Below the pieces are notes generated by a model that did not search any database, had not been told where the DNA came from, and saw only the letters and a list, made by a program, of their open reading frames with translations. The position numbers were made by a program, and so were the translations under genes. A stretch of 47,293 nucleotides of DNA, taken from NCBI GenBank assembly GCA_947472765.1, contig CANJCM010000032.1:1-47293 (forward strand), read 5' to 3'. The stretch comes from Opitutia bacterium (GTDB taxonomy: Bacteria; Verrucomicrobiota; Verrucomicrobiia; Opitutales; Opitutaceae). Shown piece after piece: positions 1-47,293 of this stretch. The stretch's first letter is position 1. Each line of letters opens with the position of its first letter.

Positions 1-40
1 AACCCCCGGGGGGGGGGGGGCGCCCGGGCCCCCCCCCCGG
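1..40. other. G/C homopolymer tract at the window edge
   Basis: An uninterrupted run of G followed by a run of C, broken only by a short cgcccggg, occupies the first 40 bases. No gene is visible before the stop codon at 66. Such tracts are more often assembly or sequencing artefacts at a contig end than biology. Confidence 0.6.
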
Positions 41-65
41 CGGCTACGTTAATAATTGCTCCGCG

Positions 66-860
66 CTAAACGAATTTCGGCGGACGTCTCTCGAGGAAGG
101 CCTGTACGCCTTCGCGATGCTCGGGGCTTTCGGCCCACGCGGCATAGAACGCGCGTAACTCCGCTTCGGTAAAGTCCCGCGGGGGCGGGGCGAGTCGTCG
201 CAGCGTTTGCTTGTTGAGTCGGGCGGCGAGCGCGGCGCCGGCGGCGATGTCCGTGGCCGAGCGCATCACGTCCGCCTCGAGATCCGCGTCCGCCACGACT
301 CGCGTCACCAGTCCCTTCGCCGCGGCGGTGGCGGCGTTCATCGTGCGTCCCTCGAGCAGCAATTCGAGCGCGACGCTGCGCCCCGCGACCGCGAGCACGC
401 CGCGGAGTTCACGGGGCGCCATCGGAAATCCGAGGTGTCGGATCGGTGCGCCGAACTGCGCGGAGGCCGCCGCGATCCGCAGATCGCACTCGCAGGCAAT
501 CTCGAGTCCGCCGCCGACGCACGCGCCCTCGATCGCGGCCAGCACCGGAACCGCACAGCCGCCAATCGCATCGAGGGCCGGGGCGATGATCTGCTGGTGA
601 AAGTGATAGGTCGAATTCGCGTCGGCCCGCTCGCGCGGAAACTCCGTGATGTCGGCGCCCGCAGCGAAATGTCCGTCCGCGCCGCGCAGCACCACCGCCC
701 GCAGGCCGGCGTCGAGGGAGAAACCGGCAAAGAGTCGCGCCAGCTCGCGCCACATCGCCACCGTGAGGGCGTTGCGTTTTCCGGGATGAGAAAGCGTCAC
801 GACGGCGATGGATCCACGGCGCTCGGACATGATGAGGCCGGGGGTGGACGAGGGGTTCAT
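66..860 (-). CDS. enoyl-CoA hydratase/isomerase (crotonase) family protein
   Basis: About 264 residues, the usual size of a single-domain crotonase. The first oxyanion-hole segment reads HFAAGADITEF (residues ~55-65) and the second CVGGGLEIACECDLRIAA (~100-120); together they hold the CoA thioester carbonyl in this family. Of the two catalytic glutamates of true hydratases, the one expected in QPE-x-NLG is absent (the segment reads GAPIRHLG), while the later one may persist in ALELLLEG. A non-hydratase activity (isomerase, hydrolase, lyase) is therefore possible. An open frame extends upstream to 935, but that part encodes a palindromic repeat; the ATG at 860 or 830 (MSERRG) is the better start. 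Probably cytosolic acyl-CoA metabolism; substrate unknown. Confidence 0.88.
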   Translation of the reverse strand: MNPSSTPGLIMSERRGSIAVVTLSHPGKRNALTVAMWRELARLFAGFSLDAGLRAVVLRGADGHFAAGADITEFPRERADANSTYHFHQQIIAPALDAIGGCAVPVLAAIEGACVGGGLEIACECDLRIAAASAQFGAPIRHLGFPMAPRELRGVLAVAGRSVALELLLEGRTMNAATAAAKGLVTRVVADADLEADVMRSATDIAAGAALAARLNKQTLRRLAPPPRDFTEAELRAFYAAWAESPEHREGVQAFLERRPPKFV

Positions 861-918
861 GGCGGACGCAGTCAGGCGTGACTTTGGCCACGAGACAAGC
901 GCACCGGCGGTGGTACCA

Positions 919-1266
919 CTAACGGATTTCGCCAACGGCGAAATCTAGACGGCGGCTTCGGCTAATCGCCTTCGCTGTGGGATCCGGGCCCGCCAACGGC
1001 GGGCCATAGAGCTTTTGGGGTTTGAGCCTGAAGCCAGGAATTCAGGAACAGAGTCAGAGCATCGTGGCCCGGAGCCTCTGTGTGTTCTGCGCACTCCGTG
1101 GTCAAAGAGCGGAGTTTAACCGCGGAGTGCACGGATAGTAACGAGGAGCCAGAGCCTTCCCCAACCCCCGCCCCCCGGCTGCGATAAGCACCCGCCCAAG
1201 CTCCAGGCCGGAGCCGATAAGGCGGAGGCACTGGAACAAGATTTCGCCGTTGGCGAAATCCGTTAG
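919..1266. repeat. 28-bp perfect inverted repeat pair bounding a gene-free gap with 3-nt-loop hairpins
   Basis: Positions 919-946 are the exact reverse complement of 1239-1266. Each arm is itself a hairpin: GATTTCGCC, loop AAC or GTT, GGCGAAATC (925-945 and 1240-1260). A third hairpin of the same design, GGCCCGCC-AAC-GGCGGGCC, lies at 987-1005. The gap between the crotonase gene and the nuclease gene (about 370 bp) shows no convincing gene. Around 1070-1130 it contains a ctctgtgtgttctgcgcac-type segment resembling dispersed repeats seen in other bacteria. Confidence 0.75.
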
Positions 1267-1304
1267 CGGTTTCACCCTCTGCTTCTTCTTTGCCAACCCT
1301 CCCC

Positions 1305-2258
1305 ATGCCCCACCTCCCTCGACTCTCGTTGATTATCTCCCTCGCCGCGGTGTGCAGTGCACTCGCCCCGGCTTCCCTGCACGCCTGGGGTGGCAAGGGT
1401 CACGACATGCAGGCGCGCGCCGCCATGGGCGTGCTGCCCGACGACATGCCCGCCTTTTTCCGCGGCGCCACCGAGGAGATCGCGTTCCTGATCAGCGAAC
1501 CGGATCGCTGGCGGACCGCGGAGCAGCCGGCGCTCAACGAGACGACCGGCGTCAATCACACCTTCAAGTGGGAACTCGCGCCCAAGCCGCTGCCGGCGAA
1601 CCGGCACCTGTTCATCGTCGAGTTGGTGACGAAGATGAAATTCGATCCGTCGCAGGGCGCGACCGTCCGTGATTTCGGCACCGCGCCCTATGGCATCCAG
1701 GAGTGGGCCGAGATGCTCACTGGCGCGTTTCGCCGCTGGCGCGCGATGAAGGAAACCACGCCGCAGGAAATCGCGATCAAGCGGATGCATGAGCACAGCA
1801 TTCTCTTCATGGCGGGCGTGCTCGGACACTGGGTGACCGACATGTCGCAGCCGATCCATGCGTCGATTCACGTCCACGGCTGGCATCCCAGCGTGCCGAA
1901 TCCGCAGGGTTACACCGGACCGGACAACGATCCCCACGGTCGCTACGAGGGGAAGTACGTCGATCGCGTGATCGCTCCGCAAGACGTCGCCGCACTCGTC
2001 GATCGCAAGCCGCGCCTCATCGGTGACTGGCTGCGCGAGGCGGAAACCTACATCGCCGCGACGAACTCTCACGTGGAGCAGGTTTATATCTGGGACAAGC
2101 AGGTGCTCTTCGGCAGCGGCAAGGAACCGGCCGAGGCGAAGCCGTTTACCGCCGCGCGACTCGCCGACGGGGCCCGCATGGTCCGTGATGTCTGGTACAC
2201 CGCGTGGATGCGCTCCGGCACGCCGGTGCCGACGTTTGAACGCCGGGCGGCGCCCTGA
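1305..2258 (+). CDS. exported S1/P1-type zinc nuclease family protein
   Basis: 317 residues. A signal peptide (residues 1-27, ending SLHA) is followed directly by Trp28 of WGGKGHD. In the S1/P1 nuclease and phospholipase C fold the mature protein begins with Trp, whose amino group binds the zinc cluster, so the predicted cleavage site gives exactly the right N-terminus. Further expected ligands are visible: His of KGHD, His/Asp in GHWVTDMSQPIHA (~170-185), His of NDPHGRYEGKYVD (~210). Likely cleaves single-stranded nucleic acid or phosphoesters outside the cytoplasm for phosphate or nucleoside scavenging. A TTG codon at 1290 gives five extra residues; the ATG at 1305 fits the signal peptide better. 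The M23 gene follows after a repeat-filled gap. Confidence 0.87.
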   Translation: MPHLPRLSLIISLAAVCSALAPASLHAWGGKGHDMQARAAMGVLPDDMPAFFRGATEEIAFLISEPDRWRTAEQPALNETTGVNHTFKWELAPKPLPANRHLFIVELVTKMKFDPSQGATVRDFGTAPYGIQEWAEMLTGAFRRWRAMKETTPQEIAIKRMHEHSILFMAGVLGHWVTDMSQPIHASIHVHGWHPSVPNPQGYTGPDNDPHGRYEGKYVDRVIAPQDVAALVDRKPRLIGDWLREAETYIAATNSHVEQVYIWDKQVLFGSGKEPAEAKPFTAARLADGARMVRDVWYTAWMRSGTPVPTFERRAAP

Positions 2259-2282
2259 GTTGTTCGAGAACCATGGCTTGAT

Positions 2283-2373
2283 GTAGGGCCGGCGCTCGCC
2301 GCCGGGCCTGAATCGGCAATCGGCACTCGAAAATGAGAAATAAGAACGGCCTGCCGGCGAGCGGCAGCCCTAC
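2283..2373. repeat. GTAG-D repeat pair (tetranucleotides facing outward)
   Basis: Plus-strand copy 2283-2308 begins GTAG then GGCCGGCG and folds back on CCGCCGGGCC. The opposite copy at about 2351-2373 ends CCCTAC (reverse complement GTAGGG). Between them lies an aatcggcaatcggcactcg segment also found near 43000 and 44100. The pair fills the gap between the nuclease and M23 genes. Confidence 0.75.
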
Positions 2374-2377
2374 ACCG

Positions 2378-3856
2378 ATGAAGATCGCTTTGCTGCTCTT
2401 GTTGGCTGGCTGGGTCGCCGTCGTCGAAGCGGCCCCGCCCGCGGCGACGCGCACTCCGCTCGGCCGGACCATCGATCTCAACATCGGTGAAACCGTCGAC
2501 CTGGAACTCGCCGACAAATCCCGCGCGATCGTGAAGGTCGTCGACTACACCGTGACTCGCGATCGCTTGCGCGACGCCGTGCGTGGTGTGGACGTGCAGG
2601 TGTTGGTCAACGGTCTGCCCGTCACGCTCGGCTGCGGTAATTACCATCTCCCGGTCAGCATCGGCGGCGTGCAGATTGATTGTCCGATGGCGAAGCCGAT
2701 CAGCGGCAACTCCGGCGCCGACACCTGGGGACTGCAGAAGGACGTGCGGCTCCGGCTCTGGCCGGTCGCATCGCCGCTGGTCGAGGCGAACACGCTCAGC
2801 TATCCGCTCCGACAAAAGTGGTTCGCGACCGCCACGCAGATGGCCAACGAGCCGACCTATGTCGACGGCGGCGAGGATCCGAAGCGGAAGAAAATCTATT
2901 ATCACAACGATCTCGATTTCGGCGGCTGCGAAGGACTCACGGAGGTCGTGGCCTCGACTGACGGGATCCTGGTCTCAGTGGCGAACCGGATCCTGCCGGG
3001 CTACGAGGACACGCCCGCCGGAGCGCGTTACGACACGGCCTACATTCTCGACGACCGCGGGTGGTATCACCGTTACCTGCATCTCGTCGCCTTCGAGCCC
3101 GGACTCGAGCCGGGCGTGCGCGTCCAGCGGGGGCAGAAGCTCGGCGTCCTCGGCAAGGAGGGCGACAGCGGCGGCTGGTCGCATCTCCACTACGGCATCG
3201 TGAGCCGCCAGCCGTCGGGCCGCTGGGGCACCGAGGAATCGTACGCCTACGTCTGGGAGGCCTACCGGCGCGAATACCAGCCGAAGCTGCTGGCGGTGGC
3301 GCGGCCGCACCTGTTCGTGACGACGGGCGAGACCTTCACGCTCGATGCCACGAAGTCGGCGAGCGCGGACGGCACCGCGTTGCGCTACGAGTGGACGTTT
3401 TATGACGGCACGAAGAGCGATCTGGCGCGCGTCGATCGCCGCTACCGGCAGGCGGGCGAGTACAGCGAAATTCTCAAGGTGACGGATGTGCGCGGTAACG
3501 TGGCCTATGACTTCGCCATCATCCTTGTCGTGGACCCCGCGCTCTCCGGTCACCTCCCGCCGGCAATTCACCCGAACTACTGGCCGACGCTCGGGATCAA
3601 GCCGGGCGATCCGGTGACATTCAAGGTGCGCACCTTCGGCACGACGCACGGCGAGGAAGTCTGGAATTTCGGCGACGGTACGCCGGTGACAAAGACGAAG
3701 TCCGACGGCAACGTGAACGAGATGGCCAAGGACGGTTATGCCGTCACGACGCACCGCTTCGAGCGGGCGGGAACGTATATCGTCACGGTCGAGCGTGAGG
3801 ATGTTTCCGGCCACAAGGCCACCGGCCGCCTCGCGGTTGAAGTCGGGGTGCCGTGA
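2378..3856 (+). CDS. exported M23-family peptidase with C-terminal PKD domains
   Basis: 492 residues. Signal peptide MKIALLLLLAGWVAVVEA. A beta-rich N-terminal part (residues ~30-150) is followed by a LytM/M23 metallopeptidase region (~165-300) with HNDLDFGG (His, Asp) and HLHYGI near GGWSHLHYG, the usual zinc ligands. Two PKD-like immunoglobulin folds follow (~315-395 with TFTLDATKSAS and YEWTFYDGT; ~405-490 with WNFGDGTPV and HRFERAGTYIVTV). M23 enzymes cut peptidoglycan cross-links or glycine-rich peptides; PKD domains usually mediate binding to surfaces or polysaccharides. Start chosen at the ATG at 2378, since the upstream open frame to 2333 encodes a repeat. The last PKD runs to the stop, with no sorting signal visible. 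Confidence 0.88.
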   Translation: MKIALLLLLAGWVAVVEAAPPAATRTPLGRTIDLNIGETVDLELADKSRAIVKVVDYTVTRDRLRDAVRGVDVQVLVNGLPVTLGCGNYHLPVSIGGVQIDCPMAKPISGNSGADTWGLQKDVRLRLWPVASPLVEANTLSYPLRQKWFATATQMANEPTYVDGGEDPKRKKIYYHNDLDFGGCEGLTEVVASTDGILVSVANRILPGYEDTPAGARYDTAYILDDRGWYHRYLHLVAFEPGLEPGVRVQRGQKLGVLGKEGDSGGWSHLHYGIVSRQPSGRWGTEESYAYVWEAYRREYQPKLLAVARPHLFVTTGETFTLDATKSASADGTALRYEWTFYDGTKSDLARVDRRYRQAGEYSEILKVTDVRGNVAYDFAIILVVDPALSGHLPPAIHPNYWPTLGIKPGDPVTFKVRTFGTTHGEEVWNFGDGTPVTKTKSDGNVNEMAKDGYAVTTHRFERAGTYIVTVEREDVSGHKATGRLAVEVGVP

Positions 3857-4188
3857 CGTTGAAAACCGCGAAGGACGCGAAGGGACGCGAAAGCCTCAGT
3901 TCGCCGACTTTGTAGCCGCGGCGTGGGAGACTGTGTGAAAAGTCGAAAAGCACCCCTTGATGTCATTCTGAGCGCAGCGAAGAATCCATGGTCTCGAGGG
4001 AGACTCACGCGTGGATGCCCAAGCCTGTCGCTGCGCTCGGTAACTTCGCTGCGCTCAGAATGACAGGGTATTCACACAGTCGCGTGAGTAGCGGGACGGG
4101 CCGCAAGCGAACCGATGTAGAAGTCCCTGCCCTCACGGGCAGGGCTACACCAGGCGGCCCCTAACCAGGGGATTCGCGCAGCGAATCC
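3857..4188. repeat. intergenic repeat cluster: GTCATTCTGAGCGCAGCG pair, truncated MITE-C, 3-nt-loop hairpin
   Basis: No gene is visible in this 330-bp gap. It contains, in order: an accgcgaaggacgcgaaggg segment (3865-3890); an inverted pair of the tgtcattctgagcgcagcg repeat (3960-3987, and reversed 4040-4068); a truncated MITE-C copy (4082-4148) keeping the remnant gcgtgagtagcgggacgg and the hairpin CCCTGCCC / GGGCAGGG followed by CTAC; and the perfect hairpin GGATTCGC-GCA-GCGAATCC at 4170-4188, two bases from the stop of the RidA-like gene. Confidence 0.75.
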
Positions 4189-4190
4189 TC

Positions 4191-5369
4191 TTATTTCCCC
4201 GTCGGGACCGCAATGATGTCGACCATCACCTTGCGACCGGGCCGGGCCATCTTCGTCACATCCAGCGCGGAGGCGGCCGGCGGGCGCGTCGGATCGTAGA
4301 ACACGCTGCGGATCGCACCGAGTTGGTCGCGGGCCTTTTCGTCGAAGAGATAATACGTGGCCTTCACCATGTGGCGGAAGCTGCTGCCGCTGTCGAAGAG
4401 CGCGCCACCCAGTTGGTCGTAGGCGCGCTTCCACTGCTCGCGGGCGGTGCCGGTGTCCCCACCGTCGAGGCCGGCTACGAAGATCAGCGGTGAGCCCGCG
4501 GCCACCGTCGTGACCCGCGCGAAGAACGGCGAGGTGCTCATGCCGGGCAGCGAGACGTAGGCCGCGGCCTCCTCGATCGGACGGGTGAGCTTTGGCGCCG
4601 CGGCGACGAGTTCGATCTCCGAGGGTGAACCGGTGGTCCATTCGACGAGCACGAGTGGCGGCACCGGACCGGAGCCGAAGCTGGCCTTCACCTCGTCAAT
4701 GGCCTGCGTGTGATCCGCGAACGGCTTGATGAACGCCTTCACCTGCACGACGTCGGCCTTCGTCAGGCCCACGTGTTCGAGGGCTTTGAACAAATTCTGC
4801 ATCACCGTCTTCGCACTGAGCGCGAGACCGGGACCCGCGTGAGCCTGGCCGGAAACGAAGACCTTGCCGCCGGTCGCCATCACGGCGTTGCCGTCGGCCG
4901 TGATGCGGACGGAACCCGCGGGGTTGGCTGGAGCGGGGAGCGCGGCCACGGCGTCGAACGCGACCTTCGCCCCGGGCTGGCTCAGCGGCGTGCACACGAC
5001 GACGACCGCCGGGGGCGCGGATGCAAATCGGGCCGCGATGACCGCGTCGACGTCCGCGGAGGACGCGGGATCGGCGACGTAGACGTGAAGCCGGAGCACT
5101 TGCGCGAGGTCCGCGCCCTCCTGGCGGAGTTGGGTAGCGAGTTGATCGAGCGCGAGGCCGGCCTGGGTGCGGGCGTCGGCGGAGAGATTGCTGGCCACGA
5201 TCTGCCGGGTGAAGAGCAGCGGGCCGTCGGCGGCGCGGACGAACCAGGAAGTGCCACTGCGATCGTTCTTGGGACTGCGCTGGAGGGAGGGCGGATTCAT
5301 GGGGGCGGTTTGGGCGGGGGCGGCGGCGACGCAGCCGAACGCGAGCACGAGGAGAAGAAGTTTGTTCAT
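4191..5369 (-). CDS. exported protein with three RidA/YjgF-like domains
   Basis: 392 residues. An N-terminal hydrophobic signal (MNKLLLLVLAFGCVAAAPAQ, possibly a weak lipobox at AFGC) is followed by three successive RidA/YjgF-like repeats: ~36-145, ~152-255 (clearest: GKVFVSGQAH, LTKADVVQVKAFIKPF) and ~275-388 (LIFVAGLDGG, FRHMVKATYYLFDEKAR). RidA enzymes are normally single-domain cytosolic trimers that hydrolyse reactive enamines/imines using a conserved Arg in a P-A-R-S type motif. At that place these domains read PPAVVVV, PPLVLVE and PPAASALDV, so the Arg is missing in all three. The protein therefore probably binds a small ligand or has another activity. It is the last of three same-strand genes (cupin-like, DUF3817, this one). 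Confidence 0.82.
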   Translation of the reverse strand: MNKLLLLVLAFGCVAAAPAQTAPMNPPSLQRSPKNDRSGTSWFVRAADGPLLFTRQIVASNLSADARTQAGLALDQLATQLRQEGADLAQVLRLHVYVADPASSADVDAVIAARFASAPPAVVVVCTPLSQPGAKVAFDAVAALPAPANPAGSVRITADGNAVMATGGKVFVSGQAHAGPGLALSAKTVMQNLFKALEHVGLTKADVVQVKAFIKPFADHTQAIDEVKASFGSGPVPPLVLVEWTTGSPSEIELVAAAPKLTRPIEEAAAYVSLPGMSTSPFFARVTTVAAGSPLIFVAGLDGGDTGTAREQWKRAYDQLGGALFDSGSSFRHMVKATYYLFDEKARDQLGAIRSVFYDPTRPPAASALDVTKMARPGRKVMVDIIAVPTGK

Positions 5370-5440
5370 CGGCGAAAAGCGGGGGGCGAAGACGGGGAAG
5401 GTTTTGATTTCAGGCCGGGGTGGGCGATCCCAAATTGCAT

Positions 5441-5752
5441 TCAGGGCGCGGAATCCCGCTCATGTTTCAGGATCCGGGCGTCGACCACAAAGGGGCCGGC
5501 CGGAAGGATGCTCGCGGCGAGCACGATCAACGTCCGCCGGAACGGCCACTCGTATTCCATCGCGGCCTGGATCGTGGCGGCGACATACAGCATGAACAGA
5601 ATGCCGTGGGCCATGCCGACGACGCGCACCGCGTCGGGCCAGCCGGCGAGATACTTCAACGGCATCGCGATTCCGAGCAGGACGAGGAAGGAAATGCCTT
5701 CCCAGAGTCCGATGAACCGGAGCCGACCCAGGGGCGTGTGCAAGGATGCCAT
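5441..5752 (-). CDS. DUF3817 integral membrane protein
   Basis: 103 residues with three predicted hydrophobic helices (~14-33, 43-62, 75-95). The block IGLWEGISFLVLLGIAMPLK followed by WPDAVRVVGMAHGILF is characteristic of DUF3817 (YdzA-like) small inner-membrane proteins; length matches the family. Biochemical role unknown. Lies 71 bp upstream of the RidA-like gene on the same strand; the intervening segment has no obvious terminator. Confidence 0.88.
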   Translation of the reverse strand: MASLHTPLGRLRFIGLWEGISFLVLLGIAMPLKYLAGWPDAVRVVGMAHGILFMLYVAATIQAAMEYEWPFRRTLIVLAASILPAGPFVVDARILKHERDSAP

Positions 5753-5833
5753 GGGCCGCGGATCTCGGGTGACGGTCGTGCGGTTGTCGAGGCTTTCGAA
5801 CTCAAGCGATGTGCGCGCCTCGATAACGGGATG

Positions 5834-5917
5834 CCTCCGTTTGGCGGAGGGCCGGCGCTCGCCGCCGGGCCTTTTCTCGAATGACGCCCGTGGCCCGCCG
5901 GCGCGCGGCGGCCCTAC
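5834..5917. repeat. GTAG-D repeat pair with preceding small hairpin
   Basis: A small hairpin CCTCCG-tttgg-CGGAGG (5834-5850) runs into a GTAG-D-type copy (5847-5872; tetranucleotide GGAG here, stem GGCCGGCG with CCGCCGGGCC). The opposite copy (5892-5917) ends in CCCTAC. It separates the DUF3817 and cupin-like genes. Confidence 0.7.
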
Positions 5918-5939
5918 ATTTCGCCCATTCTGGAACGCC

Positions 5940-6593
5940 TCACTTCATTTCCAACAGCACCAACTCGGCGGGCTCCATGCCGGAATTCTTCACCTGGGCG
6001 GCCGCGTTGGCATCGAAGAATTCGAAGTCACCGTTGCGCAGTTCGCGCTTCGCCATCGCGGCGCCCGTGATTCCGATCAGCAGATAACCGCCGGGGCGGC
6101 CGGCGAACGACGCCTGGGCGCCGGGGGCGAGCGATAGATTATAGGAGCGGACGCGAGGTTCTTCCCACGCGAGCCGCAGCCCGGGCTGGCTGAGAGGGGT
6201 GGCCGCTCCACCTCGGGCCGGCGCCAGCAACTCGATGTCGAGCACGCGAAAAAGATTCGGGCCGGGATTGGTCACCTGGTGCGTCAGCGCCTTCACATCG
6301 TAAGGCGCGTAACGTGACTCGCCCGGGGTGACCGAACGCGGACTCGAGTTCGTCTCGCCCCAGTTCTGCGAACGATTGGTCGACTTCGTGAGATAGACCA
6401 CGACGGACGGGAGCACGTGGACGTGATACTTCGTGACTTTGCCCGCTGGCACTTGGACGTCGATCACGCGGAGGGTGGAGTTCTCCAGTACCGTTTTGTG
6501 AAACGGCTCTTGTTGGACGGGGATGGGTTGCTCCGCGGCGTGCAACAGGGCGGCGGCGAAGGGCAGGAGGGAGAGGAGAGCGCGAAACGACAT
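5940..6593 (-). CDS. exported cupin-like protein
   Basis: 217 residues from the ATG at 6593. Signal peptide MSFRALLSLLPFAAALLHAAEQ. The body resembles a tandem small beta-barrel: RVIDVQVPAGKVTKYHVHVLPSVVVYL (~35-62) has the cupin-type HVH spacing for metal binding, and a second half-barrel around NLSLAPGAQASFAGRPGGYLLIG (~150-172) lacks histidines. Likely a bicupin binding a metal or small ligand in the periplasm; substrate unknown. Heads the same-strand set with DUF3817 and the RidA-like protein. Confidence 0.72.
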   Translation of the reverse strand: MSFRALLSLLPFAAALLHAAEQPIPVQQEPFHKTVLENSTLRVIDVQVPAGKVTKYHVHVLPSVVVYLTKSTNRSQNWGETNSSPRSVTPGESRYAPYDVKALTHQVTNPGPNLFRVLDIELLAPARGGAATPLSQPGLRLAWEEPRVRSYNLSLAPGAQASFAGRPGGYLLIGITGAAMAKRELRNGDFEFFDANAAAQVKNSGMEPAELVLLEMK

Positions 6594-6730
6594 GGGGATT
6601 GGGGTGCTCCGGTCACGATGCGGACGCCGCGCGGGCATTCGAGTTCAAATCCCAAAGGGCGCTTGCGCGAGGGCGACTCCCGCCTTGTCCGCCACCTCTC
6701 CCGCTCTACGCCACCTCGCCCCAAGCCAGG

Positions 6731-6753
6731 TTTGTCATCTGTTAGATGACAAA
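6731..6753. repeat. solo TTTGTCATCT palindrome
   Basis: TTTGTCATCT-GTT-AGATGACAAA, a perfect 10-bp stem with a 3-nt loop, 33 bp from a full MITE-C element whose ends carry the same sequence. Related palindromes occur at 12212-12232, 12266-12286 and 28171-28193, always beside MITE-C copies. Confidence 0.8.
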
Positions 6754-6785
6754 GCGGGCGGCTCCCGCAGCCGAGATTGCCTGGG

Positions 6786-6937
6786 TTGTCAGCTGATCGA
6801 TGGATTCCGAAGTTAATCGGATTGGCGTGGCCCTGTCCGTGAGGACAGGGACTTCGTGATCGCTTCTCCTAAAGCCGTCCCGCTGCTCACGCAGCGGGCT
6901 ACGAAGCCAACTTCGGAATCCAGGTGATAGATGACAA
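6786..6937 (-). mobile_element. MITE-C copy 1, 152-bp element with terminal inverted repeats
   Basis: Core 6801-6922 has 14-bp perfect terminal inverted repeats (TGGATTCCGAAGTT and AACTTCGGAATCCA), extended outward by ttgtcagctgatcga on the left and ggtgatagatgacaaa on the right, giving about 30-bp imperfect ends. Inside are two hairpins: GTGG then CCCTGTCC-GTGA-GGACAGGG (6827-6850) and CCCGCTGC-TCAC-GCAGCGGG then CTAC (6879-6902). No coding capacity, so any movement would need a transposase in trans. A second near-identical copy lies at 12319-12471 in the opposite orientation. Confidence 0.78.
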
Positions 6938-7065
6938 AAAATGTACCTGTGGTGAAGACCGAGCCGGCGATGACGCTCGGTTACATCGAGACGCAGAAGC
7001 CGAAGATGGAGATCGCCGCGGCGGAGCCCGCGTCCGCGGCCAAAACCACCGGGAAGAATCCGTGA
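6931..7065 (+). CDS. possible small ORF, 44 residues, start codon inside the MITE-C end
   Basis: An open frame begins at the ATG of the element's terminal tag ATGACAAA and continues as MTKNVPVVKTEPAMTL, ending KTTGKNP at a TGA. From codon 7 on nearly every third position is G or C, like the true genes here. The first codons (ACA AAA AAT GTA) are AT-rich and belong to the repeat. It could be a small gene given a new start by the element, or the 3' remnant of a gene it interrupted. I recognise no family. Confidence 0.35.
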   Translation: MTKNVPVVKTEPAMTLGYIETQKPKMEIAAAEPASAAKTTGKNP

Positions 7066-7104
7066 CCCGCCGGCGGATTCGCGTTCAACCCGCTTTGGCC
7101 GCGC

Positions 7105-7134
7105 AAAAAAGAGGGCGCCTCGAAAGGCGCCCTC
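7105..7134 (-). terminator. rho-independent terminator of the Tat amidohydrolase gene
   Basis: On the minus strand the sequence reads GAGGGCGCCT, loop TTCG, AGGCGCCCTC, then TTTTTTG: a perfect 10-bp stem with a T-run, 26 bp after the stop codon at 7160. The clearest intrinsic terminator in the window. Confidence 0.92.
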
Positions 7135-7159
7135 ACGGGGAAACAGCGTTCGCGCCGCC

Positions 7160-8182
7160 TCAGACGGGAAGCTTCAGCTTGAGCAGCTTCTGCGCGTTCG
7201 TGAGGTAAATCTTCTGCTGCACGGCCGCGCTCAACTGGAGCTGGTTCAGGGCGACGAGTTTCACCACGGACCAGCAGGTGGCCCGGTCGCCGGTCGTGCA
7301 GGGGCAGTCGGACCCGAACATGATTTTGTCCTGGTGACGCGTGACGAAGTCCTTGGCGAAGTCCGGATCGCGGAGGAGGCCGGTGTTGCCCGAGGTGGCC
7401 GAGAGATCGCTGTAGAGGTTCGGGTAGCGCGCGAGCCACTGGTCGGTGAGGCCGCCCGGGGTGACGCGGCCGCGCGGGTAGGTCGCGGTCTTGGAACTGT
7501 AGTTCTTGTCGATCGCGCCCCACCAGTCGATCGCGTGGCCGATGAACTTCACCGTCGGATACTTTTCGATGTGCTTGTAGAAGTCGCCGTAGACGGCGTC
7601 CGGATACTGGGCTTCCTGGAAGTGGAAGAGGATCGGAACGTCGAACTCCTTCGCGAGATCGAGCAGCCGGGTGGTGTAGGGGATGTTGCCCTCGTAGCGA
7701 TGCTCGCCGATGCCGCGGGCGCCATTCTTCAGCGCCTTCTCGACCACCGCACCGCGGTCGCCGCCGACCTGTTGCGCGCTGGCGAAGCGGACATAGCGGT
7801 CGGGATTCGCCTTCATGAACTCGTACTCAAAGTCGTTGCCGCCGAGAATCACGGAGCCGATGGCGTTGATCGCCTTCTGGTGCGCGATGAACTGCGCCTC
7901 GGTCCGCGCCGCGCTGCCGCCCTTCTTGGTGGTCGGCGGCATCCGGCCGCGCATGGCGTCCGGCGTCTGGTGCATGTGGATGTCGAACAGCGGATGGGTC
8001 GGGCCGCCGGCCGCGGGAGCGACATCGGTCGGCGCATCCGGCGCCGGGCCTTTTGCCGGAGGAGTCTGAGCCCGGGTGATGGTCGGGAGGCTGACCGCCA
8101 TCGCGGCGAGCGAGGCGGTGGTGAGGAAGTCGCGACGCGAAATCGCGCGGCCGTGGGAGCAGCTGGAGTTGCAGATGTGCAT
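7160..8182 (-). CDS. Tat-exported amidohydrolase (amidohydrolase-2 family)
   Basis: 340 residues from the ATG at 8182 (an upstream TTG at 8203 is less likely). N-terminus carries a twin-arginine signal, ISRRDFLTTASLAAMAV, so the protein is probably exported folded. The rest is a TIM-barrel metal-dependent hydrolase: HPLFDIHMHQ (strand 1, HxH), ILFHFQ, KFIGHAIDWW, and IMFGSDCP near residue 290 (strand 8 Asp). Members hydrolyse or decarboxylate cyclic or aromatic acids or lactones; the substrate cannot be read from sequence. A strong terminator follows. Confidence 0.87.
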   Translation of the reverse strand: MHICNSSCSHGRAISRRDFLTTASLAAMAVSLPTITRAQTPPAKGPAPDAPTDVAPAAGGPTHPLFDIHMHQTPDAMRGRMPPTTKKGGSAARTEAQFIAHQKAINAIGSVILGGNDFEYEFMKANPDRYVRFASAQQVGGDRGAVVEKALKNGARGIGEHRYEGNIPYTTRLLDLAKEFDVPILFHFQEAQYPDAVYGDFYKHIEKYPTVKFIGHAIDWWGAIDKNYSSKTATYPRGRVTPGGLTDQWLARYPNLYSDLSATSGNTGLLRDPDFAKDFVTRHQDKIMFGSDCPCTTGDRATCWSVVKLVALNQLQLSAAVQQKIYLTNAQKLLKLKLPV

Positions 8183-8220
8183 GGGGAGGGTGTTGAGGTG
8201 CAAGAGTGCCGATTAAAACA

Positions 8221-8293
8221 AGCTGTCATCCTGAGCGCAGCGAAGGATCCAGCGGATTGCCCGGTGGATTCTTCGCTGTGCTCAGAGCGACAG
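8221..8293. repeat. inverted pair of the GTCATCCTGAGCGCAGCG repeat
   Basis: Left arm tgtcatcctgagcgcagcg followed by aaggatcc (8224-8250), right arm ggattcttcgctgtgctcag (8266-8285) followed by agcgaca. Same family as 3960-4068. Lies in the 5' gap of the Tat amidohydrolase gene. Confidence 0.8.
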
Positions 8294-8452
8294 GAAGCAC
8301 TCCAATTGTTCCGACGTACGGCAGGCGGGAAGGATGCGACCTCAGGCGAGTTTCGCGTCGAGGGAGACTTTGGCGTTGAGGCTCTCGGAGGTGAAGCTGC
8401 ATGGGGTGGATTTGAGCACGCTACTCGGGGCGGTGTAACAGCATGAGGCCAT

Positions 8453-8516
8453 CGGGCGCTCGCGAGGTGCGCCCCTACAAGGGTGCTCATCGTAGGGGCG
8501 TGGCCCGACCACGCCC
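8453..8516. repeat. GTAG-A repeat pair (tetranucleotides facing inward)
   Basis: Minus-oriented copy 8453-8478 ends GCCCCTAC. Plus-oriented copy 8492-8516 is GTAG then GGGCGTGG-CCCGA-CCACGCCC, a perfect 8-bp stem. The two face each other across 13 bp. Confidence 0.82.
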
Positions 8517-8521
8517 GCTTT

Positions 8522-8557
8522 CGGAACGAGAAAGATTACGAGAACGAGAACGAGGGA
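8522..8557. repeat. degenerate GAGAAC hexamer repeat
   Basis: The purine-rich tract ggaacgagaaagattacg followed by agaacgagaacgaggg is a degenerate tandem of a 6-bp unit. A pyrimidine-rich counterpart (cttccttcttcgttcttaat) occurs at 13557-13576 on the other strand. Confidence 0.55.
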
Positions 8558-8583
8558 GCTGGGCCGAAGGCAGGGCAGATCGA

Positions 8584-8654
8584 TGGAGGGCGGATGCCCT
8601 CATCCGCCGATCCTGAACGTTTTTCCTTCGGCCGGTGGGGGCACCGGCCCTCCA
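8584..8654. repeat. GGAG-REP pair (tetranucleotides facing outward)
   Basis: Plus copy 8584-8608: T-GGAG, stem GGCGGATG / CATCCGCC, loop CCCT. Minus copy 8630-8654: stem GGCCGGTG / CACCGGCC, loop GGGG, then CTCCA. The two copies use different but internally complementary stems. It lies directly upstream of the luciferase-like gene, whose reading frame stays open back to the ATG in this repeat. Confidence 0.88.
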
Positions 8655-8747
8655 TTCCGGTCTGCACACCGGCCGTCCAGCGAAAGTGTGGAACGACTGA
8701 CTGCGACCCGACTGGCAAATTGCCCGGCCTGCCGCCAACGTGCGCGC

Positions 8748-9755
8748 ATGGTTCCGTTTTCCGTCCTCGATCTCGCGCCGATTGTGCAGGGCGGCACCGC
8801 CGGCGACGCGTTGCAGCGGGCGCGCTCGCTTGCTCAACACGCCGAGCGTCTGGGTTACCTGCGCTACTGGCTGGCGGAGCATCACAACATGCCGGGCATC
8901 GCGAGCGCGGCGACGCCCGTCGTCATCGGCCACGTTGCGGCCGGGACCTCCACGATTCGCGTCGGCTCCGGCGGCATCATGCTGCCGAACCATGCGCCGC
9001 TGATCGTCGCGGAACAGTTTGGCACGCTCGAGGCACTGTTTCCCGGACGCATCGATCTCGGGCTCGGCCGCGCGCCCGGGACGGATCCGCAGACGGCCCG
9101 GGCGCTGCGCCGCGGGCTGGGTGACTCGGCCGATTCGTTTCCACAGGATGTCGTCGAACTGCAGTCTTACTTCCGGCCCGCGGCCCCGGATCAAGCGGTG
9201 CGGGCGGTTCCCGGTGCAGGGCAGGCGGTGCCGATCTGGCTGCTCGGCTCCAGTCTCTTCAGTGCGCAACTGGCGGCCGTGCTCGGCCTGCCCTTCGCCT
9301 TCGCCTCGCATTTCGCGCCCGACTATCTCGACCAGGCGCTGGAGATTTACCGCAGCGAATTTCGTCCTTCGGCCCAGCTCGCCCAACCCTACGCGATGGC
9401 GGCCATCGGGGTCTATGCGGCGGCGACCGACGCCGAGGCCGCGCGGTTGTTCACATCTCAGAAACTGAATTTTCTCAACCTGCGCCGCGGCCGGCCCGGA
9501 CCGCTGCCACCGCCGGTCGAATCGATGGACGGACGCTGGTCCGCTGCGGAGGAGGCGATGGTCAATCATGCGTTTCGCGAGTCGATCGCGGGTTCGCCGG
9601 ACACGGTGCGCGCCGGGCTTGCGGCCTTCCTCGCGCGAACCCAGGTCGATGAGCTGATGATCACGGCGGCGATTTTCGATCAGGGCGCGCGGGTGCGGTC
9701 GTTCGAGATCGTGGCGGGCCTGCGGCACGAATTGGAAGCCGGTGTCGCCCGATGA
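8748..9755 (+). CDS. LLM-class flavin-dependent oxidoreductase (luciferase-like)
   Basis: 335 residues. [58 protein letters not shown] and [15 protein letters not shown] are the blocks of the group-1 luciferase-like monooxygenases (E. coli YhbW type), which form a TIM barrel and use reduced FMN supplied by a separate reductase. Cytosolic; substrate unknown. The ATG at 8748 fits the family N-terminus. The open frame reaches back to 8583 through a GGAG-REP, giving a repeat-encoded extension (MEGGCPHPP...) that is probably not translated. Its TGA overlaps the ATG of the next small gene. Confidence 0.92.
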
Positions 9756-9916
9756 AGAAGCCCGATCGCGACACGCGCGAGCGCATGTGCACCCGGAAAC
9801 GGCGCTACCGTTCCCAGGGCGACGCGCTCGATGCCGCGCGGCTGGTCGGCGTGGAAAGCCAGCGCCAGGCGTACCTGTGTCCGCTCTGCCGGCACTGGCA
9901 CCTGTCGTCACGCTAG
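9752..9916 (+). CDS. small zinc-ribbon-like protein, 54 residues
   Basis: Starts at ATG 9752, overlapping the previous TGA as ATGA, which implies translational coupling. Sequence begins [20 protein letters not shown] and ends [15 protein letters not shown]. The C-terminal CPLC plus HWH, with an earlier Cys at position 13, looks like a small metal-binding knuckle. Codon third positions are strongly GC as in neighbours. Short basic proteins ending in a CxxCxxWHL-type motif occur as uncharacterised singletons; a nucleic-acid-binding role is conceivable but unproven. Confidence 0.72.
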
Positions 9917-9951
9917 CGCAGGCGAATGGGAAGTGTCGTCGGGAAGAAGTT

Positions 9952-10017
9952 GGGCGTGCACGAGGCCCGCCCCTACGAAAGGCGGGTGGTCGTGTAGGGG
10001 CGTGGCTCGTCCACGCC
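9952..10017. repeat. GTAG-A repeat pair (tetranucleotides facing inward)
   Basis: Minus copy 9952-9976 ends GCCCCTAC; plus copy 9994-10017 is GTAG then GGGCGTGG, loop ctcg, TCCACGCC. Same layout as at 8453, 11226 and 13439. Confidence 0.82.
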
Positions 10018-10146
10018 TTCCTCTTGCGCGGGCATTTAACGATCCAATTCCCGCCAGCGCCCGCCGATCTTTCCGCTTGTTCCTCCGGTACCGGCCGGAT
10101 TCGGTTGCGCGGAACGATGCACTCTCGCGCGCCCGGCTGATTCGCC

Positions 10147-11217
10147 ATGGAAGAACGCGAATTTCGCGCTCACTGCGCAACCCTCGGCGTGGAGCCGAAC
10201 ATCACCGCTGCCGCGCTGCGGCAGTTCTATCTGCAGAAATCCTTCGCGCTGATTCGCAGTGGCGCTTCGGCCGAAGAGAAGGAGCGCTGGCGGGTCGCCC
10301 ACGTGGCGCTGACCAAGCACTTTGACGACCTGGCTGCCGCCGGGCAGGCCGCCGCGCGGGCGGCCACCGAAGCCGAAACTCCCGCCGAAGTCGCCGCCGC
10401 GTTGAAACTGCTGCCGGAGGAAATTGAGGAAAGGCCCTTCGTCCTCGCGGCCTTCGACAACACCTGGGTCAACGTGATCGTGCCGCCCGTCGTCGCCGGC
10501 CTCGGAATTCTGGTGATGAAGAGTCCCTTCAGTTTTTTCCTGATGGGGTTCAATATTTGGGTCCACGAGTTCGGTCATGCGACGGTCGCCTGGCTCACGG
10601 GTCATCATGCGCTCCCGCTGCCCATTGGCTGGACCAGCTACAGCCCCGACCGCTCGAACTTCGTCTACTTCGGCATCCTCGGCCTGCTCACGATTCTTTT
10701 CCTTGCGGGCATCAAGGAACGGAAACCGGCCGCCCTGTTCATCGCGATCGGGGTCGCGGTCATCCAGTATTACATGACATGGAAACTGCCGGAAAAGACG
10801 GTGGACCTGTGGCTCGCGTTCAGCGGGGTCGGCGGCGAGTTCTATCTCAGCGCGGCGATGATGGGGATGTTCTACGTCGAGCTGCCGGAGAAATTCCGCT
10901 GGGGACTCTGCCGGTATTTTTTCCTCTTCATTGGGGCGGGATCTTTTTGCCGGACTTTCCTGCTGTGGCGGGAGATTCACCGCGGGGAGGCGGACATTCC
11001 GATGGGCTCGATGGTCAACGGGGAGGACGATGCCGGCGGCGACATGAACATCCTGCACGACGACTACGGGTGGACGCTCCGCGGGATTTCCCACACCTAC
11101 AATAATCTCGGGACCGCCTGCCTGATCGCGCTGGGGGTGGTGTACCTCGTGTTCGCGCTGCGGCTCAACCGGCTGCCGGCGTGGGTCGCCTGGCGCTGGC
11201 TGAAGGAGCCGGAGTAA
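10147..11217 (+). CDS. multi-pass membrane protein with an HEFGH metalloprotease-like motif
   Basis: 356 residues. An N-terminal cytosolic segment (~1-110) is helical, and its start, GVEPNITAAALRQFYLQKSF followed by ALIRSG, recalls a degenerate J-domain without a clear HPD. From ~115 there are about six hydrophobic helices. The segment NIWVHEFGHATVAWLTGH (~138-155) contains HExxH, the zinc motif of M50 site-2 proteases, inside a hydrophobic stretch. A second ligand (M50 uses an Asp in a later NxxPxxxLDG) is not obvious; candidates lie in MNILHDDYGW (~300). It may be an intramembrane metalloprotease or a relic. No partner gene is adjacent. Confidence 0.7.
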   Translation: MEEREFRAHCATLGVEPNITAAALRQFYLQKSFALIRSGASAEEKERWRVAHVALTKHFDDLAAAGQAAARAATEAETPAEVAAALKLLPEEIEERPFVLAAFDNTWVNVIVPPVVAGLGILVMKSPFSFFLMGFNIWVHEFGHATVAWLTGHHALPLPIGWTSYSPDRSNFVYFGILGLLTILFLAGIKERKPAALFIAIGVAVIQYYMTWKLPEKTVDLWLAFSGVGGEFYLSAAMMGMFYVELPEKFRWGLCRYFFLFIGAGSFCRTFLLWREIHRGEADIPMGSMVNGEDDAGGDMNILHDDYGWTLRGISHTYNNLGTACLIALGVVYLVFALRLNRLPAWVAWRWLKEPE

Positions 11218-11225
11218 GGAGAAAC

Positions 11226-11299
11226 GGGCGCGCACGAGGCGCGCCCCGACGAGGGCAGGACGTTCGAAATGCCTCGTAGGGGCGTGGCTCGTCCACGCC
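11226..11299. repeat. GTAG-A repeat pair (tetranucleotides facing inward)
   Basis: Minus copy 11226-11250 (gggcgcgcacgaggcgcgcc then ccgac; tetranucleotide mutated). Plus copy 11276-11299: GTAG, GGGCGTGG, loop ctcg, TCCACGCC. Confidence 0.78.
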
Positions 11300-11308
11300 T
11301 CATCCGGA

Positions 11309-11384
11309 GTGGCACGGGTCTCCGACCCGTGAAGAGCAAACGAAGATCCCTTCCGCTTGCCACGGGTCGGGAGACCCGTGCCAC
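11309..11384. repeat. GTGG-B repeat pair (tetranucleotides facing outward)
   Basis: Plus copy 11309-11331: GTGG then CACGGGTC-TCC-GACCCGTG. Minus copy 11361-11384: CACGGGTC-GGGA-GACCCGTG then CCAC. Perfect 8-bp stems, each with GTGG immediately 5' on its own strand. Sits between the membrane-protein gene and the HAD gene, beside a GTAG-A pair. Confidence 0.82.
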
Positions 11385-11438
11385 GGCTGTTCGGCGGGGA
11401 TTGCCGAACCGCTGCGAGAGCGGTCAGCTTGCTGCTTC

Positions 11439-12143
11439 ATGCAACCGCGCTCCCTCGTCGTCGGCTTCGATGCGGACGACACCCTCTGGCACAACGAGTC
11501 CATTTTCGAAAAGGTCCATGAGCGCTACCGCGCGCTGCTCGCGCATTATCACGACGCGGCGACCGTGGATCGGACGCTCTTCGCGACCGAGATGCGGAAC
11601 CTCGAGCTCTACGGCTATGGCGTGAAGGGATTCACGCTGTCCGCGATCGAGACGGCCATCGCACTCACGGCGGGGAGGATTCGCGCCGAGGAGATCCAGC
11701 AGTTGATCGATCTCGGTCGCGAGATGCTCGCCCATCCCGTGGATCTGCTCGAAGGCGTGTCCGACGTACTCGCCGAGGTTTCACGCGAGCATCGCGTGCT
11801 GCTGATCACGAAAGGCGATCTGCGCGATCAGGAGCGCAAGCTCACCAAGTCCGGCCTGCTCGCCCATTTTCAGCACGTGGAGATCGTGTCCGAGAAGGAC
11901 GAGGGCTCGTACGCGAATATCCTGCGGCGCCACGGCATCGACCCGGCGCGCTTCCTGATGGTGGGCAACTCGATCAAGTCGGACATCCTGCCGGTGCTCG
12001 CCCTCGGGGGCTGCGGCGCGCATGTCCCGTATCATCTCACGTGGGCTGCGGAGCGCGTCGAAGCCGTGCCGGATGCTCCGGGACGGTTCTTCCAACTCGG
12101 TTCGATCCGGGAGCTGGGAGCGTTGATCGAAAAGATCGCTTAG
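11439..12143 (+). CDS. HAD-superfamily hydrolase
   Basis: 234 residues. Motif I FDADDTLW (residues 9-16; the two Asp are nucleophile and acid/base), motif II ITKG (~124), motif III Lys in VSEKDEGSY (~150), motif IV GNSIKSDILP (~172). A helical cap lies between motifs I and II (~20-100). This arrangement is that of cytosolic small-molecule phosphatases of the haloacid dehalogenase superfamily; substrate cannot be assigned. Preceded by a dense repeat cluster and followed by a gap with a MITE-C element. Confidence 0.88.
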   Translation: MQPRSLVVGFDADDTLWHNESIFEKVHERYRALLAHYHDAATVDRTLFATEMRNLELYGYGVKGFTLSAIETAIALTAGRIRAEEIQQLIDLGREMLAHPVDLLEGVSDVLAEVSREHRVLLITKGDLRDQERKLTKSGLLAHFQHVEIVSEKDEGSYANILRRHGIDPARFLMVGNSIKSDILPVLALGGCGAHVPYHLTWAAERVEAVPDAPGRFFQLGSIRELGALIEKIA

Positions 12144-12210
12144 CCTCCAGTCGCCGGATCCCGTGATCGGGCCGAATCAACTCGGCCCGTCCGGCAGACC
12201 TCCAGTCGTC

Positions 12211-12286
12211 TTTGTCATCCATCAGATGACAACCGGGCAGGATTCCAGAGCGAGACGCGGCAAGTTTGTCATTTGTTAGATGACAA
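12211..12286. repeat. two solo TTGTCAT palindromes
   Basis: TTGTCATC-CATCA-GATGACAA (12212-12232) and TTGTCATTTGTTAGATGACAA (12266-12286). They resemble the tips of the MITE-C element that starts 33 bp further on. Confidence 0.75.
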
Positions 12287-12318
12287 CGGGCGCGGGTGGG
12301 CCGGCAGTGGGGCGTGAG

Positions 12319-12471
12319 TTCGTCATCTATCACTTGGATTCCGAAGTTGCCTTCGTAGCCCGCTGCGTGAGCAGCGGGACGGCTTGGGGCGAAACGATCA
12401 AGGAGTCCCTGTCCTCACGGACAGGGCCACGCCAATCCGTTAAACTTCGGAATCCAGGTAGAGATGACAAA
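12319..12471 (+). mobile_element. MITE-C copy 2, 153-bp element with terminal inverted repeats
   Basis: Core 12335-12456 with the same 14-bp terminal inverted repeats as copy 1 (TGGATTCCGAAGTT / AACTTCGGAATCCA), plus outer tips ttcgtcatctatcact and ggtagagatgacaa. Contains GTAG then CCCGCTGC-GTGA-GCAGCGGG, and CCCTGTCC-TCAC-GGACAGGG then CCAC. Internal sequence is nearly identical to copy 1, implying recent spread. It fills most of the gap between the HAD gene and the convergent amidinohydrolase gene. Confidence 0.8.
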
Positions 12472-12503
12472 GAAGCATCGCTCTGGGGCGCGGCGGACGC
12501 TGG

Positions 12504-13280
12504 CTAACGGGCCCAGAGCACGCTCAGGCAGGTCAGCCCGGCTTCGGCTTTCTGCAGTTCGGAGATGTCGACCGGACGCACGTCGAGGCCACGCATCGTG
12601 AGCACTTCGGCGGTGCGCGGCGCTGACGCCGCCACCAGCACGCGTCGATTGATCGGCAGCGTGTTCGCGCCGAAGGGTTCGTCGGGTGGAACGGAAATGA
12701 CTTCGAAGCCGGCGAACGCGCTCGCGTCGATCCACGCGGGGTTCGCGATCAGCAGTCCCGCAGCCGGTGCGGTCACCGCCGTCTTGAGATGCAGGCTGCC
12801 GCGCACCGCGACCTCCCGGACCTCATAGCCGTGCGGGGCGATCTGTCGACGAAGCTGCTCGATGCCTTCGCCGTTCGTGCGCGTGGATCGACCGACAAAG
12901 ACCGTCCGCCCGATCGCGAGGACATCGCCGCCCTCGAGGGTGCCGGGTGCCGCGATCTCGCTCACGATTCGGATCCGCTCCACCGCGCTCCGGATGAGGT
13001 CGACCTCCGCGCGCCGGCTCGCGACTCCGGGACGGCAGAGCACCGCGCACTCGTCGAGTAATACGACCGCGTCCTCGACGAAAACCGCATCCGGTAATTT
13101 CGGCGCCTCCGGCAACACCGTCACCGAAACGCCTGCGTCACGCAGGGCCTGACCGTAAGCGTCGTGCTGGGCTCGCGCGCGCTCGAAGTCGAAGGCGGTC
13201 CGTGGCAGGTGCAGCAGTTCGCAACGCTCGAGCGAACGGCTGGGCGGACGAATCAGGGCGTGGAGGAGGCGCGAGGACAC
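12504..13280 (-). CDS. dimethylarginine dimethylaminohydrolase-type amidinohydrolase
   Basis: 258 residues from a GTG at 13280 (SSRLLHALIRPPSRSL matches the family N-terminus; an upstream ATG-like frame to 13328 adds 16 atypical residues). FVEDAVVLLDE (~65), LEGGDVL (~115), SLHLKTA (~165, catalytic His) and the penultimate GLTCLSVLWAR (Cys nucleophile) are the hallmark blocks of the guanidino-modifying superfamily (DDAH, arginine deiminase-like). Expected reaction: hydrolysis of methylated arginine to citrulline, or of a related guanidine. Cytosolic. Confidence 0.88.
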   Translation of the reverse strand: MSSRLLHALIRPPSRSLERCELLHLPRTAFDFERARAQHDAYGQALRDAGVSVTVLPEAPKLPDAVFVEDAVVLLDECAVLCRPGVASRRAEVDLIRSAVERIRIVSEIAAPGTLEGGDVLAIGRTVFVGRSTRTNGEGIEQLRRQIAPHGYEVREVAVRGSLHLKTAVTAPAAGLLIANPAWIDASAFAGFEVISVPPDEPFGANTLPINRRVLVAASAPRTAEVLTMRGLDVRPVDISELQKAEAGLTCLSVLWAR

Positions 13281-13438
13281 GGCAACGACCGCGACACCGT
13301 GATCGATTCCCGCGACGGCGCCAACCAATCCGCGGGGCGATGGAGGCCACGTGCGAGTTCCGATTTCCTGGTTTCAGGCTCAACCGGGGTACGCGCACGA
13401 GATTCAGCCTGTCGCGGGCCCCGTCGAGATCGCCCTGT

Positions 13439-13514
13439 GGGGTGTGGCCCGGAGGGCACGCCCCTACAAAGCGCGGCGTCCCGTCAGAGTGTAGGGGCGA
13501 GGCTCGTCCACGCC
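13439..13514. repeat. GTAG-A repeat pair (tetranucleotides facing inward)
   Basis: Minus copy 13439-13467 ends GCCCCTAC; plus copy 13491-13514 is GTAG, GGGCGAGG, loop ctcg, TCCACGCC, one stem base changed. The rest of the gap 13281-13591 holds no gene; 13540-13590 is pyrimidine-rich. Confidence 0.78.
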
Positions 13515-13591
13515 CGGATGGCCGTTCAGCAACCGATCCCACTTCGGCCGGTTTCTTCCTTCTTCGTTCTTAATTCTTCCTTCGTATTCCC

Positions 13592-15388
13592 TCACTGATA
13601 CCCCGCCGCCTGCAGTCGGAACAGCCGCTCGTATCTTCCGCCGGCCGCGAGCAACTCGGCGTGCGTGCCTTGTTCGACGATCTGGCCGTGTTCGAGCACG
13701 AGGATTCTTCCGGCCATCCGCACGGTGGGAAAGCGATGCGAGATCAGGATCGACGTCCTTCCCTGGGCGAGCGCGCGGAAGCGCTCGAAGACCGCATGCT
13801 CCGCCGCGGCGTCGAGCGCGGCCGTCGGTTCGTCGAGGACGAGGATGTCGGCCTCCTCGCGCATGAAGGCGCGGGCCAGCGCGACCTTCTGCCACTGGCC
13901 ACCGGACAATTCCGCGCCCTGGTGAAACCACCGGCCGAGCGGCGTCTCGAGTCCCTGCGCCAGCGACGCCACGAGCTCGCGTGCCCCGCCGCGTTCGATC
14001 GCCCGTCCCAGCCGCGGTTCATCGGCGAGGTGCTCCACGCTGCCGAAGCCGACATTCTCGCGGAGCGCGAACTGGTACTGGTTGAAGTCCTGGAAGATCA
14101 CGCCGAGCCGGCGCCGCAAGTTGTCGGCGTCCCAGCTCCGGAGGTCGCGGCCGTCGAGCAGGACTCTTCCTTCCGTGGGTTCGTACAGTCGCGTGAGCAG
14201 CTTGATGAAAGTGGTCTTGCCGGCGCCGTTCTCGCCGACGAGCGCGAGGCTTTCGCCCTCGGGGATGAACACGGACACGTCGCGCAGCGCCCAGGCGGAG
14301 CTGTCGGTGTAACGGAATCCCACGTGCTCGAAGCGGATTCCCCGCTCGGGCAACGCGAGCGCGGCCTCGGCGGGGACCGGCGCCGGCGCGGACTTGAGGC
14401 CGAGGAATTCGAACAAATTGGACATGTATAAGTTGTCTTCGTACATGCCGCCGACCGCGCCGAGGATGGCCTGAAACGCGCTCTGTCCCTGCCGGAAGGC
14501 CAGCAGGTAGAGGGTCATGTCGCCGAGCGTCAGCCGGCCCGTCGCCGCGGCCAGCGCGATGGCCGCGTAGCAGGCGTAGAACGCACCGGTTGAAATCAGC
14601 GAGAGCGCAAACGTCCAGCCGGCCCGGCGGGTCGCGAGGGCGCGATCCTCGCGGTAGAAGGTTTCCGCGAGCTGCCGGTAGCGCCCGAGCAGCACGGGCC
14701 CGAGCCCGAAGAGCTTCACTTCCTTCGCGTGCTCGTCGTTGCCGAGAACATACTCGAGGTAATTGAGCCGCCGCGATTCCGGCGAACGCCAGTTGCGCAG
14801 CCGGAAGGCGGTGTTCGAGAAGCGCGCCTCCGCGATGAACGCGGGGATCGCGGCGACCAGCAGTCCGGCCACCGCCCACGGGCTGAAGCGGATCAGCAAG
14901 GCAGCGTAGCCCGCGAGCGTCAGCGCGCTCCGGACGATCTGGAAGTTCTCCTGCACGAGCGAGAGCGGCCGGGACGAGGCCTCGCGGCGCGCCCGCGTGA
15001 GCTGATCGTAGAACCGCGGATCCTCGAAGTGGCGCAGTTCGAGCGTCAGCGCCTTCTCCATAATCTGGACGTTGATGTCGATGGCCAGGCGCGACCCGAT
15101 CAACTGGCGGAGCAGCGTCAACAGCCGCTCGACCAGTCCGAGTCCTGCGACGAGCGCGAGTTCCACGAGGACCCAGAAAAGGACGTCGTCGAGGGCGGCG
15201 GTCCGCGCCGCGCCGGTGGCCCCATGGGCCGCGACGACACCATCGACGATCAGCTTGCCGACCCACGCGATGCCGACCGGCAGCGCCGCCGCGAGCACGG
15301 TGAGCAGGCCGACGCCCACCAGACGGCGCGGCGACGACTGCCAGACGAGCCGCAGCGTGCGCGGCGTGTGGGAGAAGCTGCCTAGCAC
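13592..15388 (-). CDS. ABC transporter, fused permease and ATPase (exporter type)
   Basis: About 598 residues from a GTG at 15388. The ~97 codons open upstream are rich in Arg/Pro, run through a GGAG-REP and look non-coding. An N-terminal ABC membrane region (~15-320, about six helices; VGLLTVLAAALPVGIAWVGK is TM1) precedes an ATPase domain: Walker A GENGAGKTTFIKL, Q-loop FQDFNQYQF, signature LSGGQWQKVALARA, Walker B ILVLDEPTAALD, H-loop ISHRF. This is a half-transporter working as a homodimer in the inner membrane. The DFNQYQ Q-loop and LSGGQWQ signature resemble peptide/lipid exporters of the MsbA/McjD kind. Substrate unknown. Confidence 0.88.
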   Translation of the reverse strand: MLGSFSHTPRTLRLVWQSSPRRLVGVGLLTVLAAALPVGIAWVGKLIVDGVVAAHGATGAARTAALDDVLFWVLVELALVAGLGLVERLLTLLRQLIGSRLAIDINVQIMEKALTLELRHFEDPRFYDQLTRARREASSRPLSLVQENFQIVRSALTLAGYAALLIRFSPWAVAGLLVAAIPAFIAEARFSNTAFRLRNWRSPESRRLNYLEYVLGNDEHAKEVKLFGLGPVLLGRYRQLAETFYREDRALATRRAGWTFALSLISTGAFYACYAAIALAAATGRLTLGDMTLYLLAFRQGQSAFQAILGAVGGMYEDNLYMSNLFEFLGLKSAPAPVPAEAALALPERGIRFEHVGFRYTDSSAWALRDVSVFIPEGESLALVGENGAGKTTFIKLLTRLYEPTEGRVLLDGRDLRSWDADNLRRRLGVIFQDFNQYQFALRENVGFGSVEHLADEPRLGRAIERGGARELVASLAQGLETPLGRWFHQGAELSGGQWQKVALARAFMREEADILVLDEPTAALDAAAEHAVFERFRALAQGRTSILISHRFPTVRMAGRILVLEHGQIVEQGTHAELLAAGGRYERLFRLQAAGYQ

Positions 15389-15603
15389 GCGGTTCCACCA
15401 AGGTGGCAGGGTGGTGGCCGGAGTCGGGAAGAGGGGAGGATGCGACAAGTAGGGAAACCCGCCGCGAGCGCGGGCGGCAGCACGCAAGCGGGGGCGGGGG
15501 AAGTGGTCAAAGACTTCACAGCGATCCCTCGACCCGGCTTTCGAGCCGCGCCGCACGCGGAGCTTCCCTGTGCCGAAGGCGAAGGCGCGAGAGCGTCTTG
15601 CCC

Positions 15604-15678
15604 TGGAGGGCCGGTGTCCCCACGGGCCGAAGACCGAACGGTGCGCCGTATTAGGCGGGTGAGGGCACCCGCCCTCCA
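15604..15678. repeat. GGAG-REP pair (tetranucleotides facing outward)
   Basis: Plus copy 15604-15628: T-GGAG, GGCCGGTG-TCCC-CACGGGCC, one mismatch in the stem. Minus copy 15654-15678: GGCGGGTG-AGGG-CACCCGCC then CTCCA. The gap 15389-15690 has no other feature. Confidence 0.87.
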
Positions 15679-15690
15679 TCGGGAAGAGGC

Positions 15691-17781
15691 TTACTTTTCG
15701 TGGGCGGGTTCGCCGCTGCGCTTCGGATGCGCGGCGATGAGGCGCTGCGCGACGTCCGGCGGCAGTTCAGCATAGTGGCTGAACTGCTCCGTGTGCCGGC
15801 CGCGTCCACCGGTGAGCGAGCGCACCACCGTGCTGTAGTGATAGAGTTCCTTCTGCGGCACCTGCACGCGGATCACTTGGAAATGCCCGTCGCCCTCGAC
15901 CCCGAGGATGTGGCCGCGCCGCGCCGAGAGGTCCCCAAGCACCGCGCCGACGTGTTCCTCCGGCACCGTGACGGACGCCGTGTAAATCGGCTCCAGCAGG
16001 CACGGGGTCGCTGCGGCGAAGGCCTCCTTGAAGGCGTGGTAACCCGCCACCTGGAACGCGATGTCCTTCGAGTCGACCGGGTGCATCTTGCCGTCGAAGA
16101 AGTCCGCCTTCACGTCCGTCACGCGGAAGCCCGCGAAGATCCCCTCGCGGCACGCGGTCATCACGCCCTTCTCGACCGACGGCACGAACACGCGGTCGAC
16201 ATTGTTGCCCACGAGTGATTGCGCGAAAGCCACGCCGCTGTCGCGCGGACCGGGTTCGAGTCGCAGCCACACCTCGGCGAACTGCCCCGCACCGCCGGTT
16301 TGCTTCTTGTGCCGGTACCGCGATTCGCCCCGCCCGCGGATCGTCTCGCGATAGGGAATGCCCGGCTCCTCGAGCGTGACGTTCACGCCGAAACGCCGCG
16401 CGAGTCGCTCGACGATGACCTGGAGGTGAATCTCGCCCTGACCCGACACGATGGTCTGGTGCACCTCGTCATCGACGCGGTAATGGAAGGTCGGATCCTC
16501 GAGGTGGAGCGCCGCGAGCCCGACCGCCAGTTTGTCCTCGTCGCCCCGCGACCGCAGCCGCAGCGCGGCGTGAATGTTGGGCGCGGGATACTCCACCGGC
16601 GGCAACACGACCGGCACTCGCGGACTGGAAAGCGTGTCGCCGGTGTGGGTCGACCGCAGCTTCACCGCGGCGCCGAGATCGCCGGCGCGGAGCACCGGCA
16701 CCGGCGTGCGCTCGTGACCGTTGAGCAGATAGAGCTGGCCGATGCGTTCCGTGGTGTCGCGCGCCACGTTGCGCAACTCGTCGCCCGGATGAACCGCGCC
16801 GGAATAAACGCGGAAGAGCGAGAGTTCGCCGACGCCCGGCTCGTTCATCGTCTTGAAGACGTACACCACCGGCTCCGGCTGCGTGAGCGCCACGGTGACG
16901 GGTTGCCCGCCCGCGTCGTGCGCCGGGACCTCGGCGCGATCGAGCGGCGAAGAACCATATTTCGCCATGAAGTCCATGAAACGCGCCACGCCCACGTTGG
17001 TCTCCGCCGAGACACAGAAGAGCGGCACGACCACCTGCTGCTGGATCGCGCGGTGCAGGCCGGCGCGGAATTCCTCCTCCGTCAGTGCACCTTTGGCGAA
17101 AAACTGTTCCATCAGGCCGTCGTCCGCCTCCGCCACGTACTCGATCAACTCCCGGTGGAGCTGTTGCACGCGTTCGGCGAGGGCGCCGGCGGGTTTCTCG
17201 GTGTACGCGCCTTTGCCGCCCGGCGTGTAGGTCACGAGTTCGTTGCGCATGACATCGAGGATGTGACTGAAGCCCGGCCCGGCGTTCAGCGGAATTGAGA
17301 GCGGGAAGACGTTGCGCCCAAAATGGGCGCGCGTGTCAGCGAGCAGGTCGTCGAACTGCGTGTTGGGTTTGTCGAGGGCGTTTACGACGAGCAGCTTGGG
17401 CAGGCCGAAGCGCGTGGCGTACTCCCAGGCCGCATCGGTGCCGACGCCCAGGCCGTGGCCGGCATGGATCACGATCACCGCGGAGTCGCCGACGCGCAGC
17501 GCGCCGAGGCCCTCGCTGATGAAGTCGGAGTAGCCGGGCGTATCGAGGATGTTGAACTTCTTGCCCAGCCATTCGGTGTGGAGCAGCGAGCAATGCACCG
17601 AGATCTGATGCTGCTGCTCGCTGGCGTGGTAATCCGAGGCGGTCGTGCCGGCGGTGATGCTGCCCATCCGGCTGAGGCGGCCGGAACAGGCGAGCATGGC
17701 CTCGGTGAGCATGGTCTTGCCGGCGGACGCGTGGCCGAGCACGGCGAAGCTGCGCAGATCGGAGGGGGCGTATTCTTTCAT
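15691..17781 (-). CDS. elongation factor G-like translational GTPase (EF-G paralogue)
   Basis: 696 residues, full EF-G length and domain order: G domain (~1-270), domain II (~300-390), III (~395-470), IV (~475-595, GESRYRHKKQTGGAGQFAEV) and V (~600-680). P-loop GHASAGKTML and G3 DTPGYSDF are clear. G4 reads NALD where translational GTPases have NKxD, so guanine recognition may be altered. The divergent P-loop and Tyr for His in DTPGH resemble the EF-G-like (EF-G2) subgroup of uncertain function rather than housekeeping FusA, which is normally encoded near rpsL/tuf. The adjoining ABC gene is on the same strand, 302 bp downstream beyond a REP pair. Confidence 0.87.
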   Translation of the reverse strand: MKEYAPSDLRSFAVLGHASAGKTMLTEAMLACSGRLSRMGSITAGTTASDYHASEQQHQISVHCSLLHTEWLGKKFNILDTPGYSDFISEGLGALRVGDSAVIVIHAGHGLGVGTDAAWEYATRFGLPKLLVVNALDKPNTQFDDLLADTRAHFGRNVFPLSIPLNAGPGFSHILDVMRNELVTYTPGGKGAYTEKPAGALAERVQQLHRELIEYVAEADDGLMEQFFAKGALTEEEFRAGLHRAIQQQVVVPLFCVSAETNVGVARFMDFMAKYGSSPLDRAEVPAHDAGGQPVTVALTQPEPVVYVFKTMNEPGVGELSLFRVYSGAVHPGDELRNVARDTTERIGQLYLLNGHERTPVPVLRAGDLGAAVKLRSTHTGDTLSSPRVPVVLPPVEYPAPNIHAALRLRSRGDEDKLAVGLAALHLEDPTFHYRVDDEVHQTIVSGQGEIHLQVIVERLARRFGVNVTLEEPGIPYRETIRGRGESRYRHKKQTGGAGQFAEVWLRLEPGPRDSGVAFAQSLVGNNVDRVFVPSVEKGVMTACREGIFAGFRVTDVKADFFDGKMHPVDSKDIAFQVAGYHAFKEAFAAATPCLLEPIYTASVTVPEEHVGAVLGDLSARRGHILGVEGDGHFQVIRVQVPQKELYHYSTVVRSLTGGRGRHTEQFSHYAELPPDVAQRLIAAHPKRSGEPAHEK

Positions 17782-18299
17782 GAACCTGGGGGAGGTTAAG
17801 GGTGAACCCGGCGCCTGAGGCGCGGCCCAAACGGTTCGCCGCGCGGCAGAGGCTGGAGGATCGCGGGAGGTGGGTCCGATTTTGTCCTTTTCCCTGCCAA
17901 CGCAAGCCGTGCGGCCACGCAGGATTGTGCCAAAGTCTGCGCAAAAATTGCTGGCTGAAGAGGGTCCCGTGGCGCCGCGCCCGGGCAAAATAGGCATTCC
18001 GCGAATGCCTCCTCGCGTCCGCCCGACTTTTCGCGTCGCCAGCGAATTCCTCGGCGCTCCTCGTCCCCGGCTTTTGCGGGCTGGTCCGGGAACGTCATTT
18101 CGGTTCCTCGGGCCTTGTGCCTCGGGTCGAGGCGGGCCGGCCGATCGGGCGCGACGATTACCACTGGGCCGAAGCGGAAGGGCGTTTGGCTTTCGATCGT
18201 TCTTTTGCGCTGCCCAATACTCGCCAGGGGCTTTTTTCGTTTTGGGGTCGCGCGCCGGACTCGCGGGCATCACGCTTACAAGGAATTTTTCTACGACCG
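17782..18299. other. 518-bp gene-free region between divergent genes
   Basis: Separates the EF-G-like gene (leftward) from the PEP-CTERM gene (rightward), so promoters for both should lie here, but I cannot place -35/-10 boxes with confidence. It contains one perfect 3-nt-loop hairpin, AGGCATTC-CGC-GAATGCCT (17992-18010). A purine-rich aaggaa lies about 14 bp before the PEP-CTERM ATG. No REP-type repeat is present, unusual for a gap of this size here. Confidence 0.5.
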
Positions 18300-18971
18300 A
18301 TGAATTCCACCTGTTCCCGTTTCCTCCATCTGACACGCCGGGCTTTGCCCGCCGCCCCGCTGGCCCTGGCCGCGCTGCCCTCGGTGCAGGCCGCTATCAT
18401 CTACACGAACCCAGCGGATCTCACCGCCACATTTCCTGGTTCGATCTACATCGACCTCGGAACGGACGGCTCGGGCGGGGCTGTGAGCAGTTCGAGTTTT
18501 TCCGGGGCGGACTTTCAGCTTCTGTTCGATAGTATCTATGGCAGCGACAATCCCGGCCTGACTTATCTGGGAGGAGCGAGCCGCTTCATTTCGCGGCCCG
18601 GGAATTACGTCATGAACTTCGGACTGAACGATCCGATCGATGGCATCGCCGATCGGGACGGTCGGAACAGCCTGAACTATTTCGGCAGCAACGACGCCAA
18701 TTGGGCGGCTGGCACCACCGGTTACATCGGGGTCAAAGTCGATGCGGGTACGACCGGACTGGATTACGCGTGGATTCGAGTTTCCTACAACAACGACAAG
18801 ACCCTGACGGTTTACGATTTTGCGTACGAGACCTCCGGCGGAGCGATTCTCGCTGGAGACACGGGCGCCTCTGCGATCCCGGAACCGACCACGACCGCGG
18901 CGATTGCTGGTCTGCTCGCGGGTTCAGCCGTGCTCTACCGCCGCCGGCAGCGGACTTCGGTCGCGGCCTGA
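18300..18971 (+). CDS. PEP-CTERM sorting-domain protein
   Basis: 223 residues. Signal peptide to ~31 (ends SVQAAIIY). The middle is a Gly/Asn/Asp/Ser-rich beta protein (SNDANWAAGTTGYIGVKVD, YAWIRVSYNNDKT). The C-terminus has the full exosortase signal: SAIPEPTTT (~191), a hydrophobic helix (AAIAGLLAGSAVLY), then RRRQR. Such proteins are exported, anchored and processed by exosortase (EpsH/XrtA types), often with exopolysaccharide. No exosortase gene is in the window. Start chosen for the signal peptide; the frame is open further upstream. Confidence 0.9.
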   Translation: MNSTCSRFLHLTRRALPAAPLALAALPSVQAAIIYTNPADLTATFPGSIYIDLGTDGSGGAVSSSSFSGADFQLLFDSIYGSDNPGLTYLGGASRFISRPGNYVMNFGLNDPIDGIADRDGRNSLNYFGSNDANWAAGTTGYIGVKVDAGTTGLDYAWIRVSYNNDKTLTVYDFAYETSGGAILAGDTGASAIPEPTTTAAIAGLLAGSAVLYRRRQRTSVAA

Positions 18972-19033
18972 CGAGACAGGAGGTGACGCCTGGCCTGGCT
19001 CCCGGCTCACGCCGAGACGAACCGAGCCGGTTT

Positions 19034-19135
19034 GGACAGGATGAACAGGATGCGCAGGATTCGATCGCAATCCGGGACAGGACACCCGCGCGAGTGCGGA
19101 GCCATCCTGCCCATCCTGTACATCCTGTCTAAAAA
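19034..19135. repeat. inverted GACAGGATG repeat
   Basis: Left arm ggacaggatgaacaggatg followed by cgcaggat (19034-19060); right arm catcctgcccatcctgtac followed by atcctgtct (19103-19130), then an A-run. Preceded by gccggtttggacagg, the same lead as gccggattggacagg at 23471, marking a dispersed family. It occupies the gap before the beta-propeller gene. Confidence 0.7.
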
Positions 19136-19243
19136 ACTCCGCCCCTCCCGGTGAACCAAAGCATACTGCTTCGGCTGACTTTGGTGCGACTGACACTCCG
19201 TCCTTGGCGCGACGCGGCGGTCGGCTACAGTCCGCTTCCCCTC

Positions 19244-20323
19244 ATGAAAACCCCTCGAATCTACTCGGCCGCCTTGATCAGCCTTGCTCTCACTTCCGCG
19301 ACGTTGTCCGGCGCGGAAGGTGCCGCCCCGGCGGCCAAAAAAGAAAAGGCCGCCGCTCCTGTGTTCGACAAGCCGCAGGCTCCCGCGACGCTGCCCGGCA
19401 AGGGCCTGGCCCAGCACGATTTTGTCCTCATGGGCGTCCGCTCCTCGAGCGACGGCAAGGGCATCAACCTGGTCAAGGGCGGCAAAGTCGTCTGGACCTA
19501 TGTCGATTCGGAAATGAAGGGCGCCTATTACGACGCCACGATGCTGCCCAACGGCAATCTGCTGATCGCCCACGGCCGCGGCGTCCGGATTGTCACCCCG
19601 GACAAGAAAGTCCTCTGGAAGTACGACGTGGATCCGAACGAGCACGAAATCGACGGCGCCGAAATGGTCGGCACCGACCGCGTCGTGTTCCTGAACAACG
19701 GCAACCCCACCGCGAAGATCATGGTGGCGAACATCGTCACGGGGAAGATCGAGAAGGAAGTCACCGTGCCGCTCGCCGCCACGGCGAACATGAAGGAGCC
19801 GCGCTACGTCCACATGCAGGCGCGCCGCATGCGGCTGACGCCGCAAGGCACCGCGCTGATTGCCTATACCAACGCGAACAAGGTCGCCGAATACGACGAA
19901 AACGGGAAGGAAGTCTGGTCCGCCAGCGTGTCCACGCCGTGGTCGGTCGAGCGGCTGAAGAACGGTAACACGCTCGTCGAGTCGATGAAGATGGAAGCGA
20001 TCGAGCTGAACCCCAAGGGCGAGACGGTCTGGAAATTCACCAAGGAAGATGCCGCCGCGCAGGGCTACCTGATGGACAAGGCGCAGGTGTGCACCCGCCT
20101 GCCCAACGGCAACACGCTGATCACGATCAACAACGAGACGGCCTGGAAGCCGGGCGCCAGTGGTCCGGATGCCTGGGCACCCGTGCAGGCGATCGAGGTC
20201 ACGCCGGAGAAGAAAATCGTCTGGGCGCTGCGCGACTGGAACAATTTCTACTGGGTCACGACGATGCAGACCCTCGATGATCCCCGGATCAACGCGAAGC
20301 TGCACTTCGGATCCGTGCGGTAG
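19244..20323 (+). CDS. exported beta-propeller protein (arylsulfotransferase/PQQ-propeller-like)
   Basis: 359 residues. Signal peptide MKTPRIYSAALISLALTSAT, then a linker rich in Ala/Lys (~25-50). The body consists of repeated blades with the pattern LPNGNLLIAHG, GVRIVTPDKKVLWKY, RLKNGNTLVES, AIELNPKGETVWKF, RLPNGNTLITIN, AIEVTPEKKIVWAL: about five or six W/NGN blades. This is the pattern of arylsulfotransferase-like and PQQ-repeat propellers. Catalytic residues of a sulfotransferase are not identifiable, so it may be a binding or scaffolding protein. A 93-bp in-frame extension upstream lacks a signal and was not used. Confidence 0.8.
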   Translation: MKTPRIYSAALISLALTSATLSGAEGAAPAAKKEKAAAPVFDKPQAPATLPGKGLAQHDFVLMGVRSSSDGKGINLVKGGKVVWTYVDSEMKGAYYDATMLPNGNLLIAHGRGVRIVTPDKKVLWKYDVDPNEHEIDGAEMVGTDRVVFLNNGNPTAKIMVANIVTGKIEKEVTVPLAATANMKEPRYVHMQARRMRLTPQGTALIAYTNANKVAEYDENGKEVWSASVSTPWSVERLKNGNTLVESMKMEAIELNPKGETVWKFTKEDAAAQGYLMDKAQVCTRLPNGNTLITINNETAWKPGASGPDAWAPVQAIEVTPEKKIVWALRDWNNFYWVTTMQTLDDPRINAKLHFGSVR

Positions 20324-20341
20324 GCGCGGCGCGCTGGCGCG

Positions 20342-20539
20342 CATCTGAGATCTCAAATTTGAGATCTGAGATGACCGGCCCGATCTGATTCACGCGGCGT
20401 CGCGGAGGTGGGACTGATTCCAAGCGCACGACCGGCGTTAATTCTGTTGGGCCGCCGTTCGCCGCGGGCGATGTCCAGAGCAGGCCCGGCGGCCTGCGCC
20501 GGGCCCGTCTCTCAAATCTCAAATTTCAGATCTCAAATG
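20342..20539. repeat. GAGATCTCAAATTTGAGATC palindromes flanking a GC-rich hairpin
   Basis: A 32-bp palindrome with one mismatched pair (20342-20373, centre CTCAAATTTGAG) and a degenerate copy (20509-20539) bracket a GTAG-D-like hairpin GGCCCGGCG-GCCTG-CGCCGGGCC (20483-20505). A third partial copy (gatttgagatttgagatg) is at 22421-22438. Lies between the convergent propeller and amidohydrolase genes and could act as a bidirectional terminator. Confidence 0.7.
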
Positions 20540-20562
20540 CGCGTCGGCCCCCGCCGCCGCGC

Positions 20563-21369
20563 CTAGATCCCGATCATCCGCTTCGCATTCCCGGAGCGAA
20601 TCAGCTCCTTCGTTGCCGCATCCGCTTCCGTGGGACGCAGGGATTCGACCCGCAGCAGGCCCGTCAGATAGTCGAGGATCGGCGAGTGCGTGCCCCAGGC
20701 GAATTTTGTCTTTCCGTACGTCTTAATCTGGCCGGCGAGATTGTTGATGCTCTTGCCCGAGGTATCGAAGATGAAGTCGGTCTTCAGCAGCAGCGCCTGG
20801 TCCTCCGGGCTCAGCACCATGCTGTTCGCGATGTTCAGGATGATGTACTTCGCGTCCGGCACGGCGCGGATGATCGGCATCACATCCTTCAAGTCCCATT
20901 CCTGCTGCGGCGACTCGAAGATGTACGGGATGTCCATCCATGACGTGGTCCGGCTGTCCACCATCCGGATCTTGAACGCCACCGGCAGGCCGCGGTCGCG
21001 GGCCCGTTTCACGAGTTCGATGAGGTTCGGTTCGTCGAGCTTGTAGTTGTGATACTTTGGGTAGAGCCGCAGCCCCTTCATCCCGAGCTTGGTGGTGCAG
21101 GTTTCGAAGTCTTCCCGCCAGGCGCCGTACGTCGGATTGATCACGGCGAACGGAATGAAGCGGTCGCGGAAGCGCCGGTTGGACCCCAGCTCCTCGATCA
21201 ACTCCTCGTTCGCCGACTGGACGTTCTTGTAGAAGAGACCGTGCAGGCTGCTGACGACGCTGACGTCCGCTCCGTACTCGTTCATCTTTCCGAGCAGCTT
21301 CTCGCAGGTCGTGATTCGGAACTGCTGGAAGGGCCAGTGGCCCACGTAGGCATTGAGATCAAGCAACAT
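20563..21369 (-). CDS. amidohydrolase-fold protein, cytosolic
   Basis: 268 residues, no signal peptide. TIM-barrel amidohydrolase-2 type: LLDLNAYVGHWPF at strand 1 (the usual HxH is reduced to a single His), MKGLRLYPKYHNYKLDEPN (~95-113), LPVAFKIRMVDSRTTSW, FAWGTHSPILDY near the C-terminus in place of a GSDxP motif. Several metal ligands appear degraded, so a catalytic role is uncertain. Its first 11 bases overlap the end of the upstream Tat amidohydrolase gene on the same strand, implying co-translation and probably a shared substrate or complex. Confidence 0.8.
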   Translation of the reverse strand: MLLDLNAYVGHWPFQQFRITTCEKLLGKMNEYGADVSVVSSLHGLFYKNVQSANEELIEELGSNRRFRDRFIPFAVINPTYGAWREDFETCTTKLGMKGLRLYPKYHNYKLDEPNLIELVKRARDRGLPVAFKIRMVDSRTTSWMDIPYIFESPQQEWDLKDVMPIIRAVPDAKYIILNIANSMVLSPEDQALLLKTDFIFDTSGKSINNLAGQIKTYGKTKFAWGTHSPILDYLTGLLRVESLRPTEADAATKELIRSGNAKRMIGI

Positions 21370-22276
21370 GGCGGCCTCCTTTTTTCATCATGTTAATGTA
21401 GTTCTCGGAGAAAATTTTCCGGCGCTGCGCATCGGTTGCGCGGGAGGCCAGAATCTTGCCGATCGACTGGTAGTAGGATCCGTCCGAAGCGAAGAAGATC
21501 TTATCCTCGTCGAAGTATTTCAGCACCGTGTCGATCAGCGGCTCCTCGTTGTCGCTCGCGCCGGCGTTCACGTAGATGTTGGGCGTGCCGGTGAGAACCT
21601 TGCAGGCCCACTCGAAGTCGTTCCCGGTGCCGATGTGCGCGTACTCGAAGATGGCCTCGGGATAGCGTCGCGCGGCGATGACGTAGTCTTCCGGCAAGGA
21701 GGCGTTCGGCGCGATCTTGATGTCCCACATCCGGCGGAAGTAGCCGTCGCACTCCGAATGCACGTGGACGATGAGTTTGTGCTCAATGCACTTCTCGATG
21801 ATCGGGTTGTAGAGCGGGTCGCTGATTTTGACCTCGGTGTACACCTTGCAGCCAACCAACCCCTGATCGAGGCACCGCTTCATCTCCTCGAGCGACTCCT
21901 TGGGGAAAGTGGGATTGAGGGTGAAGTAGCCGAGAAACCGGTCGGGATATTTCTTCACCGCCGCGATGATGCCGTCGTTGATCGCCCGGTAGACGTCCAT
22001 GCCGCCCCACGGCGGGTAGGCGTGATTCACGAGGACCATTTTCTGGATGCCCAGCCGGTCCGCCGTATCGATGACGGTGCTGAAATTGTTCGGGTTGGCG
22101 TGGGTGTGGGTGTCGATCTTTCGATACTTCAGGACCTCCTTCATGAGGTCGTAGGAACCGCGCGCGGGTTCCGTTTCCGCGGCCGCGCCCAGAAGCTTCT
22201 GGCCGAGCATCAGGCCCATGGCGGACAAGGCGGTATTCGTGACGAACTTCCGGCGATTGATCGGGGTGGCTTTCAT
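21359..22276 (-). CDS. Tat-exported amidohydrolase
   Basis: 305 residues from the ATG at 22276. Twin-arginine signal INRRKFVTNTALSAMGLMLG. The barrel shows KIDTHTHANPNNF (HxH), VGCKVYTEVKI (Lys), LIVHVHSECDGYF, FEYAHIGTGNDF and IFFASDGSYYQ, a full ligand set, unlike its downstream neighbour. Likely a metal-dependent hydrolase or decarboxylase exported folded. The arrangement of an exported member followed by an overlapping signal-less paralogue is notable. The gap upstream (22277-22546) contains a partial gatttgagatttgagatg repeat. Confidence 0.85.
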   Translation of the reverse strand: MKATPINRRKFVTNTALSAMGLMLGQKLLGAAAETEPARGSYDLMKEVLKYRKIDTHTHANPNNFSTVIDTADRLGIQKMVLVNHAYPPWGGMDVYRAINDGIIAAVKKYPDRFLGYFTLNPTFPKESLEEMKRCLDQGLVGCKVYTEVKISDPLYNPIIEKCIEHKLIVHVHSECDGYFRRMWDIKIAPNASLPEDYVIAARRYPEAIFEYAHIGTGNDFEWACKVLTGTPNIYVNAGASDNEEPLIDTVLKYFDEDKIFFASDGSYYQSIGKILASRATDAQRRKIFSENYINMMKKGGRHVA

Positions 22277-22546
22277 AGGGGAGCTTCGGCCGGGCAGAGC
22301 CGGCCGCATGCCAGTTGATTGGGGTCCAAGTGGAATCAACCTCGGGGTGAGGTCGGGGTAAGGGCCGCAGGCTGGGGCACTGGTCGCGGATTGTCCATCC
22401 CCCCGGCGGCGGCCGGGGGGGATTTGAGATTTGAGATGGGGGAGGTTGCGCGTGAGGGTCCGATCCGGAAGTCCTGTCCCGGGTTTGGGCCCGGCGCTGC
22501 GGAGGAAACGGATTTACGATCAATCGTCCTGCGTTAAGTTCGCGGC

Positions 22547-23392
22547 ATGCGCCCTTCGTCCAAGCTGCTCCTCTGCGTTTTGTTGCTCTTCAGCCGGCTG
22601 GGCGACCTCCGGGCGGCGGCGCCGGCCGGGAACGATCCCGCGGGGTCGACGCCGGGTTGGGGTTACACGGAACTCCGCCGCTTCAAGGCTCCGGAGGCGG
22701 GGCAGGGTGTTGTCGTGGATCGTGAGTTCTTCTACGCGATCAATAACCACGCGATCGGCAAATACCGGAAGACCACCGGTGAGCGTGTGCTCCAGTGGGA
22801 CGGCGGCGAGGCCGGGGACTTCATTCACTTCAACGCGGGAATTCTCTTCGAAGGTCGTCTGCTCGCGGCGCATTCGAATTCGCCCGGCATTCCGATGCTG
22901 AGTTCGATCGAGTATTTCAATCCCGCCACGCTGCAGCACACCGGGTCTCACAGCTTCGGCCGCACGGACGGATCGTTCAACTGGCTCGATCGGCGCAACG
23001 GGCGCTGGATCGCGTGCTTCGTCCATTACGGCAAGAACGGCGAGCCGGGCCGCGATGCGTCGTGGACGCAGATCATCGAATACGACAACGCCTGGCAGCG
23101 CACCGCCGGCTGGGCTTTGCCCGCGGCGCTCGTCGCGCGATTCGGCGGCTACAGCGCCTCCGGTGGCGCGTTCGGCCCGGGCGGGCATCTCTACGTGACC
23201 GGCCACGACAACACCGAACTCTATGTCCTCGATTTTCCCGCCGGCGGTTCGGTGATGAAGTGGATCGCGACCATCCCGATCACCGCCGAAGGCCAGGCCT
23301 TCTGTTTCGATCCGGAGCAGCCGGAGATGCTCTACACCGTCCTGAAGCGCACCAAGGAAGTCATCGTCGGCCGGGTCACCGTTCCGCACTGA
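22547..23392 (+). CDS. exported protein of unknown function, propeller-like
   Basis: 281 residues. Signal peptide MRPSSKLLLCVLLLFSRLGD to about residue 25. The mature part has motifs QGVVVDREFFYAINNHAIGK, FIHFNAGILFEGRLLAAHSN, IEYFNPATLQHTGSHSF, GHLYVTGHDNTELYVLDFPA and TAEGQAFCFDPEQPEMLYTV, which suggest beta-propeller blades (T-G-HDN near ~220). I recognise no enzyme family. A lone gene on the plus strand between amidohydrolases and the PPC-domain gene. Confidence 0.78.
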   Translation: MRPSSKLLLCVLLLFSRLGDLRAAAPAGNDPAGSTPGWGYTELRRFKAPEAGQGVVVDREFFYAINNHAIGKYRKTTGERVLQWDGGEAGDFIHFNAGILFEGRLLAAHSNSPGIPMLSSIEYFNPATLQHTGSHSFGRTDGSFNWLDRRNGRWIACFVHYGKNGEPGRDASWTQIIEYDNAWQRTAGWALPAALVARFGGYSASGGAFGPGGHLYVTGHDNTELYVLDFPAGGSVMKWIATIPITAEGQAFCFDPEQPEMLYTVLKRTKEVIVGRVTVPH

Positions 23393-23720
23393 GTCTCAAC
23401 TCCTTTCAAAACTCCCGTCCATTGGCCACAGAAGGCTTAGCGCGGCGGAGCCGCAACCAAAGGGGACCAAGCCGGATTGGACAGGAAGGCCGGGAAGATC
23501 GGGGAGAGGTCCGTTCCACCCACTTCCCGAACTCCCCGATCTTCCTGTTCAAAATCCTCCCGAAAATGAGTGATTCGAGAGTACAGCAGCGCAAGAGGCA
23601 CAAATTCGTGCGCGTTATGAGCCGCTTGCGGCCATCGCTTTGCCCAGGATTTATCTGTCACCGGCGAGGCTTCTTTGATCCTTCAACGCCGCGCGTTCCC
23701 GCCAATCATTCGAACAACCT
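23393..23720. repeat. gene-free gap with an inverted GACAGGAAG repeat
   Basis: Left arm gacaggaaggccgggaagat with cggggag (23480-23506); right arm ctccccgatcttcctgttc (23532-23550). The lead gccggattggacagg matches that at 19028. The last 120 bp before the PPC-domain gene show nothing I can name and may hold its promoter. Confidence 0.65.
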
Positions 23721-24269
23721 ATGAAGACACTACTTCACCTCGTTTTGCTGCTCACAGCCGCCAGCACGCTTCCCGCGACGGAGACCAAGACCGAGATCGT
23801 CAACGCCACCTCGCCGGCAGAGGACGGGAAAGCGAACAGCCCCGCTGTTCCCGACGTCTACGCGATCGACGGCAAGTTCGAGCGCGTGGTGATCCTGCGC
23901 TTCAAACACGATGTCGACCTGCTCGCCGGACTCGAGCGGATGGTGAAGGAGCAGAAGATTAAGAACGGCGTCATCCTGGCCGGCATCGGATCCGTTCGCG
24001 GCTATCATTACCATGTCGTGAGCAACCGGACCTTCCCCTCGAAGAATGTGTTCATGCGCGACCCCGAGACCCCGGCGGATATCGCCGGGATGAACGGTTA
24101 CGTGATCAACGGAAAGCTGCATCCCCACATCACCTTCGCGACCGACAAGAGCGCGTTCGGCGGCCACCTCGAACCCGACACGCGGGTCTTCACCTTCGCC
24201 GTGATCACGATCGGCGTGCTGCCCGACAGCGCCGATTTGAGCCGGCTCGACGATAAGAATTATCGATAA
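23721..24269 (+). CDS. exported PPC/DUF296-domain protein
   Basis: 182 residues. Signal peptide MKTLLHLVLLLTAASTLPAT, a short linker, then one PPC (DUF296) domain (~50-165): ERVVILRFKHDVDLLAGLER, IKNGVILAGIGSVRGYHYHV, GYVINGKLHPHITFATD with the family's G-x-HxH motif, and GGHLEPDTRVFTFAVITIGV. PPC domains are trimers that bind metal through these histidines; in plants they occur with AT-hook DNA-binding motifs, and bacterial ones are usually cytosolic. A signal peptide on this domain is unusual and argues against DNA binding; a metal- or ligand-binding role outside the cytoplasm is more likely. Confidence 0.85.
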   Translation: MKTLLHLVLLLTAASTLPATETKTEIVNATSPAEDGKANSPAVPDVYAIDGKFERVVILRFKHDVDLLAGLERMVKEQKIKNGVILAGIGSVRGYHYHVVSNRTFPSKNVFMRDPETPADIAGMNGYVINGKLHPHITFATDKSAFGGHLEPDTRVFTFAVITIGVLPDSADLSRLDDKNYR

Positions 24270-24275
24270 GCCGAT

Positions 24276-24300
24276 GGCGGATGAGGGCATCCGCCCTCCA
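24276..24300 (-). repeat. single GGAG-REP
   Basis: Stem GGCGGATG / CATCCGCC, loop AGGG, then CTCCA. It begins 6 bp after the PPC gene stop and could stabilise the mRNA 3' end. Confidence 0.85.
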
Positions 24301-24327
24301 AGGTAAGTCCGTTGGGTCAGACCACCC

Positions 24328-24418
24328 GCAAAACCGCGCCGCGGTTTTGCTCCAGGCTTCGGCTGGCGAAGCCAGCCGAAGCCCGCTGATTGCGTTTGCC
24401 CCGACCCGGGGCAAACGC
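24328..24418. repeat. three tandem perfect hairpins upstream of lysS
   Basis: Hairpin 1: GCAAAACCGCG, 1-nt centre, CGCGGTTTTGC (24328-24350). Hairpin 2: GCTTCGGCTGGC-GAA-GCCAGCCGAAGC (24356-24382). Hairpin 3: GCGTTTGCCCCG-ACC-CGGGGCAAACGC (24392-24418). Stems of 11-12 bp without mismatch, unrelated in sequence, spaced 5 and 9 bp apart, ending 19 bp before the lysS ATG. No T-run follows, so they are not standard terminators. Confidence 0.9.
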
Positions 24419-24437
24419 CACGGTGGGCGGTTCCGTT

Positions 24438-25943
24438 ATGAGCGACCTCCCAGCTGACATCTCCCACGATCAACATGCCGTCCGCCGCCAGAAGCTGGCC
24501 GAACTGCGGGCCGTGGGCATCGACCCTTTCCGCGCGAATTTCGCGCCCACGCACTTCTCGGGTGACGCCGTCAAAGCCTACGTCGACGGCCAGGAGAACA
24601 CCGTGCCCGTCGCCGTCGCGGGCCGGCTCGTCGTGATTCGCGACATGGGCAAGAGCCAGTTCGTCAAGATTCTCGACCAGCAGGGCCAGATCCAACTCTA
24701 CGTGAAGAAGGACGTCGTGGGCGACGAGGCCTACGCCATCTTCAAGAAACTCGACCTCGGGGACATCGTCGGCGCGAAGGGCACGCTCTTCAAAACCAAG
24801 ACCGGCGAGGTCACGGTGCGCGTCGACAGCTACACCCTCGTGTCGAAGGCGCTTCGCCCGCTGCCGGAAAAGTGGCATGGCCTCAGCGACCCCGAGCAGG
24901 TTTATCGTCAGCGCTATCTCGACGTGATCGTGAACTCCGAGTCGCGCGAGCGGCTGCTGTTGCGTTCGCGGATCGTCTCGCAGGTCCGCCGCTTTCTCGA
25001 GGACCGGAAGTTCATCGAGGTCGAGACACCCGTGCTCGAAAGCACCGCCGGCGGCGCGGCGGCGCGTCCGTTTGTGACGCGGCACAACGCGCTCGGAGTG
25101 GACTTCTTCCTTCGCATCGCGACCGAACTCCGGCTCAAGCGGATGCTGGTCGGGGGCTTTGACCGCGTGTTCGAGGTCGGCCGGATTTTCCGCAACGAGG
25201 GCGTGTCCCGCCGGCACAACCCCGAGTTCACCATGCTCGAGGTGTACCAGGCTTACAGCGACTACCGCGGGATGATGGCGCTCATCCAGGAGATGCTGAC
25301 CTCGCTCGTGCGCGACGTGATTCGTCCGGCCGACGGATCGCTCAAGATCAAGCATGCGGCCAGCGGGCAGGACATCGACTTCGGCGGCACCTGGCGCGAG
25401 GTGCGTTACAAGGATCTGATCAAGGAAGCGACCGGCGACGCCGGCTGGTTCGAACGGCCGAAGGCGGAGAAGATTTCCCGCGCCGAGGCGCTGGGCCTTT
25501 CGATCAATCCCTCGTGGGAGGAGTTCGAGATCACGAACGAAGTCTTCTCGAAAAAGATCGAGCCCACGCTGATCCAGCCGACGTTCGTCACCCATCTCCC
25601 GAAGGAGCTCTGCCCGCTGGCGAAACTGAATCCGGACGATCCGTCGGTGCTCGATGTGTTCGAGCTGACGATCGGCGGCATGGAAGTCGCGCCGGCTTAT
25701 TCGGAGCAGAACGACCCCGACACGCAGCGGGAAATGTTCGAGCGGCAGGCGGGCGAGGAGAAGCAGAACATCGACCAGGATTTCCTGCTCGCGCTCGAGC
25801 ACGGCATGCCGCCGGCCGGTGGCATGGGCGTCGGCATCGATCGACTCTGCATCCTGCTCACGGGCGCGGAAAGCATCCGCGATGTCATTCTGTTTCCGCA
25901 GCTCCGTCCGGGCGCGCCGGCACCGGAGGCAGGTAAGAGTTGA
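24438..25943 (+). CDS. lysS: lysyl-tRNA synthetase, class II
   Basis: 501 residues, the usual LysS length. N-terminal OB-fold anticodon-binding domain (~55-150, VAVAGRLVVIRDMGKSQFVK), then the class II catalytic core: motif 1 around RRFLEDRKFIEVETPVL, motif 2 FEVGRIFRNEGVSRRHNPEF, motif 3 GMGVGIDRLCILLTG near the C-terminus. ELTIGGMEVAPAYSEQNDP is the lysine-pocket block. Attaches lysine to tRNA-Lys in the cytosol. Start at the ATG at 24438; upstream is hairpin sequence. Followed on the same strand by LolC/E and LolD genes. Confidence 0.97.
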   Translation: MSDLPADISHDQHAVRRQKLAELRAVGIDPFRANFAPTHFSGDAVKAYVDGQENTVPVAVAGRLVVIRDMGKSQFVKILDQQGQIQLYVKKDVVGDEAYAIFKKLDLGDIVGAKGTLFKTKTGEVTVRVDSYTLVSKALRPLPEKWHGLSDPEQVYRQRYLDVIVNSESRERLLLRSRIVSQVRRFLEDRKFIEVETPVLESTAGGAAARPFVTRHNALGVDFFLRIATELRLKRMLVGGFDRVFEVGRIFRNEGVSRRHNPEFTMLEVYQAYSDYRGMMALIQEMLTSLVRDVIRPADGSLKIKHAASGQDIDFGGTWREVRYKDLIKEATGDAGWFERPKAEKISRAEALGLSINPSWEEFEITNEVFSKKIEPTLIQPTFVTHLPKELCPLAKLNPDDPSVLDVFELTIGGMEVAPAYSEQNDPDTQREMFERQAGEEKQNIDQDFLLALEHGMPPAGGMGVGIDRLCILLTGAESIRDVILFPQLRPGAPAPEAGKS

Positions 25944-25960
25944 GAGGGAGAAAAGTAAAA

Positions 25961-26038
25961 TGGAGGGCGGGTGCCCCCACCCGCCAAATGCCATCCTTTC
26001 TTCTTACCGCCCCGGCGGGTGAGGGCACCCGCCCTCCA
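25961..26038. repeat. GGAG-REP pair (tetranucleotides facing outward)
   Basis: Plus copy 25961-25985 (GGCGGGTG-CCCC-CACCCGCC after T-GGAG) and minus copy 26014-26038 (GGCGGGTG-AGGG-CACCCGCC then CTCCA). Lies between lysS and the LolC/E permease gene, starting 17 bp after the lysS stop. Confidence 0.9.
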
Positions 26039-26129
26039 AAGAAGGATGGAGTGCCCGGCGCGAAACGCTGATAATCTTCGGGTTGGGAACCAAATCGATT
26101 CTTCGGTCTCCCAACTCCGCCACCCGACG

Positions 26130-27359
26130 ATGCCTTGGTACCTCTACCTTGCCCTCAAGCAGCTCTTCCCGACCGGGCGGTTTCCGTTCTTCACGGCAAT
26201 CTCGGTCATGGGCGTCGCGCTTGGGGTCATGGTCCTCACGATCGTGACGAGCGTGATGGGCGGCTTCGGCTACGAAATTCGCCGGATGATCGTGGAGACG
26301 GAGGGTGAGGTGACGATCAAGCCGCGTGTCCTCCTCGAGGACGCCCCGGCGACTCTCGCCATCGTCCGGCGCATTCCCGGCGTCGCCGCCGCCAGTCCGT
26401 ACGCCAAAGGGCCCGTGATGGTGATGTCCCAGGGCATCCCGGCCTTTCCCATTTTCCGCGGCCTCGATCTCGACAGCGTCAACTCGGTTACGAATCTCGC
26501 CCGCTTTGTCAGTCCGGCCGGCGCGATCGATCAACTCGACGACGATGCGGTCATCCTCAGTGCGCAGCTCGCGCAGACGCTGGGCGTGCGGCTCGGCGAC
26601 ACCGTGGAGATTTATTCGCCGCTGCTGATCGAGAAGCTGAAGAGCGACGAAGTCTTCCTACCGCGGCAGTTTCGCGTCGTGGGGCAGCTCTACGTCGGGC
26701 ACCAGCAGCTCGACAGCAGCATGGTCTATGGGACGCTGCGGGCGGCGCAGGAGATTTACGGACTCGGCCGCCGCGTGCACGGCATCAACCTCCGGCTGGC
26801 GCCCGGTGCAGGGGAGGAGGCGGTCGTGGCCCGGATCAACGCGGCCCTGCCGGCAGACCAGCGCGCGTACCTGTGGATGGAGAGCTGGGCCGACTTCCTC
26901 TGGGTGCTCAACCTGGAGAAGAGCATCAATTTCTTCCTCCTGCTCTTCATCGTCATCATCGCGGCGTTCTCGGTCATGAGCTCGCTGCTCATCTCCGTGG
27001 TGCGGAAGACGCGCGAAATCGGCCTGCTCGGGGCACTCGGGGCGAGCCCGCGGCAGGTGGCGCTGTGCTTTTGTGCCCAGGCTTTCGTCATCGGGGTGAC
27101 GGGGACCGGCCTCGGTCTCGCGTTGGGTTTCGGCATCCTGGCGGTGCGCAACGAAATCGTGCACGGCCTGACAAATCTCCTCCAGCGCCAGCAGACCTTG
27201 CAGCAATTCTATCAGTTCGCCGACCTGCCGGCGCATACGCTGCCGCGCGATCTGGTCGTGACCACGGTCGCGGCCATCGTGATCTCGACGCTCGCCGGCC
27301 TGCTGCCGGCGTGGCGTGCCGCGAAACTCAAACCCGTGGAGGCGTTGCGCGGTGAGTAA
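26130..27359 (+). CDS. lipoprotein-releasing ABC transporter permease, LolC/LolE family
   Basis: 409 residues. MPWYLYLALKQLFPTGRFPF, TM1 (~22-45, AISVMGVALGVMVLTIVTSV), a long periplasmic domain (~50-265), then three helices (NFFLLLFIVIIAAFSVMSSL; VTGTGLGLALGFGILAV; LVVTTVAAIVISTLAGLLPA) ending RAAKLKPVEALRGE, the standard LolC/E and MacB-type ending. With LolD it extracts lipoproteins from the inner membrane for delivery to the outer membrane. Only one permease gene is present, so the complex may be a permease homodimer, as in LolF-type systems. The ATPase gene follows after 57 bp containing a REP. Confidence 0.9.
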   Translation: MPWYLYLALKQLFPTGRFPFFTAISVMGVALGVMVLTIVTSVMGGFGYEIRRMIVETEGEVTIKPRVLLEDAPATLAIVRRIPGVAAASPYAKGPVMVMSQGIPAFPIFRGLDLDSVNSVTNLARFVSPAGAIDQLDDDAVILSAQLAQTLGVRLGDTVEIYSPLLIEKLKSDEVFLPRQFRVVGQLYVGHQQLDSSMVYGTLRAAQEIYGLGRRVHGINLRLAPGAGEEAVVARINAALPADQRAYLWMESWADFLWVLNLEKSINFFLLLFIVIIAAFSVMSSLLISVVRKTREIGLLGALGASPRQVALCFCAQAFVIGVTGTGLGLALGFGILAVRNEIVHGLTNLLQRQQTLQQFYQFADLPAHTLPRDLVVTTVAAIVISTLAGLLPAWRAAKLKPVEALRGE

Positions 27360-27378
27360 TAGAATCTCGAACGAGCGC

Positions 27379-27403
27379 GGCCGGTGGGGCCATCGGCCCT
27401 CCA
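27379..27403 (-). repeat. single GGAG-REP inside the lol operon
   Basis: GGCCGGTG-GGGC-CATCGGCC then CTCCA; one G/T pair in the stem. Occupies most of the 57 bp between permease stop and ATPase start, ending 13 bp before the ATPase ATG. Confidence 0.78.
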
Positions 27404-27416
27404 GGGGAAAGCGGAC

Positions 27417-28112
27417 ATGAGCGACTTCATTCTCACGGCCCGCGGGCTCGCGAAGACCTATCAGAGCGGCGATCGGAAGATCGGCGTGCTCCGGAACGTC
27501 GAACTCGAGGTGAGCGCGGGCGAAAGCGTATCCATCCGCGGCGAATCGGGTTCGGGCAAGTCGACGCTGCTGAACTTGCTCGCGGGCCTGGACACGCCGG
27601 ACGCCGGGACGCTGAGCTGGGCCGGCACGCCGGTGGCCATGGGCGAGGCCACCCGCCGCCGCGCGGACTTTCTCGGAATGGTGTTCCAATCGTTTTATCT
27701 CATTCCCGAGATCGATGCGTTTCAGAACGTCCTCATGGCAGCGCGGATTCGGCGCGCACCGGGACCGGCGGAGAAAGCGCGGGCCCGGGATCTTCTGGCC
27801 CGCGTCGGACTCGCCGAGCGCGCCTCGCACCTGCCGTCGCAGCTCTCGGGCGGCGAACGTCAGCGAGTCGCCGTCGCCCGCGCCCTGATGAATTCCCCGC
27901 GGCTCCTGCTCGCGGATGAGCCGACCGGCAATCTCGATGAACAGACCGGCGACTCCGTCATCGAGTTGCTGCTCGATCTCTGCCGCGAGTCCGGCACCTC
28001 CCTCGTGCTCGTGACGCACAATCTCGCGCACGCCGCCAAGACCCGCCGTTCGCTGTTCCTCCACGAGGGCGTGCTGCGGCCCGTGGCAACCGGTCCGCGT
28101 CCGGTTGGTTAA
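27417..28112 (+). CDS. lolD: lipoprotein-releasing ABC transporter ATPase LolD
   Basis: 231 residues, the usual LolD size. Walker A GESGSGKST (~43), Q-loop MVFQSFYLIPEIDAFQNV, signature LSGGERQRVAVARAL, Walker B LLLADEPTGNLDEQTG, H-loop LVTHN. Powers lipoprotein release with the adjacent permease at the cytoplasmic face of the inner membrane. MacB-like ATPases share these motifs; the LolC/E neighbour favours LolD. Confidence 0.9.
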   Translation: MSDFILTARGLAKTYQSGDRKIGVLRNVELEVSAGESVSIRGESGSGKSTLLNLLAGLDTPDAGTLSWAGTPVAMGEATRRRADFLGMVFQSFYLIPEIDAFQNVLMAARIRRAPGPAEKARARDLLARVGLAERASHLPSQLSGGERQRVAVARALMNSPRLLLADEPTGNLDEQTGDSVIELLLDLCRESGTSLVLVTHNLAHAAKTRRSLFLHEGVLRPVATGPRPVG

Positions 28113-28170
28113 GAGTCGACCGCCGCAACCCACCGAGGGACGGCGCCGCTGTGTGAACCCGCGCTGTTTA

Positions 28171-28450
28171 GATGTCATCTAATGGATGACATCCCGGACT
28201 GGTGATTGCGTAGCCCGCTGCGTGAGCAGCGGGACGGCTTTAGGCGAAGCGATCACGAAGTCCCTGTCCTCACGGACAGGGCCACGCCAATCCGATTAAC
28301 TTCGGAATTCAGGTAATGGATGACATCCCGGACTGGTGATTGCGTAACCCGCTGAGTGAGCAGCGGGACGACGTGATCCGAAGCGTTCGAGAAATCCCTG
28401 CCCTCACGGGCAGGGCCACATGAATTGGTTTAATTCGGGAATTGGCGTGG
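28171..28450 (+). mobile_element. tandem MITE-C copies 3 and 4, 134-bp period
   Basis: A palindrome GATGTCATCTAATGGATGACATC (28171-28193) opens the first unit. Units begin at 28184 and 28318 with the shared ggatgacatcccggactgg lead. Each carries GTA(G/A) then CCCGCTG-GTGA-CAGCGGG-like and CCCTGyCC-TCAC-GGrCAGGG hairpins. Unit 1 keeps the right terminal repeat AACTTCGGAATTCA; unit 2 has decayed (TTTAATTCGGGAATT). The left terminal repeat seen in copies 1 and 2 is missing in both. The rest of the gap 28113-28587 shows no gene. Confidence 0.78.
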
Positions 28451-28587
28451 AACCTTTTACGGGGTGCTGGAACCAGCGCCCACCTCGACCCAGATGAAAT
28501 CGAACTTCCGGCGGTCGACAGGCACGGCAGCGCCCAGGCCGGGTTTTGGGGTTGAGAAGCACGACCGTTGCAGCGGCAATCCTGCCG

Positions 28588-29601
28588 GTGTCATCTCTCG
28601 CTTCCTCTGGATCGGAAACTCCCTCGGGCGCGCGCATTCGCTGTGGCGTCGCCGGTGTCGGATCGCTCGGCCAGCATCACGCCCGCATTTACGCGGCGCT
28701 CCCCGGGGCGGAGCTCGTTGGGGTCTATGATGCGAATCCGGCCCGCGCGGCGGAAATTGCCGCACGCCATGGCTGCCCGGTCTTCGCGTCCATCGAGGCG
28801 CTCGGTGAGGCCGCCGATGCGGTCTCGGTCGTGGTGCCGACCGATCGTCACGCCGAGGTCGCGCTGCCGCTCCTGGCCCAGGGTTGTCACCTGCTGATCG
28901 AAAAGCCCATCTGCGCCTCGCTCGCCGAGGCGGAGCAGGTGCTGGCGGCGGCCCGGGCGCACAATGCCCTGGTGCAGGTCGGGCACATCGAGCATTTCAA
29001 CCCGGTGATGGGTTTCCTTGAGAAGGAAGTCATCGCGCCCAAGTTCATCACGGCGGAGCGGCTGGCTCCGTTCACGCCGCGCGGGACCGAAGTCGGCGTC
29101 GTGCTCGATCTCATGATTCACGACATCGGAATCGTTCTCGAACTGGTGAAGTCGCCCGTGGTTTCGATCCACAGCGTCGGCGTCAGCGTGCTCTCGAAGA
29201 CCGAGGACATCGCCAACGCCCGGCTGCAGTTTGCCAACGGCTGTGTTGCCAATCTCAGCACGAGCCGGATGAGCCTGAAGAAGGTGCGCGAGATCCGCGT
29301 GTTTCAGCCCACGGGCTATTTCTCCTTCGATTTCATGAACCAGACCGGTCACCTGGTCCGGAAGGCCGGCATGCTCGAGTACGCGGCGCGGCTGATGAGC
29401 GGCGCGGCCAAGCCCGGCGATCTCAGCGCGGTGCCGATCGAGCCGGTGCCGCTGGAGAAGGGTGAACCGCTCGCCCTCGAACTTGGGCATTTCGTCGACA
29501 GCGTCGCGCGGGCCAAGCAGCCCAAGGTCGGAGCGGCGCTCGGCAAGAGCGCCCTCGAGGTCGCGATTGCGGTGACGGAGCAGATCCGGGCTGCGCCGTA
29601 G
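28588..29601 (+). CDS. Gfo/Idh/MocA-family dehydrogenase, GnnA-like
   Basis: 337 residues from a GTG at 28588 (a TTG at 28546 would add 14). Rossmann nucleotide-binding start CGVAGVGSLGQHHARIYAAL, then LIEKPICASLAEAEQVL with the catalytic-region EKP, then VQVGHIEHFNPVMGFLEKEV and a C-terminal alpha/beta substrate domain with VVLDLMIHDIGIVLEL. The HIExFNP block and position just upstream of lpxB resemble GnnA, which oxidises UDP-GlcNAc at C3 on the way to 3-amino lipid A. That assignment is inference; the partner aminotransferase GnnB is not in the window. The gap to lpxB is 32 bp, so co-transcription is likely. Confidence 0.82.
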   Translation: MSSLASSGSETPSGARIRCGVAGVGSLGQHHARIYAALPGAELVGVYDANPARAAEIAARHGCPVFASIEALGEAADAVSVVVPTDRHAEVALPLLAQGCHLLIEKPICASLAEAEQVLAAARAHNALVQVGHIEHFNPVMGFLEKEVIAPKFITAERLAPFTPRGTEVGVVLDLMIHDIGIVLELVKSPVVSIHSVGVSVLSKTEDIANARLQFANGCVANLSTSRMSLKKVREIRVFQPTGYFSFDFMNQTGHLVRKAGMLEYAARLMSGAAKPGDLSAVPIEPVPLEKGEPLALELGHFVDSVARAKQPKVGAALGKSALEVAIAVTEQIRAAP

Positions 29602-29633
29602 TCCGGCGGCGACTCCGCCGGATCACTCGAGGC

Positions 29634-30821
29634 ATGAGCACCGCGACCCCTTTTCGACTGCCGCCGCCCGTGAGCGGACGCGTGGACGTCCTGATTGTGG
29701 CGGGCGAACACTCCGGGGATGAGCATGCCGCGACCATGGTCCGCGCGCTGCGGGAGAAACAGCCGGGCGTGGTGATCGCCGCGCTGGGTGGTCCCAAACT
29801 TGCCGCGGCGGGCACACAGTTGCTGCATGATCTCACGGCGTCATCCGTCGTCGGCTTGATCGAGGTGCTGAAGAATTATTCGTTTTTTCGCGCGCTGCTC
29901 GACGACACCGTGCGCTGGATTGCGGAGCACCGGCCGCGTGTTGTCTGTCTGATCGATTATCCGGGACTCAACCTGCGGCTGGCGGCGGCGCTCCGGGAAC
30001 GCGGGATCTCGCGGCGGGGCGGAGGTGAGATTCGCGTCGTCTATTACATCTCACCGCAAATTTGGGCGTGGAAGGCCGGCCGGCGTTTCACCATGGCGCG
30101 GGATCTGGATGCGCTCGCGGTGATCTTTCCGTTCGAGACGAAGTGTTATGCCGACACGGCCCTGCCGGTGGAGTTTGTCGGCCACCCTTTCCTGGCGCCC
30201 GGTTACGTGCCGCCGGTCGCATACGATCCGGCAGGACCGATTCTCCTCCTGCCCGGCAGCCGGCAGCAGGCCGTGGCGCGGATCTTTCCCGTGCTGCTCG
30301 CGGGGCAGGCCGCATTTGGCGAACGCGAGGCGGTGGTCCTCTTTCCGAGTGTGGAGATACTCAATGTCCTGCGGGCGGCGAACCCGCCGGCGAACGTCAA
30401 GATTCTCCCCGTCGTGGAGCGCCGGCGGCATGGCACCGCGCCGGGGTTCGCATCCGCGATCCCGGCGCCGGTCGCGGCCTCCGCGGTGCTGACGTCCAGC
30501 GGCACGATGTCGATGCATTGCGCGCTGGCGGGGATCCCTGGCGCGATCGCCTATCGGGCGAATGCGCTGACCTATTTGATCGGGCGGGCGCTGGTGAAGG
30601 TCGAGTACCTCGGCATCGCGAACCTCCTCCTTGGTGAGCCGATGTACCCCGAGTACCTCCAAGGCGCCGCCACGCCAACGGCGCTCGCGGCCGAGCTCCG
30701 CGCCTGCGTGCATGATCCCGCCCGGCGGGCCGCAACGGCGGATCGGTCGGCGCGGCTCAAGGCCATGTTGACAAAGCCGGCGTCCGGGACCGCCGCCGAC
30801 TGGCTGGAACGGCAACTGTAG
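29634..30821 (+). CDS. lpxB: lipid-A-disaccharide synthase
   Basis: 395 residues. VDVLIVAGEHSGDEHAATMV (N-terminal GT-B fold, E/SGD motif), IAALGGPKLAAAGTQLL, SSVVGLIEVLKNY, VVYYISPQIWAWKAGR and VEFVGHPFLAP, ILLLPGSRQQAV are the LpxB signature blocks. Joins UDP-2,3-diacylglucosamine and lipid X into the tetra-acyl disaccharide of lipid A at the inner membrane. Confirms an LPS-bearing Gram-negative. The central block is slightly divergent (VERRRHGTAPGFASA). Forms a probable operon with the upstream GnnA-like gene; the sensor kinase gene begins 52 bp downstream. Confidence 0.94.
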   Translation: MSTATPFRLPPPVSGRVDVLIVAGEHSGDEHAATMVRALREKQPGVVIAALGGPKLAAAGTQLLHDLTASSVVGLIEVLKNYSFFRALLDDTVRWIAEHRPRVVCLIDYPGLNLRLAAALRERGISRRGGGEIRVVYYISPQIWAWKAGRRFTMARDLDALAVIFPFETKCYADTALPVEFVGHPFLAPGYVPPVAYDPAGPILLLPGSRQQAVARIFPVLLAGQAAFGEREAVVLFPSVEILNVLRAANPPANVKILPVVERRRHGTAPGFASAIPAPVAASAVLTSSGTMSMHCALAGIPGAIAYRANALTYLIGRALVKVEYLGIANLLLGEPMYPEYLQGAATPTALAAELRACVHDPARRAATADRSARLKAMLTKPASGTAADWLERQL

Positions 30822-30873
30822 CCGGGTAACGGCTGCGCCTCGCCGGGACTCGCCACCCTGGGGGAATTCACTT

Positions 30874-33800
30874 TTGCTCGACGCGATGCCCGGCCCCGTG
30901 AAACCCCGTCGCCGCTCCTTTCTCCGGAGCCGGGGATTGCCATGGCTGGTGTTCGCCGCGGGCCTGGTGCTGACGTGGGTGCTCTGGTATCCGGTCATGC
31001 TGGAGCTCCAGCGGCAGGACGTGGCCCGGTTCGACCGACTGAAGGAACGGGTACTCAACGCCATCGATGCGCGGTTCAAGGCCGCCGAGCAGTCCCTTTA
31101 CGGCGGCCGGTCGTTGCTGGAGATGCCGGGCGATCTTCGTCCGGCCGACTGGACCCGTTACGTCGAGGGCGAATCCGCCTTCTTCGACTACGGCGTCGTG
31201 GGTCTCGGCTACATCGAATGCGTCCCGCGGGCGAACCTCGAGGCCGTCGAGACGAGAATCCGGGCGGGCGGCCTCCCGGAATTCACGGCGGAGCGCGCCG
31301 GGCAGGAGCCGCTCCTCTATCTGGTCACTTTGATCGAACCCGCGGCGCGCAACCGGGCGGCGCTCGGGAAGGACATCGGGGCCGGCACCACGCGCCGTTC
31401 CGCGGCCGAGCAGGCGATGCGGGCCGGCGTGCCGATCATTTCGCGGCGGCTCAATCTCATCGAAGGGACGGAAAACGTTCCCGGCTGCCTGCTCTTCCTG
31501 CCGGTCTACGACCTGACGATCCCGCTGACCGATGTTGCCGCCCGCGAACGTGCCCTGCAGGGCTGGGTCTATGCCTTGCTGCGGGTCGATCTGCTGCTCC
31601 AAAACGTCGCGGCCGCGGCCGATGGCCAGGTGGAGTTCGAGGCCTTTGAAGGTCGCGAGGCGACGGCGGAGACGCTGCTGTTCGACTCGGACAAGCAGCT
31701 GCATTTTCAGGATGGCGCGTGGGAGGCCGCGAGTGCGGCGGATTCGGAGGCCCTGACGACGACGATGGAGGTGCCGGTGTTTGGCCGGACCTGGACGTTG
31801 CGGATGCGAACGGGATCCTCCTTCGGCGAGCGTGGCAACCAGGCGCTTTCGACCTTCCTGCTCGCGGGGGGCGTGTTGATGAGCCTGTTCGGGGCGGGAT
31901 TCACGTGGACGCTGGTCAGTGCCCGCGGCCGGGCGCTAAAGCTGGCCGAGGGTATGACGGCGGATCTCCGCCAGGCCCAGGCCGAAGCCAGCCGGCTTGC
32001 GCTTGTGGCCAGCCGCACCGCCAACGTCGCCGTGATTGCCGACGCCGACTGGAGGATCGAATGGGTCAACGACAGTTTCACCCGCTTTTTTGGCTTCACG
32101 TTCGAGGAAGTGCGCGGACGCCGGCCGGGAGAATTTCTCCACGGGCCCGACACGGATATGGGCACGCTGGCCCGGCTCAATGATGCCTGCGATCGCGGCG
32201 AGCCGTTCCGCGGCGAGATGCTGAACTACACCCGCACGCGGGAGCCCAAGTGGGTCGAACTCGACGTGCAGCCGCTGAAGGATCCGGCGGGAGCCGTGGT
32301 GGGCTTAGTGACGCTCCAGCTCGACATCACCGAGCGGAAGCGGATTCAGGCCGAGATTGTACAGAAGGAGGCGGAGTTCCGCTTCATGTTCGAGAGTGCG
32401 CCGGTCGGTCTCTCGTGGCTCTGGGTCGGAGCCGCGGGCGCGCGCCGCCGGCTGACGAATGAGGCGCACCTGTCGATCACGGGGTTGACCCGCGCTGCGA
32501 TGGACCAAGGCGAGCCCGATGCGGGCCGGTCCGTGACCCATCCCGGCGACTGGTCGGTGCAGAAGGATTGGCAGGCGAAGCTCGAGCGCGGGGAGATCGA
32601 TCGCTTTGCGATGCGGAAGCGCTTCCTCCGGGCGGGCCAGCCCGAGGTCTGGGCGGAACTTTCCGTGCGCCGTTTTCGTGATGCGGGCGGAGGCTATCAG
32701 GAGGTGTCGACACTGGTGGACATCACGCCGCTCCAGCGCGCGCAGGAGGAAATCGTGCGGCAGGAGGCGCAATTCCGGTTCATCTTCGAGGCCACGCCGA
32801 TTGGCATTTCGTGGCGACGCGTCACCAACGATGACCGGGAGCAGCGCTTGTTCAACCAGGCCCACCGCCGGCTGTGCGGACTATCGGGCGAGGAACTGGA
32901 GCACCCGGAGATTTTCCGGACGATCAGCGTGCCGGAGGAGTACGCCGTCCAGATGCAGCACTATGCCCGGCTGGTCTCCGGCGAGATCAACGATTTCTCA
33001 ATGGAGAAACGCTACCTGCTTCGCGACGGCAGCGTGAACTGGGTGCTGTTCCGGCAGCAGCGGCAGAATCATCCGGATGGGTTCGAGGAACTCACGACCC
33101 TCGTCGACATCAAGCAGCGCAAGCTGGCGGAGCAGGAGCTCGCGCAGGAGCAGGCGCGGTTCAGGTCGATCTTCGAGATCGTCCCGGTTGGCCTTTCCCT
33201 GTTCGTCATCGGCCGGCAGCAGACGACGCACCTGGTGAACTCGGCGCATGCCCGGATCACGGGCGTCCCGGTCGCGCAGCGCCTCAACACCGAGCTGTAT
33301 ATCGCGGCAACGCATCCCGAGGATCGGGCGCGGCAGGCGGAGCTCACCAGCCAGTTGCAGCGGGGCGAAATCGAACACTTCACCCTCGAGAAGCGTTACC
33401 TCCGGCCCGACGGCGAAGTGGTGTGGGCGCTCTTCACGGCCCGGATTGTGACCGATCCGATCACGGGCGAGCGTCAGCAAATCGGCTCGTTCTTCGACAT
33501 CACCGAGCTCAAGCGGCAGGCGGCCGAGCTGAAATCCGCCAAGGAAGCCGCGGAGGCCGCCAATCTCGCGAAGAGCCAGTTTCTCGCGATGATGAGCCAC
33601 GAAATCCGGACGCCGATGAACGGCGTGATCGGGATGACTTCGCTGTTGCTCGACTCGGCCCTGACCCGCGAGCAGCGCGACTACGTCGAGATCATCCGGC
33701 TCAGCGGCGACGGCCTGCTGACCATCATCAACGACATTCTCGACTTCTCCAAAATCGAATCCGGCCGGCTCGAGCTGGAGGCGGTGGAATTCAACCTGCG

Positions 33801-35112
33801 CGAGTGCATCGAGGAGACGCTCGACCTGCTGGCCCCCCGCGTGGCCGAGAAAGGCCTCGATCTGCTCTACGAGATTGGCGACGGGGCGCCGGGGCTCGTG
33901 CGCGGGGATCCGACGCGTCTCCGGCAGATTCTCGTCAATCTCCTTGGCAACGCCGTGAAGTTCACCGAGCGCGGCGAAGTGGTCCTGTCGCTCCGCTCCG
34001 AGTCGATCATCGACGGACGGGTCGAGCTGTTGTTTGCGGTGCGCGACACCGGGATCGGCATTCCCCCGGAAAGCATTTCGCGGCTGTTCCAGTCCTTCAG
34101 CCAGGTCGATGCCTCGACCACGCGGCGCTTCGGCGGCACCGGCCTCGGCCTCGTCATCAGCAAGCGGCTGGCCGAGATGATGCACGGGCGCATGTGGGTG
34201 GAGAGCGAAGTGGGGAAGGGATCGACGTTCTTCTTCACCGTTCTGGCCGCGCCGGTCGTGAGCAAGCCGCGGCCCTGGATGGGTGCGGTCCGGCCGCCGC
34301 TCGAGGGGCGCGCGCTGCTCGTCGTCGACGACAACGCGACCAACCGGCGCATTCTCACGGAGCTGGCCCGGGGCTGGGGCATGACGGTTCGCGCGGCGGA
34401 GTCCGGTGTCCAGGCCCTCGGCTGGCTGCAAGCAGGTGAACACTTTGACGTGGCGGTGCTCGACATGCAGATGCCCGACATGGACGGCTCGATGCTGGCC
34501 GAGGCGATTCGCAATCTTCCCCGTCCGAGTCCGCTTCCGCTGGTCCTGCTTTCGTCCATTGGTGCGCGCGAAGGTCTGGCTTCGGCGGGCCTCTTCAAGG
34601 CGATCCTCACCAAGCCGGCCAAACCGGATCAGCTCGTAGCCGCGCTCGGCACTGCGCTCCGGGCCGAGGCCGATCGCCAGGCCTCGGCGCATCCCTTCGC
34701 GCCGACGACCGTCCTCGTTCCGGCGCGATCGGAAAAGCTGCTGCTCGCCGAGGACAACGCGGTGAACCAGAAGGTCGGCCTCCTGCTGCTCAGCAAGCTC
34801 GGTTATCGCGCCGACGTCGCCGCGAACGGCAACGAGGCGCTCGAGGCGGTGGAACGCCAGAAGTACGACATCATCATCATGGATGTGCAGATGCCGGAGA
34901 TGGACGGGCTCGAGGCCTCACGGATTATCGTGGACCGGTGGCCCGACCGACGGCAGCGGCCCTGGATCATCGCGCTGACGGCCAACGCGATGACGGGCGA
35001 TCGCGAGGCGTGTCTCGCGGCTGGCATGGACGATTACATCAGCAAGCCGATCCGCACCGAGGAACTCGCCGCCGCGCTGGAGCGGGCCGCGGCCGCACGC
35101 GGGAAGGGTTGA
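30874..35112 (+). CDS. hybrid sensor histidine kinase: CHASE-type sensor, four PAS domains, HisKA-HATPase, two receiver domains
   Basis: 1412 residues. TM1 ~23-45, a periplasmic CHASE-like domain (~46-325), TM2 (~329-352), then four PAS domains (~372-495, 500-625, 628-755, 760-885; each ends in a VDIT/LDIT/FDIT-type motif such as LVTLQLDITERKR). The HisKA phospho-acceptor is His909 in MMSHEIRTPMNGVIG; HATPase ~1015-1130 with DTGIGIPPE and GGTGLGLVISKRL. Two receiver domains follow, with Asp1197 (VLDMQMPDMDG) and Asp1337 (IIMDVQMPEMDG). No Hpt domain or response-regulator gene is nearby. A GGGGGA lies 8 bp before the TTG at 30874, supporting that start over the ATG at 30886. Signal unknown. 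Confidence 0.92.
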   Translation: MLDAMPGPVKPRRRSFLRSRGLPWLVFAAGLVLTWVLWYPVMLELQRQDVARFDRLKERVLNAIDARFKAAEQSLYGGRSLLEMPGDLRPADWTRYVEGESAFFDYGVVGLGYIECVPRANLEAVETRIRAGGLPEFTAERAGQEPLLYLVTLIEPAARNRAALGKDIGAGTTRRSAAEQAMRAGVPIISRRLNLIEGTENVPGCLLFLPVYDLTIPLTDVAARERALQGWVYALLRVDLLLQNVAAAADGQVEFEAFEGREATAETLLFDSDKQLHFQDGAWEAASAADSEALTTTMEVPVFGRTWTLRMRTGSSFGERGNQALSTFLLAGGVLMSLFGAGFTWTLVSARGRALKLAEGMTADLRQAQAEASRLALVASRTANVAVIADADWRIEWVNDSFTRFFGFTFEEVRGRRPGEFLHGPDTDMGTLARLNDACDRGEPFRGEMLNYTRTREPKWVELDVQPLKDPAGAVVGLVTLQLDITERKRIQAEIVQKEAEFRFMFESAPVGLSWLWVGAAGARRRLTNEAHLSITGLTRAAMDQGEPDAGRSVTHPGDWSVQKDWQAKLERGEIDRFAMRKRFLRAGQPEVWAELSVRRFRDAGGGYQEVSTLVDITPLQRAQEEIVRQEAQFRFIFEATPIGISWRRVTNDDREQRLFNQAHRRLCGLSGEELEHPEIFRTISVPEEYAVQMQHYARLVSGEINDFSMEKRYLLRDGSVNWVLFRQQRQNHPDGFEELTTLVDIKQRKLAEQELAQEQARFRSIFEIVPVGLSLFVIGRQQTTHLVNSAHARITGVPVAQRLNTELYIAATHPEDRARQAELTSQLQRGEIEHFTLEKRYLRPDGEVVWALFTARIVTDPITGERQQIGSFFDITELKRQAAELKSAKEAAEAANLAKSQFLAMMSHEIRTPMNGVIGMTSLLLDSALTREQRDYVEIIRLSGDGLLTIINDILDFSKIESGRLELEAVEFNLRECIEETLDLLAPRVAEKGLDLLYEIGDGAPGLVRGDPTRLRQILVNLLGNAVKFTERGEVVLSLRSESIIDGRVELLFAVRDTGIGIPPESISRLFQSFSQVDASTTRRFGGTGLGLVISKRLAEMMHGRMWVESEVGKGSTFFFTVLAAPVVSKPRPWMGAVRPPLEGRALLVVDDNATNRRILTELARGWGMTVRAAESGVQALGWLQAGEHFDVAVLDMQMPDMDGSMLAEAIRNLPRPSPLPLVLLSSIGAREGLASAGLFKAILTKPAKPDQLVAALGTALRAEADRQASAHPFAPTTVLVPARSEKLLLAEDNAVNQKVGLLLLSKLGYRADVAANGNEALEAVERQKYDIIIMDVQMPEMDGLEASRIIVDRWPDRRQRPWIIALTANAMTGDREACLAAGMDDYISKPIRTEELAAALERAAAARGKG

Positions 35113-35116
35113 GCGA

Positions 35117-35355
35117 TGGAGGGCGGGTGTCCTCACCCGCTAGTTCAGGACGGTGAACAGATCGAAGAACCGAACGTCATGGACGGTGAGGGCACCGTCC
35201 CTCCATGGAAAAGAGCTTCGAGTTGGAGGGCGGGTGCCCACACCCGCCGTTTGAGCCGGCGAAGCGAACGCGCAAATCGTAAGCCTTGGACGGTGAGGGC
35301 ACCGTCCCTCCATGGGAAAGGTCTTCCACCTGGAGGGCGGGTGCCCACACCCGCC
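35117..35355. repeat. GGAG-REP array 1, alternating orientation, 107-bp period
   Basis: Five copies: + 35117-35141, - 35181-35205, + 35224-35248, - 35288-35312, + 35331-35355. Successive plus copies are 107 bp apart, as are the minus copies. Plus copies use stem GGCGGGTG / CACCCGC, minus copies GGACGGTG / CACCGTCC. Spacers are also related between units (long spacer with gACGGcGAA-like text, short spacer tggaaaagagcttcga). The array begins 5 bp after the kinase stop and ends 22 bp before the RAYT stop. Confidence 0.93.
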
Positions 35356-35377
35356 ATTTCCAGACGGCACAGCCTTT

Positions 35378-35830
35378 TCAGTATCTCAGGTCATGAATCA
35401 CTCCCTGCCAGGGCCAGTCTTCCGGAAGTTGGACAAGACCTGCCCGGACGGGGTTGTGCCGCACATACTCCCATTTTTCTGCGTAGCTCGCGGCTGACCG
35501 CACGAAGTGATCGAAGTACCCGCGTTGCCACACCGGCGGCGACACGCTGGCGAAGCGAGCGATGCCGCGCGCCGAAATCGATTTCCACGACTTGTGCCAT
35601 TCGGAGCAGGCAAGGGCGTCCCGGGCCGGCCGCGCGAAGAGATGAACATGATCCGGCATGATTAGGTAGCGGCCGACGAACCATCCGTCGTGCTCAGCCG
35701 ACCGCAACCAGATCGTCTTTAGCAATTCGCTCGTGTGCGGATCGGCGAGAACCGGACGCCGGCCATCCGTGCATACCGTCAAAAAATACAGCGGATTTTT
35801 CGCGTACGGACGAAGATGAGGGAGCTGCAT
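35378..35830 (-). CDS. REP-associated tyrosine transposase (RAYT, Y1 HUH family)
   Basis: 150 residues from the ATG at 35830. Y1-transposase fold: N-terminal YFLTVCTDGRRPVL, the HUH metal motif in LIMPDHVHLFARP (~65-75), and the RAYT block WQRGYFDHFVRSAASYAEKW with the probable catalytic Tyr in GYFDH, then EYVRHNPVRAGLV and LPEDWPWQG. RAYTs nick DNA at REP hairpins bearing a conserved 5' tetranucleotide. The open frame continues upstream to a REP ATG (36004) but that part is repeat-derived. It lies on the minus strand between two arrays of GGAG-REPs, the likely substrate. The fold and motifs look intact, so it may be active. Confidence 0.9.
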   Translation of the reverse strand: MQLPHLRPYAKNPLYFLTVCTDGRRPVLADPHTSELLKTIWLRSAEHDGWFVGRYLIMPDHVHLFARPARDALACSEWHKSWKSISARGIARFASVSPPVWQRGYFDHFVRSAASYAEKWEYVRHNPVRAGLVQLPEDWPWQGVIHDLRY

Positions 35831-35914
35831 CACGGAAGCCGGGCGAAATAGTGCAGCCGAAGCGCGTTTCGTTTTATCCCAATTTAAGGGGCACGGAATC
35901 CGCCTAGCCACCGA

Positions 35915-36110
35915 TGGAGGGCGGGTGCCCTCACCCGCTGTCTCGAGACGGTGAAGGGACGGATGAGTCTTACGCCGTGGACGGTGGGGGCACCGTCCCT
36001 CCATGGAAAAGAGCCTCGAGATGGAGGGCGGGTGCCCACACCCGCCGGATCAAGACGGCGAAGCGGTTTCGAAAAGCATCTGGCTTGGATGGTCGGACAC
36101 CGTCCCTCCA
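35915..36110. repeat. GGAG-REP array 2, 107-bp period
   Basis: Copies: + 35915-35939, - 35979-36003, + 36022-36046, - 36087-36110 (degenerate, one base lost in the stem). Plus-to-plus distance is 107 bp, the same as in array 1, with matching spacers (gagacggtgaag..., tggaaaagagcctcga). It ends 5 bp before the hemA stop codon. Together with array 1 it brackets the RAYT gene in the same orientation. Confidence 0.9.
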
Positions 36111-36114
36111 CCCG

Positions 36115-37215
36115 CTACCCACGCGGCGCGGCGACCGCATCCCCTGCCGGGCCTTCCTCGGAAACCGGCCGCTGCTGGGCGAGCGCTTCCACTTGCGCCG
36201 CCACCTGTCGCCAAAGCGCGTCCGCCTTCTCGTTCACGATCGCCCGACACTTCGCGATCTCGGCCTCGCGGGCTGCGCGATTTTCCTCCGCGATCTTCGC
36301 GAGATCATCGAGATTGTAGAGAAAGACGTTCTCGATCCCGCCCACTGCCGGATCCACATCGCGCGGCAGGGCCTGGTCGATGAAGAACAGCGGCTGCGCC
36401 GGCCGGCGCTGCATCGCCGCGTGCACCTCGGACTGGGTGATGACGACATCGGGCGCCGAGGTCGCGCAGACCACGATATCGAACTCCGCCAGCCGGGCCT
36501 CGCGCTGCTCGAAGGGCATCGCACTGGCGCCGAGAGCGGTCGCGAGTTCCATCGCGCGTTCGAACCGGCGGCTGGCCACCGTCACGGTGGCGGCACCGCG
36601 GCTAACGAAGGCCTTCGCCGTCTTCTCGCCGATCTCACCGGCCCCGAGGAGTAGAATCCGGGTTTCCTTCAGGCTGCCGTAGATGGTCAGCGCGAGATCG
36701 ACCGCGACATTCGCGACGCTGACCTGGCCCTCGGTGATCGCGGTGTGCGTGCGGACGTGCTTCGCGGCCTGAAAGCCTTTTTGAAAAACACGATTCAGGA
36801 TTGGACCGGTGGACCCGCGCGCCTGGGCATTCGCATAGGCGTCCTTCACCTGGCCGAAAATCTCGGTTTCGCCGAGCATCTGGGAATCGAGCCCCGCGGA
36901 CACTTCCAGCAGGTGCTGCACGGCGGCGCGCCCATGCAGCGCCAGCCGGATGCGCTCGAACTCGGCGGGGTCGAAACGCTGCTTCGCGCAGAAGGCGGCG
37001 GTGATTCGCGCCACCGCGTCCGGGGTCGAGGCCACCCCGTAAAACTCGACGCGATTGCAGGTGTTGAGCACCGCGTATTCCTTCAGACCCGGGAGGCCCG
37101 AGAGTTCCGCCTGCATCGCCGCCAGCGTCTCGCTCGAGAGCGAAAGCTTCTCGCGCACCTCGAGGGCGGCGCGGTGATGCGTGGCGCCGAGAACAAAGAA
37201 ACCGTCCGCGCTCAT
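36115..37215 (-). CDS. hemA: glutamyl-tRNA reductase
   Basis: 366 residues from the ATG at 37215. FVLGATHHRAALEVREKLSL, then the catalytic Cys53 in AVLNTCNRVEFYG, LDSQMLGETEIFGQVKDAY, the NADP-binding ILLLGAGEIGEKTAKAFVSR with TVASRR, and a C-terminal helical dimerisation domain. Reduces Glu-tRNA to glutamate-1-semialdehyde, the first committed step of C5-pathway tetrapyrrole synthesis. The open frame extends upstream into the CcsA/HemX-like gene in another frame. The last ~20 residues (PVSEEGPAGDAVAAPRG) are low-complexity. The start overlaps the stop of the preceding gene by 4 bp. Confidence 0.95.
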   Translation of the reverse strand: MSADGFFVLGATHHRAALEVREKLSLSSETLAAMQAELSGLPGLKEYAVLNTCNRVEFYGVASTPDAVARITAAFCAKQRFDPAEFERIRLALHGRAAVQHLLEVSAGLDSQMLGETEIFGQVKDAYANAQARGSTGPILNRVFQKGFQAAKHVRTHTAITEGQVSVANVAVDLALTIYGSLKETRILLLGAGEIGEKTAKAFVSRGAATVTVASRRFERAMELATALGASAMPFEQREARLAEFDIVVCATSAPDVVITQSEVHAAMQRRPAQPLFFIDQALPRDVDPAVGGIENVFLYNLDDLAKIAEENRAAREAEIAKCRAIVNEKADALWRQVAAQVEALAQQRPVSEEGPAGDAVAAPRG

Positions 37216-38060
37216 CGACGATCCGTTTCCGCCGCCGTGGGCGACACGTCGTGACGGCTGCCATCGACCGGCCCGAGCGACAACAGGGCGGCGAGGAAAA
37301 GCGTGAGGCTGGCCCAGGCGAACCGCTGCGCGAGCAGCCAGCCGCGGAGCCGCAGGCCGAGCACCGCCGTGTAGCAGAACCACACGGCCACGGTGGCGAG
37401 GAGCTTGGTCAGGTTGACGGTCGACATGTCGCGCAACCAGTAGACCGAACCCACCGCCAGCGAGGCCGCGAGGATGGCGACGCCCAGCGCCAGCAGCCGG
37501 ACGCCCATGTGGTCCAAATCGAGAATCGACGGGAGAAACGTGTTCCACCCGCCAAAGTGCTTCTGCTTGAGCGAGCGGTTCCGCAGCAGAAACAAAACCG
37601 ACGTCAGCGCCAGCAGGGCGAAGATGCCGTAACTGAAAACCGCGAGCGCCGCGTGGAGTTCGATCCACGGATTGTCGCCGAAGATGTGGCGCCGAATCTC
37701 CGCGTCCCAGCCCGGGATCGACAGCGAGACGAGCGTCAGGGCCGCCGCGAGGCAGGACGAGAAGTAGCCCAGCAGGCTTTGGCGAAAATTCACCCCGACC
37801 ATCAAGTAGAGGGTAATCGCGGACCACGCCGTGAACTGGCAGAGCTCCAGCGTGTTCCCGAGCGGGCAGCCGCCGACGACGCGTCCGCGGGCGCCGAGTC
37901 CGATGAGCTGCAGGACATAACCCGCCGCGATCAGCCCATACGTGGCCGCGCCTCCGGGGCCGCCGTGCCGCAACAGCGACACGGTGCCCTGCACGAACCC
38001 GACCAGATACAACGCCGCGGCGGCCCAGAGCCAGGTGCGGTCGGTGAAGGCGTCGAACAT
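37212..38060 (-). CDS. cytochrome c assembly (CcsA/HemX-like) membrane protein
   Basis: 282 residues with about eight hydrophobic helices, start MFDAFTDRTWLWAAAALYLV. The segment PWIELHAALAVFSYGIFALLA carries the conserved His of the CcsA/HemX family (PF01578 type), and the GGCPLGNTLELCQFTAW segment corresponds to the other conserved block. CcsA moves or presents heme for cytochrome c maturation; HemX modulates HemA levels in some bacteria. The ATGA overlap with hemA (TCAT at 37212-37215) implies translational coupling and supports a HemX-type role, though CcsA activity is equally possible. Confidence 0.88.
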   Translation of the reverse strand: MFDAFTDRTWLWAAAALYLVGFVQGTVSLLRHGGPGGAATYGLIAAGYVLQLIGLGARGRVVGGCPLGNTLELCQFTAWSAITLYLMVGVNFRQSLLGYFSSCLAAALTLVSLSIPGWDAEIRRHIFGDNPWIELHAALAVFSYGIFALLALTSVLFLLRNRSLKQKHFGGWNTFLPSILDLDHMGVRLLALGVAILAASLAVGSVYWLRDMSTVNLTKLLATVAVWFCYTAVLGLRLRGWLLAQRFAWASLTLFLAALLSLGPVDGSRHDVSPTAAETDRR

Positions 38061-38204
38061 GAGGGGATCACGGTAGGGCGGCGGCGTCGCGGGGCAAGTC
38101 TGGGGCGGCGGATTACGGCAGGGATTTTCGCGTCGCCGCGGCGGCGGGTCCCTTGCACGCTTTTCCCCGTGATCCCAGCCTTCTGCTGCGACACCAACGC
38201 CCCC

Positions 38205-39566
38205 ATGCCGCTTCTCTCCCGTCGCACCGCCCTGGCCCTGCTCGCCGCCCCGCTGCTCCTCGGCGCGGCCCTTGTCTGGGCTCAATCGGCCGCGGCGCCC
38301 GCCGCGGCCCCGCGGTGGTTCAAGGGCAACCTCCACACCCACTCGCTCTGGAGCGACGGCGACGATTACCCGGAGATGATTGCCGACTGGTACAAGCAGC
38401 ACGGTTACCACTTCCTCGCGCTCTCCGATCACAACGTCATCCAGGAAGGGCACCGCTGGTTCGATCTGAAGCCGCCCGTGTCGCTCGCCGGTGAAGTCGT
38501 GGAGCGCGGCGGCGGCGAGGTGCTGCGGAAGTATCTGGCGCGTTTCGGTCCCGATTGGGTGCAGTTGCGCGAGTCGGCCGGAAAGAAGGAGGTCCGCCTC
38601 AAGCCGCTGCCGGAGTATCGTTCGCTCTTTGAAGAGCCGGGCCGGTTCCTGATGGTGCCGAGCGAGGAAATCACGTCGAACTGGATCAAGCCGAAGACCG
38701 ACACGCTCCCCGAACGCCGCGGCCCGGTTCACATCAACGTGACCAACCCACGGGACTTCATCGCGCCCACGCCGGCCGACAACGCGGTGGAAATCATGCA
38801 GAAGACCGTCGACGCGGTCATCGCCCAGCGGGAGCGCACGGGCCAGCCCATGTTCGCCCATATCAATCATCCGAATTTCGTCTGGGGCATCACCGCCGAG
38901 GAACTGATGCAGGTGAAGGGCGAGAAATTTTTCGAGGTCTACAACGGCCACCCGCGCGTCAACAACGAGGGCGACGCCACCCGGCTCAGCACCGATGTGA
39001 TGTGGGACGTGCTCCTCACGAAGCGGCTGACCGAACTCGGTCTCGGCCTCATGTACGGCATCGGCGTCGACGACTCGCACCACTACCACAAACAGGCCAT
39101 CGGTCAGAGCAACAGCGGTCGCGGCTGGGTGATGGTGCGCGCGAAGCATCTCACCGCCGAGTCGATCATCGCCGCCATGGAGGCGGGAGATTTCTACGCC
39201 AGTTCAGGGGTGACCCTCCGTGACGTGCAGCGCGGGTCCGGCCGGCTCGCGGTGGAAATCGAACCTGAGGCGGGGGTGAACTACACCATTCAGTTCATCG
39301 GCACGCGCCGGCAGTACGACGCGCGCAGCGAGGTCATGGCGCCGCCGGCCGGGGAAAAACGAATCACGCTGCCGCATCGCCGCTACAGCCAGGATGTCGG
39401 CGCCGTGCTCGCCGAGGTGAAAGGCACGCGGGCGGAGTACAAATTGAAGGGCGACGAAATCTACGTCCGCGCCAGGATCGTTTCCTCGAAGCCGAAGGTG
39501 AACGGATCGATCGAGAAGGAATTCGAAACGGCCTGGACCCAGCCGCTGGTGAACGAGGCGAAGTAG
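38205..39566 (+). CDS. exported PHP-domain phosphoesterase-like protein
   Basis: 453 residues. Signal peptide MPLLSRRTALALLAAPLLLG with cleavage around VWAQ. The PHP metal-site motifs are all visible: GNLHTHSLWSDGD (motif I), FLALSDHNVI (motif II), MFAHINHPNFVWG (motif III) and GIGVDDSHHYH (motif IV). PHP proteins are metal-dependent phosphoesterases; the exported position suggests scavenging or cell-envelope substrates. The C-terminal 130 residues form a beta-rich domain (IEPEAGVNYTIQFIG). The preceding in-frame stretch back to 37251 is antisense to the CcsA-like gene and unlikely to be coding. Confidence 0.87.
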   Translation: MPLLSRRTALALLAAPLLLGAALVWAQSAAAPAAAPRWFKGNLHTHSLWSDGDDYPEMIADWYKQHGYHFLALSDHNVIQEGHRWFDLKPPVSLAGEVVERGGGEVLRKYLARFGPDWVQLRESAGKKEVRLKPLPEYRSLFEEPGRFLMVPSEEITSNWIKPKTDTLPERRGPVHINVTNPRDFIAPTPADNAVEIMQKTVDAVIAQRERTGQPMFAHINHPNFVWGITAEELMQVKGEKFFEVYNGHPRVNNEGDATRLSTDVMWDVLLTKRLTELGLGLMYGIGVDDSHHYHKQAIGQSNSGRGWVMVRAKHLTAESIIAAMEAGDFYASSGVTLRDVQRGSGRLAVEIEPEAGVNYTIQFIGTRRQYDARSEVMAPPAGEKRITLPHRRYSQDVGAVLAEVKGTRAEYKLKGDEIYVRARIVSSKPKVNGSIEKEFETAWTQPLVNEAK

Positions 39567-39883
39567 GCTCTTCGTCGCAGACATACCCCGCCCGGCGGGC
39601 ATCCCTCTCGAGCCGGAACGATAAAGTGGAAAGAAACCGGCGGGTGTGGGCACCCGCCCTCCATGGTCGGAGGACTTTTCTCACGACCGACGTTTCTCCT
39701 CTGATAGAGCAATCAATGGAGGGACGGTGCCCTCACCGTCCAGGTCGGTATCATGTCCGACTGAACGTTCACCGATTGGTGTCGGACCGGCGCTCGTCGC
39801 CGGGGTGTGTTGATTGTTCCGCCGGCAGATTGACGCTGCCAGTCGCCTCCAATCGAAAATCGAGAATCCAAAATCCAAAATAA
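39567..39883. repeat. mosaic repeat block 1 with an inward-facing GGAG-REP pair
   Basis: In order: ccccgcccggcgggcatccc then ctcgagccggaacgat (39585-39621); minus GGAG-REP 39639-39663; spacer ending gagcaatcaa; plus GGAG-REP 39717-39741 (stem GGACGGTG); gaacgttcaccgattggtgt then a decayed GTAG-D hairpin (39783-39806); and an aatcgaaaatcgagaatcc tail (39852-39870). The same order of parts recurs at 42680-43026. No gene seen. Confidence 0.78.
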
Positions 39884-41068
39884 CTAAGGCGTCTTCGTCA
39901 GCGCCCCAATCACGCGCCCGAGAAAGCCGTCGAGCGCGGCGTCGTCCTTGATCCAGCGGACCACGACGACGAGGTCATTCTCCCAATCGACGTACACGAT
40001 GTTCTGACCGTTGCCGCGGAAGACGACGCTCGACTCCGGTGTGCTCGGCAGCGCCTTGCGGCCTGGATTGAGATACCAGTTGGCGAAGCCGTAGCTCGGG
40101 TTGGCCGGGCCGGGGGTGCGGGCGAGGGCGATCCACTCTTTCGACACGATCTGGCGATCGCCCCAGCGACCTTCGCGCAGGAAGAGATAACCAAAGCGGG
40201 CGAGGTCGGTCGCGTTGATGAACATCCCGCCGCCGAAATGTCCGCCGCCGCTGACGGACTGGATCCGCTGGCCGTCGAGGTTCACCCACGAGTTCTCGTA
40301 GCCATGCCACCGCCACGTGTGGGAGGCGCCGATCGGGTCCATGATTTCCTCGCGCAGGACTTCCGGCAGCGGCCGGCGCCAGACGTGGAGCGCGGCGAGC
40401 GCGAGCAGGTTCACCCGGACGTCGTTGTATTTGAAGAAGGTCCCGGGCTCGTGCATCGGGCGCTTGGGATAGTCGGCGGGCGTGGCACCCACCGGCCGAT
40501 CCGCCCAGTCCGGCACACCCCACAAGGTGCCCGACCAGTCGCTTGATTGGCGGAGCAGATGATTCCATGTGATGGGCGCGTTGTGCTCCGAGCCGAAGAA
40601 CTCCTCGCGTTCGCCCGAGGGAAAGTAACCGCTGACGCGATTGTTCACATGGCGAATCAGTCCGCGCTGCCACGCCAGTCCAACCACCGTGGTCAGGAAG
40701 GTCTTGGTCACGCTGTGCGACATGTCGGTGCGGGCGGTGTCGCCCCACTCAGCGACGATGTAGCCGCGGTGCACGATGAGACCGTTCAGCGCAGCGCGAA
40801 CCTGGGTCGGTCCGAGCAGTTTGAAGTTCGGTTCGCGCGCGCCGAAGGTCCGCTGCAGATCGAGCGCGACATCCTTCGGTGATGGATTTTCGTTCGCGCG
40901 GGCAAAGTCGACCGCCTGCTGCACCTTGAGCGAATCGAGGTTCAGCTCGTCTGCCCGACGATGCTCCCAATCGCCCCGCGGTGGAAAGTAGTCCGCGGCG
41001 ACGAGCCGCGCGGCGGTGAAGAACAGGACGGTGACAATCCAAGTCAGGCGGCGGATGGGGGTCTTCAT
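39884..41068 (-). CDS. exported serine hydrolase, class C beta-lactamase/esterase fold
   Basis: 394 residues from the ATG at 41068. Signal peptide MKTPIRRLTWIVTVLFFTAA to about RLVAA. Catalytic SxxK as SVTK in TDMSHSVTKTFLTT (~120), the Tyr motif KYNDVRVN (~220), and a late RGNGQNIVYVDWEND in place of KTG. This is the beta-lactamase-related/EstB-type family that includes D-peptidases, esterases and 6-aminohexanoate-dimer hydrolases; the HVNNRVSGYFPS and SDWSGTLWGVPDWADRP blocks suit the last group. Real substrate unknown. Confidence 0.87.
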   Translation of the reverse strand: MKTPIRRLTWIVTVLFFTAARLVAADYFPPRGDWEHRRADELNLDSLKVQQAVDFARANENPSPKDVALDLQRTFGAREPNFKLLGPTQVRAALNGLIVHRGYIVAEWGDTARTDMSHSVTKTFLTTVVGLAWQRGLIRHVNNRVSGYFPSGEREEFFGSEHNAPITWNHLLRQSSDWSGTLWGVPDWADRPVGATPADYPKRPMHEPGTFFKYNDVRVNLLALAALHVWRRPLPEVLREEIMDPIGASHTWRWHGYENSWVNLDGQRIQSVSGGGHFGGGMFINATDLARFGYLFLREGRWGDRQIVSKEWIALARTPGPANPSYGFANWYLNPGRKALPSTPESSVVFRGNGQNIVYVDWENDLVVVVRWIKDDAALDGFLGRVIGALTKTP

Positions 41069-41149
41069 GTCGAATCGCGTTGGGGCGCTCCCGAGGTTCG
41101 CGCCCGCCGGGGCCGCGGTAAAGTCATTCGTGGCCGGCGCCCTTGCCCC

Positions 41150-41175
41150 GTAGGGCCGGCGTTCACCGCCGGGCC
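41150..41175 (+). repeat. single GTAG-D repeat
   Basis: GTAG then GGCCGGCG-ttca-CCGCCGGGCC with one bulged base in the stem. Lies between the divergent serine hydrolase and MFS genes. Confidence 0.75.
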
Positions 41176-41286
41176 TGTTCTCGACGAAGTAGCATTCGTC
41201 GCTTCGCGTCCCACCGACGAGCCGCCTCCCCGCAATCGAGCATTGCCTAGCCGTCGGCGCGCTTCTCCCATCGCGCACCCCTCGTC

Positions 41287-42660
41287 GTGTCCTCACCCGC
41301 GAACGTCACCCCGTCTTCCGCCGCGCCGACCCGGGTGCGGCATCGGGTCCTCGCGTTTGCCGCGACGCTCGCGGTGCTGACCTACGTCGATCGGGTCTGC
41401 ATCAGCCAGGCCGCGCCGGAACTGCAGCGGGCGTTGAACCTGTCGTCGTCGCAGATGGGGCTGGCGTTCTCCGCCTTTGCGCTCGCCTACGCCGCGTTCG
41501 AAATCCCGGGGGGCTGGCTCGGCGATCGGATTGGTCCGCGCAAGGTGCTGATGCGAGTGGTGGTGATGTGGTCGTTCTTCACGGCCGCGACCGGCTACGC
41601 GTGGAATCTGGCCTCACTGGTGGTGGCGCGCTTTCTCTTCGGCGCGGGCGAAGCCGGGTGCTTTCCGAATCTGACCAAGGCATTCATGAACTGGCTCCCC
41701 GCCGCGGAACGCACCCGGGCGCAGGCCATCTTGTGGCTCAGTGCGCGGTGGGCCGGCGCGTTCACGCCGCTGCTGGTGATCTGGGTGATGACGTTCGTCT
41801 CGTGGCGGAACACCTTCGTGATTTTCGGCGCCGCGGGCGTGGTGTGGGCGGTGATCTTCTATCGTTCGTTCCGCGATCGGCCGGACCAGCACCCGGACGT
41901 CAACGCCGCGGAGCTCGCGCTCATCCGCGATGGCAAGCCGGCGCCGGCCTCCGGGCATGGCCGCGTGCCGTGGAAGCAGGTGTTTGCGTCGCGGTCGGTC
42001 TGGCTGTTGTGGGCGCAGTACTTCTGCCTGGCATATGGCTGGTTCTTCTACGTCACCTGGCTGCCGACGTATCTGCGCGAGACCCGCGGGCTGGAGTTGA
42101 ACCAGAACGCGCTCATGTTCTGGCTCGGCGAGGCGTTGAGCGGGCGGATGACGCCGGAGATGACGCAGCGGGTGCTGGTCGCCGCGCTCGCGGGCATCCC
42201 GCTTTTTTTCGGCGGCGTCGGCTGCCTCGTGTGCGGCTGGATTACGCCACGACTGGAACGTCGCGTTGGCAGTGTGGCTAAGTCGCGGCGCATCCTCGCG
42301 ATCACCGGTTTCACCGGCGCTTCCGCGCTGCTGATTTGGTCCTTCTACATCCGGGATCCACTGTTCGCGATGCTCGCCATGGGCGTGGCGAGTTTCTGCA
42401 ACGATCTCACGATGCCCGGCTCGTGGAGCACGTGCATGGATCTAGGCCGCAGTTTTGCCGGCACACTCTCGGGCAGCATGAACATGATGAGCGGCATTGG
42501 CTCGGCCCTCGCGCCCCTCGCGATCGGCATCATCCTCGATGCCACGCAGCGCGACTGGGCCGTGACGTTCTGGATGTCCGGCGCGGTTTATTTTGTCGGC
42601 GGGCTCTGCTGGCTGGGGATTGATCCCGTGACGCCGATTGCGGAGGGGGAATCCAAGTAG
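41287..42660 (+). CDS. MFS transporter, anion:cation symporter-like
   Basis: 457 residues from a GTG at 41287 (no nearer ATG precedes TM1). About 12 helices in two halves. TM1 RVLAFAATLAVLTYVDRVCI and the loop GGWLGDRIGPRKVLM are typical of MFS, and YVDR plus the GDRxGPR loop match the ACS family (hexuronate, glucarate, phthalate carriers). A central cytosolic loop (~190-215, RDRPDQHPDVNAAELALIRD) is also family-typical. Likely imports a sugar acid or organic anion. The creatininase and enolase-superfamily genes are close by but on the opposite strand. Confidence 0.9.
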   Translation: MSSPANVTPSSAAPTRVRHRVLAFAATLAVLTYVDRVCISQAAPELQRALNLSSSQMGLAFSAFALAYAAFEIPGGWLGDRIGPRKVLMRVVVMWSFFTAATGYAWNLASLVVARFLFGAGEAGCFPNLTKAFMNWLPAAERTRAQAILWLSARWAGAFTPLLVIWVMTFVSWRNTFVIFGAAGVVWAVIFYRSFRDRPDQHPDVNAAELALIRDGKPAPASGHGRVPWKQVFASRSVWLLWAQYFCLAYGWFFYVTWLPTYLRETRGLELNQNALMFWLGEALSGRMTPEMTQRVLVAALAGIPLFFGGVGCLVCGWITPRLERRVGSVAKSRRILAITGFTGASALLIWSFYIRDPLFAMLAMGVASFCNDLTMPGSWSTCMDLGRSFAGTLSGSMNMMSGIGSALAPLAIGIILDATQRDWAVTFWMSGAVYFVGGLCWLGIDPVTPIAEGESK

Positions 42661-43026
42661 GGTAGGGTCAGACCGGAGTCGACCCAGCGAGCGACACCCC
42701 CCGCCCTTCGGGCACCCATTAAGGATTGGTTTTGCGACGCGCTTGGGCGCATCGCGAGATCCGGCGTGAGTGCCGCTCCGCTCGGCACTCGAGCCGGAAT
42801 CATGCCGTGGAATGAAATCGGCGGGTGAGGGCACCCGCCCTGCAAAGCAGGAGGATCGTTCGGAGTTCCGGTCGTTCTTCTCACAAAGAGCAATCCATGG
42901 AGGGACGGTGCCCTCACCGTCCACGGCCGCCTAACGTGCGACGGAACGTCCACCGGATCGGTGTAGGGCCCGGCGTTCGCCGCCGGGCCCAATCGGAAAT
43001 CGAGAATCGGAGAATCGAAAATTCCC
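42661..43026. repeat. mosaic repeat block 2 with an inward-facing GGAG-REP pair
   Basis: Parts in order: ccgcccttcgggcacccatt and gggcgcatcgcgagatccgg (42701-42768); ctcgagccggaatcat (42788-42804); minus GGAG-REP 42820-42844; spacer ending agagcaatcca; plus GGAG-REP 42898-42922; gtccaccggatcggt then GTAG-D 42963-42990 (GTAG, GGCCCGGCG-TTCGC-CGCCGGGCC, perfect 9-bp stem); and an aatcggaaatcgagaatcgg tail. Same order as 39567-39883. No gene seen. Confidence 0.8.
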
Positions 43027-43923
43027 TCACCGACCCGGCTGCTGGTTCCACGGCAGGGCCATCGTCGGCTTGCGGCGGTGCAGGTCGCGGCGTCGGTCCT
43101 TCGGGCGGTCCTTGAACCAGGTGACGAAGCGCGTGAGCTGCTTCACGGCTTCCTCGTACGCCTGCCGGCCCTTCTCGGGCGTCGCCAGCTCCGCATCACC
43201 GAGCACACCGGTGCCGCTGTAGCTGCTCGTCCATGAAACGATCGTGGCCGGGCCGGCACCAAAAAGATCCACCCAGTTGAACGGGCTCTTCTCCTTGTTG
43301 AAGCTGATGACGTCGCTCTTGATCTTGTCCTTCCGGACATTGTCGCCGTCGAGGTACAGATAGAGCGACGTTTCGAGTTCGCACGCATGCGCGCAGCCGC
43401 CGGGGAATTCGCTCTCGCGCCAGCCCGGCAGGAACTTCGGGTCGACCGTGAGGAGGTTCCACCACGCCCCGAGGATGCACTCGGCGTCCGTCTCGAGGTT
43501 CGTGCGGCGGGCGACGAGGTCGAGATTCGGCATGTTCGAACCATGCCCGTTCAGAAGCATGATTTTTTTGAAACCGTGGTAGGCGAGCGACCTCGTGATA
43601 TCGAGGACGTGCTCCATGAAGGTCGTGTAGTTGGTGTTAATCGTCCCCGGGAAATCCATCACGTGGCCGGTGTAGCCGTACTGCACCGTCGGCAGCACGA
43701 GCATCTTGTCGGGCACGAGCTGGCCGGCGCCCCGCGCGATCCCCGTCGGGCACACCAGATCGACATCGAGGGGCAGATGATGGCCGTGCTGTTCCACCGC
43801 GCCGCAGGGGATGATGCACACCTTGCCGAGGTCGACCGCGTCGTTGATCTCGGGCCACGTGAGCTTCTCGTAACGATACTCGGTGGCGGCGCGGGAGGGA
43901 CGAACGCGTTTCTTCGATTTCAT
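43027..43923 (-). CDS. creatininase-family amidohydrolase
   Basis: 298 residues from the ATG at 43923. IPCGAVEQHGHHLPLDVDL (~37-55; Glu, His and Asp metal ligands), MDFPGTINTNYTTFMEHVL, and KIMLLNGHGSNMPNLDLV (~120) are the signature segments of the creatininase family. GGCAHACELETSLYLYLDG (~172) carries the later metal-site Glu. Members open cyclic amides (creatinine) or deformylate riboflavin precursors, so the substrate stays open. The last ~25 residues are basic and divergent (KDRRRDLHRRKPTMAL). The enolase-superfamily gene lies upstream on the same strand. Confidence 0.9.
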   Translation of the reverse strand: MKSKKRVRPSRAATEYRYEKLTWPEINDAVDLGKVCIIPCGAVEQHGHHLPLDVDLVCPTGIARGAGQLVPDKMLVLPTVQYGYTGHVMDFPGTINTNYTTFMEHVLDITRSLAYHGFKKIMLLNGHGSNMPNLDLVARRTNLETDAECILGAWWNLLTVDPKFLPGWRESEFPGGCAHACELETSLYLYLDGDNVRKDKIKSDVISFNKEKSPFNWVDLFGAGPATIVSWTSSYSGTGVLGDAELATPEKGRQAYEEAVKQLTRFVTWFKDRPKDRRRDLHRRKPTMALPWNQQPGR

Positions 43924-43996
43924 CGCGAGAAGTTTGTGCGGGCCCGTCGTGGCGTGGCAACGCCGGGCTGAGTCGGAGACCGGAGGCCCGAGGCCG

Positions 43997-44162
43997 GACG
44001 GCAGACGACGGACGGCGGCGGCGGCGGCGGATACCGGGGGACGGATCAGGTAACGGAGGCTCGGTCCGTGTAGTGCCGGCGCTCGCCGCCGGGCCTTATT
44101 CGGCAGTCGCCATTCGGAAATCGGCAATCAGATCCGCCCTCTGCCGTCCGTCGTCTGCCGTC
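43997..44162. repeat. 19-bp inverted repeat around a GTAG-D copy and a GGC triplet run
   Basis: GACGGCAGACGACGGACGG (43997-44015) is perfectly complementary to 44144-44162. Inside are a short GGC triplet run (44013-44030) and a GTAG-D copy (44070-44095: GTAG, TGCCGGCG-ctcg-CCGCCGGGCC). The rest of the gap between the creatininase and enolase-superfamily genes has no gene. Confidence 0.75.
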
Positions 44163-44186
44163 TTTCCACCGCGCGAAGCGCGCCGG

Positions 44187-45320
44187 TCAGCCTAGCAATC
44201 CCACTCCGCCCGTGTACTTCGCGACCGCGTCGGGATTGAGCTTCAGGCCCAGGCCGGGCGTCGTGGGAATCGCGAGCATGCCGTCGGCATCAAGCTTCCA
44301 CGGCGTCGCGACGATTTCGTCGATGAAGGGCGAGCCATCGAGGTACTCGACGAGGTCCGTGCCGGGAAACGCCGAGGCGAGTTGCAGGTCCGCGGCGAGG
44401 CCCACCGCGGTGTTCCAGCCGTGCGGGATGAAGCGGATGCCATTCTCCTGTGCCATCCAGCCGATCCGACGCTCCTCGCTCAGGCCTCCGACCTTGGTGA
44501 CGTCGGGTTGCACGATGTCGAACGCGCCCCCTTGCAGCCAGGGCTGAAACGACTGCCGGCGGGTCAGCACTTCGCCGCCGGCGATTGGCAGCGGCGCGCG
44601 ACGACGAAGCTCGATGTAGTCGGTCAGGGCGTCGGGTGACAGCGCCTCCTCGAACCAATCGACTTGATAGTTGGCGAGCATCTCGGCGGTGCGGAGGGCC
44701 CACTTGTAACCCTGCTTCCAGAAGGCGTCGCTCGCGCCGGCGTCCACCATCAACTGGCAGTTCGGGCCAACCGCCTCGCGCGCGGCCTTCACGATCGCCT
44801 CGTCGGTCTTCGCATCGACCCGGCCGAACGGTCCCCAGCCGATCTTGAACGCCCGAAAACCGCGGGCGCGAATACTGCGCAGCCGATCCGCGAGCGGGCC
44901 GGGCTGCTCCATCAGGATGGAGGCATAGGGCCTCACGCGTTCGCGATGCCGTCCGCCGATCAGCCGGCCCACGGGTTGACCGGTCGCCTGGCCGAGCAGA
45001 TCCCAGAGCGCGAGATCGATGCCGGAGATGGCGTGCGTGATCGAACCACCGCGGCCGAGCCAGAAGGTATTTTGGTGCAGCTTTTCGCTCACGCGTTCCG
45101 GCTCGAGCGCGTTCTCGCCGCGATAGAGCGGTTCCAGCACATGCAGCGCTGCGCGGACGAGCTGGTCGTTGCTGAAGACGCTGCCGAGTCCGACGTGTCC
45201 GTCATCCGTGTGCACCGCGACGAGCGTGTGCACGCAATCTTCCGGCCGGAGCTCGTTGCTCCAGCCACCTTCAGGAGTCGCACCGTACAAGCCGGCGCAG
45301 CGAATTTCGCGAATCTTCAT
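44187..45320 (-). CDS. enolase-superfamily (mandelate racemase/muconate lactonising type) protein
   Basis: 377 residues. N-terminal capping domain (~1-110), then the barrel: FRAFKIGWGPFG (~153; only one Lys of the usual KxK), metal ligands VDAGASD (Asp ~192), FEEALS (Glu ~220) and GGEVLT (Glu ~247), and FIPHGWNTAVGL with the catalytic His (~298). The set K..D-E-E..H suits the mandelate racemase subgroup, which includes sugar-acid dehydratases. Near the ACS-type MFS gene, so a role in sugar-acid catabolism is a reasonable inference. Confidence 0.9.
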   Translation of the reverse strand: MKIREIRCAGLYGATPEGGWSNELRPEDCVHTLVAVHTDDGHVGLGSVFSNDQLVRAALHVLEPLYRGENALEPERVSEKLHQNTFWLGRGGSITHAISGIDLALWDLLGQATGQPVGRLIGGRHRERVRPYASILMEQPGPLADRLRSIRARGFRAFKIGWGPFGRVDAKTDEAIVKAAREAVGPNCQLMVDAGASDAFWKQGYKWALRTAEMLANYQVDWFEEALSPDALTDYIELRRRAPLPIAGGEVLTRRQSFQPWLQGGAFDIVQPDVTKVGGLSEERRIGWMAQENGIRFIPHGWNTAVGLAADLQLASAFPGTDLVEYLDGSPFIDEIVATPWKLDADGMLAIPTTPGLGLKLNPDAVAKYTGGVGLLG

Positions 45321-45366
45321 GAGAGCGGGGAAAGTCGGACCGAATCGATCATGAACCAGTCAGTTG

Positions 45367-45448
45367 AACCACAGATGAACGCAAATGCACACGGATGAGG
45401 GAAGCGCGCCGTCTCTGAATCTGCGTCCATTTGTGTCCATCGGTGGTT
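45367..45448. repeat. inverted AACCACAGATG repeat
   Basis: Left arm aaccacagatgaacgcaaat followed by gcacacgga; right arm, reverse-complemented, aaccaccgatggacacaaat followed by ggacgcaga. Two diverged copies of a ~29-bp unit face each other between the MBL gene and the enolase-superfamily gene. Confidence 0.75.
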
Positions 45449-45478
45449 GTTTACGCCTCGGATTGGAAACGAGGTCGT

Positions 45479-46825
45479 TCAGCCGCGGCGGGCGGCGGGC
45501 GTTCCGCGCGACGCATACGGACCATGGACGGAGAGGATGGCACCGTCCTCCTTGCTGTCGTCGATCACGATGACGCGGTAACTCGCGCCGCCGGCGTCAA
45601 CGCGGACGAGCACGTGGCCCTGGCTGCCGGGGAGCTTGCCGATTTCCTCGATCAGCCACGCGGTATCCTTCTCTCCGTAGAGCTTCACCATGTGCTCGCG
45701 GCGGCCTTCCCACATGAAGTTGGTCAGAAACACATCGCGCGGTCCCGGGTAGACGCGCGGCGAGAGCAGCCGCCGCAGGACCTCGGGCCCGGGCTGGCTC
45801 GAGGCGTAGATCGAGGCGATGCTGACCCGGGGCGAGAGCACGCTGAGGAAAAACGCGTTCACGGCATCGGGTGTGCCGTGGTGATTGAGGGCGTGGACGT
45901 CCACGGGTCCCGTGACCCAGGCGACGGCCGACTCCATCTCCGCCCACGTCACGGCGTTCTTCGGTGGCACGCCGGCGACGGGCGCGTCAGGCACGCCGGC
46001 CATGTCACCTCCGTTGAAATAGGTGAACGCGCCGTAGGTCATCCGGAACGCGAGGCTGCAGTTGTTTTCGTCCGGCAGCATGCCCTCGGGGAAACGGTTT
46101 CGTGTCGCGGTGCCGCCGCCGGTCCAGACGTAGCCATTAGCGGCGATGTTCTGGACGGAGAACTGCGGGAAGTCCTTCGGCGCGTGCAGGAGCACGATTT
46201 GATCGGCGCGGCCGGCCTCGAACCGCTCGACCTTCAGGCCGCGGTTCTCCGCCTGCCACTTCAGGAAGGCGCGGTAATTGATCATTATTTCGCCACCGGA
46301 TTCACCCGGGTAGTCGTAGTTCGGCCAGCCGCGATCGATCATCTTGCGGAAGTGGAGGACATCGCCGACGTCGGTGATGCCGGTGAGCTTGTAGGAGCCG
46401 ACCGCGGATTTCGGCGAGGACGGCACGATCGTTCCCATGTGATCGCCGTGGAAATGGGTGAGCATCGCGTAGTCGATCTCACCCCGTGCCCCGCGCGGAT
46501 GAACGCGCTGGATGTACCGGGCGACCCACTGCCCGGGACGCAGGGAGGCGTTCGGTCGCTGCGGGGCGTCGTATCTGGTTTTCACCTGCTCGGCGCGAAA
46601 ACCGGCGCCGGCATCGAGAATCATGGTGGTGCCGTCGGGCAGGACCAGGAACGCGGCGTCGCCGGTGCCGTTGTTGATCTGGTGGATATCGAGCATCCCG
46701 CGTTCCCAGGCGGGGAGGGGCTGGCCGGCGACGGGAGCCGTGGCGGCCGCGAGCGGCGAGACGTACAAGGCGGCGCCAGCGGCCACGGCGGCGAGACGGC
46801 GGGAGAGGCGGAGAGCGAATGACAT
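45479..46825 (-). CDS. exported metallo-beta-lactamase-fold hydrolase, ComEC-like
   Basis: 448 residues. Signal peptide MSFALRLSRRLAAVAAGAAL to about PLAAA. Core metal motif LTHFHGDHMG (HxHxDH), preceded by the strand-turn INNGTGDAAFLVLPDGTTMI and DAGAG, and followed by YFNGGDMAG and HALNHHGTPD. The GDAAFLVLPDG plus THxHxDH plus HHG pattern resembles the C-terminal MBL domain of ComEC/Rec2 and related exported nucleases/hydrolases, but no membrane ComEC part is present. About 100 residues longer than a minimal MBL (extra ~150-210). Periplasmic hydrolase of unknown substrate. Confidence 0.86.
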   Translation of the reverse strand: MSFALRLSRRLAAVAAGAALYVSPLAAATAPVAGQPLPAWERGMLDIHQINNGTGDAAFLVLPDGTTMILDAGAGFRAEQVKTRYDAPQRPNASLRPGQWVARYIQRVHPRGARGEIDYAMLTHFHGDHMGTIVPSSPKSAVGSYKLTGITDVGDVLHFRKMIDRGWPNYDYPGESGGEIMINYRAFLKWQAENRGLKVERFEAGRADQIVLLHAPKDFPQFSVQNIAANGYVWTGGGTATRNRFPEGMLPDENNCSLAFRMTYGAFTYFNGGDMAGVPDAPVAGVPPKNAVTWAEMESAVAWVTGPVDVHALNHHGTPDAVNAFFLSVLSPRVSIASIYASSQPGPEVLRRLLSPRVYPGPRDVFLTNFMWEGRREHMVKLYGEKDTAWLIEEIGKLPGSQGHVLVRVDAGGASYRVIVIDDSKEDGAILSVHGPYASRGTPAARRG

Positions 46826-47193
46826 GGGGCGGGTGGGGTGGAAGCGGACGGTCGAGCGAGCACCTGATGGCAGACCTTGGCCAGAAATTTTGGGAAGTTT
46901 TCCGAATGAGCCAGCCGAGTTTCACACCCCGCCCTGACGGGAACCCATTCAGGACACGATTTCGCGAAGCGGCGGGGCGCATCGCGAGATCCGGTCAGAT
47001 TGTCGCTGCGCTCGGCACTCCAAGAGGGGAACTCGTTATACTTTTCATTTGGGGCACGTAACGAAGGTCCCCTCTCGAGCCGGAACGATGCAGTCAAAGC
47101 GGCGAATCGCCGCGATAAGGTACTGAAAGCGAACGGCCTCCCTCCGGCATCGCAGTCGGAACTCCGGCCACCTTTCGGTGACCTGTTCCGAAT
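46826..47193. repeat. gene-free right flank with mosaic repeat text
   Basis: Contains ccccgccctgacgggaaccc and gcgcatcgcgagatccgg (46927-46995), ctcggcactc, and ctcgagccggaacgat, in the same order as the beginning of the mosaic block at 42700-42805. Short open frames on both strands run through it but look like repeat read-through. The promoter for the MBL gene should lie at its left end. Confidence 0.6.
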
Positions 47194-47269
47194 GTAGCCC
47201 TGCCCGTGAGGGCAGGGACTTCTCCAACGCTTCGCCTCACGTCGTCCCGCTGCTCACGCAGCGGGCTAC
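47194..47269. repeat. MITE-C-type hairpin pair at the window end (outward-facing GTAG)
   Basis: GTAG then CCCTGCCC-GTGA-GGGCAGGG (47194-47217), and CCCGCTGC-TCAC-GCAGCGGG then CTAC (47246-47269). Both MITE-C internal hairpins are present, each with GTAG, but the terminal inverted repeats are not recognisable. Confidence 0.75.
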
Positions 47270-47293
47270 AAAGGCCAACGATTTTAAACCTTC

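Follow-up and report, generated by a model that had tools for sequence, protein, structure and literature searches.

A RAYT gene between GGAG-headed REP arrays in an Opitutaceae genome: a probable guide variant of the REPtron

The window analysed here, a 47,293-nt stretch that belongs to a 4.97-Mb, 157-contig assembly, contains a RAYT (TnpAREP) gene lying between two arrays of REP hairpins whose 5' head is GGAG. We consider it likely that gene and hairpins together form a RAYT/REP system, or REPtron, of a GGAG-guide variant, working by the mechanism set out below. The system type itself is known; what is new is that the head does not conform to GT[AG]G, the definition in print, and that its second base covaries with residue 109 of the RAYT. 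Gene and arrays fill the 1002-bp gap between two convergent genes, one for a hybrid histidine kinase and the other hemA (Table 1); the kinase stop codon is 4 bp before the first REP and the hemA stop codon 4 bp past the last.

Two stems alternate at the locus, type A on the plus strand and type B on the minus strand. An earlier note on this DNA had counted nine flanking GGAG-REPs; eight are perfect TGGAG hairpins with a 7-8-bp stem and a 4-nt loop that fold as expected, but in the ninth the folding of the 8-bp stem has been lost. Each of 500 dinucleotide shuffles yielded no TGGAG hairpin, as against the eight real ones, and an Rfam search of the window gave no match at the gathering score. The same note described both arrays as built of a 107-bp unit, and that spacing does recur (start-to-start distances of 107, 691 and 107), but the units have diverged: they share 77/115 to 89/108 letters with one another, the partial unit adjoining the RAYT gene shares 70/118 to 78/120 with them, and Tandem Repeats Finder detected no tandem repeat in the locus at score 40. 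Judging from this low identity and the empty search, the arrays appear to be old and diverged. The RAYT stop codon had been placed in a unit-like spacer; the stretch between the third REP and that stop is as similar to the other spacers as these are to one another (22-27 of 41-45 aligned letters). The opening unit of the left array has its closest match in the first unit of the right array (89/108, versus 82/109 with its own neighbour), which is a mild hint that the array was duplicated around the RAYT gene. Close A/B pairs, with their heads inside and 10-40 bp apart, occur three times in the assembly, always within the RAYT arrays, and the 107-bp unit is private to the RAYT locus within the assembly.

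Table 1. Genes and REPs of the window
Feature	Position	Strand	Head or site	Details
CHASE/PAS hybrid histidine kinase gene	30949..35112	+		receiver domains; left neighbour; Pfam
A-type REP	35117..35141	+	35117(+)	TGGAGG GCGGGTG tcct CACCCGC; 7-bp stem
B-type REP	35181..35205	-	35205(-)	TGGAG GGACGGTG ccct CACCGTCC
A-type REP	35224..35248	+	35224(+)	TGGAG GGCGGGTG ccca CACCCGCC
B-type REP	35288..35312	-	35312(-)	
A-type REP	35331..35355	+	35331(+)	22 bp from RAYT stop codon
RAYT (TnpAREP) gene	35378..35830	-		ATG at 35830, 150 codons, stop 35378-35380
A-type REP	35915..35939	+	35915(+)	upstream side of RAYT gene; 7-bp stem
B-type REP	35979..36003	-	36003(-)	
A-type REP	36022..36046	+	36022(+)	
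B-type REP, degraded	36086..36110	-	36110(-)	head intact, stem broken
Glutamyl-tRNA reductase gene (hemA)	36115..37218	-		right neighbour, convergent; Pfam
Dispersed REP pair	8584..8654		8584/8654	GGCGGATG / C type; heads outside
Dispersed C/A REP pair	15605..15678		15605/15678	heads outside
Dispersed single REP	24276..24300	-	24300	GGCGGATG stem
Dispersed A/A REP pair	25961..26038		25961/26038	sole homotypic pair of the 847-kb sample
Dispersed composite element copy	39604..39810		39663/39717	A(-) + B(+); heads inside, 56 bp apart
Dispersed single B-type REP	42898..42922	+	42898	

The protein is a genuine RAYT, as the earlier note had recognised. Its 150-residue open reading frame is confirmed; it scores 99.6 bits against the NCBIfam RAYT/TnpAREP equivalog NF047646 (cutoff 80), matches PF01797 (Y1_Tnp) in Pfam, and has the same best PDB match by sequence (1e-8) and by fold (TM 0.72, AlphaFold2 model), namely 4er8, the E. 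coli TnpAREP with its REP hairpin bound. The model (pLDDT 91.6) was built from an alignment of the window protein and 29 relatives, and across these 30 rows H61, H63, Y122, W101, D107 and R111 are invariant and Q102 nearly so. The HUH motif that had been called is there, as H61-V-H63, but the catalytic tyrosine is not the one in GYFDH: by alignment to 4er8 it is Y122 (KWEYVRHNP), in helix 113-124 of the model, after beta4, and Tyr 105 is neither an invariant nor a near-invariant column. The guide-contact region comprises W101, Q102, D107, H108, F109 and R111. W94, Q95, E100, H101 and R104 of E. coli TnpAREP, which align with W101, Q102, D107, H108 and R111, are discussed as guide contacts in the text available to us of PMC6006769 and PMC8266576. 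The equivalog score, the HUH, Tyr and W/Q/D/R residues and the inverted, genome-dispersed REPs on either side together characterise a RAYT. TnpA of IS200/IS605 shares the HUH/Y1 fold and hairpin recognition with a guide tetranucleotide, but the window protein reaches only 33.2 bits against the model for that family (NF033573, cutoff 55) and is encoded by one gene copy at 1e-20.

This is the one RAYT of its type in its own genome at that threshold; the other PF01797 proteins are remote. Five of them (L001-L005) are longer, with open frames of 307-371 aa, and have FQAE where RAYTs have WQDR (positions 101, 102, 107 and 111); four of the five have no REP head call nearby, and in L004 and L005 copies of the gene's 3' end adjoin the gene. 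A second RAYT-like protein, L007, has HL at positions 108-109 and three GTGG-headed hairpins; with it, two guide classes may coexist in this genome. The GC3 of the window's RAYT gene is 0.70, compared with 0.83 +- 0.04 in 594 predicted genes, 1.3% of which are equally low or lower. Such a value points to codon use that is foreign or relaxed; the gene, being atypical in this way, may have been acquired recently, and another RAYT may account for part of the several hundred REPs.

The REPs are not confined to the RAYT locus. Our genome sample consisted of the window and 40 stretches of 20 kb (847,293 bases) and held 487 perfect hairpins with an 8-bp stem and a 4-nt loop; GGAG was the commonest of all tetranucleotides preceding them (85 cases), with GTGG at 55 and GTAG at 38. 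The GGAG hairpins have only four stems, A (36), B (26), C (GGCCGGTG, 21) and GGCGGATG (2). Across the whole assembly there are 154 exact copies of A, 140 of B and 119 of C with at most one mismatch, and the reversed-pattern controls gave 0 each. A count of 314 for the A pattern at two mismatches was dropped, since it takes in the C type, which has exactly two differences; the exact 154 is used instead. C-type REPs, although numerous in the genome, are missing from the RAYT locus. The six other sites in the window at which the earlier note had seen REPs are all present (Table 1). Its suggestion of local spread does not hold: the REPs are genome-wide, and only the closely spaced A/B pair in the 107-bp unit is local. 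The outcome it had named as damaging, hairpins absent or random elsewhere, is the opposite of these counts.

The REPs come in inverted pairs, as the units of BIMEs or REPINs do: 43 neighbours within 150 bp in the sample are on opposite strands and one on the same strand. Where both partners of an opposite-strand pair could be typed, A is joined to B or C in 40 of 41 cases (p 2e-11 against one half expected). The fairer figure is 14 of 15 (p 5e-4), from which the RAYT arrays and a composite repeat are removed, because copies of the composite share descent. The core of this repeat has 79 copies in the assembly. Most other A/B pairs of the sample lie within it, about 56 bp apart in a longer conserved context; 21 pairs whose heads face inwards at a distance of 40-66 bp, including a few that are not A/B, were aligned. 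The composite repeat is a mosaic of two REP families; many copies have a GTAG-headed hairpin pair (GTAGGGCCGGCGC...GCCGGGCC) after the A/B GGAG pair.

The REPs are short stem-loops in more than 100 copies and are extragenic, as REPs elsewhere are. Only four of 62 clusters in the sample fall in predicted genes; of the rest, 22 occupy convergent gaps, 29 tandem gaps and 3 divergent gaps, and 4 are at stretch edges. Gap length alone would place about 11, 32 and 12 of 54 in the three kinds of gap (convergent excess, p 5e-4); the gene calls behind these figures came from a crude codon-usage script that overlooked the RAYT itself. The REPs thus favour convergent gene ends and avoid divergent gaps. 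Such a bias would also suit host elements, terminators or stabilisers of mRNA 3' ends, in which case the RAYT would be a domesticated or dying passenger and the arrays products of slippage or recombination; array limits so close to both neighbouring stop codons and the old, diverged units would be in keeping with that. We regard this as improbable: a selected host function leaves unexplained why the exact A-type REP is absent from the six other congeners searched and present alongside a near RAYT, and why the head covaries with a RAYT residue. Dispersal through the RAYT is the reading that we prefer.

The distribution of gene and REP in the family bears on the same question. The nearest named relatives of the RAYT are from Opitutia/Opitutus MAGs, which points to a host of the Opitutaceae kind. 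Of 150 family genomes, a draw from a larger group, 44 have a RAYT at E<=1e-20, our own included. The exact A-type REP was found in three of the 150, with 154 copies in our genome, 6 in G109 and 1 in G022, and in none of the six other congeners in the same search. G109 has the closest RAYT (61% identical), flanked by two of its six A-type REPs; G022 gives no RAYT match at 1e-20. The earlier note would have been troubled by identical arrays in relatives that lack a RAYT; among the 149 other genomes the closest approach to this is the single copy in G022.

We also compared the site itself. hemA is present in all 27 genomes of the genus, ours among them, and 20 hemA loci (our own and 19 others) were examined. 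A match to the kinase C-terminus lies convergent beside hemA in 11 of the others, orthology within this large kinase family being judged by 50-69% identity and position (40 residues only in L309); the remaining 8 have no kinase match and are uninformative on the gap. tblastn (E<=1e-6) gave no RAYT match at any of the 19, and the gaps in the 11 congeners measure 97, 89, 42, 137, 232, 192, 21, 195, 87, 692 and 0 bp, as against 1002 bp. As a simpler reading than repeated loss, these comparisons suggest that the RAYT cassette was gained in the window's lineage. In one congener (G331, locus L308) the gap lacks a RAYT but contains a pair of GT-type REPs (GCGGGGTG stem), and this gap is perhaps a recurrent landing site.

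The earlier note had envisaged a gene either inserted into, or amplified with, its array. Co-amplification around the gene fits, because the whole cassette stands in a gap that is RAYT-less in 11 congeners and close A/B pairs are found only there. Insertion would make the RAYT gene an IS-like element that transposed itself into an existing REP array, the arrays being its target, not its product. The short gap in congeners, one of them with REPs at the site and no RAYT, shows that REPs can sit there on their own. Nevertheless, we find this reading hard to favour, since the genome has a single RAYT of this type, with only remote PF01797 proteins besides, and the close A/B pair occurs nowhere else in the assembly, leaving no known free array as target. 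On our preferred reading, the RAYT most likely arrived in this lineage together with REPs, would have stayed put in the kinase/hemA gap, and would have seen 107-bp arrays grow only at its own locus.

Head classes were called by script within 500 bp on each side of the RAYT in a discovery set of 110 loci (80 + 30; 105 distinct). Forty had GG[AG]G heads, 42 GT[AG]G heads, 2 were ambiguous and 21 had none. By NCBI phylum label, the named loci with GG heads belong to Verrucomicrobiota (20), Kiritimatiellota (4), Lentisphaerota (4), Planctomycetota (2), Latescibacterota (2), Fermentibacterota (1) and Fidelibacterota (1), with two unplaced; these seven phylum labels are to be read with the caution that the loci are mostly from MAGs and that labels occurring once may reflect binning errors. 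Of the protein's 150 positions, none predicts head base 2 as well as residue 109: A, V, I, L or S goes with GT and Q, E, F or Y with GG, which is right in 76 of 77 discovery rows (6 short rows dropped; near-identical rows are L048-L050 with L052 and L093 with L094), the exception being L100. Columns 15 and 108 predict the base nearly as well. Residue 15 is in beta1 and residue 109 in beta4 (106-110) of the model, and beta1 and beta4 are the regions where guide contacts are reported in what we could consult of PMC6006769 and PMC8266576.

A second set comprised 117 loci (30, a further 80 listed places taken mostly by score order with some omitted, and the 7 PF01797 loci of our own genome), of which 106 were left after removal of 9 discovery duplicates and 2 near-copies; 36 of these had both a prediction and a head call. 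Residue 109 was right in 32 of the 36, and in 27 of the 30 in which the winning class had two or more hairpins. Before a stricter check, in which the discovery repeats L205, L216 and L280 and the near-copies L246 and L003 were removed, the figure was 36 of 40 on 111 loci, which is the same rate within error. The misses are L242 (HL, 2 GGAG), L275 (RL, 11 GGAG), and two loci, L252 and L292, whose heads were weakly called; every one of the 13 HR rows for which a head was called has GT. A combined table gives 109 of 111, which is flattering: R with H108 was set as GT after the second set, three duplicate rows were kept, and the score limit of 85 excluded L275 (score 72), a clear exception.

The association of head base 2 with residue 109 may be due to shared ancestry only, with the base read by other parts of the RAYT or by none, and we give this reading considerable weight, while stopping short of calling it probable. 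The RAYT trees show no more than 3 to 5 switches of head base 2, the combined tree of 171 rows about 5, so the association does not amount to evidence gained many times independently; sign tests on independent pairs (3-5 pairs) gave no significance, and columns 15 and 108 do nearly as well as 109. Against ancestry, the top columns coincide with regions in which guide contacts are reported, head and residue switch together in the window's own clade (HF, RF and RY with GG heads; HI and HL, in L120, L122, L124 and L125, with GT), and most second-set predictions were right. A guide code at residue 109 is therefore a lead, not proof. A further pattern concerns strand: in 60 of 72 RAYT loci no stem is shared between the two strands (on shuffling, 16.4 loci on average and 27 at most). 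This is only a hint that the polarity of the two REP types is fixed relative to the RAYT gene, as tandem duplication of a pair gives a like picture and a few loci may be duplicates. We put forward tentatively, as a proposal that may well prove wrong, that a GGxG class, missed by GT[AG]G searches, is about as common as GTxG in Verrucomicrobiota and their kin; that the protein sets guide base 2 through residues 108-109 (E. coli H101-A102), aliphatic residues or HR specifying T, and Q/E or F/Y specifying G; and that, in each system, strand relative to the RAYT gene fixes the two REP types, which serve as separate left and right ends.

We propose that the window's RAYT is an HUH/Y1 nuclease for which the most likely course of action is to bind the TGGAG hairpin in single-stranded form, take GGAG at its 5' foot as the guide, cut nearby through Y122 and then rejoin the ends. 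Guide base 2, G rather than T, would be read partly by the beta4 stretch that holds residues 108-109. REP pairs, A with B or C in opposite orientation, would be copied in this way to extragenic sites, mainly not between divergent genes. In the available text of PMC8266576, CT sites are proposed to be chosen via A3G4 of GTAG. GGAG retains A3G4 and cleavage at CT is therefore predicted, yet no conserved CT or other cleavage dinucleotide was seen at a fixed place beside the REPs, where only the T preceding GGAG is nearly invariant.

Comparison with known systems places the locus close to, but outside, what is in print. E. coli REPs have a GTAG head, whereas those of the window have GGAG, a perfect 7-8-bp stem, a 4-nt loop and no bulge; residues 160-161 in the tail of E. 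coli TnpAREP have no counterpart in the window protein, which ends at 150. Group 3 REPtrons (Stenotrophomonas Sm, Marinomonas Mb) likewise have a perfect, short hairpin next to the tetranucleotide or not far from it, but with a GTAG guide and other loops, according to the available text of PMC8266576; the likeness noted is that of the hairpin. The TnpAREP experiments described there used GTAG systems. RAYTs with BIMEs on both sides are already known (PMC2817692, as far as its text was available). The earlier note had thought a GGAG pair in this lineage perhaps undescribed. The head is indeed beyond the definitions that we could consult: the search rule of PMC6006769 requires 5' GTAG or GTGG, which the locus's GGAG REPs do not have, and PMC3733652 adds GYAG, GYRG, GTRG and GTMG. 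GGAG as a REP head occurs 0 times in the main texts of PMC3733652, PMC2817692 and PMC12306157, while their figures, PMC5581495 and PMC3333891 could mention it. The bacterial group, however, is not new to such repeats, since GT-type REPs are described from Opitutus terrae in the portions of PMC3733652 that we drew on. Like the window's REPs, these GTAG-20 REPs and other repeats of Verrucomicrobia have a high copy number; their heads are reported as GTAG, with the mutated form GTGG in the majority of O. terrae GTAG-20 copies, as against GGAG here.

If the guide classes hold, nature supplies RAYTs with GG and GT guides that are one or two residues apart beside reported contacts, which would permit a direct swap experiment. 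The finding bears on how TnpAREP picks its guide and on how REPs multiply. REP surveys that require GT[AG]G would miss a sizeable class, an example being the GGAG type of Chthoniobacter flavus Ellin428 (L059), a cultured strain.
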